Shown one piece after another: positions 1 to 64,000 of a stretch of 64,000 bases of DNA. Position 1 is the first letter of the stretch, and each line of letters begins with the position of its first letter. Under the pieces are notes generated by a model. That model did no database searches, was not told the origin of the DNA, and worked only from the letters and a program-made list of their open reading frames with translations. Origin of the DNA: Vicinamibacterales bacterium (lineage in GTDB: Bacteria > Acidobacteriota > Vicinamibacteria > Vicinamibacterales > 2-12-FULL-66-21); the NCBI GenBank assembly GCA_035699745.1, contig DASSPH010000069.1, positions 124,001 through 188,000 of the forward strand, written 5' to 3'. The translations under genes were made by a program, and so were the position numbers.

Positions 1-453
1 GCGGGCCCGCGGCGTGACGATCAGACGTTCGGGGCTGATCAGACCGTGCGCCACGTCGCGCGCGTTCTCGTGCAGGAGCGCGAGCGAGGGCACGAGCTGC
101 CGCAGCAGGCACAGCGCCGCGCTCAAGTCGAGCTGCAGCCGGCGCTCCTGCGCGACGCGGAGAATCTCCGAGAGGCGGACCCCCTCGACGTGATCCGAGA
201 CGATCGCGAGCCCCGAGGGATGGCGGTCGATGCGGCGCACGCGTGCGTAGTAGGCGTGGCGGAAGTTCGCCAGCCGCGCGGCGCGCTCGCGGAGCGCGAA
301 CTCGAACGACGGCACCGCGAGCAGCTGCGGCCGGATGCGCAGGATCTGCAACAGGTCGCCGGTCGCGGCATCCACCGCGACGACGCGGTCGCCGAGACCG
401 TCGGAGAAGAGAGGCGCTTCGGGATGCTCGGCCGCCGCAGGGAGGGGTGTCAT
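1..453 (-). CDS. Kinase-fold (probable pseudokinase) protein, N-terminal part
   Basis: Runs off the left edge, so only the first 151 codons are visible. The start is ATG at 453, behind GAGGAG a few bases upstream on the minus strand. No signal peptide is seen. The visible stretch looks like a Ser/Thr protein kinase fold: a beta-rich N-lobe, then an alpha-helical segment (RQLVPSLALLHENARD) that in kinases precedes the catalytic loop. The loop position reads HGLISPERLIV, where active kinases carry HRDLKPEN, so the catalytic Asp and the usual Lys are absent. I also see no VAIK-type lysine. It is probably a pseudokinase or kinase-like regulatory domain; the C-terminal part lies outside the window. 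Function unknown. Divergent from the M28 peptidase gene. Confidence 0.55.
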   Translation of the reverse strand, partial: MTPLPAAAEHPEAPLFSDGLGDRVVAVDAATGDLLQILRIRPQLLAVPSFEFALRERAARLANFRHAYYARVRRIDRHPSGLAIVSDHVEGVRLSEILRVAQERRLQLDLSAALCLLRQLVPSLALLHENARDVAHGLISPERLIVTPRAR

Positions 454-662
454 GGCTCCTCGATCCTTAGATCAATGGTCCATGGGCGTGCTGCAACCGC
501 GGGACCACGGCGCAAAGCCGTGCCAGATGCCCGCAACTCTCAGGAGGAATGGCGGTTGGCGGGCCGGCCAACGGATTGGCCGGAGGTCCGCCGTTTACAA
601 CCTCGGTGGGTGCTTTGCGTTTCTGTAATCGAAGTTCCGATATGCTTTCGCGCGGAGGATTC
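454..662. promoter_or_regulatory. Divergent intergenic region with two strong hairpins
   Basis: 209 bp between the divergent kinase-like and M28 genes. On the plus strand CACGGC-gcaaa-GCCGTG (about 507-523) forms a 6-bp stem. CCGGCCAA at 564-571 pairs with TTGGCCGG at 576-583 around a CGGA loop, and can be extended by GGCGG (551-555) with CCGCC (589-593). The order of stems suggests a structured 5' leader for the M28 gene. It does not match the consensus of any riboswitch class I can recall, so no ligand is proposed. A GGAGG Shine-Dalgarno lies at 654-658, four bases before the M28 ATG. Confidence 0.35.
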
Positions 663-2414
663 ATGAGGAAAACCGTCATTGCTCTCGCGGTGTGCGCTGC
701 CGCGGCGGCGCTCCCGCTCGGCGCCGCGGGCGAGAAAATCGATTACGAAGCGCTCGGCAAGATCAAGGCCCAGGGGCTCTCGCCGCAATCATCCCAGGTC
801 ATGGAGATCTCCAGCTGGCTGACCGACGTGCACGGCCCGCGGCTCACCGGATCGCCCGCCATTCACAAGGCGGGTGAATGGGCGGCCGCCAGGCTGAAAG
901 AGTGGGGGTTGACCAACGTCGCGCTGGAGCCGTGGGTGGATCGCAGCAGCTTCACCAATGGCTGGACCAACGACAAGTTCTACATGGCAGCCGTCAGCCC
1001 GCAGGCGTTTCCGATCCCCGGCACGCCGACCGCCTGGACGCCGGGCACCAGCGGACTGGTGCGCGGCGAGGTCGCGCTCGTCCCGGAAACGACGCCGGAG
1101 GACCTGAAGAAGCACGCCGGCCAGCTCAAGGGCAAGTGGATCCTGACGCAGGCGCCGCCCGACGTACCCGCATTCTGGACGCCGCAGGCGTCGCGCCAGA
1201 CGGCGGAAGAACTGCAGCGCCTCGAGCTCGCGACGAATCCGGGTCCCGAGTTCGGCCAGCCGAATCCGGCGGCGGCGGGGCGCGGGCAGTTCGGCGGCCG
1301 CGGCGGCGGTCAGGCCGGCGCGCCGTTCAACCGCAACGAGTGGTTCAAGACTGAAGGGGCGGCAGGCCTGCTGGCGACGGCGCCGCGCGGCCACGGCGTG
1401 TACACGATCGGCGGCGGCGATCGCAGTGCCGACGCGGCGACGCAGCTGCCGCGCATCACCATCCCGGCGGAGCAGTACGGCCGCCTGGCGCGCCTGGTGA
1501 TGAAGAACCTGCCGGTGACGATCGAGGTGGACGTCAAGAACACGTATCACCCCAATCCGCCGATGTTCAACGTCGTCGGCGAGATCCGCGGCACCGACAG
1601 GGCGGACGAAGTGGTGATGCTCGGCGCGCACTTCGACTCCTGGCATGCGTCCACCGGCGCCACCGACAACGCCGCCGGCTCGGCCGCGATGATGGAGGCG
1701 ATGCGGATCCTGAAGCAGAGCGGCGTCACGCTGCGCCGCACCGTGCGGATCGGGCTGTGGACGGGCGAGGAGCAGGGACTGATCGGCTCGCGTGATTACG
1801 TCCGCGCGCATTTCGGCAGCTGCAACGATCCAGTCGGCGGGCGCGGATCCGGCTCCGCTCCTGCCGGAGCTGCGGCGGCATCGCCCCCCGCGGGACAACG
1901 TGGCGCGGGCCGGGCGGACCAGGCGCCGGGAGCGCAGCCGCAAGCGGCCGCACCCCAGCGCGGCGGCGGGGGACGCGGCGGGTGCCAGACCGGCTACACG
2001 CTCAAGCCCGAGCACGGGAAGTTCGCCGGCTACTTCAACATCGACAACGGCACGGGCGCGATTCGCGGCGTCTATCTGCAGCAGAACGACGCGGTGGGAC
2101 CGATCTTCCGTGAGTGGATCGAGCCGTTCCGCAGCCTCGGCATGACGGCACTCACCAGCCGCAATACCGGCGGCACCGATCACCAGGCGTTCGACGCGAT
2201 CGGCCTGCCGGGCTTCCAGTTCATTCAGGACGAAGTCGAGTACGACACGCTGACGCATCACACCAACCTGGATTCATACGAGCGGCTGCAGCCAGGCGAC
2301 ATGATGAAGAACGCCACGATCGCGGCGTCGTTCGCCTATCTTGCGGCGAATCGCGAGGAACGGCTGCCGCGCAAACCGTTGCCGCTGCCGGCTGGAAGGG
2401 GAACGGGACAGTAG
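663..2414 (+). CDS. Secreted M28 family zinc aminopeptidase
   Basis: 583 aa. ATG at 663 is chosen because GGAGG sits four bases upstream and the protein then begins with a signal peptide (MRKTVIALAVCAAAAALPLG). Upstream in-frame codons would bury it. The middle holds a PA-like insert and a Gly/Arg/Gln-rich loop around residues 215-235. The M28 co-catalytic zinc site is complete: H323 and D325 in GAHFDSW, D335 in GATDNAAG, the Glu pair E369/E370 in WTGEEQG, D461 in NIDNG and H507 in GGTDHQAF. A second low-complexity Ala/Pro/Gly/Arg insert (about residues 395-445) separates the Glu pair from D461, and makes the protein longer than typical M28 enzymes. Likely role: periplasmic or extracellular release of amino acids from peptides. 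Upstream of a GT-C gene cluster, without an obvious functional link. Confidence 0.9.
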   Translation: MRKTVIALAVCAAAAALPLGAAGEKIDYEALGKIKAQGLSPQSSQVMEISSWLTDVHGPRLTGSPAIHKAGEWAAARLKEWGLTNVALEPWVDRSSFTNGWTNDKFYMAAVSPQAFPIPGTPTAWTPGTSGLVRGEVALVPETTPEDLKKHAGQLKGKWILTQAPPDVPAFWTPQASRQTAEELQRLELATNPGPEFGQPNPAAAGRGQFGGRGGGQAGAPFNRNEWFKTEGAAGLLATAPRGHGVYTIGGGDRSADAATQLPRITIPAEQYGRLARLVMKNLPVTIEVDVKNTYHPNPPMFNVVGEIRGTDRADEVVMLGAHFDSWHASTGATDNAAGSAAMMEAMRILKQSGVTLRRTVRIGLWTGEEQGLIGSRDYVRAHFGSCNDPVGGRGSGSAPAGAAAASPPAGQRGAGRADQAPGAQPQAAAPQRGGGGRGGCQTGYTLKPEHGKFAGYFNIDNGTGAIRGVYLQQNDAVGPIFREWIEPFRSLGMTALTSRNTGGTDHQAFDAIGLPGFQFIQDEVEYDTLTHHTNLDSYERLQPGDMMKNATIAASFAYLAANREERLPRKPLPLPAGRGTGQ

Positions 2415-2420
2415 GCGGGG

Positions 2421-2484
2421 GGATCGGGCGATCGGGCCATCGGGCGATCGGGCCATCGGGGGATCGAGCGATCGGGCGATCGGG
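2421..2484. repeat. Octamer tandem array, 8 copies of CGATCGGG-like unit
   Basis: Eight consecutive 8-bp units begin six bases after the M28 stop codon. In register the unit is CGATCGGG. Copies 1, 3, 5 and 6 carry one or two substitutions (such as ccatcggg or ggatcgag); the rest are exact. Eight is not a multiple of three, so any change in copy number would shift a reading frame running through the array. The frame of the downstream membrane protein is open across it. A second array with the related unit CGATCACC lies at 40409-40464. Confidence 0.9.
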
Positions 2485-2506
2485 CGAGCGCGCCTTCACC
2501 ATCGGG

Positions 2507-3829
2507 CTGGTAGCCGTCGGCGTCGCGCTCCGCGCGCTGCTGGTCGGCTGCTCGCCCGTCCCGTTCGGCTACGTCTGGGATCCGTACCACGCGGGGGTCG
2601 CGATCCTCTTTTCAACCGGACGGCTTCCCCTCGCGGAAGACTGCTGGGCGTGCGCCAATCCGCCGGTCTATTACCTGTTCGGATGGCCTTTCTACGCCGC
2701 CGGCCGCTGGCTCGATCCGCAGGCCGAGGACACCGCGCTGCGCCTGCTCGGCGGCGTCGCGATCATCTCTGCCGCGCTCGTCGTCTACTACGGCCAGCGG
2801 CTCCTGCGGCTCTTCCGCTGCCGCGGCGCGTCCTACGTGCTCGGCCTCGCGCTGCTGCTCGCCTTTCCCTGCCTGTTCATCAGCTCCTACGGACCCGAAG
2901 CGGATATCGTCCTCACGGCGATCCTGACGGCGTTCCTCTACTACCTGGTGAGGTACTGCGCGCAGCCGTCGCGGGCGCGCCGGCTCGACGTCGCGCGGAT
3001 TGGCGTGCTGGCCGGTTGTGCGGCGGCGACGAAGTACAGCGGGCTCCTGGCTCCCCTGACGATCGCGGTCGTGATGGCGCTGCAGCTGGTCCGTCCTTCC
3101 GCCGCGCGGCGCATGCGCCCCCGCCGCGTCGCCGCACACGCGCTGGCGATGCTGCTGATCGCGGGGCTGATCGGCGGGTGGAAGTACTTCGATAACGCGC
3201 GCCGCTACGGTGATCTTCTCAAGGCCAACGGCTCGGCCTCGGAGGGGTTCACCATCGGCGCGAGGCGGGCGCCCGGCGCGGACTACGAGTTCGCGACGCT
3301 GCGGCTCCGCGAGGTGCGGCGCCTGATCGGCCCGCGCGCCCCCGCAGGCGAGTTGACGGCGTTCCCGGTCTATTTCAGTGTGTGGACGACGCTGCACGCG
3401 CTGGCGTGGAGCGACATGAGCTTCTTTTCGAATCCAACCCGGCATGGCGACCCCTCGCGGCCGTATCCGCGCAAGACGATTCCCGCCGGGCTGGTGATGG
3501 CCGTGATCGTGCTGGGGTTCGTGCCCGAGCTGCTCGCGGCGCTCGGCTTCGTGCGCACCCTGCGGCATCGATCGACGTGGCCGATTGCGATCTTCGTCCT
3601 GCTGGGAGCAGCATCGTACGTGTGGTGGTTCCTGCCGCAGCAGGTGTGGGCGCTGAAGACGAAGTACATCCTCTTCCTGCTGCCCGCGGGCGTTCTGTAC
3701 ACGCTGGCCGGACTCGGCTGGCTGCGGCGCAGGCTGCCAGTCGCGGGCACGGGAGCCGCGATCCTGATCGTCGCGCTCGTCGTGGTGGCGAACATCTACT
3801 TGTACGCGTTCGCGGTGGGCCGGCTATGA
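2507..3829 (+). CDS. Polytopic membrane glycosyltransferase-like protein (GT-C/GT39 type)
   Basis: About 440 aa with some ten hydrophobic segments, resembling GT39/PMT-like dolichol- or polyprenyl-phosphate-sugar transferases. An acidic first loop (YVWDPYH, then EDCWACANPPVYYLFG) follows helix 1, as expected for the GT-C metal and donor loop. The start is unclear. In this frame there is no ATG, GTG or TTG between the octamer array and the first transmembrane helix. I placed the start at a CTG (2507) just inside helix 1; the frame is open upstream through the array to a GTG at 2114 inside the M28 gene. The stop overlaps the next gene's ATG (ATGA). With the next two genes it forms a run of three related membrane proteins. 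Sugar donor and acceptor are unknown. Confidence 0.7.
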   Translation: MVAVGVALRALLVGCSPVPFGYVWDPYHAGVAILFSTGRLPLAEDCWACANPPVYYLFGWPFYAAGRWLDPQAEDTALRLLGGVAIISAALVVYYGQRLLRLFRCRGASYVLGLALLLAFPCLFISSYGPEADIVLTAILTAFLYYLVRYCAQPSRARRLDVARIGVLAGCAAATKYSGLLAPLTIAVVMALQLVRPSAARRMRPRRVAAHALAMLLIAGLIGGWKYFDNARRYGDLLKANGSASEGFTIGARRAPGADYEFATLRLREVRRLIGPRAPAGELTAFPVYFSVWTTLHALAWSDMSFFSNPTRHGDPSRPYPRKTIPAGLVMAVIVLGFVPELLAALGFVRTLRHRSTWPIAIFVLLGAASYVWWFLPQQVWALKTKYILFLLPAGVLYTLAGLGWLRRRLPVAGTGAAILIVALVVVANIYLYAFAVGRL

Positions 3830-5622
3830 CGCGGCGCCTCGTCATCGTCGTGGCCACGGGCTCGGTCGTCGTGTCCCTGCTCGCCTCGTCGTCCGCACGC
3901 ATCGTCGGCGACGGCGCCGAATACGTCGCGATGGCGCTCAACTTCGCGGCGCTGCGCGGGCCGTCGATCGCGCCCGCGGATGTGGATGGGCTGCAGCGCG
4001 CGATCGCGTCACTCGATTCGCGGTTCACCGGCTGGGACATTCGAGGCTCGACCGTGGCGAGCCGCGATCGGCGCCGCGACTTCGCGCATTTCTGGTTCTA
4101 TCCGCTGGTCGCGGCGCCGTTTGTGTGGGCGGCGCGGCTGGCCGGCGTGTCTCCGCTCGCCGCGTTCACGGCGGTGAACGTGGGCGTGCTGATGGCCGCC
4201 CTGTGGTGCGCCGTCCCGCGCATCGGCGCGGCCGCCGCGGTGCTCCTGTTCGTCAGTCCCGTGCTCTGGTGGATCGACAAACCGCACACCGAGGTGTTCA
4301 CGTTCGCCCTGCTCGCGATCGCCTTCCTGACCATGCGCGATCGGCCGTGGTGGTCGATGGCAGCGTCGGGCCTTGCCGCGACGCAGAATCCACCGATCGC
4401 GATCGTCACGCTGTTGACGGCCGCGGGGCACCTGATTGGCGACCGCGGCGCGTATCGCGATCGCCGTTTCCTCGCCGGCGCAGCCGCCGGCGGCGCGCTG
4501 TGCGTGATCCAACCGTTGTATACCTACCTCCGGCACGGCACGCCGTCGCTGCTGACGCTGCAGAATCCCGGTCATGCTCCCTCGTGGGCGGAGATCGCCG
4601 CGGTGCCGTTCGATCCCGCCATCGGGCTGGCCGCGCACTTCCCCGGCCTCGTCGTGGCCGTCATGGTTGCCCTGCCGCTGGTCCTGCGCGCGGGGCGGCC
4701 GGCGGTTCGCAGGGACGAATGGACGGCCGCGGCCGCCGCGGCGGGATTCCTCTTCGCCTTCTCGCAGGCGACCAACGTGCACCACGGCGGGACGCCGGGT
4801 TTCAGCCGCTACGCCGTGTGGCTGATGCCGCTGGCGATTCCGCTGTTCGCCCGCGCGAACGAGAGGAGCGCGCAGCGCTGGATGTGGCCGATCGCGGTGG
4901 CGTCCGGGATAGCGAGCGCGCTGCTGTACGGTCCATCGGTGCCGGAGAACGCGCGCGAGCCCGGTCCCCTGGCGGCCTACCTGTGGACGCGCCATCCCGG
5001 CTGGAACAATCCCCTGCCGGAAGTGTTCGCCGAGGTGTCCGCGCACCAGGACGCGCGCTCGGCGCCGACGTGGACGCGCGGGTGCGAAAAGGTGCTGCTG
5101 ATGGGGCGGGGAACGGACGCGCCGTTCCCGATTCCCTGCGCTCCGGCGGCGGCTCCCGGCGAGTGCCTGCGCGAAGGCGCGCTGTGCTACGCGAACCGGG
5201 ACGGAAGACGCTACCGGTTCGTCCGCGCCCCGGGCAGCGCCGTCGCGTGGTCGGGATTCACTTTCGAGCCGGACAGGGTCTGGCCGCCTGGATCGGCGCC
5301 GGGCGTGCGAGACCTTCTGGAGCAGGCGCAATGGTGGACGTTGAACGTGCGAAGCGGCGGCGACGCGGCGCTGCGGATGGCGCACGGCGTTCGGGTGACG
5401 GAGCTGCACGGACCATCGCGGCTGGTCTTCATCCTGCGTGACATCCGGCCCGATGCCGAGATCGTCGTGCGCGTCCCCTCCGGCATGCGCGGGACTCTGA
5501 CGGATGCGTCGACGCGGCGCCGTATCAGCGAGGTCAGTTACGCCGGCCCACCGCTGGAGCCATGGCGCATCGCCGTGCCGTCCGGCTCGAGTCTCCTGAT
5601 TCTCACGCTCTCGATGTCGTGA
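3826..5622 (+). CDS. Polytopic membrane protein, glycosyltransferase-like
   Basis: 598 aa; ATG at 3826 overlaps the preceding stop (ATGA), indicating translational coupling. The N-terminal helix is followed by GDGAEYVAMALNFA, an acidic first-loop pattern like that of GT-C enzymes. About eight to nine further hydrophobic segments follow, including WWIDKPHTEVFTFALLAIAF. The last ~160 residues (from about 430) are soluble, contain several Cys and look like a beta-rich extracytoplasmic domain. I recognise only the general architecture of a bacterial DUF-type glycosyltransferase. Probably acts with its two neighbours on a lipid-linked sugar or surface glycan; substrate not deducible. Confidence 0.75.
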   Translation: MTRRLVIVVATGSVVVSLLASSSARIVGDGAEYVAMALNFAALRGPSIAPADVDGLQRAIASLDSRFTGWDIRGSTVASRDRRRDFAHFWFYPLVAAPFVWAARLAGVSPLAAFTAVNVGVLMAALWCAVPRIGAAAAVLLFVSPVLWWIDKPHTEVFTFALLAIAFLTMRDRPWWSMAASGLAATQNPPIAIVTLLTAAGHLIGDRGAYRDRRFLAGAAAGGALCVIQPLYTYLRHGTPSLLTLQNPGHAPSWAEIAAVPFDPAIGLAAHFPGLVVAVMVALPLVLRAGRPAVRRDEWTAAAAAAGFLFAFSQATNVHHGGTPGFSRYAVWLMPLAIPLFARANERSAQRWMWPIAVASGIASALLYGPSVPENAREPGPLAAYLWTRHPGWNNPLPEVFAEVSAHQDARSAPTWTRGCEKVLLMGRGTDAPFPIPCAPAAAPGECLREGALCYANRDGRRYRFVRAPGSAVAWSGFTFEPDRVWPPGSAPGVRDLLEQAQWWTLNVRSGGDAALRMAHGVRVTELHGPSRLVFILRDIRPDAEIVVRVPSGMRGTLTDASTRRRISEVSYAGPPLEPWRIAVPSGSSLLILTLSMS

Positions 5623-5625
5623 CGC

Positions 5626-7434
5626 ATGCTGCGCAACATTCTTGCGGCGCTGTCCTGCCTGGGCCTGTGTCTCGGAATCGCCTGGACGGCCAACACGCTC
5701 GGTGACGTCCAGCCGCTGAAAGCGACCGCGCTCGGCTTCCGCGGCCCCATCGTCACCCTGCTGCTCTCGCTGGCGTGCGCATTGGCATTCGTGGCATCGA
5801 GCGTCGAGCCGAGCCGCGCTCTCCGGCGACCCGCAGTGATCGCCTGGCTGTTGACGATCGCGGGCACGTTGCTGGTGGCGGGCTTCTCCGTTTTCTTCCG
5901 CTGGTCGTCAGGCGATCTGCACCCCTTCGGTGACCCCGCGATCCTGGAGCTTTACACGCTGCACGCGGTGCGCGGAGTGTGGTACCTCGGACCGTATTCG
6001 CAATTCGGCTGGCACCATCCGGGGCCGTCGTATTTCTACCTGCTCGCGCCCCTCTACCTGCTCAGCGGCGAGAAGACCATAGCGCTGCACGTCGGCGCGT
6101 TCGCGATCAATCTGCTGTCGCTTTCCGCGATTGGCTGCACGCTCTACCGCTACGCGAGCACAGCGGTGTTCTGCGCGGGGACACTGGTGCTGGGCGCCTA
6201 TGTTCTGAGGTTGGAGCCGATCATCTCGAACTACTGGAATCCGCACATCGTGATCCTGCCGGCGGCGTTGTACCTGGTTTTGACGTCGGCGCTGGCGGCG
6301 GGCCGGCACGGTGCGCTCTTGCCGTCCGTACTCGTTGGCTCGTTTCTGGTGCAAACCCACATCTCGCTGGGCCCCTACGTGTTGACATTGGGCGGCGCGT
6401 CGCTGGCGGCTGGGGCATTCTGGCGGGAACGGACCCAGACGCCGGACCGATCGTCGTCCTTCCGCATGTGGATCGGCGCGTCCGCGGGGCTGACCGCGCT
6501 TCTCTGGCTGCTCCCGATCGTCGAAGAGGCGAGACACTCGCCTGGAAATCTCACACGAATCGCGCAATTCTTCGGAGAGCCCTCGCCCGGCCAGGAGCTG
6601 CAGGCCGCAGTCGCCGTCTGGGGCCAGATGATCTGCGCGTTGTATCAGACGGACCTCGCGGTCCCGGAGGGGCTGCCGCTCCGAATCCCGCAGCACTGGA
6701 CGACGCCTGCGAGCCTGTCGGCAGTGGCGCAGATCCTCGTGCTGGCGGCACTGGCTGTGGATGCGCTGCGCCGCCAGGAGCGGTTCCACGGCGCGCTGGC
6801 GGCGTGCGGCCTCATCGCGTCGCTCGTCGGGCTGTGGTCGATCACCCGCGTGAGATCGCTGATCGGCGACTACATGATCTTCTGGCTCTCCGCGATCGGC
6901 GCGCTGAACTGGGCCCTGATCGCCGGTCTCGCGATGACGCGAGCCGCCGGCGTGCGAATGCGCGCGGTCCAGCAGACGATCGCGCTTGCGACAGCGGCAG
7001 TCGTGCTGTGGCTGTTCGTCGACGTCGGCAGCGGTCAACTCAAACGGGCACGGCGGCAGGCGCTCAGGCCGACCCGCGGCGGCGCAAGCGTTGTGCAGGT
7101 TGCTTCGGACGCCATCCTCGACGATATGCGGCGCAATCGTGTCCAGCGTCCGTTGTTGCAGATGAGCACGCCGGATTGGGGAGTCGCGGCGGGTGTCCTG
7201 TTGCAGGTCTACAAAAGGGGTCGGACCCCGGCGGTGCACCCGAGCCTGGTACCGCTTTTTGGCGCACCGCTCGCTCCCGATGGCCGGGAAGACCGCCTGT
7301 ACGTGATCGCAGACGCCGCGAGCCAGGCGGTGCTCACGCAGCCCGTCGCGGGCACCGTGATCGGCAGCGTCGGGGATGTCTACATCCACGCCTCGCCCAT
7401 CACGCCGCAGCCGATGGGGCCGGCGAAACGATGA
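5626..7434 (+). CDS. Polytopic membrane protein with YSQFGWHHPGP and WNPH motifs
   Basis: 602 aa, starting 3 bp after the preceding stop. Two N-terminal helices are followed by FGDPAILELYTLHAVRG and the motif YSQFGWHHPGPSYFYLLAP, then YWNPHIVILP. These motifs recur in a family of uncharacterised bacterial GT39-like membrane proteins; the acidic D in the first loop fits a GT-C catalytic loop. At least nine hydrophobic segments precede a soluble C-terminal domain from about residue 480. The coding sequence contains a REP-like palindrome at 7213-7229, translated in frame as part of YKRGRTPA. Last gene of the plus-strand run; converges on the M20 gene 24 bp away. Confidence 0.72.
   Translation: MLRNILAALSCLGLCLGIAWTANTLGDVQPLKATALGFRGPIVTLLLSLACALAFVASSVEPSRALRRPAVIAWLLTIAGTLLVAGFSVFFRWSSGDLHPFGDPAILELYTLHAVRGVWYLGPYSQFGWHHPGPSYFYLLAPLYLLSGEKTIALHVGAFAINLLSLSAIGCTLYRYASTAVFCAGTLVLGAYVLRLEPIISNYWNPHIVILPAALYLVLTSALAAGRHGALLPSVLVGSFLVQTHISLGPYVLTLGGASLAAGAFWRERTQTPDRSSSFRMWIGASAGLTALLWLLPIVEEARHSPGNLTRIAQFFGEPSPGQELQAAVAVWGQMICALYQTDLAVPEGLPLRIPQHWTTPASLSAVAQILVLAALAVDALRRQERFHGALAACGLIASLVGLWSITRVRSLIGDYMIFWLSAIGALNWALIAGLAMTRAAGVRMRAVQQTIALATAAVVLWLFVDVGSGQLKRARRQALRPTRGGASVVQVASDAILDDMRRNRVQRPLLQMSTPDWGVAAGVLLQVYKRGRTPAVHPSLVPLFGAPLAPDGREDRLYVIADAASQAVLTQPVAGTVIGSVGDVYIHASPITPQPMGPAKR
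7213..7229. repeat. Short REP-like palindrome inside a coding region
   Basis: AAAAGGGGTCGGACCCC: six-base arms GGGGTC and GACCCC around a central G, preceded by an A run. It resembles the A-run-plus-GGGG-palindrome of the larger element at 41566-41655. It lies within the third membrane-protein gene and keeps its frame. Confidence 0.55.
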
Positions 7435-7458
7435 GGAGCGTCGGCGCCGGCCCGCGCG

Positions 7459-8793
7459 CTACTTGGCCGCGGTTTCCCTGATGGCCTCGAACAGGATCTG
7501 AATCGCCGGTCCCAGGGCGTCCAGCGGCATGAACTCCGCGTCGCCGTGCATCGACAGGATCGAGGCGGCGGGGATGATTCCGGGAAACACGCCGTAGCTC
7601 TTCACCCCGCGCGGGCGGAAGCCGTTCGAGTCGGTGCCGAACGGCACCGTCATCGGCGTGACGATCGCCTGCGGATGATGCCGTGTGATGGCGGACTCGA
7701 GCGCCCGGTAGAGCGGCGTCTCCTGCGAGCTGACCACCGGATCGTCGCCTTCATAGATCACGTCGATCTTGATCGACGGCTCCGCGAGCCTGCCTTCGAG
7801 CAGCTTCAGCCACTGCGCCGCGGACGTGCCGGGCAGCACGCGGCAGTCGAGCGTCGCCTCGGCGACGGACGGGATGACGTTGGCGCGCGGCGGATCGCCG
7901 ACGCCGGATCGCAGGCTGGTGAGCGAGATGGTCGAGCGCTGAATCGCGTTGTTGAACTTGTTCGCGACCAGCGGACCGCCGATCCGCGACTTCATCGTCT
8001 CGACGACAGGGAACGGCGCCGACTCGATCGGCGCGGCGAACAGCCGCGACAGCGCGCGCATCAACCGCTCGTTCGGATTCTGATCGTGCGGCTGGGAGCC
8101 GTGTCCCGCGACCCCCTCGGCGCGCAGCCGCAGCCACATGATCTTCTTCTCCGCGACCGAGATGCCGAACACCAGCTTGCCGGGGGTGAACATGTCGCGG
8201 CTGCCGAAGCCTCCCTCGTCGATCACGTACTCGGGATCCAGCTCGGCATAGTGGTTCTTGCGCATCCAGCTCGCGCCCAGTTCGCCGCCGACCTCCTCGT
8301 CGGGGACGAACATCAGAAGCACGTCACGCGTGAGCGGCACCTTCTGGCGGTGCAGCATCAGGAACGCGTAGAGGTGCGACGTGCCGATCCCCTTCATGTC
8401 GATCGTGCCGCGTCCCCACATCCTGCCGTCGGCGATCTCCGCGCCGAACGGGTCCTTCGTCCAGCGCGACGGATCGGTGGGGACGACGTCCATGTGGCTG
8501 AGGAGGAGAATCGGCTTGCCGCCGGTCCCGGTTCCCTTGAGCCGGGACAGCAGGATCGATCGGCCCGGCGCCGACTCGTAGCGCTTCACCTCGAGCCCTT
8601 CGCGCGCGAGGATTGCCGCCAGGTAGTCCGCGGCTTTGGTGACGTCGCCGGGAGGGTTCGACGTGTTGATCCGGACGTAGCCCTGCAGCGTCTTCAGCGC
8701 CTCCGCTTCGACCGCTTTCCAGTCGGGCGACTGCGCCGAAGCGAGGGCGGGAATCGTGAGCAGGGCGAGGAGCAGGCGGGCGTGTCGGCGCAT
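7459..8793 (-). CDS. Secreted M20 family metallopeptidase (ArgE/DapE/CPG2 type)
   Basis: 444 aa. ATG at 8793 gives a signal peptide (MRRHARLLLALLTIPALASA), whereas the open frame further upstream does not code for anything recognisable. Zinc-site motifs are in order: H100 and D102 in LLSHMDVVP, the metal-bridging Asp in RGTIDMKG, the Glu pair in PDEEVGG, and a C-terminal His. The lid/dimerisation domain lies in the middle (VAGHGSQPH, then NVIPSVAEATLD). Likely cleaves terminal amino acids or acyl groups from peptides in the periplasm; the exact substrate cannot be read from sequence. Divergent from the LanC-like gene across 69 bp; convergent with the GT cluster. Confidence 0.88.
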   Translation of the reverse strand: MRRHARLLLALLTIPALASAQSPDWKAVEAEALKTLQGYVRINTSNPPGDVTKAADYLAAILAREGLEVKRYESAPGRSILLSRLKGTGTGGKPILLLSHMDVVPTDPSRWTKDPFGAEIADGRMWGRGTIDMKGIGTSHLYAFLMLHRQKVPLTRDVLLMFVPDEEVGGELGASWMRKNHYAELDPEYVIDEGGFGSRDMFTPGKLVFGISVAEKKIMWLRLRAEGVAGHGSQPHDQNPNERLMRALSRLFAAPIESAPFPVVETMKSRIGGPLVANKFNNAIQRSTISLTSLRSGVGDPPRANVIPSVAEATLDCRVLPGTSAAQWLKLLEGRLAEPSIKIDVIYEGDDPVVSSQETPLYRALESAITRHHPQAIVTPMTVPFGTDSNGFRPRGVKSYGVFPGIIPAASILSMHGDAEFMPLDALGPAIQILFEAIRETAAK

Positions 8794-8850
8794 CTCCCCG
8801 ATTCTAACCAGTCGCGGCCGCGGCTGCGCGGACGCGCCTCCCGAGTGGCG

Positions 8851-8856
8851 TATAGT
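8851..8856 (+). promoter_or_regulatory. -10 box (TATAGT) very close to the LanC-like ATG
   Basis: TATAGT ends six bases before the ATG at 8863, so a sigma-70-type start site would fall at or next to the initiation codon and give a leaderless mRNA. No Shine-Dalgarno is visible before this ATG, which agrees. The -35 region is weak. Confidence 0.45.
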
Positions 8857-8862
8857 GCGCGC

Positions 8863-10191
8863 ATGAGGACTCGCATCTTCACGGTCGCTCTCCTCATCGC
8901 GGTGGTGGGCCTCCTCGCCAGCGCCCGCGAGGCAGCGCAGACCCGGACCCAGCCGACCTACCGCGACGTCGCGGTCGATGCCGCCAAATGGATCCGCAAC
9001 TCGCGGATGGAGACCTTGTTCGGGATTGCGTGGCCCGCGGACCCGCAGGATCCCAAGACGGTCAGCACCGCGCTCTACAGCGGCTCGCCCGGGGTCGTCC
9101 TCTTCCTGCTCGAACTGCACGCCGCCACCGGTGACGCCGCCTACCTCGCCGACGCGAAGCGCGGCGCCGACGAGCTGATGACCAAGGTGTCGTCCGAACC
9201 GCAGATGGGCCTCTACACGGGCGTCGCCGGGCTGGGCTTCATGCTCGGCGAGACCTGGCGCGCGACCAGGGACGACAAGTACCGCAAGGCGGCGCTCGGG
9301 GCGGTCCGCATTCTTGCCGACAAGGCCGGCGAGGTCGGCAAGGGGGTGCAGTGGAACAACTCGAACGACATCATTTCCGGCACTGCGGGCATCGGCCTGT
9401 TCCTGCTGTACGCGTCGGACACCTTGAAGGAGGAGAAGGCCGGCTGGCTCGCCGTGCGCGCGGCGGACCGGCTGCTCGAAGTCGGCATCGCCGACAAGGG
9501 GGGCACCAAGTGGGCGATGGATCCGAACGTCGCGCGGATGATGCCGAACTTCTCGCACGGCACCGCCGGGATTGCCTACTTCCTCGCCGCGGTGCATAAA
9601 GCAACCGGCGGACGCCGGTTCCTCGACGGCGCGCTCTCGGGCGCGCGGTACCTCCTGGCGATCGCGAAGACCGAAGGGGACATCTGCCTCGTCCCGCACA
9701 ATCAGCCGGACGGGCTCGACCTTTATTATCTCGGCTGGTGCCACGGCCCGGCGGGCACCGCCCGCCTGTTCTACCAGCTCGCGCAGATCACCGGCGACAA
9801 GACGTGGATGTCGTGGGTGCAGCGTTCGGCGAACGGCGTGCTGACCAGCGGCATCCCGCAACAGCGCACGCCCGGGTTCTGGAACAACGTCAGCCAGTGC
9901 TGCGGCAACGCCGGCGTCGCCCAGTTCATGCTCGATCTCCACAACGTGACGCGCGAGGCGAAGTATCTCGCGTTTGCCGAGCGGGTCACCGCCGATCTGC
10001 TCGCGCGCGCGACGCGCGACGTCAGGGGAACCCGCTGGGTGCAGGCGGAGCATCGCGTGCAGCCGGACCTGCTGGTCGCGCAGACCGGCTACATGCAGGG
10101 GGCGGCAGGCATCGGCATGTGGCTGCTGCGGCTCGACGCCCAGCAGCGGAAGCGCACGCCGCTCGTCCGCTTCCCCGATTCACCATGGTAG
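8863..10191 (+). CDS. Exported LanC-like (lanthionine cyclase fold) protein with Cys3 zinc site
   Basis: 442 aa, with a clear N-terminal signal peptide (MRTRIFTVALLIAVVGLLAS). The rest is the alpha/alpha-barrel of LanC-like proteins, shown by repeated G-x-AG turns: SGSPGVVLFLLEL, TGVAGLGFML, SGTAGIGLFLL, HGTAGIAYFL, HGPAGTARLF, GNAGVAQFML and QGAAGIGMWLL. Zinc ligands: C293 in GWCHGPAG and C346-C347 in SQCCGNAG. In NisC the second motif is Cys-His; here it is Cys-Cys, as in the CCG subgroup of class II synthetases such as ProcM. There is no precursor peptide, dehydratase or transporter gene nearby, so this is not a lantibiotic cluster. It may be a periplasmic thiol or zinc enzyme. Upstream of cydA by 36 bp, same strand. 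Confidence 0.85.
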   Translation: MRTRIFTVALLIAVVGLLASAREAAQTRTQPTYRDVAVDAAKWIRNSRMETLFGIAWPADPQDPKTVSTALYSGSPGVVLFLLELHAATGDAAYLADAKRGADELMTKVSSEPQMGLYTGVAGLGFMLGETWRATRDDKYRKAALGAVRILADKAGEVGKGVQWNNSNDIISGTAGIGLFLLYASDTLKEEKAGWLAVRAADRLLEVGIADKGGTKWAMDPNVARMMPNFSHGTAGIAYFLAAVHKATGGRRFLDGALSGARYLLAIAKTEGDICLVPHNQPDGLDLYYLGWCHGPAGTARLFYQLAQITGDKTWMSWVQRSANGVLTSGIPQQRTPGFWNNVSQCCGNAGVAQFMLDLHNVTREAKYLAFAERVTADLLARATRDVRGTRWVQAEHRVQPDLLVAQTGYMQGAAGIGMWLLRLDAQQRKRTPLVRFPDSPW

Positions 10192-10227
10192 CTCGCGGCG
10201 AATGCCCCCGGCAGGGAGCGTGGAGAC

Positions 10228-11547
10228 GTGCCTGATGCCGTGATCGCGGCGCGCTGGCAGTTCGCGTTCACGATCATGTTCCACTACCTCTTCCCCATCC
10301 TGACGATGGGATTGGGGGTGCTGATCGCGGTCTTCAAGACGATCGAGCTGCGCACCGGGAATCCGCAGCACGGCATCGCCGCGCGCTTCTGGGCGCGGAT
10401 CTTCGCCATCACGTTCGCCGCCGGAGTCGTCACCGGCATCCCGATGGAGTTCCAGTTCGGCACCAACTGGGCGCGCTTCTCCCGCTATGCCGGGCCGGTG
10501 GTCGGCCAGACGCTGTTCATGGAAGGGGTGTTCGCGTTCTTCGCCGAATCCTCGCTGCTCGGCGTTTTCCTCTTCGGGGAAGGACGCATCGGCCGGCGCG
10601 CGCACTGGCTCGCCGCGGTGGGCGTGGCGCTCGGCGCGGTGCTCTCCGGCTACTTCATCGTCGCCACCAACGCCTGGATGCAGCATCCCGTCGCCTACCG
10701 CGCGGCCGGTGACCACGTCGAGCTGACCAGTCTCTGGGGGCTGCTGACCAACCCCTACCTGCGCTGGCAGTATCCGCACGTGATCTCGGGATCGATGGTG
10801 ACCGCGTCGATGGTGGTGGCGGGGATCGGCGCGTTCTACCTGCTCGCCCGCCGCCACGAAGAGACCGCGCGGGTGTTCGTGCGCGTCGGCGTCGTGTCGG
10901 CGGCGCTGTTCTCGCTGCTGTCGCTGTTTCCCACCGGCGCCTTCCACGGCGAGAACATCACCCGGTTTCAGCCGGCGAAGATGGCGGCGATGGAAGGGGT
11001 GTTCAGGACCCGGGAAGGCGCGCCGCTCGCGATCATCGGCATGCCCGACACCGAGCGGCAGGAACTGATGGATCCGATCTACGTGCCCGGCATCCTCAGC
11101 TATCTCGCCTACGGCAACTTCTCCGCCCGCGTCACCGGGCTGAACGACATCCCGAAGGATCTGCACCCGCCGATCGAGATCGTCTACTACGCGTACCACA
11201 TCATGGTGGGGCTCGGCACCATCTTCATCGCCGTCACCGCCGCCGCCGCGTTCTTCCTGTGGCGCGGCACGCTGTTCGATCGCCGCGGCATGCTCTGGAT
11301 CCTGATGCTGACGATGCCGTTTCCCTACGTCGCGAACGAGGCGGGATGGGTGGTCGCGGAAGTGGGGCGCCAGCCGTGGACGGTCTACGGCCTTCTGCGC
11401 GTGGCGGACTCGTCGTCGACCAACGTCACCGCCGGCATGACCTACTTCACGCTGTTCGGCTTCATGGGGCTCTATCTCGTGCTCGGCATCCTCTACCTGC
11501 TGCTCTTCGCGCGCATCGTCGACGAGGGCCCGCGAGAGCAGCCATGA
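10228..11547 (+). CDS. cydA: Cytochrome bd-type ubiquinol oxidase subunit I
   Basis: 439 aa, GTG start. Subunit I of the quinol oxidase that reduces O2 to water at the cytoplasmic membrane without pumping protons. H19 (in FHYLFP) and H184 (in YPHVISGS) fit the heme axial positions. The signature GRQPW (residues 380-384, GRQPWTVYGLLR) is present, and about nine membrane helices are visible. The length and the short segment around residues 245-300 fit the short Q-loop or cyanide-insensitive (CioA-like) subgroup rather than the long E. coli form. The stop overlaps the cydB ATG. The 36-bp gap to the LanC-like gene allows co-transcription. Confidence 0.95.
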   Translation: MPDAVIAARWQFAFTIMFHYLFPILTMGLGVLIAVFKTIELRTGNPQHGIAARFWARIFAITFAAGVVTGIPMEFQFGTNWARFSRYAGPVVGQTLFMEGVFAFFAESSLLGVFLFGEGRIGRRAHWLAAVGVALGAVLSGYFIVATNAWMQHPVAYRAAGDHVELTSLWGLLTNPYLRWQYPHVISGSMVTASMVVAGIGAFYLLARRHEETARVFVRVGVVSAALFSLLSLFPTGAFHGENITRFQPAKMAAMEGVFRTREGAPLAIIGMPDTERQELMDPIYVPGILSYLAYGNFSARVTGLNDIPKDLHPPIEIVYYAYHIMVGLGTIFIAVTAAAAFFLWRGTLFDRRGMLWILMLTMPFPYVANEAGWVVAEVGRQPWTVYGLLRVADSSSTNVTAGMTYFTLFGFMGLYLVLGILYLLLFARIVDEGPREQP

Positions 11548-12554
11548 GCCTGAACAGCGCCTGGTTCGTGCTGCTCGCCTTCACCCTTGCCGTGTATGCG
11601 ATCCTCGACGGTTTCGACCTCGGTCTCGGCGCCATCCACCTGCGCCTCGGCCGCACGCGGCAGGAGCGCGAACGGCTGATCGACACCATCGGCCCGGTGT
11701 GGAACGGCAACGAAGTGTGGCTGCTGGCCGCCGGCGGCTCGATGGTGGTCGCATTCCCGAACCTGTACGCCGCGAGCTTCAGCGGCTTCTACCTGGCGCT
11801 CATGCTGGTGCTCTGGCTGCTCCTGCTCCGCGGCCTCGGGATCGAGTTCCGGCATCAGATTCATCACCCGATGTGGGAGGACGCGTGGGACGTGGTCTTC
11901 GCGCTGTCCAGCGCGCTGCTGGCGCTGCTGTTCGGCGTCGCGCTGGCGAACGTGCTGCGCGGCGTGCCGCTCGATGACACGGGCGTGTTCCGCGGCACGT
12001 TCACCGTGCTGCTCAACCCGTTCTCGCTCCTCGGCGGAGTGCTGTCGGTGTCGACGCTGGCGCTGCACGGAGCCTGCTGGGCGGCGCTGCGGACCGACGG
12101 AGATCTTCAGCTGCGCGCCCGGCGGTTCGCGTCGATGCTGTGGACGCCGTCGGCGCTGCTGCTGCTCGCCGTCATCGCCGCCAGCTTCGTCGTCCGGCCC
12201 GGGTTCGCCGGGAACTTCACCCGTCATCCGATCCTCTTCGCGTTCCCGCTCGCCGCCGCCGCCGCACTGGCGTCGAACCGGGTCTCGATCGCGCGGCATC
12301 AGGACAGGCGCGCCTTCATCGCCTCGTCCGCGTATATCGCGGGCGTGCTCGGATCCGTCGCCGCAGGCCTGTACCCGACGCTGCTGCCGGCCTCGGGAAG
12401 CGGCACGCCGCTCGATATCTACAACGCCGCCGCGCCGCCGCAGAGCCTGCGGATCGCGATGGTCGTGTATCTGGCGGGTCTGGCGATCGTCAGCGTCTAT
12501 CTGGTCGCGGTCTATCGAGTGTGGAAGGGGAAGGCCGGCGCGGTGTATCGCTGA
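11544..12554 (+). CDS. cydB: Cytochrome bd-type ubiquinol oxidase subunit II
   Basis: 336 aa. ATG at 11544 overlaps the cydA stop (ATGA). The N-terminal family signature is intact: FVLLAFTLAVYAILDGFDLG, then IGPVWNGNEVWLL. Eight to nine hydrophobic segments follow. It pairs with CydA to form the heterodimer. No cydX-type small ORF follows; the next gene (malQ) is convergent with a 4-bp gap. cydDC assembly genes are not in the window. Confidence 0.95.
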   Translation: MSLNSAWFVLLAFTLAVYAILDGFDLGLGAIHLRLGRTRQERERLIDTIGPVWNGNEVWLLAAGGSMVVAFPNLYAASFSGFYLALMLVLWLLLLRGLGIEFRHQIHHPMWEDAWDVVFALSSALLALLFGVALANVLRGVPLDDTGVFRGTFTVLLNPFSLLGGVLSVSTLALHGACWAALRTDGDLQLRARRFASMLWTPSALLLLAVIAASFVVRPGFAGNFTRHPILFAFPLAAAAALASNRVSIARHQDRRAFIASSAYIAGVLGSVAAGLYPTLLPASGSGTPLDIYNAAAPPQSLRIAMVVYLAGLAIVSVYLVAVYRVWKGKAGAVYR

Positions 12555-12558
12555 CGGC

Positions 12559-14118
12559 TCACAGCCGCTCGAACCGCTCCGCCAGCGCCGCCATGAACGC
12601 GGCGCGCTCGCGGCCGCCGGCGTCCCTCTGCAGATCCTCGACCGGCCACGGGAGCCGCCACGTCCAGTTCTGCGCATCGATCAGCGCCGGCGTGTTGACG
12701 CGCTCGCGCCAGCCGAACACGTCGTGAATCGGCAGCAGAACGATGTCCGACGACGACGCGTAGAGCGCGGTGACGATGGCATCGCGTACCGGCGCGCCGA
12801 ACGGCGACTCCGGATCCAACCCGCGTCCGACGATGGCCGCGACGGCGCGGCGCTCGTCGAGATCCGCCTCGTCCCACCACTGGGCGACGGTCTCGGTGTC
12901 GTGCGTTCCACTGGTGGCGACCGAGATTCGGGGATACGTCGCGGGATCCACGAACGGCTTGCCTTCCGCATCCCAGTGCCGCTCCCAGCGCAGCACCTTG
13001 TACCCGGGGATCTCGAGGCGCAGCAGCGTCTCGCGAACGAAGGCTGGAATGACGCCGAGATCCTCGGCGATGATCCGCGCGCCGGTCGCGCTCAGCACGT
13101 CGAGCACTCGTTCCCCCTGGACGACCTGCTCGCCCTGATCCGCGGGGACGAACGCGGCCTCGCCCGACTGCTCGCGCACGTAGGTGCGGAAGAAGCCGAC
13201 GAGATGATCGACGCGGTAGCCGTCGTACAGATCGGCGCTCCGCCGCGCCCGCGCCGCGAGCCAGCGGAAGCCGCCGGCGGCGATCGTCTTCCAGCGATAC
13301 GCCGGAAACCCCCAGTCCTGCCCGGTTTCGGAGAACGCGTCCGGCGGCGCCCCCACCGACGCATCGAGGCGGAAATCCTGCTGCCGCGACCAGACGTCGG
13401 CGCTGTCGCCGCTGACCATGAACGGAAAGTCGCCGAAGACGCCGATGCCGCAGGCGTCGCGCGCCTCCGCCCACTGATCGGCCGCGAGCCACTGCAGGTA
13501 GGAGTAGAACAGGATCTCGCCGGCGAGATCCTGCCGGGCGCCCGCCAGCGCCGCGGGGTGGTGATCGCGGACCGCCTCGGGCCAGTCGCGCCAGTAGCGC
13601 CCGTCTTCCCGCGCGTGGAGCGCGCGGAACAGCGCGTAATCGTCCAGCCACCAGCGCGCGCGATCGAGGAAGCGCTTCAAGCGCTGCGCTCGCGGCGTGT
13701 TCGCGTTCCACTCCGTCGTCCGGAAGTGCTCGAAGCCGGCGCGCAGCGCGCGCGTCTTGATCGCCCGCACGCCGGCGTAGTCGACGGCCGGCGCCGCCCG
13801 CGCCGCCTCGAGCCGCGCGCGGTCGTCCGCCGAGAGCAACCGCTCGCCGCCGAGCGACTCGATGTCCGGGACCGCCGACGGCGCGATGAAGATCGGATCG
13901 ATCGCCATCGCGCTCATCGCCGAGTACGGGGAATTCTGGCCGTCCGCCATCTCGTTGATCGGCAGCAGCTGCACGAACGACGCGCCGGCCTCCGCCAGCC
14001 ACGCGCCGAGACGCGGCAGATCGCCGATCTCGCCGATGCCCCAGCTGGCGCGCGAGGGGATCGAGAACAGCGGCACCAGCACGCCGGCGTGCCGGCCGTG
14101 GAAGAAATCACGCGCCAT
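12559..14118 (-). CDS. malQ: 4-alpha-glucanotransferase (GH77, amylomaltase)
   Basis: 519 aa, the usual size of bacterial amylomaltases. It transfers alpha-1,4-glucan segments between maltooligosaccharides in the cytoplasm. The GH77/GH13 catalytic residues are visible: nucleophile D304 in YRVDHLVGF, acid/base E352 in IAEDLGVIP and D407 in SGTHDTETV. The N-terminal GVLVPLFSIPSRASWGIGE and LLPINEMADGQNSPYSA are typical of the family. Its start overlaps the end of the upstream aminotransferase gene by 11 bp, so the two are likely coupled. No other glycogen or maltose genes lie nearby. Confidence 0.95.
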   Translation of the reverse strand: MARDFFHGRHAGVLVPLFSIPSRASWGIGEIGDLPRLGAWLAEAGASFVQLLPINEMADGQNSPYSAMSAMAIDPIFIAPSAVPDIESLGGERLLSADDRARLEAARAAPAVDYAGVRAIKTRALRAGFEHFRTTEWNANTPRAQRLKRFLDRARWWLDDYALFRALHAREDGRYWRDWPEAVRDHHPAALAGARQDLAGEILFYSYLQWLAADQWAEARDACGIGVFGDFPFMVSGDSADVWSRQQDFRLDASVGAPPDAFSETGQDWGFPAYRWKTIAAGGFRWLAARARRSADLYDGYRVDHLVGFFRTYVREQSGEAAFVPADQGEQVVQGERVLDVLSATGARIIAEDLGVIPAFVRETLLRLEIPGYKVLRWERHWDAEGKPFVDPATYPRISVATSGTHDTETVAQWWDEADLDERRAVAAIVGRGLDPESPFGAPVRDAIVTALYASSSDIVLLPIHDVFGWRERVNTPALIDAQNWTWRLPWPVEDLQRDAGGRERAAFMAALAERFERL

Positions 14119-15277
14119 GGATCCGTGCCTCGATCGCGCGCAGCCCGCGCGCGAACACGTCAGGGTCGGCCAGCAGGCTGACCACGAGGAAGGCCTCGTG
14201 CGGGAAGTCGAAGAAGTACCCGGGGTGGACGACGACGCGATCGCGTTCGAGGAGGTCGAGCACGAGCGCTTCCTCGCTGCGAATCGCCGGCACCCGAACG
14301 ACCGCCGACCAGCCGCCGTCGGCGGGCAGCACCGCCGCCCCGCCCGAGGTGCTGATCGAGCTTCGAAGCCGCGCGTAGTTGCCGCGGACGCGCGCGCGGA
14401 TGCTGTCGCGAACCACCGAGCCGATCGTCAGCAAGCGCGGTGCCGCCATCTGGATCGGCGTCGACACCGACAGGTAGGTGTCGCAAATCAATTCAAGACG
14501 ATCCAGCGCCTCCGCGACGTCCGCCTCCGGCCCCTGCACCGCGATCCATCCGAGCTTCACCTGCGGCAGGCCGATGGTCTTCGACAGCCCGCCGAGGCGG
14601 AAGACGAGGCATTCGCCGGCCGACAACGCCGGCGGGTCGGCGACCGCGTCGGCGGCAAGCGGATAATCGCAGAACACCTCGTCCACGATCAGCGCCGCGC
14701 GGCGGCGGGCGCACCGCGACACGAGCTCATCCGCGTCGGCGGGGTCCAGCAGGGCGCCGGTTGGATTGTTCGGCGTCACCGTCAGCACCACGCGGGTGTC
14801 GTCGGACCACGCCGCGTCGAGATCGTCCCGATCGATCGTCCACACGCCGTGATACTCGAGCAGATAGCGCCGCTGTCCGACGCCGTCGAGCCGCGTGAGG
14901 TGGTCGAACAGCGGGTAGCTCGGCGCCGGCGTGAGCGCGGTCGAGCGGCCCGGCTCGCAGAGCAGCTTGAACAGCAGTGAATATGCCTCGCTGGTGCTGG
15001 CGGTGAGGACGATACGATCGGACGTGATGTCGATGCCGCGCCGCGCGTACTCGGCGCGGATGGCGTCGCGGGCCGCCGGCAGACCGAACGGGGACGGCGC
15101 GTAGTCGAGCGCCGCCGGGTCGGCGAGCCCGGCCAGCAGATCGGCTGGGTAGGAAATGCCGGCGCGGGTCGGATTCGAGACGGTGAGATCCGCGAGTCCG
15201 CCCCGTTCCCGGGCGCGCGCCAGCGCGCGCGCCAGGCGGTTCGGGGTGCGATCGTCCGGAACGCGGCTCGAGAACAC
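14108..15277 (-). CDS. Class I/II PLP-dependent aminotransferase
   Basis: 389 aa, GTG start at 15277. Fold-type I aminotransferase: substrate-binding SNPTRAGISYP near residue 34, cofactor-loop region around LTASTSEAYSLLFKLL, NNPTG, and the Schiff-base lysine K233 in LSKTIGLPQVKLGW. The length matches aspartate/alanine-type enzymes; the amino acid specificity is not evident. Overlaps malQ by 11 bp at its 3' end. The 49-bp divergent gap to the M16 gene leaves little room for two separate promoters. Confidence 0.88.
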   Translation of the reverse strand: MFSSRVPDDRTPNRLARALARARERGGLADLTVSNPTRAGISYPADLLAGLADPAALDYAPSPFGLPAARDAIRAEYARRGIDITSDRIVLTASTSEAYSLLFKLLCEPGRSTALTPAPSYPLFDHLTRLDGVGQRRYLLEYHGVWTIDRDDLDAAWSDDTRVVLTVTPNNPTGALLDPADADELVSRCARRRAALIVDEVFCDYPLAADAVADPPALSAGECLVFRLGGLSKTIGLPQVKLGWIAVQGPEADVAEALDRLELICDTYLSVSTPIQMAAPRLLTIGSVVRDSIRARVRGNYARLRSSISTSGGAAVLPADGGWSAVVRVPAIRSEEALVLDLLERDRVVVHPGYFFDFPHEAFLVVSLLADPDVFARGLRAIEARIHGA

Positions 15278-15326
15278 CTCTCAAGGATATTTGGTAAGTT
15301 GGTGATCTGGCGAGGTTGTGATCTTC

Positions 15327-16658
15327 ATGTTCCGCACAATTGTCCTGGTTGCCGCTCTGCTTCAGGCCGGCGCCGCGCCGAAAGCCGGTCTGGACGTGCC
15401 GTTCACCCAGTTCACGCTGCCCAACGGCATGCACGTGATCCTGCACGAGGACCACACGGTTCCGCTCGTGACGGTGAACGTCTGGTACCACGTGGGATCC
15501 GCCCGGGAAAAGCCCGGACGCACCGGTTTCGCGCACCTCTTCGAGCACCTGATGTTCATGGGATCGAAGCACGCGAAATACGGCGACTTCGATCGCCTGC
15601 TCGAGGCCGCCGGCGGCACCAACAACGCGTCCACCGCGGAGGACCGGACCAACTACTACATCGACGTGCCGTCGAACGCGCTCGAGCTCGCGCTGTTCCT
15701 CGAATCGGATCGCATGGCCTACCTGCTCGACGCGATGTCGCCGAAGACGGTGGACGCGCAGCGCGACGTGGTGAAGAACGAGCGCCGCGAAGGGGTCGAG
15801 AACGCGCCCTATGGCATGGCGTCGATCGAGATCGCCGGGATGCTCTATCCGAAGGGACATCCGTACCGCTGGCCGGTGATCGGCCACATGGAGGATCTCA
15901 CCGCGGCGAGCTACGAGGACGTGGTCGAGTTCTTCCGCACCTACTACCAGCCGGCGAACGCCAGCCTCGTCGTCGCCGGCGACATCGAGCCGGCGGGAAC
16001 CCGCGCGCTGGTCGAGAAATGGTTCGCCGAGGTGAAGCCCGGAACGGCGCCGCTGCCGCCGATCGACTACCCGCGGCCGAACGTCACCGCCGTGCAGAAG
16101 AAGACGATCACGGATCGCGTGCAACTGCCTCGCCTCTATCTGACCTGGGTCAGCCCGCCGCACCTGACGCCGGGCGACGCGGAGCTGGACGTGGTGTCGT
16201 CCCTGCTCGCCGGCGGCAAGAACTCGCGGCTCTACAAGCGGCTGGTCTACGAGCTGCAGATCGCGCAGGACGTCGCGGCCGTCCAGGCCTCGAAGACGTT
16301 GAATTCGGAGTACCAGATCATCGTCACCGCCCGGCCGAACGCGTCGATCGATCGGATCCGCGGCATCGTCGACGAGGAGCTCCGCAGGCTGCAACAGGCG
16401 CCGCCGTCGGACCGCGAGTTCCAGCGCGCGCTGAACCAGATCGAGTCGAGCTTCTACGATCGGATGGAGCGGATTGGCGCCTACGGCGGCGTCGGCGATC
16501 AGCTGAACGCGTATTACTTTGCGGCCGGCAATCCCGGCTACTTCAACGAGGATCTCGCGCGCTACCGCGCGCTCTCGCCCGCCGACGTCACCGCCGCGGC
16601 GGCGCGATTCCTGCCGCTCGACAGGCGTGTCGAGCTGATCGTGGAGCCGCAGAAATGA
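15327..16658 (+). CDS. M16 family zinc peptidase (catalytic member)
   Basis: 443 aa from ATG 15327. A GTG at 15318 is an alternative, but its spacing to GAGG (15312-15315) is too short. A short hydrophobic N-terminus (FRTIVLVAALLQAGA) suggests export. The inverted zinc motif HxxEH is intact as H70-LFE-H74, followed by the family stretch NNASTAEDRTNYY and an ERREG helix that would supply the distal Glu. It is a pitrilysin/processing-protease-like enzyme degrading unfolded peptides in the periplasm. The stop overlaps the next M16 gene. The two together should form the M16B heterodimer. Confidence 0.92.
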   Translation: MFRTIVLVAALLQAGAAPKAGLDVPFTQFTLPNGMHVILHEDHTVPLVTVNVWYHVGSAREKPGRTGFAHLFEHLMFMGSKHAKYGDFDRLLEAAGGTNNASTAEDRTNYYIDVPSNALELALFLESDRMAYLLDAMSPKTVDAQRDVVKNERREGVENAPYGMASIEIAGMLYPKGHPYRWPVIGHMEDLTAASYEDVVEFFRTYYQPANASLVVAGDIEPAGTRALVEKWFAEVKPGTAPLPPIDYPRPNVTAVQKKTITDRVQLPRLYLTWVSPPHLTPGDAELDVVSSLLAGGKNSRLYKRLVYELQIAQDVAAVQASKTLNSEYQIIVTARPNASIDRIRGIVDEELRRLQQAPPSDREFQRALNQIESSFYDRMERIGAYGGVGDQLNAYYFAAGNPGYFNEDLARYRALSPADVTAAAARFLPLDRRVELIVEPQK

Positions 16659-18088
16659 GACGAACGAGCCTGGCCGCGGCGGCCGTGTGCCTGCTGTGCG
16701 CGGCGGCGGCCGCGCAGACGCCCGTGGATCGCTCCAAACCGCCGGCGGCGGGCCCGGCGCCCGCGCTGAAGCTGCCGCCGATCGAGACGCGAACGCTCTC
16801 GAACGGGCTGCAGGTGCGCGTGATGGGCGTCCGCAAGGTGCCGACCGTGCACGTGGCGCTGACGATCCGCACCGGCGTGGCCGCGGATCCCGCCGGCAAG
16901 TTCGGCCTGGCGAGCCTGACCGCGGACATGCTGGACGAAGGGGCGGGCTCGCGCAACGCCCTCGAGATCGCCGACGCGATCGACTTCCTCGGCGCGGACC
17001 TGTCGGCGTCCGGCGGGGTGGACGCCACCTCCGTCGAGCTGCACGTGCCGGTGGCGCGGCTGGCCGACGCGCTCCCCCTCATGGCGGACGTCGTCGTCCG
17101 CCCGACGTTCCCGGAGGCGGAGCTGAACCGCCTGCGCGAGGAGCGGCTGGCGGGTCTCCTGGAGATGCAGGATGATCCCGAGCAGCTGATCACGGCCGCG
17201 TTCCCGCGCCTGGTGTTCGGCGCGGAGCATCGCTACGGCTCGCCGGCCATCGGCACCCCCGCGTCGCTCAAGAGCATCGCGGTCTCCGATCTCGAGGCCT
17301 TCCACGCGGCCAACATCCGTCCCGCGAACGCCGTTCTCGTCGTCGCCGGCGACGTGACCGCCGACGGCGTGCTGCCGCAGCTCGAGCGAGCGTTCGGCGG
17401 CTGGAAGGGAGCCGAAGGGGGAGCATCCCCTGCGCCGGCGAACCCGCCCGCCGCAGCGGCGCGCCGTGTGTACCTGATCGACACGCCGGGCGCGGCGCAG
17501 TCGCAGATCCGCATCGGCGGCGTCGGCGTGCCGCGCTCGACGCCGGACTACTTCGCGCTGCGGGTGCTCAACACCATCCTCGGCGAAGCGTTCACCTCGC
17601 GTCTGAACACCAACCTGCGCGAGGTCCACGGCTACGCCTACGGCGCCGCGTCGCGATTCGACATGCGCCTGAGCGCCGGCCCGTTCTATGCCGCCGCGGG
17701 CGTGCAGACCGACAAGACGGCCGAGGCGCTGAAGGAGTTCTTCGTCGAGCTGAACCGGATCCACGAGCCCGTCCCGTCCGACGAGCTCGAGAAGGCGAAG
17801 AACTATCTGGCGCTGCTCCTGCCGCGCAACTTCGAGACCACGCGCGGCACCGCGGCGTCGCTGGCGCAGGCCTGGATCTACAACCTGCCGGCGGATTACT
17901 ACACGACCTACGCCGATCGCGTGCGCGCCGTCACGGCGGCCGATGTCAAACGCGCCGCCGACAAGTACATCGTTCCCGGGAAGGTGGCCGTGGTGATCGT
18001 CGGCGACCGCAAGGCGATCGAACCGGGCGTCAAGGCGCTCAACCTCGGGCCGCTGACCGTCGTCCAGCCCGGCGAGATTTTCAGATAG
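16655..18088 (+). CDS. M16 family protein lacking the zinc motif (partner subunit)
   Basis: 477 aa. ATG 16655 overlaps the preceding stop; signal peptide MRRTSLAAAAVCLLCAAAAA. Has both M16 half-domains, but where HxxEH is expected it reads LTADMLDEGAG, so it cannot bind zinc in the usual way. The C-terminal half carries the R/Y pair segment (FTSRLNTNLREVHGYAYG) typical of the non-catalytic subunit. In M16B systems an active and an inactive chain form a heterodimer; gene order and coupling here fit that. The low-complexity Ala/Pro stretch around residues 255-268 is probably the inter-domain linker. Confidence 0.9.
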   Translation: MRRTSLAAAAVCLLCAAAAAQTPVDRSKPPAAGPAPALKLPPIETRTLSNGLQVRVMGVRKVPTVHVALTIRTGVAADPAGKFGLASLTADMLDEGAGSRNALEIADAIDFLGADLSASGGVDATSVELHVPVARLADALPLMADVVVRPTFPEAELNRLREERLAGLLEMQDDPEQLITAAFPRLVFGAEHRYGSPAIGTPASLKSIAVSDLEAFHAANIRPANAVLVVAGDVTADGVLPQLERAFGGWKGAEGGASPAPANPPAAAARRVYLIDTPGAAQSQIRIGGVGVPRSTPDYFALRVLNTILGEAFTSRLNTNLREVHGYAYGAASRFDMRLSAGPFYAAAGVQTDKTAEALKEFFVELNRIHEPVPSDELEKAKNYLALLLPRNFETTRGTAASLAQAWIYNLPADYYTTYADRVRAVTAADVKRAADKYIVPGKVAVVIVGDRKAIEPGVKALNLGPLTVVQPGEIFR

Positions 18089-18095
18089 TCCGCGC

Positions 18096-18587
18096 ATGCA
18101 TCTGACGTTCGACGAGCTGGTCCGCTATACCAACGAGGAGCGCGAGAAGTGGCGGGGCTGGTTCGTCGCGCATCCCGAGGCGATGGAGCTCGAAATGCAG
18201 CCGGGCGGGCGCCACGGAACCGTCGGCGCCTTGATCGATCACATCTTCCTCGTCGAGCGCCGCCACCTGCAGCGCCTGCGCGGTGCCGAGCTGGACACCA
18301 GGACAGGTCTCAGCGGCCGCCACTCACCGCCGCTCTTCGACTACGGCGCGTCGGTGCGCCGCGAGCTGGATCAGTTCACGTCGGAGCTGGACGACGAATC
18401 GGCCGACGAGCCCCGCCGGATCACCGTGCAGAGCGGCGGCGAGTTCATGATGACGCCGCGCAAGCTGCTCTTCCACTGCCTCTTGCACGAGACGCGGCAC
18501 TGGGCGCAGATCGCCCTGGCCGTGCGGCGCGCCGGCCTGGACCCGCCCGGGAACCACGACCTGTTCTACTCGAAGGCGCTGAGGTAG
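18096..18587 (+). CDS. DinB/YfiT-like four-helix metal-binding protein
   Basis: 163 aa, starting 7 bp after the M16 stop. A four-helix bundle with histidines placed as in DinB/DUF664 proteins: LIDHIFLVERRHLQRL near residue 50 and HCLLHETRHWAQIALAVRR near residues 128-146. These would provide a three-His metal site. Family members include thiol S-transferases (bacillithiol or mycothiol type) and many proteins of unknown function; specific chemistry cannot be assigned. No signal peptide. Confidence 0.8.
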   Translation: MHLTFDELVRYTNEEREKWRGWFVAHPEAMELEMQPGGRHGTVGALIDHIFLVERRHLQRLRGAELDTRTGLSGRHSPPLFDYGASVRRELDQFTSELDDESADEPRRITVQSGGEFMMTPRKLLFHCLLHETRHWAQIALAVRRAGLDPPGNHDLFYSKALR

Positions 18588-18591
18588 CCCG

Positions 18592-18840
18592 GTGATCACT
18601 TCGAGCGGAGCGGCGGCTCTCGTCGCGCAGATCGCATTCTGGGTCATCCTCGGCATCGGCGTGGCCTTCGGCGAGCTGCGCGGACGCTCGACTGCCATCT
18701 TCGTGCTTCTCTGGGCGCTCGGCGTATTCGGCCTGCCGGGAGTGGCCGCGGCCGGGGGCGTGTTCGTCGCGCCCTACGTCGCGGTGCTCGACATCGTGCT
18801 GGCGTTTGTCGTGTTCAAGGGAGACGTTTCGCTGTCTTGA
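18592..18840 (+). CDS. Small membrane protein, unknown function
   Basis: 82 aa, GTG start four bases after the DinB-like stop, with GAGG about seven bases before it. Two to three hydrophobic segments (IAFWVILGIGVAFG, STAIFVLLWALGVFG, VAPYVAVLDIVLAFVVF) and little else. No family recognised. Probably the last gene of the M16 operon. Confidence 0.6.
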   Translation: MITSSGAAALVAQIAFWVILGIGVAFGELRGRSTAIFVLLWALGVFGLPGVAAAGGVFVAPYVAVLDIVLAFVVFKGDVSLS

Positions 18841-19221
18841 GCGCGATCTGCACACTCAGCGGTGCGCAGCTCATTGCTGATGATCGCTCTCCTGTGCCGC
18901 GACGATGGAGGCGGACGACAGGGCGACACAGGCGGCGGCAACGCGGAAGCGGCTGAACATACCTGTTACGACGGCCGGTCGCGGAACGGTTTCGCGGCGC
19001 GGTTCCGGCCCGGCGTGATTTCGCCTCCACCGCAGTCTTTTGTCGCCCGTCCGGTGACCTGCGGCCGCGGGGGCGACCCCCTCCCACCAGCTAAGTCATT
19101 CAACCGTAGCCGCTTGGGTTCGCGCTCCGCCGGCGCGCCGCTTTGCAGAGGTGGCGGCCGGCCGGCGATCTGGCAGCAAGGCGCCAGTGTGCCCGGGTCC
19201 AGCAGAAAGGACTGACCGATC
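18841..19221. other. 381-bp intergenic region
   Basis: No ORF with coding character is seen here. Near its start GCGATC (18843-18848) and GATCGC (18882-18887) can pair around an imperfect inner stem, which could end the M16-operon transcript, but no T run follows. The promoter of the beta-helix gene should lie in the second half; I cannot point to convincing -35/-10 boxes. Confidence 0.4.
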
Positions 19222-20811
19222 ATGAAGCGTCACGCGGCTCGCGCCGTGCTCGTCGGACTCCTCGCCGCCCTCGCCCCGGCGGCCGCGGCGCAGGCGGCGA
19301 CCTTCGTCGTCAACGACGCCGGCAACGCATCCGACAGCAGTGCCGGCAACGGGGTGTGCCGGACGAGCGGCGGCGTCTGTACGTTGCGGGCCGCGATCCA
19401 GGAAGCCAACGCCAGTTCCTCGCTCGACACCATCACCTTTGCGATCGGGAGCGGCCCCAGGCGCATCAGCCTGTCGTCGAGCCTGCCGACCATCACCCAG
19501 CCGGTCGTCATCGACGGGACGACCCAGCCCGGGTTCGGCGGCACGCCGCTCATCGAGATCCGCGGCACGAGCAGCCTCGGCGACGGGATCAAGATCTCCG
19601 CCGGCGGCTGCACGCTGCGCGGCGTGATCGTGAACGGCTTCGGCGGCGACGGCGTGTTCGTGTCCGGCCCCGGCGGCAACGTCATCGAAGGCAACTACAT
19701 CGGCCTCAACGCCGCCGGCGACGCCGCGGTGCCGAACCAGCAGACCGGCATCCGGATCGAAGCGCCCAACAATCGGATCGGCGGGCGCCAGGTCTCTCAG
19801 CGGAACGTGATCTCCGGCAACACCGGCCGCGACATCATGGGCGGTCTGATGATTTACGGCGCGTCGGCGGCCAACAATGTCGTGCAGGGGAATTTCATCG
19901 GTCTCGACGCGACCGGGATGTTCCCGCTGGGCAACGAAGGGCGCGGGGTCGCCGTCCACGACGCGCCGGGGAACTTCATCGGCGGCCTCGAACCTGGCGC
20001 GGGCAACCTCATCGCCGGCAACCGGGCAACGGGCGTCAGGCTCTGGGGCAAGGCGGACGGCAACTACGTCCTCGGCAACTGGATCGGCACCAACAAACTC
20101 GGCGAGACGAGTATCGGCCTGTGGCCCGAGCCCGGCACGCTGAGCAACGCGCGCGGCGTCCAGATGCGCTCCGACAACAACATCGTCGCCTACAACTACA
20201 TCGCGGGGAACACCTACGAAGGAGTGCTCTTCTACGACGGCTTCATGAAGGACTTCAATACGGAGGCGACGGCGAGCAACAACCTGATCTACGCCAACAC
20301 GATCACCAATAACGGCATGTTCCCCTTCGGACCGGACGGCCCGGGCGGCGGCATCCTCGTTGGCTTCGGCACCGGCAACCGGTTCATCGCCAACTCCGTC
20401 TACGACAACCTCGCATTCGGCATCAACAATCAGTACCGCGAGTGGGACAACGTCGACGCAAACGATCATCTCGACGCGGACACCGGCGGCAACAACCGGC
20501 AGAACTTTCCCGCGGTGACGTGGTCGTCGAACGCCGGCGGCCGGACGACGGTGGCGGGCGGACTCCACTCCACGCCCAACTCGAACTTCCTGGTCCAGTT
20601 CTTCGCCAGTCCGGCGTGCGACCCGTCCGGATTCGGCGAGGGTCAGTATTACCTCGGGTCCACGACAGTGGCGACCGACGCCAGCGGCGACGGGACGTTC
20701 CTCAACGTCGCGCTCCCGTACCTCGTCCCGGCTGGATGGGTGCTGACGTCGACCGCGACGGCGGCCAACGGCGACACGTCGGAGTTTTCCGCCTGCTACG
20801 TCGTCAAATAG
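19222..20811 (+). CDS. Secreted CSLREA-type right-handed beta-helix protein
   Basis: 529 aa with a signal peptide (MKRHAARAVLVGLLAALAPA). Immediately after it comes the CSLREA-like N-terminal motif: TFVVNDAGNASD, then GVCTLRAAIQEANA. The body (about residues 95-420) consists of short repeats rich in GNxI and NxIxGN (NVIEGNYIGLNAAGD, NVISGNTGRD, NLIAGNRATG, NIVAYNYIAGN), the pattern of a right-handed parallel beta-helix as in polysaccharide-binding or lyase-like proteins. The last 90 residues form a separate beta-sandwich (TTVAGGLHSTPNSNFLVQFFAS). No catalytic residues identified; likely a cell-surface or secreted structural or glycan-binding protein. Its 3' end overlaps the convergent regulator gene by 8 bp. 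Confidence 0.85.
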   Translation: MKRHAARAVLVGLLAALAPAAAAQAATFVVNDAGNASDSSAGNGVCRTSGGVCTLRAAIQEANASSSLDTITFAIGSGPRRISLSSSLPTITQPVVIDGTTQPGFGGTPLIEIRGTSSLGDGIKISAGGCTLRGVIVNGFGGDGVFVSGPGGNVIEGNYIGLNAAGDAAVPNQQTGIRIEAPNNRIGGRQVSQRNVISGNTGRDIMGGLMIYGASAANNVVQGNFIGLDATGMFPLGNEGRGVAVHDAPGNFIGGLEPGAGNLIAGNRATGVRLWGKADGNYVLGNWIGTNKLGETSIGLWPEPGTLSNARGVQMRSDNNIVAYNYIAGNTYEGVLFYDGFMKDFNTEATASNNLIYANTITNNGMFPFGPDGPGGGILVGFGTGNRFIANSVYDNLAFGINNQYREWDNVDANDHLDADTGGNNRQNFPAVTWSSNAGGRTTVAGGLHSTPNSNFLVQFFASPACDPSGFGEGQYYLGSTTVATDASGDGTFLNVALPYLVPAGWVLTSTATAANGDTSEFSACYVVK

Positions 20812-22705
20812 CGGGCGGGGGTTTGTTCTCGAGGTCGCTCAGCATCCTCTTGAACGCCGGATCGCCTCTCAGCGGCTCCAGCAGCGGGTCGCGCGCAAGG
20901 CAGGGGCCGCACGGCAGCCCGCTGTCGACCGCGCGCTGCAGCCAGGTGAGCGCGTTCCGGCGATCGCCGAGCTGCGCGTACGCCGCGCCGAGACTGTAGG
21001 CGACGTGGTGATCCATGTACGCGCCGCGGACGATGGCGGCGATGCGCTCGCGCGCCGGCGCGGTGAGGCCGGCCGCCGCTTCGACGGAGGCGAGCGAGGC
21101 CTGCGCGCGGACGTCGGGCTTGCCGCCCCGCATCACTGACGCGAGCACGTCGCGCGCGCCTGCGGCGTCGCCAGAGTAGTAGCGCGCGAGGCCCAGGTAA
21201 TGCCGGGCCGCCGGCACGTCCGTTTCCCGCACCAGCCGGTTCGCGGCGGCGAGCGCCGCGGCGTAGTCGCCGCGGGCGATGAGAATCGCGGCCTCGATCC
21301 GCGCGATCTCGACGTTCGATCCGGGATTCAGCGTGCGCGCGAGGCGCGCCTCGTCGGCCGCGTCGTCGAAGCGGCCGAGATGATACAGCGCACGCATCCT
21401 GACGACGTGCGCGAGGTCGAGCGAGGGATCGAGCGCCAGCGCGGTGCGCGTGCCGTCGAGGACGGCCTTCCAGTTGAATCCGCCGTACAACGTGCCGGCG
21501 GCGCTCGCGATCGCGAGCTGCGCGTCCGCGAGCAGCGGATCCTGCGCCAGCGCCAGGTGTGCCTCGTCGTCCGCCCGCCTGCCCCACGCCAGCGCCTCGC
21601 TCTCGTAGGCATACCGCACGCTGAACCACGCCGCCGCGGTGGCCATTCCCGCGTGGGCCAGCGCATAGCGCTCGTCCAGCGCCACCGCCTGCTCGAAATA
21701 GCGGAGCGCCTCGCGCATCCGCGGATCCGTGTAGCTGACGAGCAGCGCCCGGCCGCGGAGATACAGATCGTAGGCCTCCGGGTTCTCGGTGTACCGGCGG
21801 TGGAGACGGGCGCGCTCGGGCGGCGACAGGTGCACGCCAAGGGCGGCGGCAATCTGCCCGGCGATGTGGTCCTCGATCACGAGCAGCGCGCCCCGAGGCT
21901 CGTCGTACGCGCGGCCCCACACGACGATCCCGTTCGCGTCGACGAGCTGCACCCGGAAGCGATACGAGCTGTCGCTGGGCTGAATCGTGCCGATCAGAAG
22001 GTATTGCACGCCCAGGGCGGATGCGATGCTCGCCGGAGCGATCTGGGCGTCGCGGTAGGGAAGCACGGCCGGCGTCGCGCGCAGGGCGAGCCGTCCGGTG
22101 CCGGCGAGCCGCGTGATGATCGCGTCAGCAATCGCCACGCCGACGTATGACATGTCGCCGGCCGCCGTGCCCGGGAGCACCCGGAACGGCAGGACGGCGA
22201 GCTGGGCTGGCCGTTGGCGTTCCTGCGCCGGAGCCGTCAGTCCCTGCCGGTACGCGAACCACACACCGGCGGCCGCCGAGAGGATCACCACCGTGGCAAG
22301 CAGCCGGCCGACCGCGCGGTTTGCCCGCGCGACCGGTGGTGGCGGCGCCGGCGGCGTTCTCACCAGCCCCGCCGCGTTCAGATCGGCGGTGACGACCGTC
22401 ACCGGCGCGATGAACCGATAACCGCGCCGGGCCAGGGTTTCGACGAAACGCGGTGCATCCGCCGAGTCGCCGAGCGCCTTCCGCACCTTCTTGATCGCGG
22501 TGTTCAGCCCGTGCTCGAAATCGACGAAGGTGTCGGTTCCCCACAGCCGCTCCCGAAGCTCGTCGCGGGTCGCGATCTGCCCGGGTCGCGCCAGCAGGGC
22601 GGCGAGCACCTGCCGCGGCTTTTCCTGCAGCGGGATGCGGACGCCGTCCAGGTACAGCTCGCCCTGATCCTGGTCGAACTCGAACCGCTCGAATCGAAGC
22701 CGCAT
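20804..22705 (-). CDS. Winged-helix (OmpR/CadC-type) transmembrane TPR regulator
   Basis: 633 aa. Residues 1-105 are an OmpR/PhoB-type winged helix without receiver domain (GVRIPLQEKPRQVLAALLAR, then FVDFEHGLNTAIKKVRKALG and RGYRFIAPV). A proline-rich linker and one transmembrane helix (about 133-153) follow, so the sensor part is extracytoplasmic, as in CadC/ToxR. Residues ~165-290 match the FlgO/adenylate-cyclase-associated periplasmic domain (AVLPFRVL, ADAIITRL, YLLIGTIQP). The rest is TPR-like helices, ending in a Cys pair (LPCGPC). This layout is very common in Acidobacteriota. Divergent from the beta-propeller gene, which it may control (inference). Confidence 0.88.
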   Translation of the reverse strand: MRLRFERFEFDQDQGELYLDGVRIPLQEKPRQVLAALLARPGQIATRDELRERLWGTDTFVDFEHGLNTAIKKVRKALGDSADAPRFVETLARRGYRFIAPVTVVTADLNAAGLVRTPPAPPPPVARANRAVGRLLATVVILSAAAGVWFAYRQGLTAPAQERQRPAQLAVLPFRVLPGTAAGDMSYVGVAIADAIITRLAGTGRLALRATPAVLPYRDAQIAPASIASALGVQYLLIGTIQPSDSSYRFRVQLVDANGIVVWGRAYDEPRGALLVIEDHIAGQIAAALGVHLSPPERARLHRRYTENPEAYDLYLRGRALLVSYTDPRMREALRYFEQAVALDERYALAHAGMATAAAWFSVRYAYESEALAWGRRADDEAHLALAQDPLLADAQLAIASAAGTLYGGFNWKAVLDGTRTALALDPSLDLAHVVRMRALYHLGRFDDAADEARLARTLNPGSNVEIARIEAAILIARGDYAAALAAANRLVRETDVPAARHYLGLARYYSGDAAGARDVLASVMRGGKPDVRAQASLASVEAAAGLTAPARERIAAIVRGAYMDHHVAYSLGAAYAQLGDRRNALTWLQRAVDSGLPCGPCLARDPLLEPLRGDPAFKRMLSDLENKPPPAI

Positions 22706-22798
22706 GCCGCGTTCCCGACACAGTTCACCACGAATTCACCTCCCGTGCATCGCCTGGTTGGTCCGCGCCGGACAACAGTGCGGGACTCAGGAGGGGCT

Positions 22799-23809
22799 AT
22801 GAAACCCGCAGGATTGTTGCTGATTCTCGGGATCTCGACGGCGGCCGGCGTCCTGGCGGACGGCGAGCGGGCCGTCAACGGAACGGTGTGGACGGCAAAC
22901 CGGGGCGCGCACAGCATCGCCGCGTTCGACGCCGCCACCGGTGACCTGATTCGAACCGTCCCCATGGCGGCCGCGTCGCAGCCCGGCGACCTGGCGTATG
23001 CCAAGGGGAAAGTCTACGTGGCGGAGGAATTTGGCACACCGCCAGCAGTCGCCATCATCGATGCCGACACCGGCGCCATACTGCATCGCATTACCTTCGC
23101 CGCGGGCGCCCGCCCGCACCACGTCCACGCCAGCACCGGCGGCAAGCTGGTGGCGGTGGGGCTGTTCGGAACCGACCGGGTCGCGGTCATCGATACGCTC
23201 GACGACGTAGTGATTGGCGAGTGGGACAGCAACACCGCCACGACATCCGGACGCATTCATGCCGGTGTGTTCTCGCCCGACGGCAACCTGCTCTACCTGG
23301 CGAACGAGGGCGCGGGAGAACTGGTGGCGATGGACCCACGTTCGGGCGCGGTTCTCTGGCGCCTCGCGATTCCGCAGATTCACGAGCTCGTCGTGACTCA
23401 CGACGGCAAGACGGGTTACGTCACGCGGCGTACCGCCAATCGCCTCGCCGTGGTGGACCTGGAGACGCCGAGCTACGCCGACATCCTGACGCTCGGGCTG
23501 CCCGATACGCTGTCGTTGTCTGCGAACGAAAAGCTGCTCACCGTCGGCTTGCGCGTCGCACCGGCGCGGCTCGCGGTGATCGACACCGAGTCCCTGGCCG
23601 TGACGCTCGTCCCGCTCAGCGCCGCCGACGAATCCAATACGATCGCCGGACACCAGTGGACCGCGCCGAGCGGGCGATTCACGTTCGTGTCATTCGAAGG
23701 CGGCGCCCAGCCCGGGCTGGCGGTCGTCGATCATCAGGCAGGACACGCCGTCGTGCAGAGGCTTCCTTACAGCGGGCGGCCGCACGGCATGGACTACTCA
23801 CCGAAGTGA
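22799..23809 (+). CDS. Secreted YncE/YVTN-type beta-propeller protein
   Basis: 336 aa, ATG at 22799 with AGGAGG just upstream; signal peptide (MKPAGLLLILGISTAAGVLA). Repeated blade motifs of the YVTN/lactonase-like type are visible: GTVWTANRGAHSIAAFDAAT, KVYVAEEF...AIIDADTG, RVAVIDTLDD, LYLANEGAGELVAMDPRSG and RLAVVDLETP. About seven blades are predicted. No enzymatic residues recognised; such proteins bind surfaces, metals or DNA in other bacteria. Divergent from the winged-helix TPR regulator across 93 bp; converges on the sigma-PheS fusion gene 22 bp away. Confidence 0.85.
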   Translation: MKPAGLLLILGISTAAGVLADGERAVNGTVWTANRGAHSIAAFDAATGDLIRTVPMAAASQPGDLAYAKGKVYVAEEFGTPPAVAIIDADTGAILHRITFAAGARPHHVHASTGGKLVAVGLFGTDRVAVIDTLDDVVIGEWDSNTATTSGRIHAGVFSPDGNLLYLANEGAGELVAMDPRSGAVLWRLAIPQIHELVVTHDGKTGYVTRRTANRLAVVDLETPSYADILTLGLPDTLSLSANEKLLTVGLRVAPARLAVIDTESLAVTLVPLSAADESNTIAGHQWTAPSGRFTFVSFEGGAQPGLAVVDHQAGHAVVQRLPYSGRPHGMDYSPK

Positions 23810-23831
23810 GTGCGCCTGTTGCACCCGCGTC

Positions 23832-25100
23832 TTACGCGACGTTGCTGACGTCCAGCTTGCGGATGTCGTCGATGCCGTAGCGCAGCATGGCGAGGCGTTC
23901 GAGTCCGTAGCCGACGCCGACCGCGGTGTGCACAGCAGGATCGCCGCCGAGGTGCCCGACCACGCGATCGGTGAAGACGCCGAACGCAAGCACTTCCCAC
24001 CACCGGCCGTGCTGCTCGACGTCGATGTCGAACGCTTCGCTGCACATCGCGTACGACGTCGGCGCGATCCGCACGGGCAGCCCGGGCATCGTCGCGTCGA
24101 CGGACTGCAGGACGCGCGACATGATCTGCCACTTGTCGAGCCGATCGCGCCGATCGAGGCAGAACACTTCCGCCTGGTGGAACGCCTCGAGATGGGTCGA
24201 GTCCGGTTCGCAGACGCGGTAGGTCTTCCCGGTCGAGAAGATGCGGAGCGGCGTCCCTTCGAACCGGACGTTCATCAGGAGCGGCAGCGTCAGGTCATAA
24301 CGCAGGATCCGGCGGTCGTCGATGCGATGCAGCTCGCGGACGTCCACGTAGACCGCGTCGCGCGCGATCGTCCGCTCCGCCTCCGCCCAGTCCACGACCT
24401 CGGGCAGCTCGCGCGGCTCGAAGTCGGGGAACACCGCACGCACGGCCTCCAGCACGATGGCCACGGGGTTCTCCGGCAGCTCGGTGAGCTGCGGCCGCGC
24501 CAGCAGCTCCACGATTTTCGCCGGCATGTCCCCGGGCAGCCGATCGAGGTCGAGCACGCGCCGTTCGGTCATCTCCATCTCCTTCCGCAGCTTGTCGCGA
24601 ATGCGCTGCAGCCGCTTGCGCATGGCGGTCTCGTCGATGCCCGCATCCGCCGCCAGACGCGCCGTGTTCCAGTCGCCGTGGTAACGGCGATCGCACAGGC
24701 GGCGCTCTTCGCGCGTGAGTGTCAGCAGCGCCCGGGCGAGACGCAGACGCTTCGCCTCGGACCACCGTTCTTCCTGCTCGTCGAGGATGGGCACGTCCGG
24801 GGCGTCCTCCAGCTGGAGGAACGTATGGCGGCGCGCGCGCCGCGTGTTCAGGGCCGTCGTGATCACAACGCGCCGGAACCATCCGGGGAATGCGGCGGCG
24901 TCCTCGAGGTCCGAGAGCCGCCGGAACGCGACGAGGTAGGCTTCCTGGACCGCGTCCTGGGCCAGGCCGGCGTCACGCAGGACGTTGTACGCCAGCGCGA
25001 AGGCCATCCGCTGGGTCAGGCGGACGACGTCCCCGAAGGCGTCGACATCGCCCCTTCGGGCCCGTTGGACGAACTGGGTGAGCGGCTCCACGCGATCCAC
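23832..25100 (-). CDS. ECF sigma factor fused to a PheS-like aminoacyl-tRNA synthetase core
   Basis: 422 aa in one uninterrupted frame; GTG at 25100, with another GTG nine bases downstream as an alternative. Residues ~10-95 are ECF sigma region 2 (FGDVVRLTQRMAFALAYNVL, AQDAVQEAYLVAFRRL, FPGWFRRVVITTALN). Residues ~120-175 are region 4 (LTREERRLCDRRYHGDWNTA, then ETAMRKRLQRIRDKL). Residues ~195-422 align with the class II catalytic core of phenylalanyl-tRNA synthetase alpha. Motif 2 is RIFSTGKTYR followed by FHQAE at 307-311; then HGRWWEVLAFGVF; motif 3 is GYGLERLAMLRYGIDDIR with R402. The PheS coiled-coil N-terminus is absent, and no pheT lies nearby. The PheS specificity stretch FPFTEPS is replaced by AMCSEAF. 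It may be a ligand-sensing or amino-acid-activating module controlling the sigma half; function unproven. It follows the aminotransferase gene by 60 bp. Confidence 0.88.
   Translation of the reverse strand: MDRVEPLTQFVQRARRGDVDAFGDVVRLTQRMAFALAYNVLRDAGLAQDAVQEAYLVAFRRLSDLEDAAAFPGWFRRVVITTALNTRRARRHTFLQLEDAPDVPILDEQEERWSEAKRLRLARALLTLTREERRLCDRRYHGDWNTARLAADAGIDETAMRKRLQRIRDKLRKEMEMTERRVLDLDRLPGDMPAKIVELLARPQLTELPENPVAIVLEAVRAVFPDFEPRELPEVVDWAEAERTIARDAVYVDVRELHRIDDRRILRYDLTLPLLMNVRFEGTPLRIFSTGKTYRVCEPDSTHLEAFHQAEVFCLDRRDRLDKWQIMSRVLQSVDATMPGLPVRIAPTSYAMCSEAFDIDVEQHGRWWEVLAFGVFTDRVVGHLGGDPAVHTAVGVGYGLERLAMLRYGIDDIRKLDVSNVA
24572..24584 (-). promoter_or_regulatory. Internal Shine-Dalgarno and start codon in the sigma-PheS gene
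   Basis: On the minus strand AAGGAG (24584-24579) stands six bases before an in-frame ATG (24572, residue 177), exactly at the boundary between sigma region 4 and the PheS-like half. Initiation here would produce a free 246-aa PheS-like protein in addition to the fusion. The sequence also encodes KEM within the linker, so chance cannot be excluded. Confidence 0.45.
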
Positions 25101-25160
25101 GCTACTGACGAGAAGACACCAGTGGCGGCCGAACGTGACGGACTCCCCCCGAGCCGCCGG

Positions 25161-26486
25161 CTAGCCTATCTGCGCCAGGGCGCGGTCGACGATATCGAAG
25201 CCGTGGCGCAGCTCTTCCTCCGTGATGGTCAGCGGCGGGTTGGCGAAAAAGTAGTTGAAGCGGACGAAGGTGTAGAGCCCCTCTTCGCGGAAGATGCGGC
25301 GCAGGTGATTCATCGGCTCTGACGTGCCGTTGAACGGCGCGAGCGGCTCCATCGACTCGCGATCCTTCACCAGCTCGACGATGCCGAAGAGGCCGATCGA
25401 GCGGACGGCGCCGACGATCGCGTGCCGCGACTGGAGCTGCGCCAGAAGGTCCTTCATCACGCCGCCCATCTTCCGCGCGGCTTCGATCAGGTTGTCGTCT
25501 TCGTACACCTTCAACGTCGCGAGCGCGGTGGCGCAGCCGAGCGGGTGGCTGTTGTAGGTGAGGCCGCCGAAGAACACCCGGTCCTTGAAGTGATCGGCGA
25601 TGACGCGCCGCATGCCGACGGCGCCGAGCGGAACGTAGGCGCTCGTCAGCCCTTTGGCCATCGTGATCAGATCGGGCACGACCCGCCAGTGATCGACCGC
25701 GAACCATTCCCCGGTACGGCCGAAGCCGGACATCACTTCGTCGGCGATCATCAGGATGCCGTACCTGGTGCACAGCTCCCGGATTCCCTGGATGAAGCCG
25801 TCCGGCGGGACGAGCACGCCGTTGGTCCCGGTCACCGGCTCGAGGATGAAGCCGGCGATCGTGTGCGCCCCTTCGAGCTGAATCGTCTCCTCGATCCGCG
25901 CCAGCGCCGCCGCGGCGCTCTCCCAGCCCTGCTGCACGCCGTGGTACGGGTTCAGCACGTGGACGACCCCCGGCATGCCGGGCTCGGAGGACCATCGCCG
26001 CGGATCGCCGGTCAGCATCATCGCCCCCGCCGTGCCGCCGTGGTACGACCGGTAGAACGACAGGATCTTGTGCCGTCCGGTGTAGAAGCGCGCCAGCTTG
26101 ATGGCGTTCTCGTTGGCTTCGGCGCCGCCGTTGGTGAAGAAGAACACCTCGATGTCGCCCGGGCAGATCTGCGCCAGCTTGCGACCCAGACGGGCCCGCG
26201 CTTCCGTCGCCATGAACGGATTCGCGTAGGCGAGCGTCTCGGCCTGCTGCTGGATCGCGCGGATCACCCGCTCGTCGCCATGGCCGATGTTGACGCACAT
26301 CAACTGGCTGTTGAAGTCGAGATACCGCTTTCCCTCCGGCGTCCAGAACCAGCAGCCCTTCGCGCCGGCGACCGGAATCGGATCGATCGCCCCCTGCGCC
26401 GACCACTCGAACAACGTGTGCTTCTTCGTGAGATCGACGATGGTCTGGCCGCTGAGGCCCGCAACCGCAGTGTCCACGGTGTTCAT
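25161..26486 (-). CDS. Class III (omega) PLP-dependent aminotransferase
   Basis: 441 aa. Fold-type I class III enzyme: GCWFWTPEGKRYLDFNSQLM at the N-terminus, FFFTNGGAEANENAIKLAR for cofactor-phosphate binding, DEVMSGFGRTGEWFA with the pyridine-nitrogen Asp, and the Schiff-base lysine K278 in MAKGLTSAYVPLG. Related to omega-amino acid:pyruvate, taurine:pyruvate and beta-alanine transaminases. It would transfer an amino group from a non-alpha amine to a keto acid. It lies 21 bp downstream of the dehydrogenase gene in a five-gene minus-strand set, so it likely acts in the same catabolic route. Substrate unknown. Confidence 0.9.
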   Translation of the reverse strand: MNTVDTAVAGLSGQTIVDLTKKHTLFEWSAQGAIDPIPVAGAKGCWFWTPEGKRYLDFNSQLMCVNIGHGDERVIRAIQQQAETLAYANPFMATEARARLGRKLAQICPGDIEVFFFTNGGAEANENAIKLARFYTGRHKILSFYRSYHGGTAGAMMLTGDPRRWSSEPGMPGVVHVLNPYHGVQQGWESAAAALARIEETIQLEGAHTIAGFILEPVTGTNGVLVPPDGFIQGIRELCTRYGILMIADEVMSGFGRTGEWFAVDHWRVVPDLITMAKGLTSAYVPLGAVGMRRVIADHFKDRVFFGGLTYNSHPLGCATALATLKVYEDDNLIEAARKMGGVMKDLLAQLQSRHAIVGAVRSIGLFGIVELVKDRESMEPLAPFNGTSEPMNHLRRIFREEGLYTFVRFNYFFANPPLTITEEELRHGFDIVDRALAQIG

Positions 26487-26507
26487 CCCTTCTCCTCCCG
26501 AGGGCGA

Positions 26508-27572
26508 CTACGTCCTGACTTCCGCGAGAATCGCGTTCGCGACGTCCTTCGTGCCGGCCCGGCCGCCGAGGTCCGGCGTGCGCGGACCGCTGCCGCCCAT
26601 CACGCGCTCGATCGCGGCGACGATGGCGTCGTGCCCTTCCCGTGCGCCGAGATGATCGAGCATCAGGGCCCCGGCCCAGATGGCGCCGATCGGGTTGGCC
26701 ACTCCCTTCCCCGCGATGTCCGGCGCCGATCCATGTATCGGCTCGAACATCGACGGGTACCGCCGTTCCGGGTTGATGTTGCCGCTCGGGGCGATGCCGA
26801 GGCTGCCCGATACGGCGGCGCCGAGATCGGTGAGGATATCGCCGAACAGGTTCGACGCGACGATCACGTCGAGGCTGCCGGGATCGGTGACCATCCGGGC
26901 CACCAGGGCGTCGACGTGGTACTTGCGCCACGAGACCCCCGGGTAGTCCGCGGCGACGCGGTCGACCACCTCGTCCCACAGGACCATCGTGTACTGCAGG
27001 GCGTTGGACTTGGTGGCGCTCGCCAGCAGCTTGCGCGGCCGCTTCGACGCGGTCTCGAACGCGTACCGGGCGATCCGCTCGATGCCGCGCCGCGTCATCA
27101 CGCTCACCTGCTGCGCGACGTCCTCGGGGGTGCCCGGATGCAGGCGTCCGCCGATGCCGGCATATTCCCCTTCCGAGTTCTCCCGCACGCAGATCATGTC
27201 GATGTCGGGCGCGCCGCGGCCGGCGAGCGGCGTCTTCGCGCCGGCGACGAGCCGCATCGGGCGGAGGTTGACGTACTGATCGAATCGCTGACGGATCGGC
27301 AGGATCAGCTGCCACACCGAGACGTGATCGGGCACGGACGGATCGCCGATCGCGCCGAGATAGATCGCGTCGAACTCGCGCAGGCGCTCGAACCCGTCCG
27401 GGTCCATCATCCTGCCGTGGCGATGATAGAAATCGCATCCCCACGGGAACTCCGTGAACTCGATCCCGGCGCCGCAGAGCGCCGCCGCTTTCTTGACCAC
27501 TTCGATCCCGGCGGGGATCACTTCCTTGCCGATTCCGTCTCCGGCAATCACTGCTACACGCGACTTGGCCAA
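26508..27572 (-). CDS. Tartrate/D-malate-type beta-decarboxylating dehydrogenase
   Basis: 354 aa, of the isocitrate/isopropylmalate dehydrogenase family. Conserved pieces: AGDGIGKEVIPAG at the N-terminus, PIRQRFDQYVNLRP, VRENSEGEYAGIGGR (substrate loop), SNLFGDILTDLGAAVSGSLG with metal-binding Asps, and FEPIHGSAPDIAGKG. The substrate loop and length are closest to tartrate/D-malate dehydrogenase rather than LeuB. Oxidises and decarboxylates a 2-hydroxy-dicarboxylate with NAD+ and a divalent metal. Sits between the aminotransferase and SDR genes with gaps of about 20 bp, so it is probably part of a catabolic operon and not leucine synthesis. Confidence 0.88.
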   Translation of the reverse strand: MAKSRVAVIAGDGIGKEVIPAGIEVVKKAAALCGAGIEFTEFPWGCDFYHRHGRMMDPDGFERLREFDAIYLGAIGDPSVPDHVSVWQLILPIRQRFDQYVNLRPMRLVAGAKTPLAGRGAPDIDMICVRENSEGEYAGIGGRLHPGTPEDVAQQVSVMTRRGIERIARYAFETASKRPRKLLASATKSNALQYTMVLWDEVVDRVAADYPGVSWRKYHVDALVARMVTDPGSLDVIVASNLFGDILTDLGAAVSGSLGIAPSGNINPERRYPSMFEPIHGSAPDIAGKGVANPIGAIWAGALMLDHLGAREGHDAIVAAIERVMGGSGPRTPDLGGRAGTKDVANAILAEVRT

Positions 27573-27595
27573 CGTCTCACCCTTTCACTGTCACA

Positions 27596-28378
27596 CTACA
27601 TACCCGGCGGCGAGAAGCGGCCGTCGGCCGCGAGCCAGCCGCCATCGACGAAAATGATCGATCCCGTAACGTAGCTCGCGGCATCCGAGGCGAGGAACAC
27701 CGTCGCGCCGACCAGCTCCTCCGGCTTGCCCCAGCGCTTGAACACGCTCTTGGCCGCGTACGCGTTGTACCAGTCCGCGTTGGCCTTGATCGGGGCGGTC
27801 AGCGGCGTCTCGATCACGCCCGGGCCGATGGCGTTGACCCGGACGCCGTGCGGGCCGAACTCGGCCGCGGCGGTACGGGCGAGCTGGACGATGCCCGCTT
27901 TGGTGGCGGCGTAGGCGGCCTGCCCCGGCTCGACGACCTGCGATCGGATCGACGAGAAGAGAATGATGCTGCCCTTCTTTCGCGGCGTCATCACCCGCCC
28001 GGCCGCGCGCAGCACGTGGAAGTTCCCCTTGATGTTGACGTCGAGCACCCGCGACAGCTCCTCGTCCGTGTACTGCAGGATCGGCTTGCGGACGTTGATG
28101 CTGGGCGTGCAGATCGCGACGTCGACGCCGTACCTGGCGTCGAGATCGGCGAAGGCCCGATCGACGGCGCCGGCGTCGCGGATGTCGAGCGCCGCGCTCT
28201 CCGCCTGGCCGCCGTCGCGGCGCGCCCGCTCGGCGACGCCGCGCGCCGCCGTGTCGTTGACGTCGAGGCACACGACCCGCGCCCCCTGGCGCGCGCAGCC
28301 GAGCGCCACCGCTTCCCCGATGCCCGAGCCGGCGCCGATCACCGCCGCGGTCTTGCCCGTCAGACTGAACAGATCCAT
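27596..28378 (-). CDS. SDR family oxidoreductase
   Basis: 260 aa classical short-chain dehydrogenase. The Rossmann motif is GAGSGIGEAVALG near residue 16; the Asp in VVCLDVND favours NAD+. The catalytic Ser lies in ILFSSIRSQ and the Tyr/Lys pair in YAATKAG. The usual NNAG motif is replaced by CTPSINV, as in a subset of SDRs. The C-terminal FVDGGW is typical. Directly abuts the symporter gene (no gap) and is followed by the dehydrogenase gene, so it likely oxidises an intermediate of the imported compound. Confidence 0.9.
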   Translation of the reverse strand: MDLFSLTGKTAAVIGAGSGIGEAVALGCARQGARVVCLDVNDTAARGVAERARRDGGQAESAALDIRDAGAVDRAFADLDARYGVDVAICTPSINVRKPILQYTDEELSRVLDVNIKGNFHVLRAAGRVMTPRKKGSIILFSSIRSQVVEPGQAAYAATKAGIVQLARTAAAEFGPHGVRVNAIGPGVIETPLTAPIKANADWYNAYAAKSVFKRWGKPEELVGATVFLASDAASYVTGSIIFVDGGWLAADGRFSPPGM

Positions 28379-29809
28379 CTACACCGCCTCCACGCCGGCC
28401 CCGCGCCCGCGCGCGACATACACGATCGCATAGGCGATCGCCGACGCGATCAGGCCGAGCAGGTTGGGATTGAAGATGCCGTACCCGATCCCCCCCGTCG
28501 CCACCTGTACGGCGAGCAGTGTCGCGATCCCTGCGGCGATCGCGGCGAGCGCCTCCGGCGCCCCGCCGCGCTTCCCGGCCAGGCCGGCGATGACCGGCAC
28601 GAAGAGACTCACCCCCGCCAGCGAGTAGAAGATCGCCAGCGCCGAGACGATGGTCGAGAGCTGCACCGCCAGCACGGTGCCGATCGCGCCGCCGGCGACG
28701 GCGGCGATTCGCGCCACGCGGAGCATCTGGGCGTCGCTCGCCGCAGGATTGATGATCCGCTTGTACAGGTCCTTCGAGAGCGACGTCGACAGCATGAACA
28801 GAATCGCGTCGCACGTGCTCACCTCGGCGGAAAACACCGCCGCCAGGCCCAGCGCCCCGAGCCACGGCGCCATGTCCTCGGCGAACACGGTCGGCAACAC
28901 CAGGTTGATGCTCGCGACCGACGGATGCAGCACGCGTGCGGCCATGCCGAAGAACACGGGGATGAACGAGAAGACCAGCAGGCAGGCGCCTTGCGCGGCG
29001 ATGCCGATCTTCACCGCAGCTTCGTCGCGCGCGCCGTACGCTTTCTGCAGCAGCCCCGGAGACAGCATGAACGCCGGACCGTAGATCGCGAGCAGCTTCC
29101 AGCCCGACACGGACGTCGCCGGCGAGGTGTAGAACGGATCGAGAAACCCCGGGGGCAGCGCGGCGCTGGATGCCAGGCCCGACAGGCCGCCGACGGCCGA
29201 GAGCACCGGCGGAACCGCCAGCGCGAACCCGATCATGAGGACGACGAGCTGCAGCAGGTTCACCCATGCCGAGCTGAGCAGGCCGCCGGCGACGAAATAG
29301 ATCGTCATCACCACCGCGCCGATCGCCGCGCCGGCGCCGCGCGGAATGCCCGCCACCACTTCGAGCACGGCCGCCCCGGCGATCAACTGCCCGGCGAGGA
29401 TGAACAGCGTTCCGATCCACACCAGCGCGGCGATGACGACGCGGACCTGCTGGCCGTAGCGATGCTCGAGAAAATCCCCCGCGGTGTAGAAGCCGTGCGC
29501 GCTCGCCAGCCGCCAGATCCGCGGGCCGACCCAGAAGGCGAGCACGAACGACGCGAGCCCGGCGGTGCCGTTCCACCACCACGCGCTGAGGCCGTCCCGG
29601 TACGCCATCCCCGCGGCGCCCACCGTGGTGCCGGCGCCGATGTTGGCCGCCAGCACGGTCGAGAAGAGCAGCGGCGCCCCCAGCGTCCGGCCGGCGACGA
29701 AGAAATCGCCCGAGCCGCGCACGAACCGCCCGATCCACAGGCCGACCGCGGTCAACAGGATCGAGTAGCCGATGAGCAGGCCGAGATGAATGCTCACGAA
29801 ACCGGGCAT
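28379..29809 (-). CDS. Sodium:solute symporter (SSS family)
   Basis: 476 aa. I use ATG 29809 (MPGFVSIHLG); an upstream start would add 15 polar residues before helix 1. About 13 transmembrane segments with SSS landmarks: FFVAGRTLGAPLLFSTVLAA in helices 1-2 with NIGAGTTVG, GFYTAGDFLEHRYG, and the sodium-site region FSAEVSTCDAILFMLSTSL. The family imports sugars, amino acids, carboxylates or vitamins with Na+. First gene of the minus-strand catabolic set, so its substrate is likely what the SDR, dehydrogenase and aminotransferase degrade. Divergent from the M20 hydrolase gene with only 60 bp between. Confidence 0.9.
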   Translation of the reverse strand: MPGFVSIHLGLLIGYSILLTAVGLWIGRFVRGSGDFFVAGRTLGAPLLFSTVLAANIGAGTTVGAAGMAYRDGLSAWWWNGTAGLASFVLAFWVGPRIWRLASAHGFYTAGDFLEHRYGQQVRVVIAALVWIGTLFILAGQLIAGAAVLEVVAGIPRGAGAAIGAVVMTIYFVAGGLLSSAWVNLLQLVVLMIGFALAVPPVLSAVGGLSGLASSAALPPGFLDPFYTSPATSVSGWKLLAIYGPAFMLSPGLLQKAYGARDEAAVKIGIAAQGACLLVFSFIPVFFGMAARVLHPSVASINLVLPTVFAEDMAPWLGALGLAAVFSAEVSTCDAILFMLSTSLSKDLYKRIINPAASDAQMLRVARIAAVAGGAIGTVLAVQLSTIVSALAIFYSLAGVSLFVPVIAGLAGKRGGAPEALAAIAAGIATLLAVQVATGGIGYGIFNPNLLGLIASAIAYAIVYVARGRGAGVEAV

Positions 29810-29869
29810 CGTAGCATGGCGGCGCGTTTGACAATCTTCCGCCGCTTGGAACAAGTTGCCACAGGATCA

Positions 29870-31141
29870 ATGGCGCCGACAGCCGACCGGGTGCTCGCGC
29901 AGGTGGAGGCGCTCGAGGAGGAAGCGGTCGCCTTCGCCTCCGCCCTCATCCGCATCCCCACCGTGAACCCGCCGGGAGAGCATTACGAAGCGTGCGCCCG
30001 CCTGATCGGCGAAACGCTCGCCGCGCACGGGCTGGAGATCGAGTATCACGCCGCCGAGGGGCGGCCCGAGCACACGCCGGCGCATCCGCGTCTCAACGTC
30101 ATCGGCACGCGCCGAGGCCGGGCCTCGCGCCCGCTCGTTCACCTCAACGGCCATTTCGACGTCGTCCCGCCCGGTGCGGGGTGGACCGTGGATCCGTTCG
30201 GCGGCGAGGTGCGCGACGGCCGGATCTGGGGGCGCGGCGCGTGCGACATGAAGGCCGGCGTCGCGGCCGCCGTGTTCGCGGTCGAAGCGATCCGCCGCGC
30301 CGACGTCGCGCTGCACGGCAGCGTCGAGATCAGCGGCACGGTCGACGAAGAGAGCGGCGGCTTCGCCGGCGTCGCGTGGCTGGCGCAGCAGAAGCGCATC
30401 AGCGCGGACCGCACCGATTTCGCCATCATCCCCGAGCCGCTGTACGTGGATCGCATCTGCGTCGGCCATCGCGGCGTCTACTGGTTCGAAGTCGAGACGC
30501 GCGGCAGGATCGCGCACGGCAGCATGCCGTTCCACGGCGTGAACGCCGTCGATCACCTCGGCGTGGTTCTCGAACGGATGCGGCATCGGCTGCAGCCGGC
30601 GCTGGCGTCGCGCCGCACCGACGTCCCGGTCATACCGGCGGCGGCGCGCCACGCCACCCTGAACATCAACGGCATCGTCGGCGGGCAGCCGGTGGACGGG
30701 ATTCAGACCCCGTGCGTCGCCGACCGCTGCCGCGCGGTGTTCGATCGCCGCTTCCTGCTGGAAGAGGGATTCGAGCGGACGCGCGCCGAGATCGTCGATC
30801 TGCTCGACGGCATCGCGCGCGACCTCCCCGACTTCGACTACGCGCTGCGCGACCTGATGGTCGTCCATCCGACGGTCACGCCGGACGGCTCACCGGTGGT
30901 CGCGGCGCTCGAGCGGGCGCTGCAGCGCGTGCTCGGCCGGAGCAGTCTCGTGGCCAGCCCGGGGACCTACGATCAGAAGCATTTCGCGCGGATTGCCGGC
31001 GTGCCACACTGCGTCGCGTACGGCCCCGGCATCCTCGATCTCGCGCACCAGCCGGATGAGTACTGCGACGTCGCCGATCTCATGAACGCGACCCGGGTGA
31101 TCGCGCTGGCGGTCCTCGACCTCACCAGGACCGTCTGCTGA
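29870..31141 (+). CDS. M20 family deacylase/peptidase (ArgE/DapE-like)
   Basis: 423 aa, no signal peptide, so cytoplasmic. ATG 29870 is chosen; another in-frame ATG at 29816 would add 18 residues. Zinc-site motifs: H95 and D97 in NGHFDVVPPG, the bridging Asp in RGACDMKAG, the catalytic Glu pair in DEESGG, later His in HGSMPFHGVNAVDH and a C-terminal LAHQPDEY. Members hydrolyse N-acyl amino acids, succinyl-diaminopimelate or similar amides. Being divergent from the symporter set, it probably removes an acyl or peptide group from the imported compound. Followed by the TonB receptor gene 14 bp later. Confidence 0.88.
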   Translation: MAPTADRVLAQVEALEEEAVAFASALIRIPTVNPPGEHYEACARLIGETLAAHGLEIEYHAAEGRPEHTPAHPRLNVIGTRRGRASRPLVHLNGHFDVVPPGAGWTVDPFGGEVRDGRIWGRGACDMKAGVAAAVFAVEAIRRADVALHGSVEISGTVDEESGGFAGVAWLAQQKRISADRTDFAIIPEPLYVDRICVGHRGVYWFEVETRGRIAHGSMPFHGVNAVDHLGVVLERMRHRLQPALASRRTDVPVIPAAARHATLNINGIVGGQPVDGIQTPCVADRCRAVFDRRFLLEEGFERTRAEIVDLLDGIARDLPDFDYALRDLMVVHPTVTPDGSPVVAALERALQRVLGRSSLVASPGTYDQKHFARIAGVPHCVAYGPGILDLAHQPDEYCDVADLMNATRVIALAVLDLTRTVC

Positions 31142-31155
31142 CTGGAGGAACTCAG

Positions 31156-34100
31156 ATGCAGAGGATGTCCGCCGCCATCGCCATCGCGATCCTCGCGGCC
31201 GTCACCGCCGCGCCGGCGGCGGCGCAGGCCACCGGCAGCATCACCGGGGTGATCACCGACCAGTCCGGCGCGGTGATGCCCGGCGTCAGCGTCGACGCGA
31301 GGAACACCGCCACCGGCGTCGTCCGCACCACGACCAGCGGCGCCGATGGGTTCTACTCGCTGCCGCTGCTCCAGCCTGGGCGATACCAGGTGAAGGCGAC
31401 GTTGAGCGGATTCAAGCCGGTGATCCGCGAGGCCATCGACGTATCGGTCGGCGATACCAGCCGCGCCGACTTCCGGCTCACCGTCGGCGGGCTGGAAGAG
31501 AACGTGACGGTGACGATCGAGACGCCGCTGGTCGAGACGTCGCACGCCACGCTCGGCATCACGATCGATCAGCAGAAGGTGACCGAGCTGCCGCTGAACG
31601 GCCGCAACTTCACCCAGCTCGGCACGTTGATCCCGGGGGTGGTGGCGCCGCCAGGCGGGCTCGGCGGCAGCGCCGGGGATGCGACGCCGGGCGGCTTCGG
31701 TGCGGCGACCAGCGGCTTCAACGTCAACGGCATGCGCAATCAGTCGAACAACTTCCTGCTCGACGGCGCCAGCAACAACGACAGCTTCAACACCGGATTC
31801 GTGATGCGGCCGCCGCCCGACGCCATCCAGGAGTTCAAGATCCAGACGCATTCCTACAACGCCGAGTTCGGGCGCAACTCCGGCTCCGTCGTCAACGTCG
31901 TCACCCGCGGCGGCACCAACGAGCTGCACGGCGCGGCCTGGGAGTTCAACCGCGACGACGCGCTGCAGGCGAGAAACTTCTTTGCTCCGGTCGACCAGGC
32001 GAAGCCGAAGCTGAAACAGAATCAGTTCGGCGGCGCGGTCGGCGGACCGCTGGTTCGCAGCCGGTTGTTCGGTTTCGGCTATTACGAGGGATATCGCAAC
32101 CGCCGCGGCAACACCACGAACGTCGTCGTCCTCAGCGACGCGCAGCGTCACGGCGATTTCTCCGGCGGCGCCGCCATCCGCGATCCGCAGACCGGGCAGC
32201 CGTTCACGGGCAACGTCATCCCCTCGGACCGGATCAGTCCGGTGGCGCGAGGCCTGATCGAGCAGTTCGTGCCCCGCGCCAACACGCTGCCCAACCGCTA
32301 CGTCGCGTCACCCGAGACGGTGGACGACCGGGACTCGATCGGCACACGTGTCGACTTTCAACTGAGCGCGAAGCATGCCTTCCTCGGCCGCTACCTGCGG
32401 ACCACGACGGCGGCGGAAACGCCGCCGGTGACCAATGCGATCGGAAACACCTCGCAGGCCACGCTGAACGACTACATGGGATCGCACACCTTCATCGTGA
32501 CGCCGCGGGCGATCAACGTCGCGCGCATCTCGTACAACCGCATCAACGCGCGGCCGGCGATCACCAGCGGCCTGAAGAACGAGGACTTCGGCATCAACGT
32601 GCCGAACACCAATCCGCTCGCGCAGGGGCTGGCGGCGATCTCGATCGCCGGCTTCTTCAGTCTCGGCGACGCCAACCAGCCGTTCGTGAAGCGCGTCAAC
32701 GAGGTGTTCCAGATCACCGACGACTTCACGTGGGCGCGCGGCAGCCACGCCCTGAAGTTCGGCGCCGACGTGCGCAACGAGCACATGGTGATCGCGTTCA
32801 TCAACCGGCCGAACGGCGACTTCGCGTTCGCGAACACGTTCACCGGCAACGCCGCCGCGGACTTCCTGCTGGGTCTGCCCTCGCAGTTCCGGCGGACCAC
32901 GACCAACCAGGCGCAGGACGGGACCGGCTGGCTCTACTCGGCGTACGCGCAGGACGAGTGGCGCGCGGGGCCGCGCCTCACCGTCACGGCCGGTGTGCGC
33001 TACGAACTGGCGCAGCCGTTCGTCGACAAGAACGACGCGCTGAACGCCTTCCATCCGGGCGTGCAGTCGCAGCGGTTCCCGGACGCGCCGGTCGGGCTCG
33101 TCTATCCGGGCGATCCGGGGGTGCCGCGCGGCACGTACGCGACCGACGCCAACAACGTCGCGCCGCGGCTGGGCATCGTGTGGGATCCCGCGGGAGACGG
33201 ACGGACGACAGTCCGCGGCGCGTGGGGCATCTTCTACGACGCGCTCGCCGGACAGGGAGACTTCTTCCAGAACGGCGTCCTCGCGCCGCCGTTCACGCCG
33301 CTCGTCGAACTGCAGGCGCCGCCGGCGTCGCTGACGCTCGCGAATCCGCTGGCGGCCATCGCCGGCGGCCCGTCGCGCTTCCCGGCGAATCTCACGATCA
33401 TCGGCTGGGGCGAGGACTTCGTCACGCCGTACGCGCATCATTTCAACGCGACCGTGCAGCGGCAGGTCGGCCGAAGCCTCGGTCTCGAAGCCGGCTACGT
33501 CGGCTCGCGGGGACGCCACCTGCCGATCTTCATGGAAGTGAATCCCGGCGTGTACGTGCCGGGACAGACGTCGCGCGGAGCGCGCATCTTCCCGGCGTTC
33601 GCGCTGGTGCGTCCGACCTTCTCGGTCGCGCAGTCGCGCTATGACTCACTGCAGATGAGCGCCCGTCTTCGCTCCACCCGCGGCATCAACTTCCTCGCGT
33701 CCTATACCCTCGCGCACGCCAGGGATCACGTCTCCGGCCTGAACATCGGCGGCGAGACGCGGCCGGTCCTCCCGGTCACCGTCGGCGACGACGCATCGAT
33801 CGAGCGGGCGCTGGCGCTCGAGTGGGCCGACGCACTCTTCGACGTGCGTCAACGCTTCGTCGTCAGCTTCGGCGCCGAGCTGCCGACGCCGCGGAACTTC
33901 GGTGCGGCCCTCGAGCACCTCGCCGGCGGCTGGCAGCTGAACGGCATCGTCCAGACGCAGAGCGGATTCCCGCTGTCGGTCACCGACCCGGCGAACAACG
34001 GCCTCGACATCCGCTTCCTGACCAACCGTCCGGATGCGACGTGCGATCCGAACGAGAACGCGCCGCGCACGACGGATCAATGGTTCAGGACCTCGTGCAT

Positions 34101-34377
34101 CGCCGCGCGCCCGCTGGCGGCGACCGGCGAACGCCCGGGGAACGCCGGACGCAACTCGATTCGCGGACCCGGCTTCGCCTCCACCGACCTGTCGCTGTTC
34201 AAGAACGTGGGGTTCGGCGGCGCACGGCGCGTGCAGTTCCGCATCGAGGCCTTCAACGTGTTCAACCAGGTGCGCTTCGGCAATCCGGGAACCGCGGTCG
34301 GCACGGCGAATTTCGGCCGGATCACGACGGCCCAGGACGGCCGCGTCATTCAGTTGGGCATCAAGTATCTTTTCTAG
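31156..34377 (+). CDS. Oar-like TonB-dependent outer membrane receptor
   Basis: 1,073 aa with GGAGG seven bases before the ATG. Signal peptide to about residue 24, then a carboxypeptidase-regulatory-like fold (GSITGVITDQSGAVMPGVSV, then PGRYQVKATLSGF). The plug follows (LPLNGRNFTQLGTLIPGVV, NNFLLDGASNND, GRNSGSVVNVVTRGGTNELH). The rest is a large barrel ending in QLGIKYLF with a terminal aromatic, as needed for outer-membrane insertion. Such receptors are hallmark proteins of Acidobacteriota and take up glycans or peptides with TonB energy. Co-oriented with hydrolase genes on both sides, suggesting the outer-membrane step of the same uptake route. Confidence 0.93.
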   Translation: MQRMSAAIAIAILAAVTAAPAAAQATGSITGVITDQSGAVMPGVSVDARNTATGVVRTTTSGADGFYSLPLLQPGRYQVKATLSGFKPVIREAIDVSVGDTSRADFRLTVGGLEENVTVTIETPLVETSHATLGITIDQQKVTELPLNGRNFTQLGTLIPGVVAPPGGLGGSAGDATPGGFGAATSGFNVNGMRNQSNNFLLDGASNNDSFNTGFVMRPPPDAIQEFKIQTHSYNAEFGRNSGSVVNVVTRGGTNELHGAAWEFNRDDALQARNFFAPVDQAKPKLKQNQFGGAVGGPLVRSRLFGFGYYEGYRNRRGNTTNVVVLSDAQRHGDFSGGAAIRDPQTGQPFTGNVIPSDRISPVARGLIEQFVPRANTLPNRYVASPETVDDRDSIGTRVDFQLSAKHAFLGRYLRTTTAAETPPVTNAIGNTSQATLNDYMGSHTFIVTPRAINVARISYNRINARPAITSGLKNEDFGINVPNTNPLAQGLAAISIAGFFSLGDANQPFVKRVNEVFQITDDFTWARGSHALKFGADVRNEHMVIAFINRPNGDFAFANTFTGNAAADFLLGLPSQFRRTTTNQAQDGTGWLYSAYAQDEWRAGPRLTVTAGVRYELAQPFVDKNDALNAFHPGVQSQRFPDAPVGLVYPGDPGVPRGTYATDANNVAPRLGIVWDPAGDGRTTVRGAWGIFYDALAGQGDFFQNGVLAPPFTPLVELQAPPASLTLANPLAAIAGGPSRFPANLTIIGWGEDFVTPYAHHFNATVQRQVGRSLGLEAGYVGSRGRHLPIFMEVNPGVYVPGQTSRGARIFPAFALVRPTFSVAQSRYDSLQMSARLRSTRGINFLASYTLAHARDHVSGLNIGGETRPVLPVTVGDDASIERALALEWADALFDVRQRFVVSFGAELPTPRNFGAALEHLAGGWQLNGIVQTQSGFPLSVTDPANNGLDIRFLTNRPDATCDPNENAPRTTDQWFRTSCIAARPLAATGERPGNAGRNSIRGPGFASTDLSLFKNVGFGGARRVQFRIEAFNVFNQVRFGNPGTAVGTANFGRITTAQDGRVIQLGIKYLF

Positions 34378-34394
34378 AGCGGGAGACCGCCTCC

Positions 34395-35528
34395 ATGCGC
34401 CACCGACACGCCGCCATCTGCACCGCCGCCGCCATCGCCGCAACGGCCACGCTCGCCGGCCAGCCGCAGTCGCCGGCCGGCGCGGCGCCCGACCCGAAGG
34501 CGGCGGCGTTCGCCAGACCTGCCGCAGACAACATGACGCTGACCGCGGTCGAGGGGATCAAGGTCGGCCACACGACGTTGAGCGAGCGGCCGACCGGATG
34601 CACCGCCATCCTCTTCAAGGAAGGGACGACGGGCGGCGTGGACGTGCGCGGCGGCGCGCCGGGCACGCGGGAGACCGACCTGCTCGATCCGGTCAACAAC
34701 GTGCAGATCGTGAACGCCATCTCGCTGAGCGGCGGCAGCGCCTTCGGGCTCGACGCCGCGTCGGGCGTCATGAAGTGGCTGGACGAACGCAACATCGGCT
34801 ACCCCGTCGGCGCCAGCGGCGTCGTCCCGATAGTGCCCGCGGCCATCCTGTTCGATCTCGGGTTCGGCGGCAAGCCCAGGGTGCGGCCGGACGCCGACTG
34901 CGGATACAAGGCCGCGGCCGCGGCGTCCGAGGCGCCGGTGCAGGAGGGGAACGTCGGCGCCGGGGCCGGGGCGACCGTCGGCAAGTCCGGCGGGCGGGCG
35001 AGCGGCGGCGGCCCCATGAAGGCCGGCATCGGGTCGGCCGCCATCAAGCTCGCGAACGGCCTCGTCGTCGCCGCGATCGTCGCGGTGAACGCCGTGGGCG
35101 ACATCATCGATCCGTTGACGGGCCAGGTCGTCGCGGGTGCCCGCGGCGCGGACGGCAAGCTGCTCGACGCACGCCGGTTGCTGCGCGGCGGCGGCAGCCG
35201 CGACGGGCGGGCCGGGGAAAACACCACGATCGGCGTGGTCGCGACCAACGCGAAGCTGACGAAGGTCCAGGCGCAGAAGGTGGCGCAGATGGCGCACGAC
35301 GGCTTCGCGAGGGCGATCTCGCCGGTTCACACGCCGGGTGACGGCGACACGATCTTCTCCGCCGGAACGGGCACCTGGGACGGCCAGGTGAACTACGGAC
35401 AGATCGGATCGCTCGCGGCGGAGGTGATGGCGGACGCGATCGTGCGAGCCGCCACCGAAGCGACATCCTCGAACGGCCTGCCGTCGGCGCGGGATCTCGG
35501 GACCGTGCCGGCGCGGTTCAGGAAGTAG
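34395..35528 (+). CDS. Secreted P1 family (DmpA/BapA) N-terminal-nucleophile peptidase
   Basis: 377 aa; signal peptide from ATG 34395. DmpA-like family: self-cleaving aminopeptidases or beta-peptidyl aminopeptidases. Conserved stretches: GIKVGHTTLSERPTGCTAIL, LSGGSAFGLDAASGVMKWL, GAGAGATVGK. The predicted autocleavage and nucleophile is a Thr in ENTTIGVVATNA, after N276 (T277), where this subgroup has Thr instead of the Ser of DmpA. Likely removes N-terminal D- or beta-amino acids from short peptides in the periplasm. Lies 17 bp after the receptor gene and 2 bp before the phosphatase gene. Confidence 0.88.
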   Translation: MRHRHAAICTAAAIAATATLAGQPQSPAGAAPDPKAAAFARPAADNMTLTAVEGIKVGHTTLSERPTGCTAILFKEGTTGGVDVRGGAPGTRETDLLDPVNNVQIVNAISLSGGSAFGLDAASGVMKWLDERNIGYPVGASGVVPIVPAAILFDLGFGGKPRVRPDADCGYKAAAAASEAPVQEGNVGAGAGATVGKSGGRASGGGPMKAGIGSAAIKLANGLVVAAIVAVNAVGDIIDPLTGQVVAGARGADGKLLDARRLLRGGGSRDGRAGENTTIGVVATNAKLTKVQAQKVAQMAHDGFARAISPVHTPGDGDTIFSAGTGTWDGQVNYGQIGSLAAEVMADAIVRAATEATSSNGLPSARDLGTVPARFRK

Positions 35529-35530
35529 GC

Positions 35531-37117
35531 ATGAGCCTCGAGCCACCACCAGTGAGCGTGAATCGCCGTAAATTCCTGCGGCTGGCCGCCGCGATTCCGG
35601 CAGCGGCATGGGCGCGGCGCGCGGACGCCGGCTCCCAGGCGCCCGCCATCGTCACCGCTCCGAACGCGAAGCCCTCGATGCCGTTCGGCGTCACCGCGGG
35701 GGACGTCGGCGGCGGACGCGCGATCGTCTGGAGCCGGTGCGATCGCGCCGCCCGGATGTTCGTCGAGTTCTCGACGACCGAACGGTTCGGCGATCCTCGC
35801 CGGGTGCGTGGTCCGGCGGCGACCGACGCCACCGACTTCACCTCGCGCACCGTGCTGACGGATCTGCCGCAGGGCCAGCGCATCTTCTACCGCGTGATTT
35901 ACCAGGACCTCTCCGACCTGCGGACCTGGAGCGAGCCGATCACCGGCACCTTCACCACGCCGTCGGCGACGCCGCGAGACGTGACGCTGGCGTGGTCCGC
36001 CGATACCGTCGGACAAGGCTGGGGGATCAATCCGGAATGGGGCGGCCTGAGACTCTACGAGACGATGAGGCGGGCGCAGCCGGACGTCTTCGTCAACGTC
36101 GGCGACACCATCTACGCCGATCAGCCGCTCGTCGCCGAAGTGAAGCTGGACGACGGGCGCGTGTGGAAGAACGTGGTGACGGAAGCGAAGTCCAAGGTCG
36201 CGGAGTCCCTTGGCGAGTTCCGCGGCTGCTATCAGTACAACCTCGGCGACGAACACATGCGGCGCTTCATCGCCGAGGTGCCGCAGATCGTGATGTGGGA
36301 CGACCACGAGGTGCGCGACAACTGGTACTGGGAGCGGCGCAACGACGCGGATGCGCGCTACAAGGAGAAGTCCGTCGCCGTCCTCGCGGCGCGCGCACGG
36401 CAGGCGTTTTTCGAGTACAACCCGCTGCCGCTGGCCGGCGACGACCCCGAGCGCGTGTACCGCTCGATCCCCATGGGTCCGCTGCTCGAGGTGTTCGCCC
36501 TCGACATGCGCACGTTCAAGGGAGCCAACGGCGCGAACCGCCAGGCCGCGATGGACGATGCGTCGGCGGTGCTCGGCCGCGCGCAGCTGCAGTGGCTGAA
36601 AGCCGGACTGCAGCGGTCGAGGGCGGTGTGGAAAGTCGTGGCCGCCGATCTTCCGCTGGGACTGATCGTCGGGGACGGCGCCGGCCGCTACGAAGCGGTG
36701 GCCAACGACGAGGCGGGCATGCCGCTCGGCCGCGAACTGGAGATCGCCGACCTGCTCGCCTTCCTCCGCCGCGCGCGCGTCCGCAACGTCGTCTGGATCA
36801 CCGCGGACGTGCACTACTGCGCCGCGCACGAGTATCATCCCGCGCGCGCCAGGTTCACCACCTTCGATCCGTTCTGGGAGTTCGTCGCCGGCCCGCTGCA
36901 CGCGGGGACGTTCGGGCCGGGCCGCCTGGATGCGACGTTCGGCCCGCAAGCGAAGTTCGTGGGGATTCCGCCCGGGATGAAGGGCAACCGGCCGCCGTCC
37001 GACGGGCACCAGTTCTTCGGCACGCTGCGCGCGAACGCGAAGACGCGGACGCTGACGGCGCGGCTGCACAATCTCGCCGGCCAGGTCATCTACACCAACG
37101 AGCTCGCCCCGGCGTAG
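35531..37117 (+). CDS. PhoD-like alkaline phosphatase/phosphodiesterase (Tat-exported)
   Basis: 528 aa. The N-terminus carries a twin-Arg signal (NRRKFLRLAAAIPAAAWA), fitting Tat export of a metal-loaded enzyme. An N-terminal Fn3-like PhoD domain follows (MPFGVTAGDVGGGRAIVWSR). The metallophosphatase core has VNVGDTIYAD, IVMWDDHEVRDNWYW and ITADVHYCAAHEYHP, which supply the Fe/Ca-site Asp, Asn and His residues. It cleaves phosphomono- or diesters outside the cytoplasm. Placement between P1 and S41 genes suggests co-transcription without an obvious pathway link. No Pho box was recognised. Confidence 0.92.
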   Translation: MSLEPPPVSVNRRKFLRLAAAIPAAAWARRADAGSQAPAIVTAPNAKPSMPFGVTAGDVGGGRAIVWSRCDRAARMFVEFSTTERFGDPRRVRGPAATDATDFTSRTVLTDLPQGQRIFYRVIYQDLSDLRTWSEPITGTFTTPSATPRDVTLAWSADTVGQGWGINPEWGGLRLYETMRRAQPDVFVNVGDTIYADQPLVAEVKLDDGRVWKNVVTEAKSKVAESLGEFRGCYQYNLGDEHMRRFIAEVPQIVMWDDHEVRDNWYWERRNDADARYKEKSVAVLAARARQAFFEYNPLPLAGDDPERVYRSIPMGPLLEVFALDMRTFKGANGANRQAAMDDASAVLGRAQLQWLKAGLQRSRAVWKVVAADLPLGLIVGDGAGRYEAVANDEAGMPLGRELEIADLLAFLRRARVRNVVWITADVHYCAAHEYHPARARFTTFDPFWEFVAGPLHAGTFGPGRLDATFGPQAKFVGIPPGMKGNRPPSDGHQFFGTLRANAKTRTLTARLHNLAGQVIYTNELAPA

Positions 37118-37118
37118 C

Positions 37119-38387
37119 ATGGCCGCCATGTTCAAGCCCGCCGCCGCGGTGCTGCTCGCCGGCGTACTCGCGCACGCGCAGCCGCCTGCCCCGACGATCT
37201 CGAAGTTCGACAAGGGGGCCAGCCTGACGATGCTGCGCCAGATCAAGGCGGATCTTCGCGACAACTATTTCGACAAGACGTATCGCGGGATGGACCTCGA
37301 CGGCGTCTTCGGCGAGGCGGAGCGGCGGCTGAAAGCGTCCTCCTCCTCGATCGAGACGACGACGATCCTCGCCGACGTGCTGCTGCGGCTGAACGACTCG
37401 CACACGATGTTCATTCCGCCCGATCGCGTCACGCGCGTCGACTACGGCTGGGCGGCGACCATCGTCGGCGACGAGCCGTTCGTGCTGTTCGTCAAGGAGG
37501 GCTCCGACGCGCGGAAGAAGGGGATGGCGCAAGGCGACCGCATCCTGTTCTGGAACCGGAACGAGCCGAACCGCAGGAACCTGTGGCAGCTGAACTACTA
37601 CTACACCTACATCCGTCCGCAGGTGATGCAGCGCGTCATCGTGCGCAAGCCCGGCGGCGCGGAGCAGGTGCTGGACATCGCCTCGAAGACGGAGGCGCGC
37701 CCCAACCAGCTGTCCGACTTTCTCGAGGAAATCCTGACCAGTACGGAGATCAAGATCGATCGCGAGCAGAAGCACGGCGACACGCTGATCTGGAAATACA
37801 CGGCGTTCGGCGACAGGAAGGCGGTCGAGCGCGCCATGAAGATCGCGCGCGGCGCCAAGTCGCTGATCATCGACCTGCGCGGAAACGGCGGCGGCCTGGT
37901 CGACACGTTGAACGCGCTCGTCTCGCACCTGTTCGATCGCGAGGTCCATGTCGTCACCGAGACCGGCCGCAAGGGCGAGAAGGTGGAACGCGCGAAGGGA
38001 CGCAGGGACGCGTTCAGGGGGCCGCTGATCGTGCTGGTGGACAGCCGTTCCGCTTCCGCCGCCGAGATCCTCGCACGCCTCGTGCAGGTCGAGAAGCGCG
38101 GCAGCGTCATCGGCGACCGCACGGCGGGGGCGGTCATGACGTCGCGCGTGTTTCCGCATGCGCTCGGCATCGAATCGATCGCGCTGTACGCGACCTCGAT
38201 TACCGTCGGCGACGTACGAATGTCGAACGGAGAGAGCCTGGAGCACAAGGGGGTGACGCCGGACGAGATCCTGCTGCCCACCGGCGCCGACATGGCTGCC
38301 GGGCGCGATCCGGTGCTCGCGCGGGCCCTGACCCTGCTCGGCGGCGCCATCACCGCCGAACAGGCGGGCTCGCTCTACAGGAAGTAG
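37119..38387 (+). CDS. Secreted S41 family (C-terminal processing type) serine peptidase
   Basis: 422 aa, starting 1 bp after the phosphatase stop; a second ATG nine bases later would also keep the signal peptide (FKPAAAVLLAGVLAHA). An N-terminal helical domain, then a PDZ-like segment (about 120-180: EGSDARKKGMAQGDRILFWN), then the S41 core: SLIIDLRGNGGGLVDTL, and VDSRSASAAEILARL at residues 307-321 with the nucleophile Ser in the SRSAS stretch. GDRTAGAVMTSRVFP supplies the remaining active-site part. Likely a periplasmic tail-specific or peptide-degrading protease. Converges head-on with the SDR gene (adjacent stop codons). Confidence 0.9.
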   Translation: MAAMFKPAAAVLLAGVLAHAQPPAPTISKFDKGASLTMLRQIKADLRDNYFDKTYRGMDLDGVFGEAERRLKASSSSIETTTILADVLLRLNDSHTMFIPPDRVTRVDYGWAATIVGDEPFVLFVKEGSDARKKGMAQGDRILFWNRNEPNRRNLWQLNYYYTYIRPQVMQRVIVRKPGGAEQVLDIASKTEARPNQLSDFLEEILTSTEIKIDREQKHGDTLIWKYTAFGDRKAVERAMKIARGAKSLIIDLRGNGGGLVDTLNALVSHLFDREVHVVTETGRKGEKVERAKGRRDAFRGPLIVLVDSRSASAAEILARLVQVEKRGSVIGDRTAGAVMTSRVFPHALGIESIALYATSITVGDVRMSNGESLEHKGVTPDEILLPTGADMAAGRDPVLARALTLLGGAITAEQAGSLYRK

Positions 38388-39401
38388 CTACGCGGCGCGC
38401 CAGCGGCGCACGCCGGCGACCAGCGCCGCTCCCGCGGCGACATACGGCAGCGCCCGGGCGACATCCGACAGCGCCGCCTGCGTATACACGCTCGACCGCA
38501 TCACGTGGCCGCGGTGCGGGCCGTGCGCCCGTCCGTCGCGCTGCGGCCGATCCAGGTTCCCCTCGCGCGGCTGCGTGCGATCGTAGGTCTTCTGCTGGTT
38601 GTACATGATGCGCTCCATGTACACGTCCGTCAGGCGCGGCGCGAGGCTGCCCAGCGCGACCTGCATCCGGCCGGCGCCGCCGACGATGATGTCGCGGACC
38701 GGCCGTTCGGCGCAGCGCAGGATCGCCTCGGCCACGACCTCGGGCGCGTAGACGGGCGGCGGCAGCGAGGGGACGCCGTCGTCCAGGTAGCTGCGCGCGT
38801 GCTCCGGGTACGGCGTGTTGATGGCCGACGGCTTCACCAGCGTCACCGCGATCGGAATACGGTCGTGTTCGAGTTCCATCCGCAGCGCGTCCGTATACCC
38901 CTTCACCGCGTGCTTGGACGCCGAGTAGATGCCCTGGAGCGGTATGGCGACGTCCGAGACCTCGCTGCCGATGTTGATGAGCACGCCGCCGCGATGCTTC
39001 ATGAGCCGGATGGCGGTGCGGCACCCGTGCACCACGCCCCAGAAGTTGATGTCGAAGAGCTTGCGCTTGTCGGCGAGCGGCACTTCCGTCAGCTTGCCGT
39101 AGATCGAGAGGCCGGCGTTGTTGACCCAGGTGTCGACGGTGCCGAACTCGAGCAGCGCCGCTTCGCCGAGCCGCGCGACGGCGGTGTCGTCCGCCACATC
39201 GGCGGCGACGGCGATCGCGCGTCCGCCGTTGGCGCAGATCTCTTCCGCGGCGGCCTTCAAGTCCGCTTCGTTCCGCGCCGCCATGACCACGCGCGCGCCG
39301 CGGCCGGCGGCGAGCCGCGCGGTCGCGAGCCCGATGCCGCTCGACGCGCCGGTGATCACGATGACCTGATCCTTTACTGCCTTGAATCGTCTTTTCTTCA
39401 T
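38388..39401 (-). CDS. SDR family oxidoreductase with C-terminal extension
   Basis: 337 aa from ATG 39401; a TTG at 39419 is possible. Complete classical SDR set: TGASSGIGLATARLA, NNAGLS, the Ser in INIGSEVSD, YSASKHAVKGY. From about residue 250 it has an extra ~85 residues with VGGAGRMQVALGSLAPRL, a polar linker and a final hydrophobic helix (ALPYVAAGAALVAGVRR) that may anchor it to the membrane. Similar extended SDRs exist in many soil bacteria; substrate unknown. Divergent from the threonine dehydratase-type gene with a 56-bp gap. Confidence 0.87.
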   Translation of the reverse strand: MKKRRFKAVKDQVIVITGASSGIGLATARLAAGRGARVVMAARNEADLKAAAEEICANGGRAIAVAADVADDTAVARLGEAALLEFGTVDTWVNNAGLSIYGKLTEVPLADKRKLFDINFWGVVHGCRTAIRLMKHRGGVLINIGSEVSDVAIPLQGIYSASKHAVKGYTDALRMELEHDRIPIAVTLVKPSAINTPYPEHARSYLDDGVPSLPPPVYAPEVVAEAILRCAERPVRDIIVGGAGRMQVALGSLAPRLTDVYMERIMYNQQKTYDRTQPREGNLDRPQRDGRAHGPHRGHVMRSSVYTQAALSDVARALPYVAAGAALVAGVRRWRAA

Positions 39402-39440
39402 GCGTCGAACCGGAAGCAACGTCCGTACCTCGGCTGGTAG

Positions 39441-39446
39441 TACAAT
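39441..39446 (+). promoter_or_regulatory. -10 box (TACAAT) before the dehydratase gene
   Basis: TACAAT lies 11 bases before the ATG at 39458, implying a very short or absent leader. The -35 region is weak and no Shine-Dalgarno is seen. Confidence 0.35.
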
Positions 39447-39457
39447 CGCGCGCTCCC

Positions 39458-40408
39458 ATGCCCGCGACTCAGGTCGTCACGCTCGACGAGATCCGCGCCG
39501 CGCGCGAGCGCATCCGCCGCATCGCCGTGGTCACGCCGCTGCTCGACGTCTCGCGGCTCGCCGGCCGTCCGCTCTGGCTCAAGTGCGAGAGCCTGCAGCC
39601 CGGCGGCGCGTTCAAGATCCGCGGCGCCTACAACATGGTCGCGCAGCTCACGGACGAGCAGCGGCGCCGCGGCGTCATCACCTATTCGTCCGGCAACCAC
39701 GGCCAGGCGGTCGCGCTCGCGGCGCGCGACATGCACACGCCCGCCGTCGTGGTCATGCCGACGACGGCACCGCAGATCAAGGTGGACGGCGCCCGCGCCT
39801 TCGGCGCCGAAGTGGTGTTCGAGGGGACGACGTCGCTGCACCGCCGCGCGCGCGCGGAAGCGCTGGCCAGCGAACGCGGCCTGACGATGGTGCCGCCGTT
39901 CGATCATGAATGGATCATCGCCGGGCAGGGCACGCTGGGGCTGGAGATTCTCGAGCAGCTTCCCGGCGTCGGCACCGTGCTGGCGCCGATCGGCGGCGGC
40001 GGGCTGGTCTCCGGTGTCTCGGCGGCGATCAAGCAGTCGCATCCCGGCGTGCAGGTCATCGGCGTCGAGCCGTCCGGCGCAGCCGGGATGAAGCGATCGA
40101 TCGAAGCCGGGGAAGTGCGCACGCTCGAGGGCTCGTCCAGCATCGCCGACGGCCTGATGGCGGCGCGCCCCGGCGACTTGAACTTTGCCCACGTGCGCAC
40201 CTTCGTCGATCGCATCGACACCGTGGACGACAGCGAGATCGCGGCGGCGGTGCGCTGGCTGTTCACCCGCGCGAAGATCGTCGCCGAGCCGAGCGGCGCG
40301 GCTACGGTCGCGGCGGCGCTGAAGGACTCGGCCGCCTATCCCGGACCCGTGGTCGCCATCGTGAGCGGAGGCAATCTCGATCCCGGCGATCTCGCCAGGT
40401 ATTTGTGA
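39458..40408 (+). CDS. Threonine/serine dehydratase (fold-type II PLP enzyme)
   Basis: 316 aa, without the C-terminal ACT regulatory domain of biosynthetic IlvA, so of catabolic (TdcB-like) or serine racemase-like type. The PLP lysine is K53 in GGAFKIRGAYN. The substrate loop is SSGNHGQAVALAA, the phosphate-binding glycine loop is GGGGLVSG (about 178-185), and the C-terminal IVSGGNLD ends the site. Deaminates L-threonine/serine to the 2-oxo acid, or racemises serine. Followed by an aminotransferase gene across an octamer array that fills the whole gap. Confidence 0.9.
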   Translation: MPATQVVTLDEIRAARERIRRIAVVTPLLDVSRLAGRPLWLKCESLQPGGAFKIRGAYNMVAQLTDEQRRRGVITYSSGNHGQAVALAARDMHTPAVVVMPTTAPQIKVDGARAFGAEVVFEGTTSLHRRARAEALASERGLTMVPPFDHEWIIAGQGTLGLEILEQLPGVGTVLAPIGGGGLVSGVSAAIKQSHPGVQVIGVEPSGAAGMKRSIEAGEVRTLEGSSSIADGLMAARPGDLNFAHVRTFVDRIDTVDDSEIAAAVRWLFTRAKIVAEPSGAATVAAALKDSAAYPGPVVAIVSGGNLDPGDLARYL

Positions 40409-40464
40409 CGATCACCCGATCACCCGATCACCCGATCACCCGATCACCCGATCACCCGATCACC
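40409..40464. repeat. Octamer tandem array, 7 perfect copies of CGATCACC
   Basis: Seven identical 8-bp units begin at the base after the dehydratase TGA and end one base before the aminotransferase ATG (40466), so the array is the entire intergenic spacer. No Shine-Dalgarno can be seen in it. Copy-number changes would alter the spacing between the two coding regions. The core CGATC is shared with the array at 2421-2484 (CGATCGGG). Confidence 0.95.
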
Positions 40465-40465
40465 C

Positions 40466-41569
40466 ATGAAGCTTCCCGTGTTCGAAATGGAGCGGATGCA
40501 GTCCACGTGGGAGAACCTCGTGGACTACGACATGAGCGAGAGCGGCGTGCGGCCGCTGACGCTGCGCGAGCTGACGGCGATGGGCTTCGATCTCGAAGCG
40601 TTCCTCGACCAGCCGCTCGGCTACAGCCAGTCGAACGGCACGATCGAGCTGCGCGAGCGCATCGCGGCGCTCTATCCGGGCGCCACCGTCGATCAGGTGG
40701 AAGTCACCAACGGCACGTCCGAAGCGAACTACCTGATCGCGCTCAGCCAGCTTCGGGCCGGCGACGCCGTCGCCATGCAGGTGCCGAACTACATGCAGAT
40801 GTGGGGCGTCGCGCGGAGTCTCGGCGCCGAGGTGAAGCCGTTCCGGCTGCGACCCGACGCCGGGTGGGAGCCGGACTGGGACGAGTTCGAGCGCGCGGTG
40901 ACGGCTGGGACGCGGCTGCTCTATCTGTCGAACCCGAACAATCCCACCGGCTCGGTGCTCTCGCCGGCGGCGATGCGGCGGATGGTCGATCGCTGCGAGC
41001 AGACGGGCACCTGGCTGCTTGCCGACGAGGTGTATCTCGGCGCGGAGGTGGACGGTCCGCGCACGCCGAGCTTCTGGGGGATGAGCGAACGGGTGATCGT
41101 GACGAGCGGGCTGTCGAAGGCGTACGGCATTCCCGGCGTGCGCATCGGCTGGATCGCCGGGCCGCGCGATCTCGTCGCCGACTGCTGGAGCCAGCACGAC
41201 TACCTCACCATCGGTCCGAACAAGCTGTCCGATCGTCTCGCCCGGATCGCGGTGGAGGCGTCCAACCGCGAGCGCTGCTACGCCAGGACGGGCGCGATCC
41301 TGCGCCACAACCTGCCGATCGCGCGCGAGTGGGCGCGCGGCTTCGGCGGGCGTCTGACGTGGACCGAGCCGGTGGCCGGGGCGATCGCGCTGATGAAGTA
41401 CGGGTCGGACACGCCGAGCCTGTCGCTTGCCGAACGGATCCGCGTCCGGCAGAACACGCTGGTCGTGCCCGGGACGCACGTCGGGATCGAAGGGCATCTG
41501 CGCATCTGGCTGGGCGGCGCCGAGCCGTACCTGCGCGAAGGCCTGCGCCGCATCGGCCTCGAGCTCTGA
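40466..41569 (+). CDS. Class I/II PLP-dependent aminotransferase
   Basis: 367 aa. Fold-type I motifs: GYSQSNGTIELRERIAALYP, VTNGTSEANYLIALSQL (cofactor loop), LYLSNPNNPTGSVLSP, DEVYLGAEVD, the Schiff-base lysine K218 in SGLSKAYGIPGVRIGW, and the C-terminal LRIWLGG with the carboxylate-binding Arg. Related to aspartate/alanine-type and capreomycidine synthase-like enzymes; specificity not assignable. The ATG sits directly behind the octamer array without a visible ribosome site. The TGA stop lies within the left arm of the palindrome at 41566. Confidence 0.88.
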   Translation: MKLPVFEMERMQSTWENLVDYDMSESGVRPLTLRELTAMGFDLEAFLDQPLGYSQSNGTIELRERIAALYPGATVDQVEVTNGTSEANYLIALSQLRAGDAVAMQVPNYMQMWGVARSLGAEVKPFRLRPDAGWEPDWDEFERAVTAGTRLLYLSNPNNPTGSVLSPAAMRRMVDRCEQTGTWLLADEVYLGAEVDGPRTPSFWGMSERVIVTSGLSKAYGIPGVRIGWIAGPRDLVADCWSQHDYLTIGPNKLSDRLARIAVEASNRERCYARTGAILRHNLPIAREWARGFGGRLTWTEPVAGAIALMKYGSDTPSLSLAERIRVRQNTLVVPGTHVGIEGHLRIWLGGAEPYLREGLRRIGLEL

Positions 41570-41655
41570 AAGGGGACTGTCCCCGTTTTCCCAGCACTTT
41601 TTCCGTCAGATATGCTGGTTTTTCGGCCGGGAAAACGGGGACAGTCCCCTTTCAG
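41566..41655. repeat. REP-like inverted repeat shared by two convergent genes
   Basis: Two perfect 27-bp arms (41566-41592 and 41629-41655) flank a 36-bp spacer. Each arm contains GGGGACTGTCCCC or its complement, itself palindromic, next to GTTTTCCC. The spacer adds a smaller stem (CCAGCA at 41591-41596 with TGCTGG at 41613-41618). The outer ends carry TGA on both strands: the left arm ends the aminotransferase gene and the right arm ends the LuxR-type gene. As RNA it would form a very strong hairpin in either direction, so a bidirectional terminator is likely. The shape is that of REP/BIME elements moved by TnpA_REP (RAYT) transposases; no transposase gene is in the window. Confidence 0.9.
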
Positions 41656-42791
41656 CTCGGGATCAGCGGGCACGCGCGGGCGATGATGCGGACCAGTTCG
41701 GCCTGGCGGGTGGTCCCGGTCTTGGCGAACACCGAACGCAGCTGCGTGCGGGCGGTCTCGCGCCCAATCCCCAGCGCGTCGGCCACGTCCATCAGCGGCG
41801 CGCCGGTCGCGATCCCCGCCGCCAGGCGCGCTTCCGCCGGCGTGAGACGGAACAGCCGCACCAGCGGGTTGACCTCGCTGACGCCGCGGTCGTCGGGGTC
41901 GGACATGAACACCGCCACCGCCGCCTCCAGCCCGTGCAGCGAGGTGTGCCGCCGGCCGAGCGGGGTGACGAGCACGGCGTAGGGACGCGCCATCGACGGC
42001 CGCGACACGGCCAGCGCCCCGCCGGCATGCAACCTCGCGCCGGCCGTGGTCTGCGCCGCCTGGGCAATCAGCCCGCGAAGCGCGTCGCGCTCCTGCTGGA
42101 CGGACGCGACCAGACAGCCGTGCTCGATCGACAGGCCGTCGCGCTGCCGCAGCAGCCGCTCCGCGGCACGATTCAGGAAGATCGTCCGGCCGCTGCCGTC
42201 GAGCAGCGCCACCCCCGACGCCAGACAGTCGAGCGCGTCGACGGCGGCGCCGTCGAGGACGCTCACCGGCAACAACCGGCGGTGGATCTGCACCGCGCGC
42301 GTCAGGTGCGGCATCACCGCACACAGCAGCCGCCGGTCCTCGACGCCGTGCTCCCCGCCCCCATCGTCTCGGATCAGCGAAATCACCGAGGCGAACGGAC
42401 CGTCGCGCGAGATGATGCCGGTCAGCACGCGGGTGAGGCCGTTCGGACGGGCGAAGTCGTTGTAATACTCGGTGGCGTAGAGCTCGGAGCGCGCGATCAG
42501 CTCGTCGCCGTCCACCACCGCGCCCGACTTCACCAGCGTCGCGGCGCGCGGACTGTTCCCCCACGGATCCAGCTTGTGGAAGTACTGCTGGTAGGCCCGC
42601 GCGGCGTCCGGCGACACCCGGACCGCGACGTCGACGCCGCCTTCGCGCGCATCCATGTTGCGGTACAGGATGCTGGCCGCCGACCCCGTAGCGTCGGCAA
42701 TCCGATCGAGCGCCTCCGCCCACAGAGCCGGCGCCTCGGCGGCGGCGTAGATGCGATCGACGAGGTCGAGGACGGCTTCATACGAAGACAC
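41652..42791 (-). CDS. LuxR-family transcriptional regulator with N-terminal sensor domain
   Basis: 379 aa, GTG start at 42791 with GGAGGG five bases upstream. The first ~170 residues look like a small-molecule sensor (VLDLVDRIYAAAEAPALWAE). A central PAS-like stretch follows (LASGVALLDGSGRTIFLNRA). The C-terminal 65 residues are a LuxR helix-turn-helix (LTPAEARLAAGIATGAPLMD, GIGRETARTQLRSVFAKTG). This domain order occurs in many proteobacterial and acidobacterial regulators of unknown signal. The giant repeat-protein gene on the same strand ends about 100 bp upstream of this gene, so the regulator has its own promoter. A dyad over that promoter suggests autoregulation. Confidence 0.88.
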   Translation of the reverse strand: MSSYEAVLDLVDRIYAAAEAPALWAEALDRIADATGSAASILYRNMDAREGGVDVAVRVSPDAARAYQQYFHKLDPWGNSPRAATLVKSGAVVDGDELIARSELYATEYYNDFARPNGLTRVLTGIISRDGPFASVISLIRDDGGGEHGVEDRRLLCAVMPHLTRAVQIHRRLLPVSVLDGAAVDALDCLASGVALLDGSGRTIFLNRAAERLLRQRDGLSIEHGCLVASVQQERDALRGLIAQAAQTTAGARLHAGGALAVSRPSMARPYAVLVTPLGRRHTSLHGLEAAVAVFMSDPDDRGVSEVNPLVRLFRLTPAEARLAAGIATGAPLMDVADALGIGRETARTQLRSVFAKTGTTRQAELVRIIARACPLIPS

Positions 42792-42811
42792 GTGCGCCCT
42801 CCGGATCCGCT

Positions 42812-42864
42812 GATGCTGCGTGTGACGAGGGCAGCATCTTAGTCGCGCGCCGACGCCGCCGCAA
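42812..42864 (-). promoter_or_regulatory. Predicted LuxR-gene promoter with overlapping dyad
   Basis: On the minus strand TTGCGG (42864-42859), a 17-bp spacer and TAAGAT (42841-42836) form a reasonable sigma-70 promoter. A perfect dyad, GATGCTGC (42812-42819) and GCAGCATC (42831-42838) with an 11-bp centre, covers the -10 box and the likely start site. It could be an operator (repressor or LuxR site) or an RNA hairpin in the leader. Confidence 0.45.
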
Positions 42865-42890
42865 GCGCGCGACCTTACTTCCGTCCCTAT

Positions 42891-45800
42891 TTACGGTCCG
42901 GCGCAGAATCCGGCATTCGCCGGATCGCCGAGCAACAACGACGCCGCGCCGTAACAGGGCACCCACGCATGCCCGTTGCCGTTCACCACGCTGAACGTGC
43001 CGGTCCGCGAACCGTAGGTGAACATCGTGAAGACGTCGTTCACCGCCGGCGTGAAGCCGGCGACCAGAAAGACGGCGTACGTGCCCCCGAACGTCATCTG
43101 GCCGGTGACGTTGATGAAGTCATGATCGGAGGCCCCGGTGCCGGCGATGCGCTGGCTGATCGTGCCGCTGTTGACGAACCCGATCTGCCCGCCGCCGATC
43201 GTCAGGGTTCCGAAGGGCCCCGAGTTCCGCAGCAGCCCCGCGTTGAGGAAGGTGTTCGTCCCGCCGGAGAAATCGGACGCGATCTGCCGTGTTCCCAACG
43301 CGTCGAAGATGCCGCCGGTCTCGTTCAGGATCGTGCCATTGAGGATCGCCGACATCGTCCCGCCGCCGAACATCACCGTGCCGCGGTTGCGCAGCGTGCT
43401 GGAGTACACCCGATGGTCGTTCGCTCCCTGAACGCTCAGCGTCTGGCCCGCCTCGATGTCGAGTCCGCCCTCCAGCGACATGGTGCCGCTGATCCACCAC
43501 ATCGGCGCGGTCATCGTGATTCGCCCGGTTCCCCCGACGTTGCCGGTCATCTCGAGCGCGACCGGCACGGTGAGATCTGCGGTGACGGTGGTCGTGCCGT
43601 TGAACTTCAACATGCCGGCGCCGCCGAACGTCGATCCCGCCTGGAGCGTGAAGTTCGACAACGGGATCTCCGCGCCCGGCGACACGCTCACGTGACCGCT
43701 CGTGTTGAACGCGACGGCGGCGTTCACGGTGCCGGTCTGGATCTCCATCGTGCCGGTGTTGATGAACGTGATCAGACCGCCGCCGAACGTCAGCGTGCCG
43801 ATGCCGCTGGTCCGCCGCAGCGTGCCGGCGTTGGTGAACGTGTTGGTGCCGCCGCTGAAGTCGGACGCGATCTGCCGATCCCCCTGGACCTCCCACAACG
43901 CGCCGGCGTCGTTGAGGACGGTCCCGTTGACCGTCGCCGTGACGGTGCCGCCGGAGAACACGACCGTGCCGCGGTTGCGCAGCGCGCTCGACAGCACGCG
44001 GTGCTCGTTGGCTCCCTGAATGTTCAGCGTCTGCCCTGCCTCGATGTCCAGGCCGCCGGCCAGCGACAACACGCCGCTGATCCACGTCATCGGCGCCGTC
44101 ATGCCGAGCCCGCCGCTGCCCCCCACGTTGCCGGTCATCTCGACCGCGACCGGAACCGTGAGCTTCCCGGTGACGGTCGTATTCCCATTCAGCTTCAGCA
44201 TCCCGGCGCCGCTGAACGTCGATCCCGCCTGGAGCGTGAAGTTCGACAACGGGATCTCCGCACCCGCCGACACGCTCAAGTGGCCGCTGGTGTTCATCGG
44301 AACGGCGGCGTTCACCGTACCGCTCTGAATTTCGATCGTGCCCGTATTGGCGAACGTGATCAGGCCACCGCCGAACGTCAGCGTGCCGATGCCGCTGGTC
44401 CGCCGCAGCGTGCCGGCGTTGGTGAACGTGTTGGTGCCGCCGCTGAAGTCGGACGCGATCTGCCGATCGCCCTGGATCAGCCACAGCGCGCCGGCGTCGT
44501 TGAGGACGCTCCCGTTGACCGTCGCCGTGACGGTGCCGCCGGAGAACACGACCGTGCCGCGGTTGCGCAGCGCGCTCGACAGCAGGCGGTGCTCGTTGGC
44601 CCCGCTGATCGTCAGCGTCCGGCCGGCCTCGATGTCGAGCCCGCCGGCCACTGACATCACACCGCTGATCCACGTCATCGGCGCCGTCATGCTGATCGCG
44701 CCGCTGCCTCCCACGTTGCCGGTCATCTCGACCGCGACCGGAACCGTGAGATTCCCGGTGACGGTCGTGTTCCCGTTCAGTTTCAACACCCCGGCGCCGC
44801 TGAACGTCGACCCCGGCTGGAGCGTGAAGTTCGACAACGGGATCTCCGCACCCGCCGACACGCTCAAGTGACCGCTCGAGAGCGTCGACACCGCGGCGTT
44901 CACCGTGCCGGTCTGAATCTCGATCGTGCCCGTGTTGATGAACGTGATCAGGCCGCCGCCCAGCGTCAGCGTGCCGATGCCGCTGGTCCGCCGCAGCGTG
45001 CCCGCGTTGGTGAACGTGTTGGTGCCGCCGTTGAAATCAGACCCGATCTGCCGGTCTCCCTGGACCACCCACAACCCGCCGGCGTCGTTCAGAATCGTGC
45101 CGTTGAGAGTCGCCGTGACGGTGCCGGCGGCGAACACGACCGTGCCGCGGTTGCGCAGCGCACTCCCTTGCACGCGATGTTCGTTCGCCAGGGTGATCGA
45201 CAGCGTCTGCCCCGCTTCGACGTCGAGGCCGCCGGCGAGCGCCACGGTGCCGCTCGCCCATGTCGACATCCCGCGCACCGATGCGCGTCCGGCGCCCTGC
45301 AGCGCTGCCTGAAGGTTGAGGCCGCCGTCGAATGCCGCCGCGTTCGCGACGCTGAAGGCCGAGGCCACGGTGACGGCGTCGGACGCGAAGAGCGCACGCA
45401 CCGCGGCCACCGTGTCGACAAAGACCGTGATGCTCCCCGGCCTGTCGATACGCACGACATCCGCCGGCCCCGGAGGCGCGCCGGTGCTCCAGTTGGCCCC
45501 CTGGCTCCACACGCCGGACGTATTCGAAATCCACTCGACGACATTCCCCCCGACCGCGATCACCGCTTTCGCCGGCGCGGCGCCGGGCGCGGACGCGGTG
45601 ACGAGCGCGCCGCCGGCGGCAGTCCCGGTGACGGCGAACGATGCGCTCGTCGCCCCCGCAGGAATGACGACGGAGGCCGGCACGGACGCGGACGCCGGAT
45701 CGGAACTCACCAGCGCCACCGTCAGATCGGACGGCAGTGCCTGCGCGATCGAGACCTCGAGCGGCGACGTCGCACCGACGGCGACAGACGACGATCCGGG

Positions 45801-48800
45801 CGTCAGCGCGAGCGTGCTGAACGTGCCGCTGAACGTAATGTCATCGAAGACCAGGCCGTCGCCGTCCCCCGACGGATTGAAGACCCGAATCCTCGCAATC
45901 GGCACGGTCGCGTTGACCCCGACGAACAGCCGGTTGTCGTACACACCGCCCGGCCCCTGTATCAGGTTGGCATCCGAGGCCGTCGCGGCATAACTCTGAA
46001 TCACGTCGTTCGCGCTGTCGAGGAACTGAACGACCACCGCCGGCGCGCCGAGATCGAGATTCCCGATCCAGAGTCCCGCCGACAGGACGGCATGCGAGAA
46101 CACGAAGTCGTAGTTCTCGGAATTGTCACCGAGATACGCCGGAATACCGGACGACGTGAGCCCGTTGGGCTGCGAGTTCAGGTTGGGTTCCAGGTACGGC
46201 GAGCTGGGAGTCTGGACGAGCATCGGCTGCCCGTCGCGCTGCACGATCGTCAGGCCGATCGATGCGTACTCGTTGCCGGTGAGGATCGTCCCCGCCGCGA
46301 ACGAATCGAAGTTCGCCACGTTCGGCGCCGCCGGCGCGCCGAGCAGCCACTGCGCGTAGCTGCTGGTCGCATTCGAATCGATCGGCACTGCCTGAACGGT
46401 CACCTGTACTGACTGGTACTGTGACGGCGTGGAGAACCCAGGCGGCGTCGAGATCTGCACCGTCGCAGTCCCGTCGCTCGCCACCGGCTGCGGATCGAAG
46501 AACGTCGACCGCACCCCCTGGTTCCCGCTGAACGTCACCGGGCTCAGCGTGATCGTGCCAACGGCCGGCGCCGAACTGGTCACGTTCACCGAGGCCGCGG
46601 CGCCGGGACGCAGCGGCTGTCCCACCTGATACGCCAGCGTGCCCGGTGCGAGCCGCGCCGACGCGATCTGCAACTCGGTGCCCGGCGCGTTGCCCTGCGT
46701 GGTGAAGTCGGCGGGGGACGAGATGAGGAAGCCGGACGGCGTCAGCGTCACCTGCGCGGTCGCCGGCGCGAAGCCCGGCGCGGTGACGTTCAGCGTCACC
46801 GTGCCGGAATCCGCCAGACCCTGCACGAAGAACGCCGGGATGACGCTGGTCGGTCCAGTGGCGGTGATCCCGATCGCTGCCGACCCCGCGGCCGTCGGCA
46901 GCGCCGACAACAGCACCTTGGACGGGTCGCTGCTGGTGATCGTGAACGTGACGTCAGCCGGCGAGGTTTCGGCCAGCGAGCCCGCCATCGCCGTCTGAAG
47001 GTCCTTGCCGAGCAGCGCGTCGCCGACGAACATCGCCGGCGCGTTCACCGTGGCGGTGAAGACGGTGAAGTTGCTCGGCGGCGAGAAACCCGCCGGGGGG
47101 ACGACGGTGACGATCGAGCTGCCCACCGCGGCGGGATCGAACGACACGGGCTGCACGCCCTGGTTGCCGGTGAACGTCACCGGGCTGCCGACGATCGTCC
47201 CGACGCCCGAGCCGGTGGAATCTTCCGCCGTGACCGCGACCTGCACGGTCACGCCGGGCCGGACCGGCTGCGCCGAGAGGTACTGCAGCGCCGGGTTGAG
47301 CGCTGCCGAGTAGATCGCGATGGTGGTCGGCGACGCGAGCGTGGTCGTCGTGAAGTTGCCGCCGGGCGTGAGGCTCACGAACCCGGACCGCGCGAGCGGC
47401 ACCGGCGCCGTGCCCTGCGTGTAGCCGGTTGCCGAGGCGGTCACGTCCACGGAGCCGGCCTCGTCCAGCGCCTGCACGTAGAACGTCGGCAGGTTCTGCG
47501 TTCCGGCCGGAACCGGCAGCACGATGCTGGGCCCGCCGACGTCGGTCGGCAACGCCGCGACCCGGAGCCGGGCGGGGTCCGCGCTGGCGATCGTCACCAG
47601 CAGGTCCCCGCCTTCAGGGGCCGGCGCCCCGAGCGTGCCGCTGGCCGATGTCTGGAGATCCTTGCCGACGGTATTGACCGCCAGCACGATCCCCGGCGCG
47701 GCGACGTTGGCCGTCAGTTGACGGAACGTACTCGGCGACGAGAATCCGGACGGCGGCACCGGCTCGATGACCGCGACGCCCGGGTTGGCCGGATCGAATG
47801 CCGTCGCGGCCACCGACACGCCGCCCGTGAAGGTCACGGTCGCCGGCGTCAGCGTCCCGACGTTCGTGGCGCTGCTCTGGACGTCGACGTTCACCGTCAG
47901 CCCGCCGCGCACCGGCTGCAGCGTGTCGAACGCCAGCGTACCGGGCAGCAGCCGGGCCGACACCACGTCGAGCGGTGTATTGGGAGAACCGGTGGTGGTG
48001 TTGAAAGTCACCCCGAAGCAGGGGATGCACCACGACATCTGCGCGATGACGAAGCCTGACGGCTGCAGCGTGACGCTGCCGCCGCCCGCGGTGAATCCGG
48101 CAGCGGACGCGGTCAGCGCCACGGTTCCGCTCGACGCGAGCGCCTGGACGTAGAACGTCGCGGTACTCGAGCCGGCGGGCACGTGCACGGAAGCGGAAGC
48201 GGCTCCCGCCGTGGTGCCGGCGCCGGAGATCAGCACCTTCGAGGCGTCTGCGCTCTCGAGGGTGACGTCGACGCCGCCGGCCGGCGCCGGCTCCTGCAGC
48301 CCGACGTTCACTGCCGATTGCAGATCCTTGCCGATCGCGGTGTCCCCCACCGACAGCGCCGGCCCCGCGACCGTGGCCGTCATCTGCCGGAGATCGTTCG
48401 AGGCGGCAAAGCCGTCAGGGGTGACGACCTCGAGAACCGCCGTGCCGCCGTTCATCGGATCCGCCTGGATCGAGGCCACACTCGAGCCGAAGGCGATACC
48501 GCCGGTGAACGTCACCGTCGGCGGCACGACCGCGATCGCATTCGACGTGCTCGAGACCGTCACGTCGACCGACAGGCCGCCGCGGACGTTCTGCGACACC
48601 TCGAAGTTGCCGGTGCCCGCGTTCAGACGCCCGGCGACGACATAGAGCTGCGTGTTCGCCGCGCCCGTGGTCGTGCTGAAGGTCTGCGGGACGCAGCTGA
48701 CGCACCAATACTGGTGCGTGATGATGAAGCCCGCGGGGGCCAGCGTCATGGTGCCGGTGCCCGACGTGCGGCCCGGTGCGGTCGCGGTCAGGACCACCGA

Positions 48801-51800
48801 GCCGGCGTCGCTCAGCGCCTGGGCGTACACCGTCACCGAGGTCTGGCCCGCGTCCGCGTGCACCAGTGCTGACACCGCTCCCTGCGCCGCGGGATCCGCC
48901 GAGACGATCAGCTTCGACGCGTCTGCGCTGCCGATCGTCACGTCGAGTCCGCCTGCCGGGGCGGGCTCGCCGAGCGACACCGTCACCGGGACCTGCAGGT
49001 TCTTGCCGATCGACTGAGCGGACAACGACAGTGCCGCGTTGGTCACCGTCGCCTGCATGGTGCGGTTACCGTTCGACGCAGAGAACCCGGGCGGGGTCAC
49101 GACTTCAATCAATGTCGTCCCGGCGGCTGCAGGATCGAACTCGATCCCGACCACTCCCGCACTGAACGCAGTGCCTCCCGTCACCGTGACGGGCGTCGGG
49201 ACGATGGTGCCGACACCCGTGGGTGTGGTGCTGACCGTCACGTCGACGGTCAGTCCGCCGCGGACGTTCTGCGCCTCGATGGGATTGCCGGTGGCGGGAT
49301 CCAGGCGCATCGACGCGAGGTAGAACCCGGTGTTCGACGCTCCCGCGGTCGTCTGGATCTCCTGGCTGCCGCACCACAGGCACCAGTAGATGTGAGCGAT
49401 CACGAACCCGCTCGGCGTCAGCGTCATCGCCGCCGTTCCCGAACCGTATCCCGGCGCCGACGCCGTGATGTCGAACGCGCCCGTGTAGGCGAGCGCCTGC
49501 ACGTAGAACGACGCCGACGACGTCTGTCCCGCCGGCACCGTCACCGTAATGCTGGGGGATCCCGCGCCTCCGCTCGCCGACAGCAGCACCTTCGATGGAT
49601 CGGCGCTGCTGATCGTCACGTCGAGATTCCCGGCCGGGGCCGGAGCGCCCAGGTTGACGCTGACCGGGACCTGCAGGTTCTGTCCGATGGTTCGCGGCGA
49701 GATCGTCAGCGGCGGCGGCGTCACCGTGGCCACGAGACTCGCCTGGCTGCTCGGCTGAGAGAAGCCGGCGGGCGCGACGACCGTCAGCGTGGTAGCGCCG
49801 GCGCTCGCCGGATCGAAGACGGCGCTCAGGCCGCTCGCGACCGTGTGATCGAAGGTGAGAGGACTGTTCGTGATCGTCCCGACCGCGGTGTTGGAGCTGG
49901 TCACCGCGACGCTGGCCGTGATTCCCGGCCGGACCTGCTGACAGATGTTGTAGCAGAGGGAGAACGCCCACGGCGGCAGGTTCAGCGTGCCGGGCTCGAG
50001 ACGGACCGGCTGAATCGCCAGCAGCGTGTCTGCCGACGAGGAGGTCGTCGTGAAGTCCTGGGTATCGTTGCCTGTGACCCCGATCGTCATGAACGCGAAG
50101 CCGGACGGCGCCAGCGTGAGCGTGAACGGATTCCCGACGTAGCCGGGCGCCGTCGCCGTCAGCGCGACGGTCCCGGCGGCGTCCAGTCCCTGCGCGTAGA
50201 TCGTCGGCACCGTCGAGGAGCCGGCGGGAACGCTCACGATCACGCTGCCGGCTCCCGGCAGATTTGGAGAGGCCGACAGCAGGACCTTCGATGGATCCGC
50301 GCTGGCGATGGTGATCTCGAGGTTGCCTGCCGGCGCCGGCTGGCCGAGCGAGCCGGTCACCGGCGTCTGCAGGTTCTTGCCGAGCAACGCAGTGGGCGCG
50401 CCGGTGACGCCGGCAAACGCCACGTAGGAGTTGGTCACCGTTGCCTGGATTGACTGGAGGTTGCTCGGTGTCTCGAACCCTGCCACGGCCGACAGCGAGA
50501 TCGCCACGGTTCCCGCGGCCACACCGTCGAAGCCGGTCGATTTGACGCCGTCGTTGCCCGTGAAACTCAGCGGACTCACCGTAATCGTCCCGACGCCGTC
50601 GTCCGCGCTGGCGACCGGCACGTCCGCCGTGAACCCGGCGCGGAGGTTCTGACACGACGAGCAGCTCTGATCCCACGAGAAGTTGTGGAAGGTGGGATCG
50701 ATTCGCACCGGCCGAACCTGGATCTCGGTTGGCACGGCGGTCGGCGAGGTCGTGAAGTCCGAGGTCAGGATCACGAAGCCGGACGGCCACAGCGTCACGA
50801 GCGAGTTGCCGGTCATGAAGCCGGCCGCGCTGGCGGTCAGTTGCACCGTGCCGGTGTCACTCAGCGCCTGCGCGTAGAACGCCGGCAGCGTCGACGACCC
50901 GGCAGGAACGGTGACGATGATGCTGCTGGCGCCCACCGTCGTGGGTGATGCCGCCAAGAGCACCTTGTCCGGATCGGCGCTGGTGATGGTGACCTCGAGG
51001 TTGCCGGCGGGCGCCGGCGCGCCGAGCGAGCCGCTCAGCGATGTCTGCAGGTTCTTGCCGAGAGTCACCGCCTGGACCGTGATCGACGGCGGCGGCACGG
51101 CCACCGTGACTTCGATCGACTGGAGGTTGCTCGGCGTCGAGAACGGCGCCGGCGGCGGCGTAGCGAGCGCCACTGTCGTGGTTCCGACGGTGTGGGGATC
51201 GAACTGGACGGCCTGCGAACCGACGCCGGCGGTGAACTGCGCGGTGCCGACGATGGAACCGACGGCCGGGTTCGAGCTGGTCACGTCCACGGTGACGTCG
51301 ATGCCCGGCCGCACCGCCTGGCAGGCGCTGCACGACGGGTCGGTGATGTAGTTGAAGAAATCCGGATCGAGCCGTACCGATCGGATCAGCAGAGACGCGT
51401 TGGGCGCATCCGGCGCGATCGTGAAGTCGGCCGCCTCGAGCGCGAATCCGGACGGCGCGAACGTCATCACGGCCTGGCCGTCGCTGTGCCCGGGCGCGCT
51501 CGCGAGCACCTGCGCGGACCCGGTGCCGGTCAACGCCTGCACGAAATAGCCGAAGGAGCCGGATCCGGCCGGAATGGACACGACGATCGACGGCTGCCCG
51601 GCCGCGGTGGGACTCGTCGCGAGGAGCAGCTTCGACGGGTCGCTCGACTGCAGGGTGACGAGCAGATTCCCCACGGGAGCCGGAACGGTGACGAACCCGC
51701 CGGCAGCGGCCTGGAGATCCCGGCCGACGATCGCGGAGCCGAGGTTCAACGCCGGCTGCACGGTGGCAACGATCGACGAGTAGTTGCCGGAGGCGCTGAA

Positions 51801-54800
51801 GCCGTCCGGCGCCACGATGCTCAACGACGTCGTGCCGTTCGCCTGCGGATCGAACACGGCGGTCGCCGTCGCGTCACCGCCGGAGAAGATCGCGCCGGTC
51901 ACCGTGCCGACCGACGGATCGGAACTGGTGATCGTCACCGGCAGCGCCGCGATCCCGCCGCGCACCGCCTGACACGCGCTGCACTGGGGATCGGGCGTCC
52001 AGGTCAGCGACAGCGCATCGAGCCACACCGAGCGCACTGTGACGGCCGTGTTCGGCGAGAGCGCGCCCGTCACGAAGTCGCTCGACACGAAGACGATCCC
52101 TGAGGGCCGGAACGACACCGTCGCGGAGGCCGGCGAGAAGCCGCTGGCGGTCGCGCCAATCTGCGCCGCACCGCTGGCGGTGAGCGCGTGCACGTAGAAG
52201 GCGGGAGACTGCGTCGCACCGGCGGCTGCGTTCAGGACGATGCTCGACGATCCGGCCGCGGTCGGAGTGGTCGACAGCAGCACGTTCGGATCGAGCGTCG
52301 AGACGGTGATCGCGGCGCCGCCCGCCTCGGCGGGCGCGCCGAGGTTCACGACGGAAACCGCCTGCAGATCCTTACCCACCGTCATGTCCGCGATCGAGAG
52401 CGGCGGATTGCCGACAGAGGCCGTAATCTCGCGGAACGTGGACGGAGTGAAGAATCCGGACGGCGTGCCGAGCGACAGCGTCGCCGTGCCGCCGCTGAGG
52501 GGGTGGAACGCCGTCGTACCCGTGCCGGTGGCCGGAGCGATGGTCACCGGACTGGTCGTTATCGTTCCGACCGTCGTCGGTAAACTCGTGACGCTGACCT
52601 CCGCCGTCACGCCGGTCGCCAGCGCCTGGCAGCGCGTGCAGAACGGATCCGCCGGGTACTCGAGTGTTCCCTCGTCGAGCCAGACCGCGCGGATCTCCAG
52701 CGGCGTATCGGGCGAGAGCGTGCTGGTCGAGAAGCTTCCGGTGCGGAAGATGAAGCCGGACGGCTTCAGCGTCACGTCGAACGAGCCGCTCACATAGCCC
52801 GGCGCGGTGAGATTCACCGTGACGGTGCCGGTCTCGGCGAGGCCGTGGACGTAGAAGGGCGGCGCGCTGGACTGCCCCGCCGGCGCGGTGACGGTGATCG
52901 TGTCCATCGCCGGCGACGTCGGCGTGGTGGAGAGCAGCACCTTGGATGGATCGCTGCTCTGGATCGTGACGAGCAGGTTGCCGGCCGGCGCCGGCTCGCC
53001 AAGGCTGACCGCGTTCGACGATTGCAGGTTCTTGCCGATCAGCAATGCGCTCGCGGCGAGCGTCGCCGTCGCCGGCGTGATGCTCGCCTGGATCGCCGCG
53101 CCGTTGGCGGGCGTGGAGAAGCCCGCGGGCGCCACCGGGGTCACGACCGACAGCGTCACGCTCCCGGTGGCATGCGGATCGAATTCCGTCGTCGCGGTCG
53201 CGCTGCCCGCGTTGAACGTTGCGGGATTCGGCACCGACCCGATCGGATTGTCCGAGCTCACCACCGTCACCTGGAAGGAGGCGAGACCGCCGCGCACGGC
53301 CTGACAGCGATCGCAGCCGAACGCGCCCGGCACGTACTCGAGCGTTCCGGGTTCCAGGTACGCCGTACCGAGGGTCAGCGTCGTGTTCGGCGACGCTGGA
53401 TGGGTCGTGAAGCTCTGCGTCACGAACACCACGCCGGACGGCGCGAGCGTGACGGCCAGCGATCCGGGTTCGAAGTTGGCGGCCGCCGCGTTCACCGCGA
53501 CGGTGCCGCTCTCATCGAGCGCCTGCACGAAGAACTGCGGCGTGTTCGTCGAGCCGGCGGGGACGATGAGGCTGATCGAGGCGGAGCCTGCACCCGCGGC
53601 CGTCTTCGACAGCAGCACCTTCGAGGGGTCGGCGCTGGTGATCGTGACCGGGAGGTTGCCTGCCGGCGCCGGCGACCCGAGATTCACCGAAGCAGGAGCC
53701 TGCAGGTTGCGGCCGACGGTCAGCGTCGGAGCCGAGAACGTCATGGGCGCGGCGACGGTGATGGTGATCTGGGTACCCGTGGCCGGGGCGGGATCCTGGG
53801 GAAGGCTCAGCTGCGTCGTCCCTGCGGCGAGCGCATCGAAGGACACACTCCAGAACCTCTGGGCAAAATCGAATGACGGCGTACCGAGCACGCCCACGGC
53901 CGGGTTCGAATTCTGAATCGCAAGGCCAGCGACCTTTATCCCGCCCGCCAGAAGCTGGCGTTCGATCGGTATCAAGCTCACCGGGTCGAGCCGAGCGTGA
54001 TGAACCGTGACGACGGTGTTCGGCGAAAACAGACCGGTGACGAAATTCCCGGTTCCAAACACCAGGCCAGAAGGCGCCAGCGTCACCGTGCTGGTCCCAT
54101 CGGGCAGCCCCGGTGACGACGCGGTCAACACGACGGAACCGGACTCGTCGTCGCCGCGCACCAGAAAGCTCGGAATCTGCGTTGTGCCAGCGGGCACGAA
54201 GAGTTGAATACTTGCCGCGTTGGCGGAACCGTCGGCCGTCGCGAGCCAGACCAGATTCGTGTTGCCACTCGTGATGGTGACGGTACGACCGCCTGCCGGC
54301 GCCGGTGCGCCCAGGGACCCCGAGACCCAGGTTTGCAGCTGGAATCCAACGGCAACGCTCTGCAGATTGATCGGCTGCGCCGGGGTGACGTTCACCGCTG
54401 CGGACGCACTGCTCGTATCCGACGCGTCGGCCGGCGTCACGGTGACCACCGTAGAGCCGAGCGTCTGGCCCGTGACCGCGATCGGCGCGGTCAGCTGATT
54501 CTCCGGAATCGTGACAACGCTCGGCAAAGCAAGCACGCCGCCGGTATCGACGTTGACATTGAAGCCAAGCCCCCCCGCCGGCGCCGGCGCCGAAGCCTGC
54601 AGCAGCAGGTTGCCGGTGCCGCCCACCACGACGTTCGACGTGGAGGGAGACAGATAGATCGAGCGCGCGACGGCGACGACTTCCGCGTCACCGGCGAAAT
54701 CCGTCGCGGACGCGGTGATCTCCGTCATCCCGTACGCGAGACCAACGACCTGCGGATTGGTCATCGGCACGTCGGCCCCTTCGGGCACGAAGATGCTGGG

Positions 54801-57800
54801 CGTTACCGTCGCGACGGCCGGATTGCTGCTCGTCAACGTGATGAGCACGCCGCCTGGGGGCGCGGGTTCCGACAATGTCAGCGACAGATCGCGGATCTGC
54901 TGCGGCGCCACCACGAGCCCGGCGCCGAGCGTGATCGTGATGCCGCTGACACTCACGTTCACGTGCGCGAGGTCGCCCGCAAAGCCCGGCGCGGTCGCCG
55001 TGATCGTGACGGTGCCGTCCGATGCGCCGGAGGTCACGTTGAAGGCCGCGGACGTCTGACCCGCGAGCACCGTTACGCTCGTCGGGACTACGACCGGAAT
55101 CTCGCCGTTCGCGACCAGCGACACCTCGAGACCCGACGGTCCGGCCGGCTGATTCAGCGTCACCGTCATCGACGCCGACTCGTTCAGCGCCAGGCTCACC
55201 ACCGACGGCGACAGCGTCAGCGCCGGCGCCGCCGTGACGGCGACCGTCTCGCAGTCCGCCGCCGACGCCACCGCGCCATTGCTGACGACGAGGCACACGA
55301 CGTAGGTGCCGGCGAGATCGGCCGTGAACGCGGTGATCGGGGCGAGCGGATTCTCGATCGACGCGACGCTGCCTGCCGGCCGCGAGCCGAAGCTCCACAG
55401 ATAGGTCAGCGGCAGCAGTTGCGGATCGCTCGAGGCGCTGCCGTCGAGCGGCACGGACGTGCCTGTGTATGCGGCGGCGGGTGCAACCGCCACGGCGACG
55501 GGGGGCGCGACGGTCGTGACCACGGCCGTGTCCGGCGCGCTGCGCAGCGTGCCGTCCGACGTGATGAGCTGCACGACATAAGTCCCGGGCAGATCGGCAA
55601 CGAAGCCCGGTTCGGCATCGGCCGGGTTGGACAACGTCGCCGTGCTGCCTGACGGCCGATACAGGATCGACCACGCATACGCGAGCGGCGCGCCGTTGGC
55701 GTCGCTGGAGTTCGTGCCGTCGAGGGACACCAGTCCGCCCGCGGCCACGTTCCGATCGCCGCCCGCATTCGCCACCGGGGCGGCGTTGCCGGTCGTGACG
55801 AGCATCGTGTCGACGTCGCCGTAGCGATCCGCGTCGGCCACGCGCAGTTGCGCAACGTAGTCGCCGGCGACGTCGACGGAGAACGAGGGAAGAGCGGTGG
55901 CCGCGCCGCTGAGCACGGCCGCGCTGCCGGCCGGCTTCCGCGTCAACAGCCAGCGGAAGGTCAGCGGATCGAAGTTCGCATCGGTGGACGCGTTGGCGTC
56001 GAGCGACACCGCCGACGGATTCGGCACTGCCTGGTCCGCTCCGGCGCGGCCGATCGGCGCCACGTTCGCCGTCGTGATCAGCACCGTCGCGGGATCGAGG
56101 AAGCCGCCGTCGCTCACGAGAACCTGCGCGACGTACACGCCCGGCACGTCGGCGATGAAGCTCGCGCGCGGCAGCGAGTCGCCGCTGATGGCGGCGGCGC
56201 TGCCGGCAGGCGTCGTCACGAACGTCCAGCGATACGACAGCGGATCCCCGTTGACGTCGGACGAGCGTGTGGCATCGAGCGTCACGGTGCTGCCCGCGGC
56301 CACCGTTTGCGCCGGACCGGCGTCCGCAACCGGCCGGCTGTTGCCGGTGGTGATGCGGATCTCCCGCGGCGCGCTCGACAGCGCGCCGGAGGTGACGACC
56401 AGGCGGACGACGTAATCGCCGGCGGCGTCGGCGACGAACGTCGGACGCGTCGACGTCGGCGCGGCGAGCGCCGCGGCGCTGCCCGCCGGGCGCGACACCA
56501 GCGTCCACTGGTAAGTGAGCGCGGCGTCGAGCTGGAAGTTCGGGTCGAACGACGCCGTGCCGTCCAGGTGCACCGTCTGGCCGACCCCGGCAGTGATCAC
56601 CGGACGATCGTCCGCGAGCGCACCGCTGGTGGGCGTGCCGCCGGGCACCCCGCGCGCCGGACCGGGATCCGCAACCGGCGGAAGATCGCCGGTGGAGATC
56701 GTCATCGTGTCGGGCTCGCTCGGATCGATGCCGTCGTGGACGATCAGGCGGACCACGTAATTGCCGGGCAGGTCCAGCGAGAGCGACGGGCGCACCGCGG
56801 TCGTGCTCGTCAGCGCGGCGTTGCTTCCCGCGGGGAGCGACACGAGCGTCCACTGATACGTGAGCCGCTGGCCGTCTTCGTCCGTCGATCCGGCGCCGGA
56901 GAGTTGCGCGGTCGAGCCGACGGTGCGTTCCTGGTCTTCGCCGGCGCGCGCAACCGGCTGATGGTTGGTCGCCACGACCACTCGATCCGCCGCGCTCAAC
57001 GTCGCGCCGTCGAACACCACCAGCTCGAACTCGTAACGCCCCTCGAGATCGAGGTAGAAGCTCGGGGTGGCGGAGGTCGGATTCGACAGCTCCGCCGTCG
57101 TTCCCGCCGGCGCGGAGCGCCTGATCCAGCGGTAGGTCAGCGGCGCCGGCAGCCCGTCAGGATCGAACGAGCCCGTGCCCGACAACGTGACCGGCTGCTG
57201 CGCGGTCAGGAACTGGTCCGGACCGGCCTGCGCGATCGGGGCGGCGTTCACGTAGGTGGCCGTGGAAAGTACGTAGACGCGGTCCGCGGGACTGCTGAGC
57301 GATCCGTCGCTGACGACGAGATCGAACGCGTAGATCGCCTCGGGCACGGCGGCCACGAACGTCGGCCGCGCGCTGTTGGTGTTGGACAGCGTCGCCGGGG
57401 TGAACGGCGCGGTCGCGACGTTGGTCCACGTATAGGTCAGCGGCGCCCCTTCCAGATCGGCCGACGCGGTGCCGTCGAGTTGCACGGTCGCGCCGGGTGT
57501 GACGACCTGAACCTGGCCCGCTTCCGCGAGCGGCGTCGCGTTCGCGGCCGCGCAGTCGACGCACTGGAACAGTGGAATGAGCGTCGCGCTGGAAGCGGAC
57601 GTCGCGTTGCCGCGATACGCCGCCGTCAGGAGCGCCATGCCCTTCGGCAGGTTCGACACGGTGAGCGTCGCCTGCGCGCCGCCGGCGCTCGCCGCGAGCG
57701 CCTGGCTGCCGAGCAGCGCGCCGTGGGCGTAGAAATCCACCGTCCCGGTGGCTGTGCCTCCCGCGGCACGCGCGACCGTGGCGGTCAACGTCACCGGCGC

Positions 57801-58703
57801 GCCGACGAGCGAAGACGTCGGACTGGCCGCCAGCGTCGTCGTGGTGGCCGACGGCGCCGCGCCGTTGTAGACCGTGTGAATCGCCGGCGGCGACACACTC
57901 CCCGCGAACGTCGCGTCACCGTTGTAATGCGCCGTCAGCGTGCGCGGGCCGGCCGTGCCCGGCGTGATGCTGGTGAAGGCGACCTGGAGGCCGCTGAACG
58001 TCGCGAGCGCGCTCGTGCCGATCGGCGTCCCGCCGTCGCGAAACTCCACGAGCCCGGTGGGCGCGCCCGCGCCCAGCGGGATGACGATCGCCACGACCGT
58101 CACCGGCGCACCGGCGGCAGACGACGACGGCGAGGTCAGGATCGCGGTGATCGTCGATGCCGCTGCAGTGTTGGTCACGTGCGGAACCGGATCGGACGTG
58201 CTCGGCGCGAACGAAGTGTCGCCGGCGTAGCTGGCACTCAGGCTGGTGGCGCCGGGCGTCACCAGACCGGTGCTGAACACCGCCAGTCCGCTCGGCGCCA
58301 GCGGCGCCGATCCGATGACCACCCCGTTCGATCGGAAGCGCACCAGGCCGGTGGGCGTGCCGCTCGCCGGAGGCACAACCGACACCGCCGCCGTCAGCGT
58401 GACCGGGGCCGCGACGCCAGCCGGGTTCGGCGTCACGCTCAGCGCCGTGGCCGTCGCGCCGCGTCCGACCGGCGCCTGCATCGGCGCCGCCGGCGCGGCC
58501 ATCGCCATCGCCCTCGCCGCCGGCGGACGCGGCACCACCATGCGCGGCATGGAGGGCGCCTGCGACCGGATGCGGGCAGCCTCCGCGCGCCGGGCCGCCG
58601 CCGCGCTGTCAGGCGTGCGCGGGTTGGGCACGAACGCCGCGTCGGGACGGGACCCGAGCACGATCAGCGCGAAGAGGAACCCGACGATGGCGGTCCGGCG
58701 CAT
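42891..58703 (-). CDS. Giant secreted Ig/PKD repeat protein (5,270 aa)
   Basis: One intact 15.8-kb frame; ATG 58703 with AGGAG nearby, signal peptide MRRTAIVGFLFALIVLGS. Order: a low-complexity Ala/Pro/Arg linker (to ~80); three Ig-like domains of the TPTGLVRFRSNG type (~80-385); about eight PKD domains (~388-1150; e.g. DATRSSDVNGDPLSYRW); two to three Big-type Ig domains (~1155-1450); twelve degenerate ~220-aa repeats, each starting with a GKNLQ-like motif and PAPAGNLxVT (~1455-4100), nine of them with a Cys pair; a lectin-like beta-sandwich (~4105-4300); a short Ig domain; four 196-aa repeats (4470-5253) of the GTLRRTSGIGTLTFGGG type resembling filamentous-adhesin strands; and a short C-terminus. 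No LPXTG, beta-barrel, RTX or type IX signal is visible, so the export and anchoring route is unknown. Probably a surface fibre or adhesin. Confidence 0.9.
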   Translation of the reverse strand: MRRTAIVGFLFALIVLGSRPDAAFVPNPRTPDSAAAARRAEAARIRSQAPSMPRMVVPRPPAARAMAMAAPAAPMQAPVGRGATATALSVTPNPAGVAAPVTLTAAVSVVPPASGTPTGLVRFRSNGVVIGSAPLAPSGLAVFSTGLVTPGATSLSASYAGDTSFAPSTSDPVPHVTNTAAASTITAILTSPSSSAAGAPVTVVAIVIPLGAGAPTGLVEFRDGGTPIGTSALATFSGLQVAFTSITPGTAGPRTLTAHYNGDATFAGSVSPPAIHTVYNGAAPSATTTTLAASPTSSLVGAPVTLTATVARAAGGTATGTVDFYAHGALLGSQALAASAGGAQATLTVSNLPKGMALLTAAYRGNATSASSATLIPLFQCVDCAAANATPLAEAGQVQVVTPGATVQLDGTASADLEGAPLTYTWTNVATAPFTPATLSNTNSARPTFVAAVPEAIYAFDLVVSDGSLSSPADRVYVLSTATYVNAAPIAQAGPDQFLTAQQPVTLSGTGSFDPDGLPAPLTYRWIRRSAPAGTTAELSNPTSATPSFYLDLEGRYEFELVVFDGATLSAADRVVVATNHQPVARAGEDQERTVGSTAQLSGAGSTDEDGQRLTYQWTLVSLPAGSNAALTSTTAVRPSLSLDLPGNYVVRLIVHDGIDPSEPDTMTISTGDLPPVADPGPARGVPGGTPTSGALADDRPVITAGVGQTVHLDGTASFDPNFQLDAALTYQWTLVSRPAGSAAALAAPTSTRPTFVADAAGDYVVRLVVTSGALSSAPREIRITTGNSRPVADAGPAQTVAAGSTVTLDATRSSDVNGDPLSYRWTFVTTPAGSAAAISGDSLPRASFIADVPGVYVAQVLVSDGGFLDPATVLITTANVAPIGRAGADQAVPNPSAVSLDANASTDANFDPLTFRWLLTRKPAGSAAVLSGAATALPSFSVDVAGDYVAQLRVADADRYGDVDTMLVTTGNAAPVANAGGDRNVAAGGLVSLDGTNSSDANGAPLAYAWSILYRPSGSTATLSNPADAEPGFVADLPGTYVVQLITSDGTLRSAPDTAVVTTVAPPVAVAVAPAAAYTGTSVPLDGSASSDPQLLPLTYLWSFGSRPAGSVASIENPLAPITAFTADLAGTYVVCLVVSNGAVASAADCETVAVTAAPALTLSPSVVSLALNESASMTVTLNQPAGPSGLEVSLVANGEIPVVVPTSVTVLAGQTSAAFNVTSGASDGTVTITATAPGFAGDLAHVNVSVSGITITLGAGLVVAPQQIRDLSLTLSEPAPPGGVLITLTSSNPAVATVTPSIFVPEGADVPMTNPQVVGLAYGMTEITASATDFAGDAEVVAVARSIYLSPSTSNVVVGGTGNLLLQASAPAPAGGLGFNVNVDTGGVLALPSVVTIPENQLTAPIAVTGQTLGSTVVTVTPADASDTSSASAAVNVTPAQPINLQSVAVGFQLQTWVSGSLGAPAPAGGRTVTITSGNTNLVWLATADGSANAASIQLFVPAGTTQIPSFLVRGDDESGSVVLTASSPGLPDGTSTVTLAPSGLVFGTGNFVTGLFSPNTVVTVHHARLDPVSLIPIERQLLAGGIKVAGLAIQNSNPAVGVLGTPSFDFAQRFWSVSFDALAAGTTQLSLPQDPAPATGTQITITVAAPMTFSAPTLTVGRNLQAPASVNLGSPAPAGNLPVTITSADPSKVLLSKTAAGAGSASISLIVPAGSTNTPQFFVQALDESGTVAVNAAAANFEPGSLAVTLAPSGVVFVTQSFTTHPASPNTTLTLGTAYLEPGTLEYVPGAFGCDRCQAVRGGLASFQVTVVSSDNPIGSVPNPATFNAGSATATTEFDPHATGSVTLSVVTPVAPAGFSTPANGAAIQASITPATATLAASALLIGKNLQSSNAVSLGEPAPAGNLLVTIQSSDPSKVLLSTTPTSPAMDTITVTAPAGQSSAPPFYVHGLAETGTVTVNLTAPGYVSGSFDVTLKPSGFIFRTGSFSTSTLSPDTPLEIRAVWLDEGTLEYPADPFCTRCQALATGVTAEVSVTSLPTTVGTITTSPVTIAPATGTGTTAFHPLSGGTATLSLGTPSGFFTPSTFREITASVGNPPLSIADMTVGKDLQAVSVVNLGAPAEAGGAAITVSTLDPNVLLSTTPTAAGSSSIVLNAAAGATQSPAFYVHALTASGAAQIGATASGFSPASATVSFRPSGIVFVSSDFVTGALSPNTAVTVRSVWLDALSLTWTPDPQCSACQAVRGGIAALPVTITSSDPSVGTVTGAIFSGGDATATAVFDPQANGTTSLSIVAPDGFSASGNYSSIVATVQPALNLGSAIVGRDLQAAAGGFVTVPAPVGNLLVTLQSSDPSKLLLATSPTAAGQPSIVVSIPAGSGSFGYFVQALTGTGSAQVLASAPGHSDGQAVMTFAPSGFALEAADFTIAPDAPNASLLIRSVRLDPDFFNYITDPSCSACQAVRPGIDVTVDVTSSNPAVGSIVGTAQFTAGVGSQAVQFDPHTVGTTTVALATPPPAPFSTPSNLQSIEVTVAVPPPSITVQAVTLGKNLQTSLSGSLGAPAPAGNLEVTITSADPDKVLLAASPTTVGASSIIVTVPAGSSTLPAFYAQALSDTGTVQLTASAAGFMTGNSLVTLWPSGFVILTSDFTTSPTAVPTEIQVRPVRIDPTFHNFSWDQSCSSCQNLRAGFTADVPVASADDGVGTITVSPLSFTGNDGVKSTGFDGVAAGTVAISLSAVAGFETPSNLQSIQATVTNSYVAFAGVTGAPTALLGKNLQTPVTGSLGQPAPAGNLEITIASADPSKVLLSASPNLPGAGSVIVSVPAGSSTVPTIYAQGLDAAGTVALTATAPGYVGNPFTLTLAPSGFAFMTIGVTGNDTQDFTTTSSSADTLLAIQPVRLEPGTLNLPPWAFSLCYNICQQVRPGITASVAVTSSNTAVGTITNSPLTFDHTVASGLSAVFDPASAGATTLTVVAPAGFSQPSSQASLVATVTPPPLTISPRTIGQNLQVPVSVNLGAPAPAGNLDVTISSADPSKVLLSASGGAGSPSITVTVPAGQTSSASFYVQALAYTGAFDITASAPGYGSGTAAMTLTPSGFVIAHIYWCLWCGSQEIQTTAGASNTGFYLASMRLDPATGNPIEAQNVRGGLTVDVTVSTTPTGVGTIVPTPVTVTGGTAFSAGVVGIEFDPAAAGTTLIEVVTPPGFSASNGNRTMQATVTNAALSLSAQSIGKNLQVPVTVSLGEPAPAGGLDVTIGSADASKLIVSADPAAQGAVSALVHADAGQTSVTVYAQALSDAGSVVLTATAPGRTSGTGTMTLAPAGFIITHQYWCVSCVPQTFSTTTGAANTQLYVVAGRLNAGTGNFEVSQNVRGGLSVDVTVSSTSNAIAVVPPTVTFTGGIAFGSSVASIQADPMNGGTAVLEVVTPDGFAASNDLRQMTATVAGPALSVGDTAIGKDLQSAVNVGLQEPAPAGGVDVTLESADASKVLISGAGTTAGAASASVHVPAGSSTATFYVQALASSGTVALTASAAGFTAGGGSVTLQPSGFVIAQMSWCIPCFGVTFNTTTGSPNTPLDVVSARLLPGTLAFDTLQPVRGGLTVNVDVQSSATNVGTLTPATVTFTGGVSVAATAFDPANPGVAVIEPVPPSGFSSPSTFRQLTANVAAPGIVLAVNTVGKDLQTSASGTLGAPAPEGGDLLVTIASADPARLRVAALPTDVGGPSIVLPVPAGTQNLPTFYVQALDEAGSVDVTASATGYTQGTAPVPLARSGFVSLTPGGNFTTTTLASPTTIAIYSAALNPALQYLSAQPVRPGVTVQVAVTAEDSTGSGVGTIVGSPVTFTGNQGVQPVSFDPAAVGSSIVTVVPPAGFSPPSNFTVFTATVNAPAMFVGDALLGKDLQTAMAGSLAETSPADVTFTITSSDPSKVLLSALPTAAGSAAIGITATGPTSVIPAFFVQGLADSGTVTLNVTAPGFAPATAQVTLTPSGFLISSPADFTTQGNAPGTELQIASARLAPGTLAYQVGQPLRPGAAASVNVTSSAPAVGTITLSPVTFSGNQGVRSTFFDPQPVASDGTATVQISTPPGFSTPSQYQSVQVTVQAVPIDSNATSSYAQWLLGAPAAPNVANFDSFAAGTILTGNEYASIGLTIVQRDGQPMLVQTPSSPYLEPNLNSQPNGLTSSGIPAYLGDNSENYDFVFSHAVLSAGLWIGNLDLGAPAVVVQFLDSANDVIQSYAATASDANLIQGPGGVYDNRLFVGVNATVPIARIRVFNPSGDGDGLVFDDITFSGTFSTLALTPGSSSVAVGATSPLEVSIAQALPSDLTVALVSSDPASASVPASVVIPAGATSASFAVTGTAAGGALVTASAPGAAPAKAVIAVGGNVVEWISNTSGVWSQGANWSTGAPPGPADVVRIDRPGSITVFVDTVAAVRALFASDAVTVASAFSVANAAAFDGGLNLQAALQGAGRASVRGMSTWASGTVALAGGLDVEAGQTLSITLANEHRVQGSALRNRGTVVFAAGTVTATLNGTILNDAGGLWVVQGDRQIGSDFNGGTNTFTNAGTLRRTSGIGTLTLGGGLITFINTGTIEIQTGTVNAAVSTLSSGHLSVSAGAEIPLSNFTLQPGSTFSGAGVLKLNGNTTVTGNLTVPVAVEMTGNVGGSGAISMTAPMTWISGVMSVAGGLDIEAGRTLTISGANEHRLLSSALRNRGTVVFSGGTVTATVNGSVLNDAGALWLIQGDRQIASDFSGGTNTFTNAGTLRRTSGIGTLTFGGGLITFANTGTIEIQSGTVNAAVPMNTSGHLSVSAGAEIPLSNFTLQAGSTFSGAGMLKLNGNTTVTGKLTVPVAVEMTGNVGGSGGLGMTAPMTWISGVLSLAGGLDIEAGQTLNIQGANEHRVLSSALRNRGTVVFSGGTVTATVNGTVLNDAGALWEVQGDRQIASDFSGGTNTFTNAGTLRRTSGIGTLTFGGGLITFINTGTMEIQTGTVNAAVAFNTSGHVSVSPGAEIPLSNFTLQAGSTFGGAGMLKFNGTTTVTADLTVPVALEMTGNVGGTGRITMTAPMWWISGTMSLEGGLDIEAGQTLSVQGANDHRVYSSTLRNRGTVMFGGGTMSAILNGTILNETGGIFDALGTRQIASDFSGGTNTFLNAGLLRNSGPFGTLTIGGGQIGFVNSGTISQRIAGTGASDHDFINVTGQMTFGGTYAVFLVAGFTPAVNDVFTMFTYGSRTGTFSVVNGNGHAWVPCYGAASLLLGDPANAGFCAGP
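42945..43532 (-). repeat. 196-aa coding repeat, unit 4 (degenerate)
   Basis: Begins GTGRITMTAPMWWISG. Diverged in its second half (NETGGIFDALGTRQIASDFS, then RNSGPFGTLTIGGGQIGFVN) and merging into a C-terminal FTMFTYGSRTGTFSVVNG segment seen at the ends of other bacterial autotransporter-like passenger proteins. It ends with two Cys in the last 22 residues. Confidence 0.8.
43533..44120 (-). repeat. 196-aa coding repeat, unit 3
   Basis: Begins GSGGLGMTAPMTWISG. The period to both neighbours is exactly 588 bp. High DNA identity to unit 2 implies recent duplication or gene conversion. Confidence 0.9.
44121..44708 (-). repeat. 196-aa coding repeat, unit 2
   Basis: Begins GSGAISMTAPMTWISG. Almost identical at DNA level to unit 3 over long stretches; for example, the ~80 bp starting at 44389 match those starting at 43801 (exactly 588 bp away) nearly base for base. 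Confidence 0.9.
44709..45296 (-). repeat. 196-aa coding repeat, unit 1
   Basis: First of four tandem 588-bp units at the 3' end of the giant gene, read on the minus strand from 45296. Slightly diverged (GAGRASVRGMSTWASG at its start) but it keeps the GTLRRTSGIGTLTLGGG and GHLSVSAGAEIPLSNFTLQ strands. Confidence 0.85.
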
Positions 58704-58724
58704 GGAAGCTCCTGCTGACTGACG

Positions 58725-58868
58725 CTACGGATTGACGGGGGCGGTGATCGGCTGCTGCGCGGACGGCAGGGTGAACGCGGCCGGAATGCCGGCGGCCGCC
58801 ACGGCGCCGGGCCGGGACGAGAGCGGCAGCGCAGCGACGAAGAGACAGACGTACCCGGACCGGCGCAT
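58725..58868 (-). CDS. 47-aa secreted peptide ORF resembling a duplicated signal-peptide end
   Basis: ATG 58868 has GGAGGG eight bases upstream on the minus strand. The product starts MRRSGYVCLFVAALPLSSRP, aligning without gaps to the giant protein's MRRTAIVGFLFALIVLGSRP (MRR, V7, A12, L16 and S18-R19-P20 identical). The upstream bases (CAGTC followed by GGAG) also resemble those before the giant gene. The remaining 27 residues are Ala/Pro-rich. It ends 21 bp before the giant gene. It may be the stump of a ~165-bp tandem duplication, a real short secreted peptide, or a leader ORF for translation of the giant gene. Confidence 0.5.
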   Translation of the reverse strand: MRRSGYVCLFVAALPLSSRPGAVAAAGIPAAFTLPSAQQPITAPVNP

Positions 58869-59295
58869 ATCAGTTTCCCTCCGACTGATGAGCGGCTCGA
58901 GCGAGACAGATGGCCGCAGGCCACCGGCAGCACGGCGGCATGCAGCGTATGAGACTGACGCGGATTTAAATTTCGCGGGAGTATATGGAACTGCCGTGAT
59001 CGCCGTCGTCACCCGAACGGGTTAAAACGCGCGGCTGTTTTCCGGCGATCGAGACGCTTGTCTGCCTCGCAGCGGACATCGATCGCGGACCGCGTCCGGC
59101 GTGCCGAGCGGCGCGCTCTGACTTTTGTCCGACGCGGGGCAGACTATTCGACGGCCGTCCCGCACACCTGTGCGCCGCCCGGCGCTGCCAAGTTCAACTC
59201 TGACAGCGAGGTGCGGCCAAATGTCCGCGCGCCGAGGCCGTGGGGCTGGGGCTTGCACAACGGCGGCGATTCGTCGGCAATCTTGAAGGAGTCGT
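58869..59295. other. 427-bp divergent intergenic region
   Basis: Holds the promoters of the giant-gene operon (minus) and of the 496-aa protein (plus). Visible signals: an AT-rich palindrome ATTTAAAT at 58964-58971 in otherwise GC-rich DNA; a dyad ACCCG-AA-CGGGT at 59011-59022 that could be an operator; and a sigma-54-like pair at 59242-59257. No convincing ORF. Confidence 0.45.
59242..59257 (+). promoter_or_regulatory. Possible sigma-54 promoter
   Basis: A GG and a GC ten bases apart, with TTGCA at 59253-59257, fit the obligatory -24/-12 spacing. The -24 half (GGGGCTG rather than TGGCACG) is poor. It lies about 40 bp before the ATG at 59296. No sigma-54 activator is in the window. Confidence 0.22.
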
Positions 59296-60786
59296 ATGTA
59301 CGGTAAGGCCGTCTGGTCGAGATCTCTCGTCGTCGTCGTCGCTCTCATCGCATGGTCAGCCGCGCCCGCCCAGGCGCAGCCGAAGTTCCACTCGAGCACC
59401 CAGAAGTACCGCGAGCGGAACGCCACAGGGGCGAAGGGTCGAGCAGGCGGAGCGTCGTTGACGGCCCGCATGCTGTACGCGAAGAACGGAACCACCGAGC
59501 TCGAGGCGACCACGGGCGAGTTCGGATCGGCGACACCGCCGCCCGGAACGATCTGGAAGCTGCAGCTCTCGGCGCTCGACGCGCTCGGGGCGGTGATGTC
59601 GACCGTCCAGTACAAGGACCTGGACGGCGGCGGATACTTCAAGCAGTCCTACACCAACCTGTGGCCGGGACAGCCCTTCCAGGTGCAGGCGCACATCCGG
59701 ACCAGCACCAAGCGCAACGACACCGTGACGGTGACGACGAGCGTGCAGAAGCGGCCGGACGTCGCCGTCAGCGGACTGATCTCGCCGCCCCGCGCGCCGG
59801 TGAACATGCCGGTGAAGATGATCGCGGTGGTCAGCGAGCTGAACGGCAACATCGGCGCCCGCACCGACTGCGTGCTCTACGTCAACGACGTCGAAGCCGA
59901 CCGCGCCGCCGCGATCTGGGTCGACAGCGGCGACTCCGTGTCGTGCGCGTTCTCGCCGACGCTGACCACGCTGGGCAACAACCGTCTGAAGGTGCGCGCC
60001 GAGGGCGTCGACCCGGGTGACTGGGATGACGCGAACAACGTGTTCGAGAAGGACGTCCTGGTTTCGACCCTGACGCCCGACTTCGACGCGGCGCACGCGG
60101 AAGCGCTCATCTACGACGTGCACAACACGTCGTTCGTGCAGCAGGGCCGGTACATCAACAGCACGTTCACCGGCGGCTTCGACTGGCTGTACGAGGAGAA
60201 GGCCGACACCGACGGCGACATCTGGACCTACACCGGCGCATCGGTCATCGCGCCGCTCGCGCCGCCCGCCAGCGTGAGCGCGTCGTTGACCGACGGCATC
60301 GTGTCGTGGTCGGCCGAGCGCGATCTGTCCGGCTGCGAAGACTTCGCCATCGGCCAGGTGAACGGGCGCGCCTTCTGGACGGCGGTCACCGGCTGCGGCG
60401 GGCTGTTCGTGCAGGCGGGCGGGTACTCGGGGACGGTGACCTACACCAGCCGCTGGCTGCAGCGGTCGTTCACGATCAGGAACGGCGTCGGCGCCTACGA
60501 CGGGCCGGCACAATACCTGTTCAACAACGTCGAGACCGAGAACGTCAACGGCGACAAGATCTTCAACGGCAACAACTGGACGATCGACGTCAAGGTCGTG
60601 GTGCCGGCGGCGTCGGGCGGGATCTTCACGTTCAGCAAGCCGCTGTCGTTCACGCTCGGCCAGACGCTCACCGACGGCGTCACCAACCCCCCCCAGTGCA
60701 CGAGCGGGGCGGGCGTGAACTACTGCGAAACCACGTCCTGGAAGAAGGTCGCGCGCTACGGCGAGACGACCTTCATCCAGCAGTAA
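59296..60786 (+). CDS. Secreted protein with CARDB-like domain, unknown function
   Basis: 496 aa; AAGGAG four bases before the ATG; signal peptide to about residue 28 (LVVVVALIAWSAAPAQA). The N-terminal third resembles beta-sandwich domains. Residues ~150-265 look like a CARDB/Ig-type adhesion domain (PDVAVSGLISPPRAPVNMPV, then DPGDWDDANNVFEKDV). The C-terminal part has a Cys pair (C352 region and ATGCGG-type stretch) and CTSGAGVNYCETTSW near the end, suggesting disulfides outside the cytoplasm. No enzyme signature. Divergent from the giant repeat-protein gene; possibly another surface protein. Confidence 0.7.
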   Translation: MYGKAVWSRSLVVVVALIAWSAAPAQAQPKFHSSTQKYRERNATGAKGRAGGASLTARMLYAKNGTTELEATTGEFGSATPPPGTIWKLQLSALDALGAVMSTVQYKDLDGGGYFKQSYTNLWPGQPFQVQAHIRTSTKRNDTVTVTTSVQKRPDVAVSGLISPPRAPVNMPVKMIAVVSELNGNIGARTDCVLYVNDVEADRAAAIWVDSGDSVSCAFSPTLTTLGNNRLKVRAEGVDPGDWDDANNVFEKDVLVSTLTPDFDAAHAEALIYDVHNTSFVQQGRYINSTFTGGFDWLYEEKADTDGDIWTYTGASVIAPLAPPASVSASLTDGIVSWSAERDLSGCEDFAIGQVNGRAFWTAVTGCGGLFVQAGGYSGTVTYTSRWLQRSFTIRNGVGAYDGPAQYLFNNVETENVNGDKIFNGNNWTIDVKVVVPAASGGIFTFSKPLSFTLGQTLTDGVTNPPQCTSGAGVNYCETTSWKKVARYGETTFIQQ

Positions 60787-60865
60787 CACCCAGCCGGAGC
60801 CGGGGGCCGCGGGCAGACCTGCGGTCCCCGGTTAACCTCCCCGTCCCCGGTGCGTAATAGGGGAC

Positions 60866-61759
60866 ATGAGCCGATCCACCGCCGTCCTTCTCATCACGTT
60901 CCTCGCCGTCACTACCCCCGGGTTCGCCCAGCAGGCGCCCACCACGAGGCGGCAGCCGGCTCCGGCCGAGCTCGGTGCCGTCCCGAGGGACCCCACAGCG
61001 CTGACGACCGTGGGCACGTCGGCGGAGGAAACGAGGCGGGACCTCGAGGAAGTGCTGAAGCAGTATCCGCCGTCCTTGCCGCGCATCCTGCGGCTGGATC
61101 CCAGCCTGCTCTCGAGCCCCGATTACCTGCGCCCCTACCCCGCCCTGGCGGCGTTCCTCGCGCAGCGCCCCGAGGTGCCCCATAATCCCGGCTACTTCCT
61201 GGCGGCATACGACGGCTCGTCGGGGGTGCGCGAGACCGTGCAGGAACGCGCCGTCACGATGTGGCGTAATGCTATCGAGGGGTTCATGATCGGCCTCCTG
61301 ATGCTCGGCATCGCGGGGGCGGTGATGTGGCTGATCAGGACGTTCATCGAACACCGCCGCTGGTCGCGGCTGTCGAAGATCCAGACGGAAGTGCACAACA
61401 AGCTGCTCGATCGGTTCACCGCGAACGACGACCTGCTCGCCTACATCCAGACGCCGGCGGGCCGCCGGTTCCTGGAATCGGCGCCGATCCCGATCGACAC
61501 GCCGCGCGCCATCGGCGCGCCGCTCGGCCGGATCCTCTGGTCGGCGCAGGCCGGGGCCGTCTTCACGGTACTGGGCATCGGCCTGTATCTGGTCTCGCAG
61601 AACACGTTCGAGGAAGTGGGCGCGCCGCTCGGCGCCTTCGGCGTGGTCGTGATCGCACTGGGACTCGGCTTCATCGCCTCCGCATTCCTGGCATACGTCC
61701 TCACGCGCCGCTTCGGGCTGATGGCGGATCCGAATGCGTCCCAGGAGAACCGTGGCTGA
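60866..61759 (+). CDS. Membrane protein upstream of ECF sigma gene
   Basis: 297 aa. Signal peptide or first helix to residue 22, a ~110-residue extracytoplasmic segment (rich in Pro and Leu: PPSLPRILRLDPSLLSS), then three transmembrane helices (about 137-157, 230-250 and 257-280). No family recognised. Its last bases overlap the GTG of the sigma gene, so the two are translationally coupled. It may be a signal-sensing or anti-sigma partner, by position only. Confidence 0.65.
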   Translation: MSRSTAVLLITFLAVTTPGFAQQAPTTRRQPAPAELGAVPRDPTALTTVGTSAEETRRDLEEVLKQYPPSLPRILRLDPSLLSSPDYLRPYPALAAFLAQRPEVPHNPGYFLAAYDGSSGVRETVQERAVTMWRNAIEGFMIGLLMLGIAGAVMWLIRTFIEHRRWSRLSKIQTEVHNKLLDRFTANDDLLAYIQTPAGRRFLESAPIPIDTPRAIGAPLGRILWSAQAGAVFTVLGIGLYLVSQNTFEEVGAPLGAFGVVVIALGLGFIASAFLAYVLTRRFGLMADPNASQENRG

Positions 61760-62312
61760 CGCCGCCTTCGTCGACATTGCCCGGCTGCAGGCTGACGCCG
61801 ACACTGCCGACGTCGCGCTCGCGATGGACGAAGAGGCTTTCCGCGCCTTCTACGACCGCACCTCCGGCGCGCTGTGGGGCTACCTCTCGCGCATCAGCGG
61901 CGATCGTCAGATCGCCGACGACCTGCTGCAGGAGTCGTACTACCGCCTGTTGAAGAGCGCCACCGTCTTCGAGAGCGAGAATCACCGGCGCAATTACCTG
62001 TATCGCATCGCCACGAACCTGGTCCGCGACAGCAGGCGCAGCGCCCGGCCGATCTTCGAGGAAGGGATCGAGGTCGCGAACGTCGCCGCCCCCGCGTCCG
62101 CCGCAGACGCCGAGTCGCGCGCGGACGTCCGGCGCGCTCTCGGCAGGCTGAAACCGCGCGAGCGGGCGATGCTCTGGCTCGCCTACGCCAACGGCTCGTC
62201 GCACGCGGAGATCGCGGACGTCCTCGGGCTGAAGACCGCCAGCATCAAGCTGCTGCTCTTCCGCGCCCGCCGCAAGCTCGCGGTCACGCTGCGGCGTCAG
62301 GAGGCCCGGTGA
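61752..62312 (+). CDS. ECF-type RNA polymerase sigma factor
   Basis: 186 aa. GTG 61752 is preferred: AGGAG lies four bases before it, and it overlaps the preceding stop by 8 bp; an ATG at 61734 adds six residues. Region 2: FRAFYDRTSGALWGYLSRIS, DDLLQESYYRLL, NYLYRIATNLVRDSRR. Region 4: LGRLKPRERAMLWLAYANGS and HAEIADVLGLKTASIKLLLF. The stop overlaps the next start (GTGA). Flanked by two membrane proteins, so likely under membrane-linked anti-sigma control. Confidence 0.92.
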   Translation: MADAAFVDIARLQADADTADVALAMDEEAFRAFYDRTSGALWGYLSRISGDRQIADDLLQESYYRLLKSATVFESENHRRNYLYRIATNLVRDSRRSARPIFEEGIEVANVAAPASAADAESRADVRRALGRLKPRERAMLWLAYANGSSHAEIADVLGLKTASIKLLLFRARRKLAVTLRRQEAR

Positions 62313-62722
62313 ACCCCGTGCATCGCCACACCACCCGCGATCTCACCGACGAGCAGATCGAGATCATCGTCAGCGAGGCCATCGCGGCGGAAGCGGCGAG
62401 CGCCCGCCGCGAAGCCGCGCCGCCCTCGTCCGCCATCGTGTGGTGGCGGGCGCAGATGCGCGCCCGGCAGGAGGCGGCCCGGGCGGTGGAGCGTCCGCTG
62501 ACGATCGTGCACGCGGTGGCAATCGCGTGCGGCGTCGGCCTGCTCGTGAGCATCGCCGGATTCGCCGCGGCGCTCGTCAAGGGAACGATGGCCACGGTGT
62601 CGCTCGTGTCGCTCGGCACCATCGACCTCACGAGCCGCTGGATTACGCTCCCGGCGACCGCGATGCTGGTCTCGGCGGTGGCCGCGTCGATCGCCGCGCT
62701 CTTCATCCTCGCCGACGAATAG
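62309..62722 (+). CDS. Small membrane protein, candidate anti-sigma partner
   Basis: 137 aa; GTG overlaps the sigma stop (GTGA) and follows CAGGAGG, a strong ribosome site. A ~65-residue polar N-terminal part (TTRDLTDEQIEIIVSEAIAA) precedes two hydrophobic helices (about 68-92 and 112-133). No zinc-binding HxxxCxxC motif of ZAS anti-sigmas is present. Assignment as anti-sigma rests on gene order and topology only. Confidence 0.6.
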   Translation: MNPVHRHTTRDLTDEQIEIIVSEAIAAEAASARREAAPPSSAIVWWRAQMRARQEAARAVERPLTIVHAVAIACGVGLLVSIAGFAAALVKGTMATVSLVSLGTIDLTSRWITLPATAMLVSAVAASIAALFILADE

Positions 62723-62883
62723 TCGTATCCGAACGACAGTTTTGAAATAACCGCGGGTGTGCGCACACACCTGTCGCACCCCCTCCCGTCACGCCAAATA
62801 CAAGACAGCCAAGCAGATCACGGTTTCGGCTGTGACGAGGCATCCGGCTTGCGAGATCGCACCCCCCAAAGGAGGCCACTCAG

Positions 62884-62976
62884 ATGCTCTGGATTCTCGC
62901 CATTCTCATGGGCGGGCTCGGATTCGGCTACGTGACGATCCGCCGCAAGCGCAAGGCCGAGCAGAAGGGCTCGTAG
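62884..62976 (+). CDS. 30-aa single-pass membrane peptide
   Basis: ATG at 62884 with a near-perfect AAAGGAGG eight bases upstream. The product (starting MLWILAILMGGLGFGY) is one hydrophobic helix followed by a basic tail (TIRRKRKAEQKGS), so N-out/C-in by the positive-inside rule. It lies 161 bp after the sigma operon. The leader contains a hairpin (ACAGCC with GGCTGT near 62808-62836). It could be the last gene of the operon or have its own promoter. Confidence 0.6.
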   Translation: MLWILAILMGGLGFGYVTIRRKRKAEQKGS

Positions 62977-63028
62977 AGGCGGTGTCTGCCCGCCCGAGCT
63001 CGCGCGGCGAGCGACGGCGGGACCCGTC

Positions 63029-64000
63029 TTACTGCTTCTCGATCAGGCTGTTCGCCAGCACCTGGCCCGGGCGGGCCGGGGTCTGCGAACCGTTCTTCAC
63101 GACGATCTCTCCGTTGACGACGACGTAGGGGATGCCGGCGGCGTAGCCGTGCGGTGACTCGAACGTCGCGGTGTCGGCGATCTGCGCCGGGTCGAAGACC
63201 ACGAGGTCGGCGGCATAGCCGGCGCGGATGGCGCCGCGGTTCGCGAACCGGAAGTGCCCCGCCGGAAGCGAGGTCATTTTGCGGATGGCCTCTTCCAGTG
63301 AGATGAGGCGCCGGCCGCGCACGTACGCGCCGAGCACGCGCGCGGTGTTGCCGTAGCCGCGCGGGTGCGGGACTCCTTCGCCGAACTCGATCACCCCGGC
63401 ATCCGACGCAAACCCCACCTGCGGATGCCGCATGATGCGATCCACGTCGCCGTCGCTCATGAAGTGATAGACCATCGACGCCCCGCCGGCGAGCATGATG
63501 GCGCGCGCCGCTTCGAACTGCGCATCCGCGGAGTCGCTGCCCAGCCGCCGCGCCGCGATCTGCTTCATCGACAGCCCGTTCACGGCGGGATCGGCCCGAT
63601 GCGCCGCCACCACCGCGAAGGACAGATCGCGAAGCCCGCGCTCCGCCAGCAGCGCCGCCATCTCGGTCTTGATTCTCGTCCACGCGGCCGGATCGTTCAG
63701 CCGTTCGGCGATCCTCGCCGGCCCGCCTTCGAGCGCCCAGGACGGAAACCGGATGCTGAGCGACGAGCTCGCCGCGGTATACGCGTACTGATCGGCGCGG
63801 ACGTCGATCCCCTTGCGCCGCGCGGCGTCGATCAGCGCGAGCGCCTGCTCGCTCGCGCCCCAGCGGTTCGGGCTATCCACTTTGAGATGCGAGATCTGGA
63901 CGCGGGCGCCGCTCAGTTCGCCGACACGGATGGTCTCGGCGACGGCATCCTCGAGCGCCGTCCCCTCGTTGCGCATGTGCGACGCGTAGATCCCGCCGGC
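63029..64000 (-). CDS. D-aminoacylase / N-acyl-D-amino acid deacylase-type amidohydrolase, C-terminal part
   Basis: The last 323 residues; the gene continues past the right edge. It enters the window with GIYASHMRNEG, the metal-site segment of D-aminoacylases, then HLKVDSPNRWG, SDGDVDRIMRHP, FASDAGVIEFGEGVPHPRGYG (late metal-binding Asp and His) and LPAGHFRFANRGAIRAGYAA typical of the composite beta-sandwich. Hydrolyses N-acyl-D-amino acids or related dihydropyrimidinase-like substrates. Converges on the 30-aa peptide gene. Confidence 0.9.
   Translation of the reverse strand, partial: AGGIYASHMRNEGTALEDAVAETIRVGELSGARVQISHLKVDSPNRWGASEQALALIDAARRKGIDVRADQYAYTAASSSLSIRFPSWALEGGPARIAERLNDPAAWTRIKTEMAALLAERGLRDLSFAVVAAHRADPAVNGLSMKQIAARRLGSDSADAQFEAARAIMLAGGASMVYHFMSDGDVDRIMRHPQVGFASDAGVIEFGEGVPHPRGYGNTARVLGAYVRGRRLISLEEAIRKMTSLPAGHFRFANRGAIRAGYAADLVVFDPAQIADTATFESPHGYAAGIPYVVVNGEIVVKNGSQTPARPGQVLANSLIEKQ

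Follow-up and report, generated by a model that had tools for sequence, protein, structure and literature searches.

The gene at positions 8863 to 10191 on the plus strand of the window (the whole 64,000-nucleotide stretch of DNA that was analyzed) encodes a 442-aa protein belonging to what is apparently a sizeable, undescribed family of exported LanC-like zinc proteins. Sequence comparison supports the family, the fold, the ligands, the catalytic histidines, and export. With a confidence that stops a little short of an even chance, we read the protein as a LanC-type enzyme with a Zn(Cys)3 site that works outside the cytoplasm and would carry out thiol/dehydroamino-acid chemistry (a forward or reverse Michael reaction) on peptide-derived substrates; its metal content, reaction, direction, and substrate are what we infer in this reading. 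The protein seems to belong neither to a lanthipeptide pathway nor to a cytochrome bd system. No description of exported LanC proteins was found in the literature searched (open-license PMC papers).

Family membership and fold

The gene is complete, running from an ATG at 8863 to a TAG at 10191, and its assignment draws on profile search, conservation, a structure model, and structure comparison. The protein matched the LANC_like profile PF05147 at 134.7 bits (cutoff, 23.2), with residues 68 to 433 covering profile positions 4 to 346 of 350. Among NCBIfam models, class IV and class II synthetases were nearest but far below their cutoffs. A genome search found no second LANC_like gene in the window genome. 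No promoter or terminator was found in a scan of positions 8700 to 12700, a scan that is uninformative for the host organism, and PADLOC gave no defense-system match.

Searches used a profile (A2) of 12 sequences, including the window protein; the other 11 were 53 to 67% identical to it, and all 12 matched PF05147. At an E value of ≤1e-60, the profile recovered family members from three phyla: Acidobacteriota (15 of 396 genomes), Planctomycetota (25 of 392), and Gemmatimonadota (30 of 249). Within the order of the window, a single-protein search (E ≤ 1e-10) matched 10 of 162 genomes. Besides the window, score and motif placed in the family proteins from G006 and G052 and a fragment in G072; six others were ordinary LanC proteins or domains. 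In a tree of 78 rows, five cytoplasmic LanC relatives split from the 73 family rows with 100/100 support; this tree is unrooted, long branches meet at the split, and it omits seven rows that were short or damaged. A C-terminal motif, WVQAEHRVQPDLLVAQTGYMQG (residues 392 to 413; positions 10036 to 10101, plus strand; alignment A1), is specific to the family. The corresponding stretch, WxQAE(H/N)RxxPxxLVAQTGYMQG, is conserved across the exported family and absent from the cytoplasmic LanC relatives; in the core family, E396 is kept in 59, R398 in 60, P401 in 60, Q407 in 58, and G413 in 59 of 60 members.

Several members have unusual architectures or placements. In four Planctomycetota proteins (L147:7976-10993, L053:414-3431, L145:3119-6151, and L149:6331-9375), the LanC domain is fused to about 450 C-terminal residues that had no Pfam match and, for the L147 copy, no PDB match; by eye, the blocks G(C/N)GDPEGxWLFxDxRN and CHxGxxxRxFVEGDIVSTFG in this domain recall caspase-like peptidases. 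A 1,441-aa protein (L048:4820-9145) combines DUF5107, TPR repeats, and a LanC domain. Genome G512, filed in Acidobacteriota, carries a LanC-amidohydrolase pair (L036/L047) whose LanC is 92% identical to a Gemmatimonadota copy, which reflects either recent transfer or contamination.

The sequence supports a LanC-type (α/α) toroid fold for the window protein. An AF2 model built from 12 sequences had a pLDDT of 83.2 and a pTM of 0.85 and was weak at residues 332 to 345, part of the zinc loop, and 395 to 407. VIA-align matched the model to LanC, LanCL, LanM (LicM2), and class III/IV cyclase structures at Z scores of 31 to 36, as expected of this toroid. The top match was CuvL (Z 36.1, rmsd 3.2, 356 residues aligned), and others included GCR2 (34.7), MadC (34.6), LanCL2 (33.8), NisC (33.3), and LanCL1 (32.5); the best non-LanC row was a GH47 mannosidase (23.9).

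A carbohydrate-active toroid with a zinc-bound cysteine nucleophile, like the GH127/GH146 β-L-arabinofuranosidases, might resemble LanC by fold only. Those enzymes use a zinc-coordinated cysteine (PMC10728902, in excerpt), and the apparent export of the window protein would suit a glycosidase, as many are exported. All 12 A2 members matched the GH127 profile, although weakly (4e-13 at best), and 9 of 12 matched GH76 or GH88 profiles. However, the window protein scored 34.3 bits against GH127 (cutoff, 24.9), far below its LANC_like score, and the best-matching part (residues 31 to 109) is a repeat stretch that excludes the cysteines, with no stretch passing alone. The spacing of WCHG and CCG and the presence of His232 are as in LanC, LanC chains rank above sugar enzymes in VIA-align, and no sugar-utilization gene recurred among the shared neighbor clusters scanned. 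No GH127 entry was among the best 50 rows of Foldseek or VIA-align, which is not evidence of a different fold. We therefore consider a carbohydrate-active function unlikely, and a GH127-type glycosidase was rejected as a candidate, the matches to it being weak profile matches only.

Export-type N-termini

LanC enzymes in the literature consulted act on intracellular peptides or proteins, and the first-pass annotation had proposed that this one is exported. Its N-terminus, MRTRIFTVALLIAVVGLLASA, reads as a Sec-type signal (positions 8863 to 8925, plus strand), with an n-region containing RTR, a hydrophobic core, and ASA at the likely cleavage site, the exact position of which is a prediction. 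The proposal is borne out comparatively: export-type N-termini (Sec-like, lipobox, or Tat) were called in 68 of 74 family members versus none of the five cytoplasmic LanC relatives, a pattern that points away from a cytoplasmic location. The set of 74 included the window protein, with four duplicates and truncated or fragment rows dropped beforehand. N-termini were classed by simple criteria for Tat, lipobox, and Sec-like features, which also accepted 14% of shuffled N-terminal regions and 12% of 432 internal protein stretches.

By phylum, export was called for 17 of 19 members from Acidobacteriota, 23 of 26 from Planctomycetota (some rows classed as Tat here may be lipoproteins), and 28 of 29 from Gemmatimonadota, where all 28 have a twin-arginine motif. 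Among the six members with no export call (L014, L035, L037, L069, L071, and L106), visual inspection shows a lipobox-like LSAGC in L014 and a Tat-like RRAWI start in L106, and L037, L069, and L071 have long N-terminal extensions. The case for export rests most firmly on the fact that one and the same domain follows signals of different types. These comparisons support an extracytoplasmic location, probably reached via Sec for the window protein and via Tat for its Gemmatimonadota relatives.

Putative zinc site and catalytic residues

The putative zinc ligands, all encoded on the plus strand, are C293 (positions 9739 to 9741) in W292-C293-H294-G and C346 and C347 (9898 to 9900 and 9901 to 9903) in Q345-C346-C347-G, the residues at which the first-pass annotation had correctly placed them. 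The Cys-Cys-Cys set proposed there is invariant in the core family, comprising 60 rows that score at least 400 bits (window included; three are fragments): C293, C346, C347, and H294 (9742 to 9744) were each present in 60 of 60, H232 in the motif NFSHGTAG (9556 to 9558) in 59, and D169 (9367 to 9369) in 58. Among all 78 rows above 200 bits, C293 was found in 76, being absent from L040 and L041 (genomes G380 and G415). These divergent members, which have Tat-like N-termini, retain neither H232 nor any of the three cysteine ligands.

In the alignment, H232 falls on LanCL1 His219, H294 on His277, C293 on C276, and C346-C347 on C322-H323; we take C276, C322, and H323 to be the zinc ligands of LanCL1. 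The protein has the zinc triad Cys-Cys-(His or Cys) and general-acid histidine of LANC_like proteins, and these ligands support a Zn(Cys)3 site, in which we infer that the metal is zinc. In LanCL1, His219 acts as the general acid and His277 stabilizes the enolate, and a role for the zinc is also described (PMC9934072, in excerpt).

The near invariance of these histidines and ligands also counts against a noncatalytic function. It is conceivable that the protein is a zinc-binding or thiol-sensing scaffold for peptides or partner peptidases outside the cytoplasm, as the LanC fusions to TPR repeats and DUF5107 and to the unannotated C-terminal domain might suggest, along with the retention of the fold signature in L040 and L041 after loss of the ligands. 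Nothing in a scaffold role would require the core family to keep its catalytic histidines and ligands, and we think such a role improbable.

An enzymatic LanC-type reading invites comparison with characterized systems. The class I cyclases NisC and MadC share the stand-alone LanC fold, with CHG as the ligand pair of NisC, but no dehydratase or precursor context like theirs was found for the window protein. NisC also differs in having Tyr285 at the place of His294 (PMC9934072). The class II ProcM-like synthetases share with the window protein the Cys-Cys-Cys triad (PMC11251773) and a histidine at the His277 position (PMC9934072), to the extent that the excerpts of these papers describe them. 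They differ in having a LanM dehydratase domain, which the 442-aa exported protein lacks in a Pfam scan. The class IV synthetase CuvL provides both the best structural match, through its cyclase domain (PDB 8car/8cav), and the best PDB sequence match, and QCCG occurs in both proteins in the alignment. CuvL, though, is a trifunctional synthetase with a PDB-annotated Ser/Thr kinase, unlike the stand-alone, exported window protein. The CCG motif had earlier been taken as a ProcM type. The motif is present and the CCC triad is a group already recognized among lanthipeptide cyclase domains (PMC11251773, in excerpt), but because that group is known in cyclases and QCCG also occurs in CuvL, the motif is not special to ProcM.

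Human LanCL1 and LanCL2 also have a stand-alone LanC fold, and their His219 and His277 have equivalents in the window protein; the third ligand is His there and Cys here, and the window protein, unlike them, appears to be exported. The glutathione contacts listed for LanCL1 in an excerpt of PMC9934072 are R4, H274, K317, H323, R364, D367, and E374, of which R4, R364, and D367 could not be placed in the alignment. By alignment, family members have G or S in place of H274 and Cys in place of H323, E374 corresponds to Q412, and K317 lacks a conserved equivalent. A glutathione-type enzyme, as suggested in the first-pass annotation, is not favored because the H274, K317, and E374 contacts are missing; by the same reasoning a LanCL-type glutathione transferase, most of whose placeable contacts are absent, was set aside.

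Gene neighborhoods and proposed function

Downstream of the LanC-like gene on the same strand lie cydA (cytochrome bd subunit I; positions 10228 to 11547, or from 10240), 36 bp past the LanC stop (48 bp with the later start), and cydB (subunit II; 11544 to 12554, plus strand; 299.3 bits). This adjacency is not general. We found cydA in 17 of 59 LanC-carrying genomes, three of the 17 with weak matches. Across 65 LanC regions (954 kb), the only CydA relatives near LanC were those in the window, L147, and L053, so that adjacency is limited to 3 of 59 genomes in two lineages (the window and two related Planctomycetota). In L147 and L053, cydA is divergent from the gene for the 1,005-aa LanC fusion and, in L053, is cut by the contig end. 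The nearest relatives, G006 and G052, have neighbors other than cydAB. Accordingly, the link to respiration suggested earlier does not hold as a rule, the LanC-cydAB neighborhood proved not to be conserved on survey, and cydAB was rejected as a generally conserved partner.

It is still worth asking whether the protein could be a redox or respiratory partner of cytochrome bd, for example, a periplasmic thiol-adduct enzyme made together with cydAB. Besides the 36-bp spacing, cydA in the second lineage (G542 and G517) is the divergently oriented neighbor of a distant LanC homologue. With the window set aside, about 0.016 placements of cydA within 3 kb were expected, compared with one independent lineage observed. 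This is suggestive at most of a local LanC-cydA link in some species. Set against it are the low frequency of cydA among LanC genomes, the lack of the arrangement in the nearest relatives, and, in the second lineage, the opposite gene order and the fusion protein of about 1,000 aa, and we regard a cytochrome bd partnership as highly improbable.

Exported peptidases and amidohydrolases recur near LanC more often than cydA does. In the window, an M20 peptidase with its own signal-like N-terminus (positions 7459 to 8793, minus strand; 112.2 bits) is divergent from the LanC gene, and M20 relatives occur near LanC in L122 and L124 as well. M19 dipeptidases were found in 10 of 62 LanC regions, in about six independent placements on the tree, compared with 0.68 genes expected over 59 regions (Poisson P of ~8e-5 by hand; ~0.04 after a Bonferroni-type correction, M19 having been chosen post hoc as the most recurrent neighbor cluster among 606 called genes). 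Exported PD40-amidohydrolases lie on both sides of LanC in L023, and one precedes LanC in a Gemmatimonadota clade, the genes overlapping in L047. Such genes are abundant in Gemmatimonadota (5 to 18 in many genomes; 0.43 placements within 4 kb expected in the sampled genomes), so this adjacency could be due to chance. Further neighbors include M20, Amidohydro_3 of the D-aminoacylase type, penicillin amidase, M64, and S10 carboxypeptidase, as well as a pyridoxal decarboxylase and a xanthine/uracil-type permease. Overall, neighborhoods are highly variable, and many regions have no peptide theme. The neighbor counts given here are minimum values: the codon model used for gene calling pooled genomes that differ in composition, and as a result the LanC gene itself went uncalled in 8 of the 64 and 8 of the 62 regions, the window region among them. 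Genes were also called in G380 and G415 (L051 and L052), but the 59-genome counts do not include these two.

Three other arrangements were noticed by eye. In two Acidobacteriota regions (L020:6827-8849 and L022:7566-9507), LanC sits between rpmA- and obgE-like genes in an otherwise housekeeping cluster. In the window, positions 5626 to 7434 encode a membrane-like 602-aa protein with no Pfam match, and positions 15318 to 18088 hold two adjacent, similar genes of the same neighbor cluster that look like M16 peptidases.

As the first-pass annotation had noted for lantibiotic genes, no lanthipeptide genes were recognized among the neighbors scanned in the window and its relatives. The LanM dehydratase profile PF13575 had no match in the window genome (G000) or in G006 and G052, with positive controls matching in G094 and G154; a LanB search (PF04738) had no match in the window genome but is uninformative, as controls matched nowhere either. 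These results bear on whether the protein could be a maturase that acts after secretion, installing thioether rings in a ribosomal peptide that is itself exported. The LanC-type active site is kept, and CCG enzymes such as ProcM are described as substrate-tolerant cyclases in an excerpt of PMC11667668. Yet the dehydratase was not found, the search of the window genome gave a single LANC_like gene, and we noticed no small gene for a precursor recurring in the called neighbor clusters. We regard a maturase as very unlikely.

Since the LanC residues are all kept, lanthipeptide surroundings are lacking, and the protein is apparently exported, we favor its reading as a thiol/dehydroamino-acid enzyme. 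In the proposed mechanism, the (α/α) toroid would hold zinc via C293, C346, and C347, and this metal would serve to bind a thiolate and activate it. On the acceptor side, H294 would polarize the carbonyl group of the dehydroamino acid, and H232 would donate or abstract the α-proton, as in LanCL1. A C-S bond could thus be made or broken, outside the cytoplasm, between a small or peptidic thiol and an acceptor of the dehydroalanine or dehydrobutyrine type. The acceptor would most likely be peptide- or amino acid-derived material handled by the exported peptidases and amidohydrolases. We know of no extracytoplasmic thiol co-substrate in these bacteria.

M19 enzymes are classically known as dehydropeptidases. 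LanC chemistry is documented to be reversible (PMC9934072). It is possible, though doubtful, that the exported LanC proteins run in the reverse Michael direction, opening lanthionine or cysteine-thioether links in peptides to yield a thiol and a dehydropeptide, with nearby exported M19, D-aminoacylase-type, and Xaa-Pro-type hydrolases consuming the products. If so, the protein would be a thioether-bond-cleaving enzyme of scavenging or lantibiotic resistance.

The distribution of the family over about 70 searched genomes, three phyla, and three kinds of signal, together with the conserved Cys3 set and LanC histidines, implies that thiol/dehydroamino-acid chemistry may take place outside the cytoplasm. 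Small and stand-alone, proteins of this family could serve as catalysts that form or cleave thioethers.

Follow-up and report, generated by a model that had tools for sequence, protein, structure and literature searches.

A sigma factor and an aminoacyl-tRNA synthetase core are joined in one protein, and this join is real, old and conserved in some Acidobacteriota. It unites an ECF sigma factor with a catalytic core of the PheS type, and expression of the fusion gene itself is probably controlled by an amino acid, as such or in activated form. Fused sensory domains are already known in ECF sigma factors; a synthetase core as the extension appears to be new, in that we found no description of one. 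In the open-access literature covered we met no account of a synthetase extension on an ECF sigma factor (the main ECF reclassification paper lies outside that scope), and a review that counts at least 26 ECF groups with extensions does not mention one (PMC8999054).

A sigma factor and a synthetase core in one gene

The fusion gene lies in a 64-kb stretch of DNA, called the window below, at 23832–25100. It is a single frame of 422 codons without a stop, exactly where the initial annotation had placed it, and is read on the minus strand from a GTG start at 25100 to a stop codon that ends at 23832; an overlapping shadow frame occupies the plus strand. Comparison with homologues suggests that codon 4, also GTG (25091), is the likelier start. 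No stop or frameshift separates the two halves in the window, which would have spoken against a fusion, and the same single frame recurs in independent genomes.

Region 2 of the sigma factor occupies residues 26–91 of the window protein (24828–25025, minus strand; Sigma70_r2, PF04542, E 1.9e-7), and region 4, the -35 binding domain, residues 119–171 (24588–24746, minus strand). The Pfam match to region 4 (PF08281) has an E of 0.019 in the window protein, which is below the cut-off, and of 7.8e-5 in the best other member, and the NCBIfam model sigma70-ECF (TIGR02937) matches above its cut-off over residues 21–175. Regions 2 and 4, which the initial annotation had also recognised, stand at ECF spacing with no region 3 between them, and both match sigma structures. 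Residues 185–255 (24336–24548, minus strand) form the joint and the motif-1 region of the class II core, with the conserved signature LLARP-LT-LPENPV, and are followed by the catalytic core proper at residues 256–417 (23850–24335, minus strand; tRNA-synt_2d, PF01409, E 1.3e-24). Within the core, motif 2 extends from R295 to FHQAE at 307–311 (24168–24218, minus strand) and motif 3 reads G397-x-G-L-E-R402 (23895–23912, minus strand); both are invariant in all full-length members, and FHQAE and R402 are at the residues given in the initial annotation.

Structure prediction agrees with these assignments. AlphaFold2, run on the core alone with PheS relatives in the alignment, gave a model with a pLDDT of 91.2 and a pTM of 0.88, in which the joint and motif-1 region folds within the core (pLDDT about 90). 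The best structural match of this model is PheRS alpha (2rhs; Z 23.8, 1.9 Å over 205 residues), and SepRS and PylRS rank next with Z of 20–21.5. In the full-length model, ECF sigma folds are recognisable as well as PheRS (region 2 matches sigmaE/SigW with Z 14, and region 4 matches that of SigL with Z 10.1), although its pLDDT of 62 is too weak for the arrangement of the domains to be read from it. The genome that contains the window encodes separate PheS and PheT proteins on contig C15, so the fusion is not its housekeeping PheRS.

How widespread is this architecture? A pattern scan that covered one genome per species (84,980 species) found a single full-length relative (L041, 61% identical); its genome and G183 are apparently one and the same, since contig and coordinates are identical. 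Among 193 genomes of the window's own class the fusion is present in eight, the window included, which belong to four families, and a sample of the phylum (n=396) added one full-length fusion from another class at 38% identity (L129/L151), where it occurs in only 1 of 38 genomes. The total is nine genomes in six genera and five families, a count that supports the earlier suggestion that such a fusion is highly unusual. Seven of the nine genes are intact, with identities of 60–64% within the one class and 38% in the other. Of the remaining two, that of G029 runs off the end of its contig, and the other, in a metagenome-assembled genome that is 77% complete (G188; L127/L150, contig C104), carries two shifts, near residues 187 and 245, which cancel out and restore the frame; these may be an assembly error or genuine. 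The two halves were never separate genes in the relatives seen. A profile of the core, applied to 349 Pseudomonadota and 296 Actinomycetota genomes, gave no match above 89 bits, a score that ordinary PheS also reaches, as compared to about 446 bits for the fusion, and matches in a plasmid collection were likewise at the ordinary PheS level only. Within our sample the family therefore looks restricted to Acidobacteriota, other phyla having been covered by the pattern scan only.

The two halves diverge in step, as sigma and core identities between members correlate with r = 0.996. Values of dN/dS were 0 to 0.31 over sigma part, linker and core (mostly 0.1–0.3) in the pairs compared, both close and distant. 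By these measures the fusion behaves as a single gene that evolves under purifying selection.

Active site and missing parts of the core

Alignment of the fusion members with E. coli PheS, from which the E. coli numbering used here is taken, indicates that the residues that handle ATP and the carboxylate and amino groups of the amino acid are retained. R195, Q208, E210, E300, R301, G296 and G298 of the E. coli protein correspond to R295, Q309, E311, E401, R402, G397 and G399 of the fusion, all invariant, and equivalents of most of them line the phenylalanine site of M. tuberculosis PheRS (PMC12447630). The pocket for the phenylalanine ring, on the other hand, is altered in every member: A294 is replaced by G, F250 by M and T251 by C or A, and F248 is mostly Y. 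In E. coli PheRS, A294G and T251G widen the pocket (PMC3275996). The changes at positions 294, 250 and 251 thus make it likely that the ligand is an amino acid other than phenylalanine, perhaps a larger one. In L151, the most distant member, P stands at the position of E. coli E268 and S at that of H202; because of these two replacements catalysis may have been lost there and may not be universal among the members.

Several parts of PheS are absent from the fusion, namely the coiled coil, the HPAR loop, the TEPS segment, FPF, and the C-terminal tail including the FYENDLRFLEQF segment; nor does the protein contain an FDX-ACB domain, an anticodon-binding domain or a fusion to PheT. Judged from its sequence, the PheS-derived core is one that has lost its tRNA-handling parts.

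Predicted promoter and genomic surroundings

A scan for shared gapped words found GTCAC-N16-TGTC upstream of the fusion gene in 7/7 loci compared, with identical spacing and 39–74 nt before the assumed start; in shuffled upstream sets the best gapped word reached 3/7. In the window this predicted ECF promoter lies on the minus strand at 25115–25139 (GTCAC at 25139–25135, TGTC at 25118–25115), within the 60 nt between an aminotransferase gene and the fusion gene, and is the only copy in the whole window. When the longer form GTCACRNT-N12-GTGTCYTT was sought in the nine genomes, all mismatch-free copies preceded the fusion gene, whose own site has one mismatch in three of the genomes; copies with one mismatch elsewhere were few and mostly inside long open frames. 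Since the conserved motif directly precedes the fusion gene and its longer form is free of mismatches only there, the natural reading is that the gene is autoregulated through this predicted promoter, and the strict motif identified no target beyond it in the nine genomes. A relaxed scan with a 17-nt spacer served as background control only. It shows that a reversed-pattern control underestimates the background about three- to fourfold, and we therefore do not claim other matches to looser motifs as targets. One such copy lies about 90–110 nt upstream of a homoserine dehydrogenase-like gene in two genomes of one genus (L186/L187; G181 and G183) and is probably due to chance.

None of the other fusion loci shares neighbours homologous with those of the window locus, and with neighbouring genes that differ in this way the fusion is not in a conserved operon. 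In the window it lies downstream of a tight array on the minus strand (25161–29854) of genes for a sodium:solute symporter, a short-chain dehydrogenase (SDR), an isocitrate/isopropylmalate-type dehydrogenase (Iso_dh) and a class III aminotransferase, which looks like a catabolic operon; this array is not kept beside the fusion in other genomes and was rejected as a clue to its function. Elsewhere in the window a 633-aa frame (20804–22705, minus strand) resembles, by eye, a winged-helix regulator with TPR-type repeats, and no Rfam families were found in the window. In one genus, as seen in L041 (4846–5856, minus strand), a gene of the ornithine cyclodeaminase/mu-crystallin family and the fusion gene are oriented divergently. 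No anti-sigma factor was evident among the neighbours examined, and ECFs with regulatory extensions likewise have none in their neighbourhood (PMC8999054).

Proposed mode of action and comparison with known systems

We propose that the fusion is a one-component ECF sigma switch, in which the PheS-derived core senses an amino acid (probably not phenylalanine) together with ATP, or the adenylate, and which drives its own promoter; we regard this proposal as about evenly poised between right and wrong. The synthetase core would bind a small amino acid and ATP, or make and hold an aminoacyl-adenylate, and whether it is occupied or empty would alter the engagement of sigma regions 2 and 4 with core RNA polymerase. 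The active sigma factor would then start transcription of its own gene at GTCAC-N16-TGTC, and possibly of further targets, so that the switch would reinforce itself by positive feedback. A more specific form of the idea, held with less assurance, is that the synthetase-derived domain of the sigma factor forms or binds the aminoacyl-adenylate and that the sigma factor thereby switches its own promoter, the amino acid possibly being a non-standard aromatic or modified one.

In the chief rival reading the output is the core itself, as an active ligase: the sigma part would do no more than induce its own gene and so yield more ligase, which would attach an amino acid to a protein, a carrier or a small molecule. 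A fusion gene that is its own sole detectable target is what such a ligase would lead one to expect, and ECF41 factors, too, apparently have just one target each, the gene of a neighbouring enzyme (PMC3426412). The retained binding residues for ATP and amino acid are in keeping with it too, as is the fact that NCBI labels another PheS relative, SrmL, a mystery ligase. No acceptor gene is conserved near the fusion, however, and the E268 position is not kept in L151, and we consider a ligase output unlikely. Loss of the PheS signature pieces HPAR and TEPS, and of two active-site residues in L151, might instead point to a degenerate fold that serves only in dimerisation or in masking of the sigma factor and has no ligand. 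Such a fold is hard to reconcile with adenylate-site residues that are invariant at 38–64% identity and with a pocket that is changed alike in all members, and we think it improbable.

Regulatory domains derived from synthetases are known from other systems, and the initial annotation had suggested a sensor of this kind for an amino acid, an adenylate or an uncharged tRNA. Its first two ligands remain our leading idea; the third is less likely because the coiled coil, the FDX-ACB domain and the PheT partner are absent from the fusion. A core that senses uncharged tRNA or translation stress in the manner of GCN2 or HisZ would further have to do so with no anticodon-binding domain and no C-terminal PheS segment, and the loci contain no tRNA gene apart from one prediction in a truncated contig; taken together these make it quite improbable. 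Finally, the two compensating shifts near the joint in G188, and a gene in G029 that ends with its contig, could suggest an artefact of assembly, two genes read through by chance or a pseudogene. This is already contradicted by an identical frame in seven intact genomes, one of them from another class, and by purifying selection, and we give it hardly any credence.

If the synthetase core is the sensor, as our proposed switch has it, transcription initiation would be coupled to the activation of an amino acid directly, without RNA, ribosome or ppGpp as an intermediary. The fusion also provides a system in which orphan PheS-like proteins can be put to the test: its promoter is known as well as its protein, and transcription from that promoter is a simple readout.

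Among known proteins, bacterial PheS (PheRS alpha) shares with the fusion the class II core fold, the motif 2 arginine, FHQxE and the motif 3 GxGxER, and the invariance of R295 and R402 together with the structural match to PheRS alpha places the fusion core among class II cores of the PheS type, as first claimed. It is not a PheS equivalog, as it scores 50–86 bits against a cut-off of 237 and lacks PheS signature pieces. Unlike PheS, the fusion carries a sigma factor, has no coiled coil, HPAR, FPF or PheT partner, and has the A294G and F250M pocket. SrmL (NF051887) is likewise a PheS-like core whose function is not assigned. The C-terminal part of the fusion scores equally on the PheS and SrmL profiles and far under both cut-offs (54–85 bits against the curated 300 for SrmL), so it is not a member of that family either, and the SrmL profile differs in that its end matches the C-terminus of PheT, a part that the fusion lacks. 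In most relatives positions 246–348 of that profile match a second site beside PheS, apparently this same C-terminus, and SrmL itself may resemble mitochondrial PheRS in combining a PheS core with an FDX-ACB-like domain. Pyrrolysyl- and O-phosphoseryl-tRNA synthetases share the PheRS-like fold; they match less well than PheRS in sequence and structure, and the fusion has no tRNA-binding domains.

In working mode only, the fusion can be compared to the BirA-type (class II) biotin protein ligase, which makes an acyl-adenylate, carries an N-terminal DNA-binding domain on the same chain and doubles as a regulator (PMC5039522). Biotin is the ligand of BirA, which works as a repressor, whereas the fusion is a sigma factor with a PheS-like core; its ligase-like domain is tRNA-synt_2d, which rules out a biotin protein ligase domain. 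ECF41 factors resemble the fusion in having a regulatory C-terminal extension, no anti-sigma factor, GTCAC in the -35 element (TGTCACA in ECF41) and very few targets (PMC3426412). They differ in their -10 element, which is CGTC as compared to TGTC in the fusion, and in the WLPEP motif of their linker, which is absent between regions 2 and 4 in all fusion members. The extension of the fusion is a synthetase core (tRNA-synt_2d) instead of a SnoaL-like domain, and the fusion is thus not an ECF41 member. What the proposed switch would have in common with ECF41 and ECF238 is a sensory C-terminal extension that takes the place of an anti-sigma factor.
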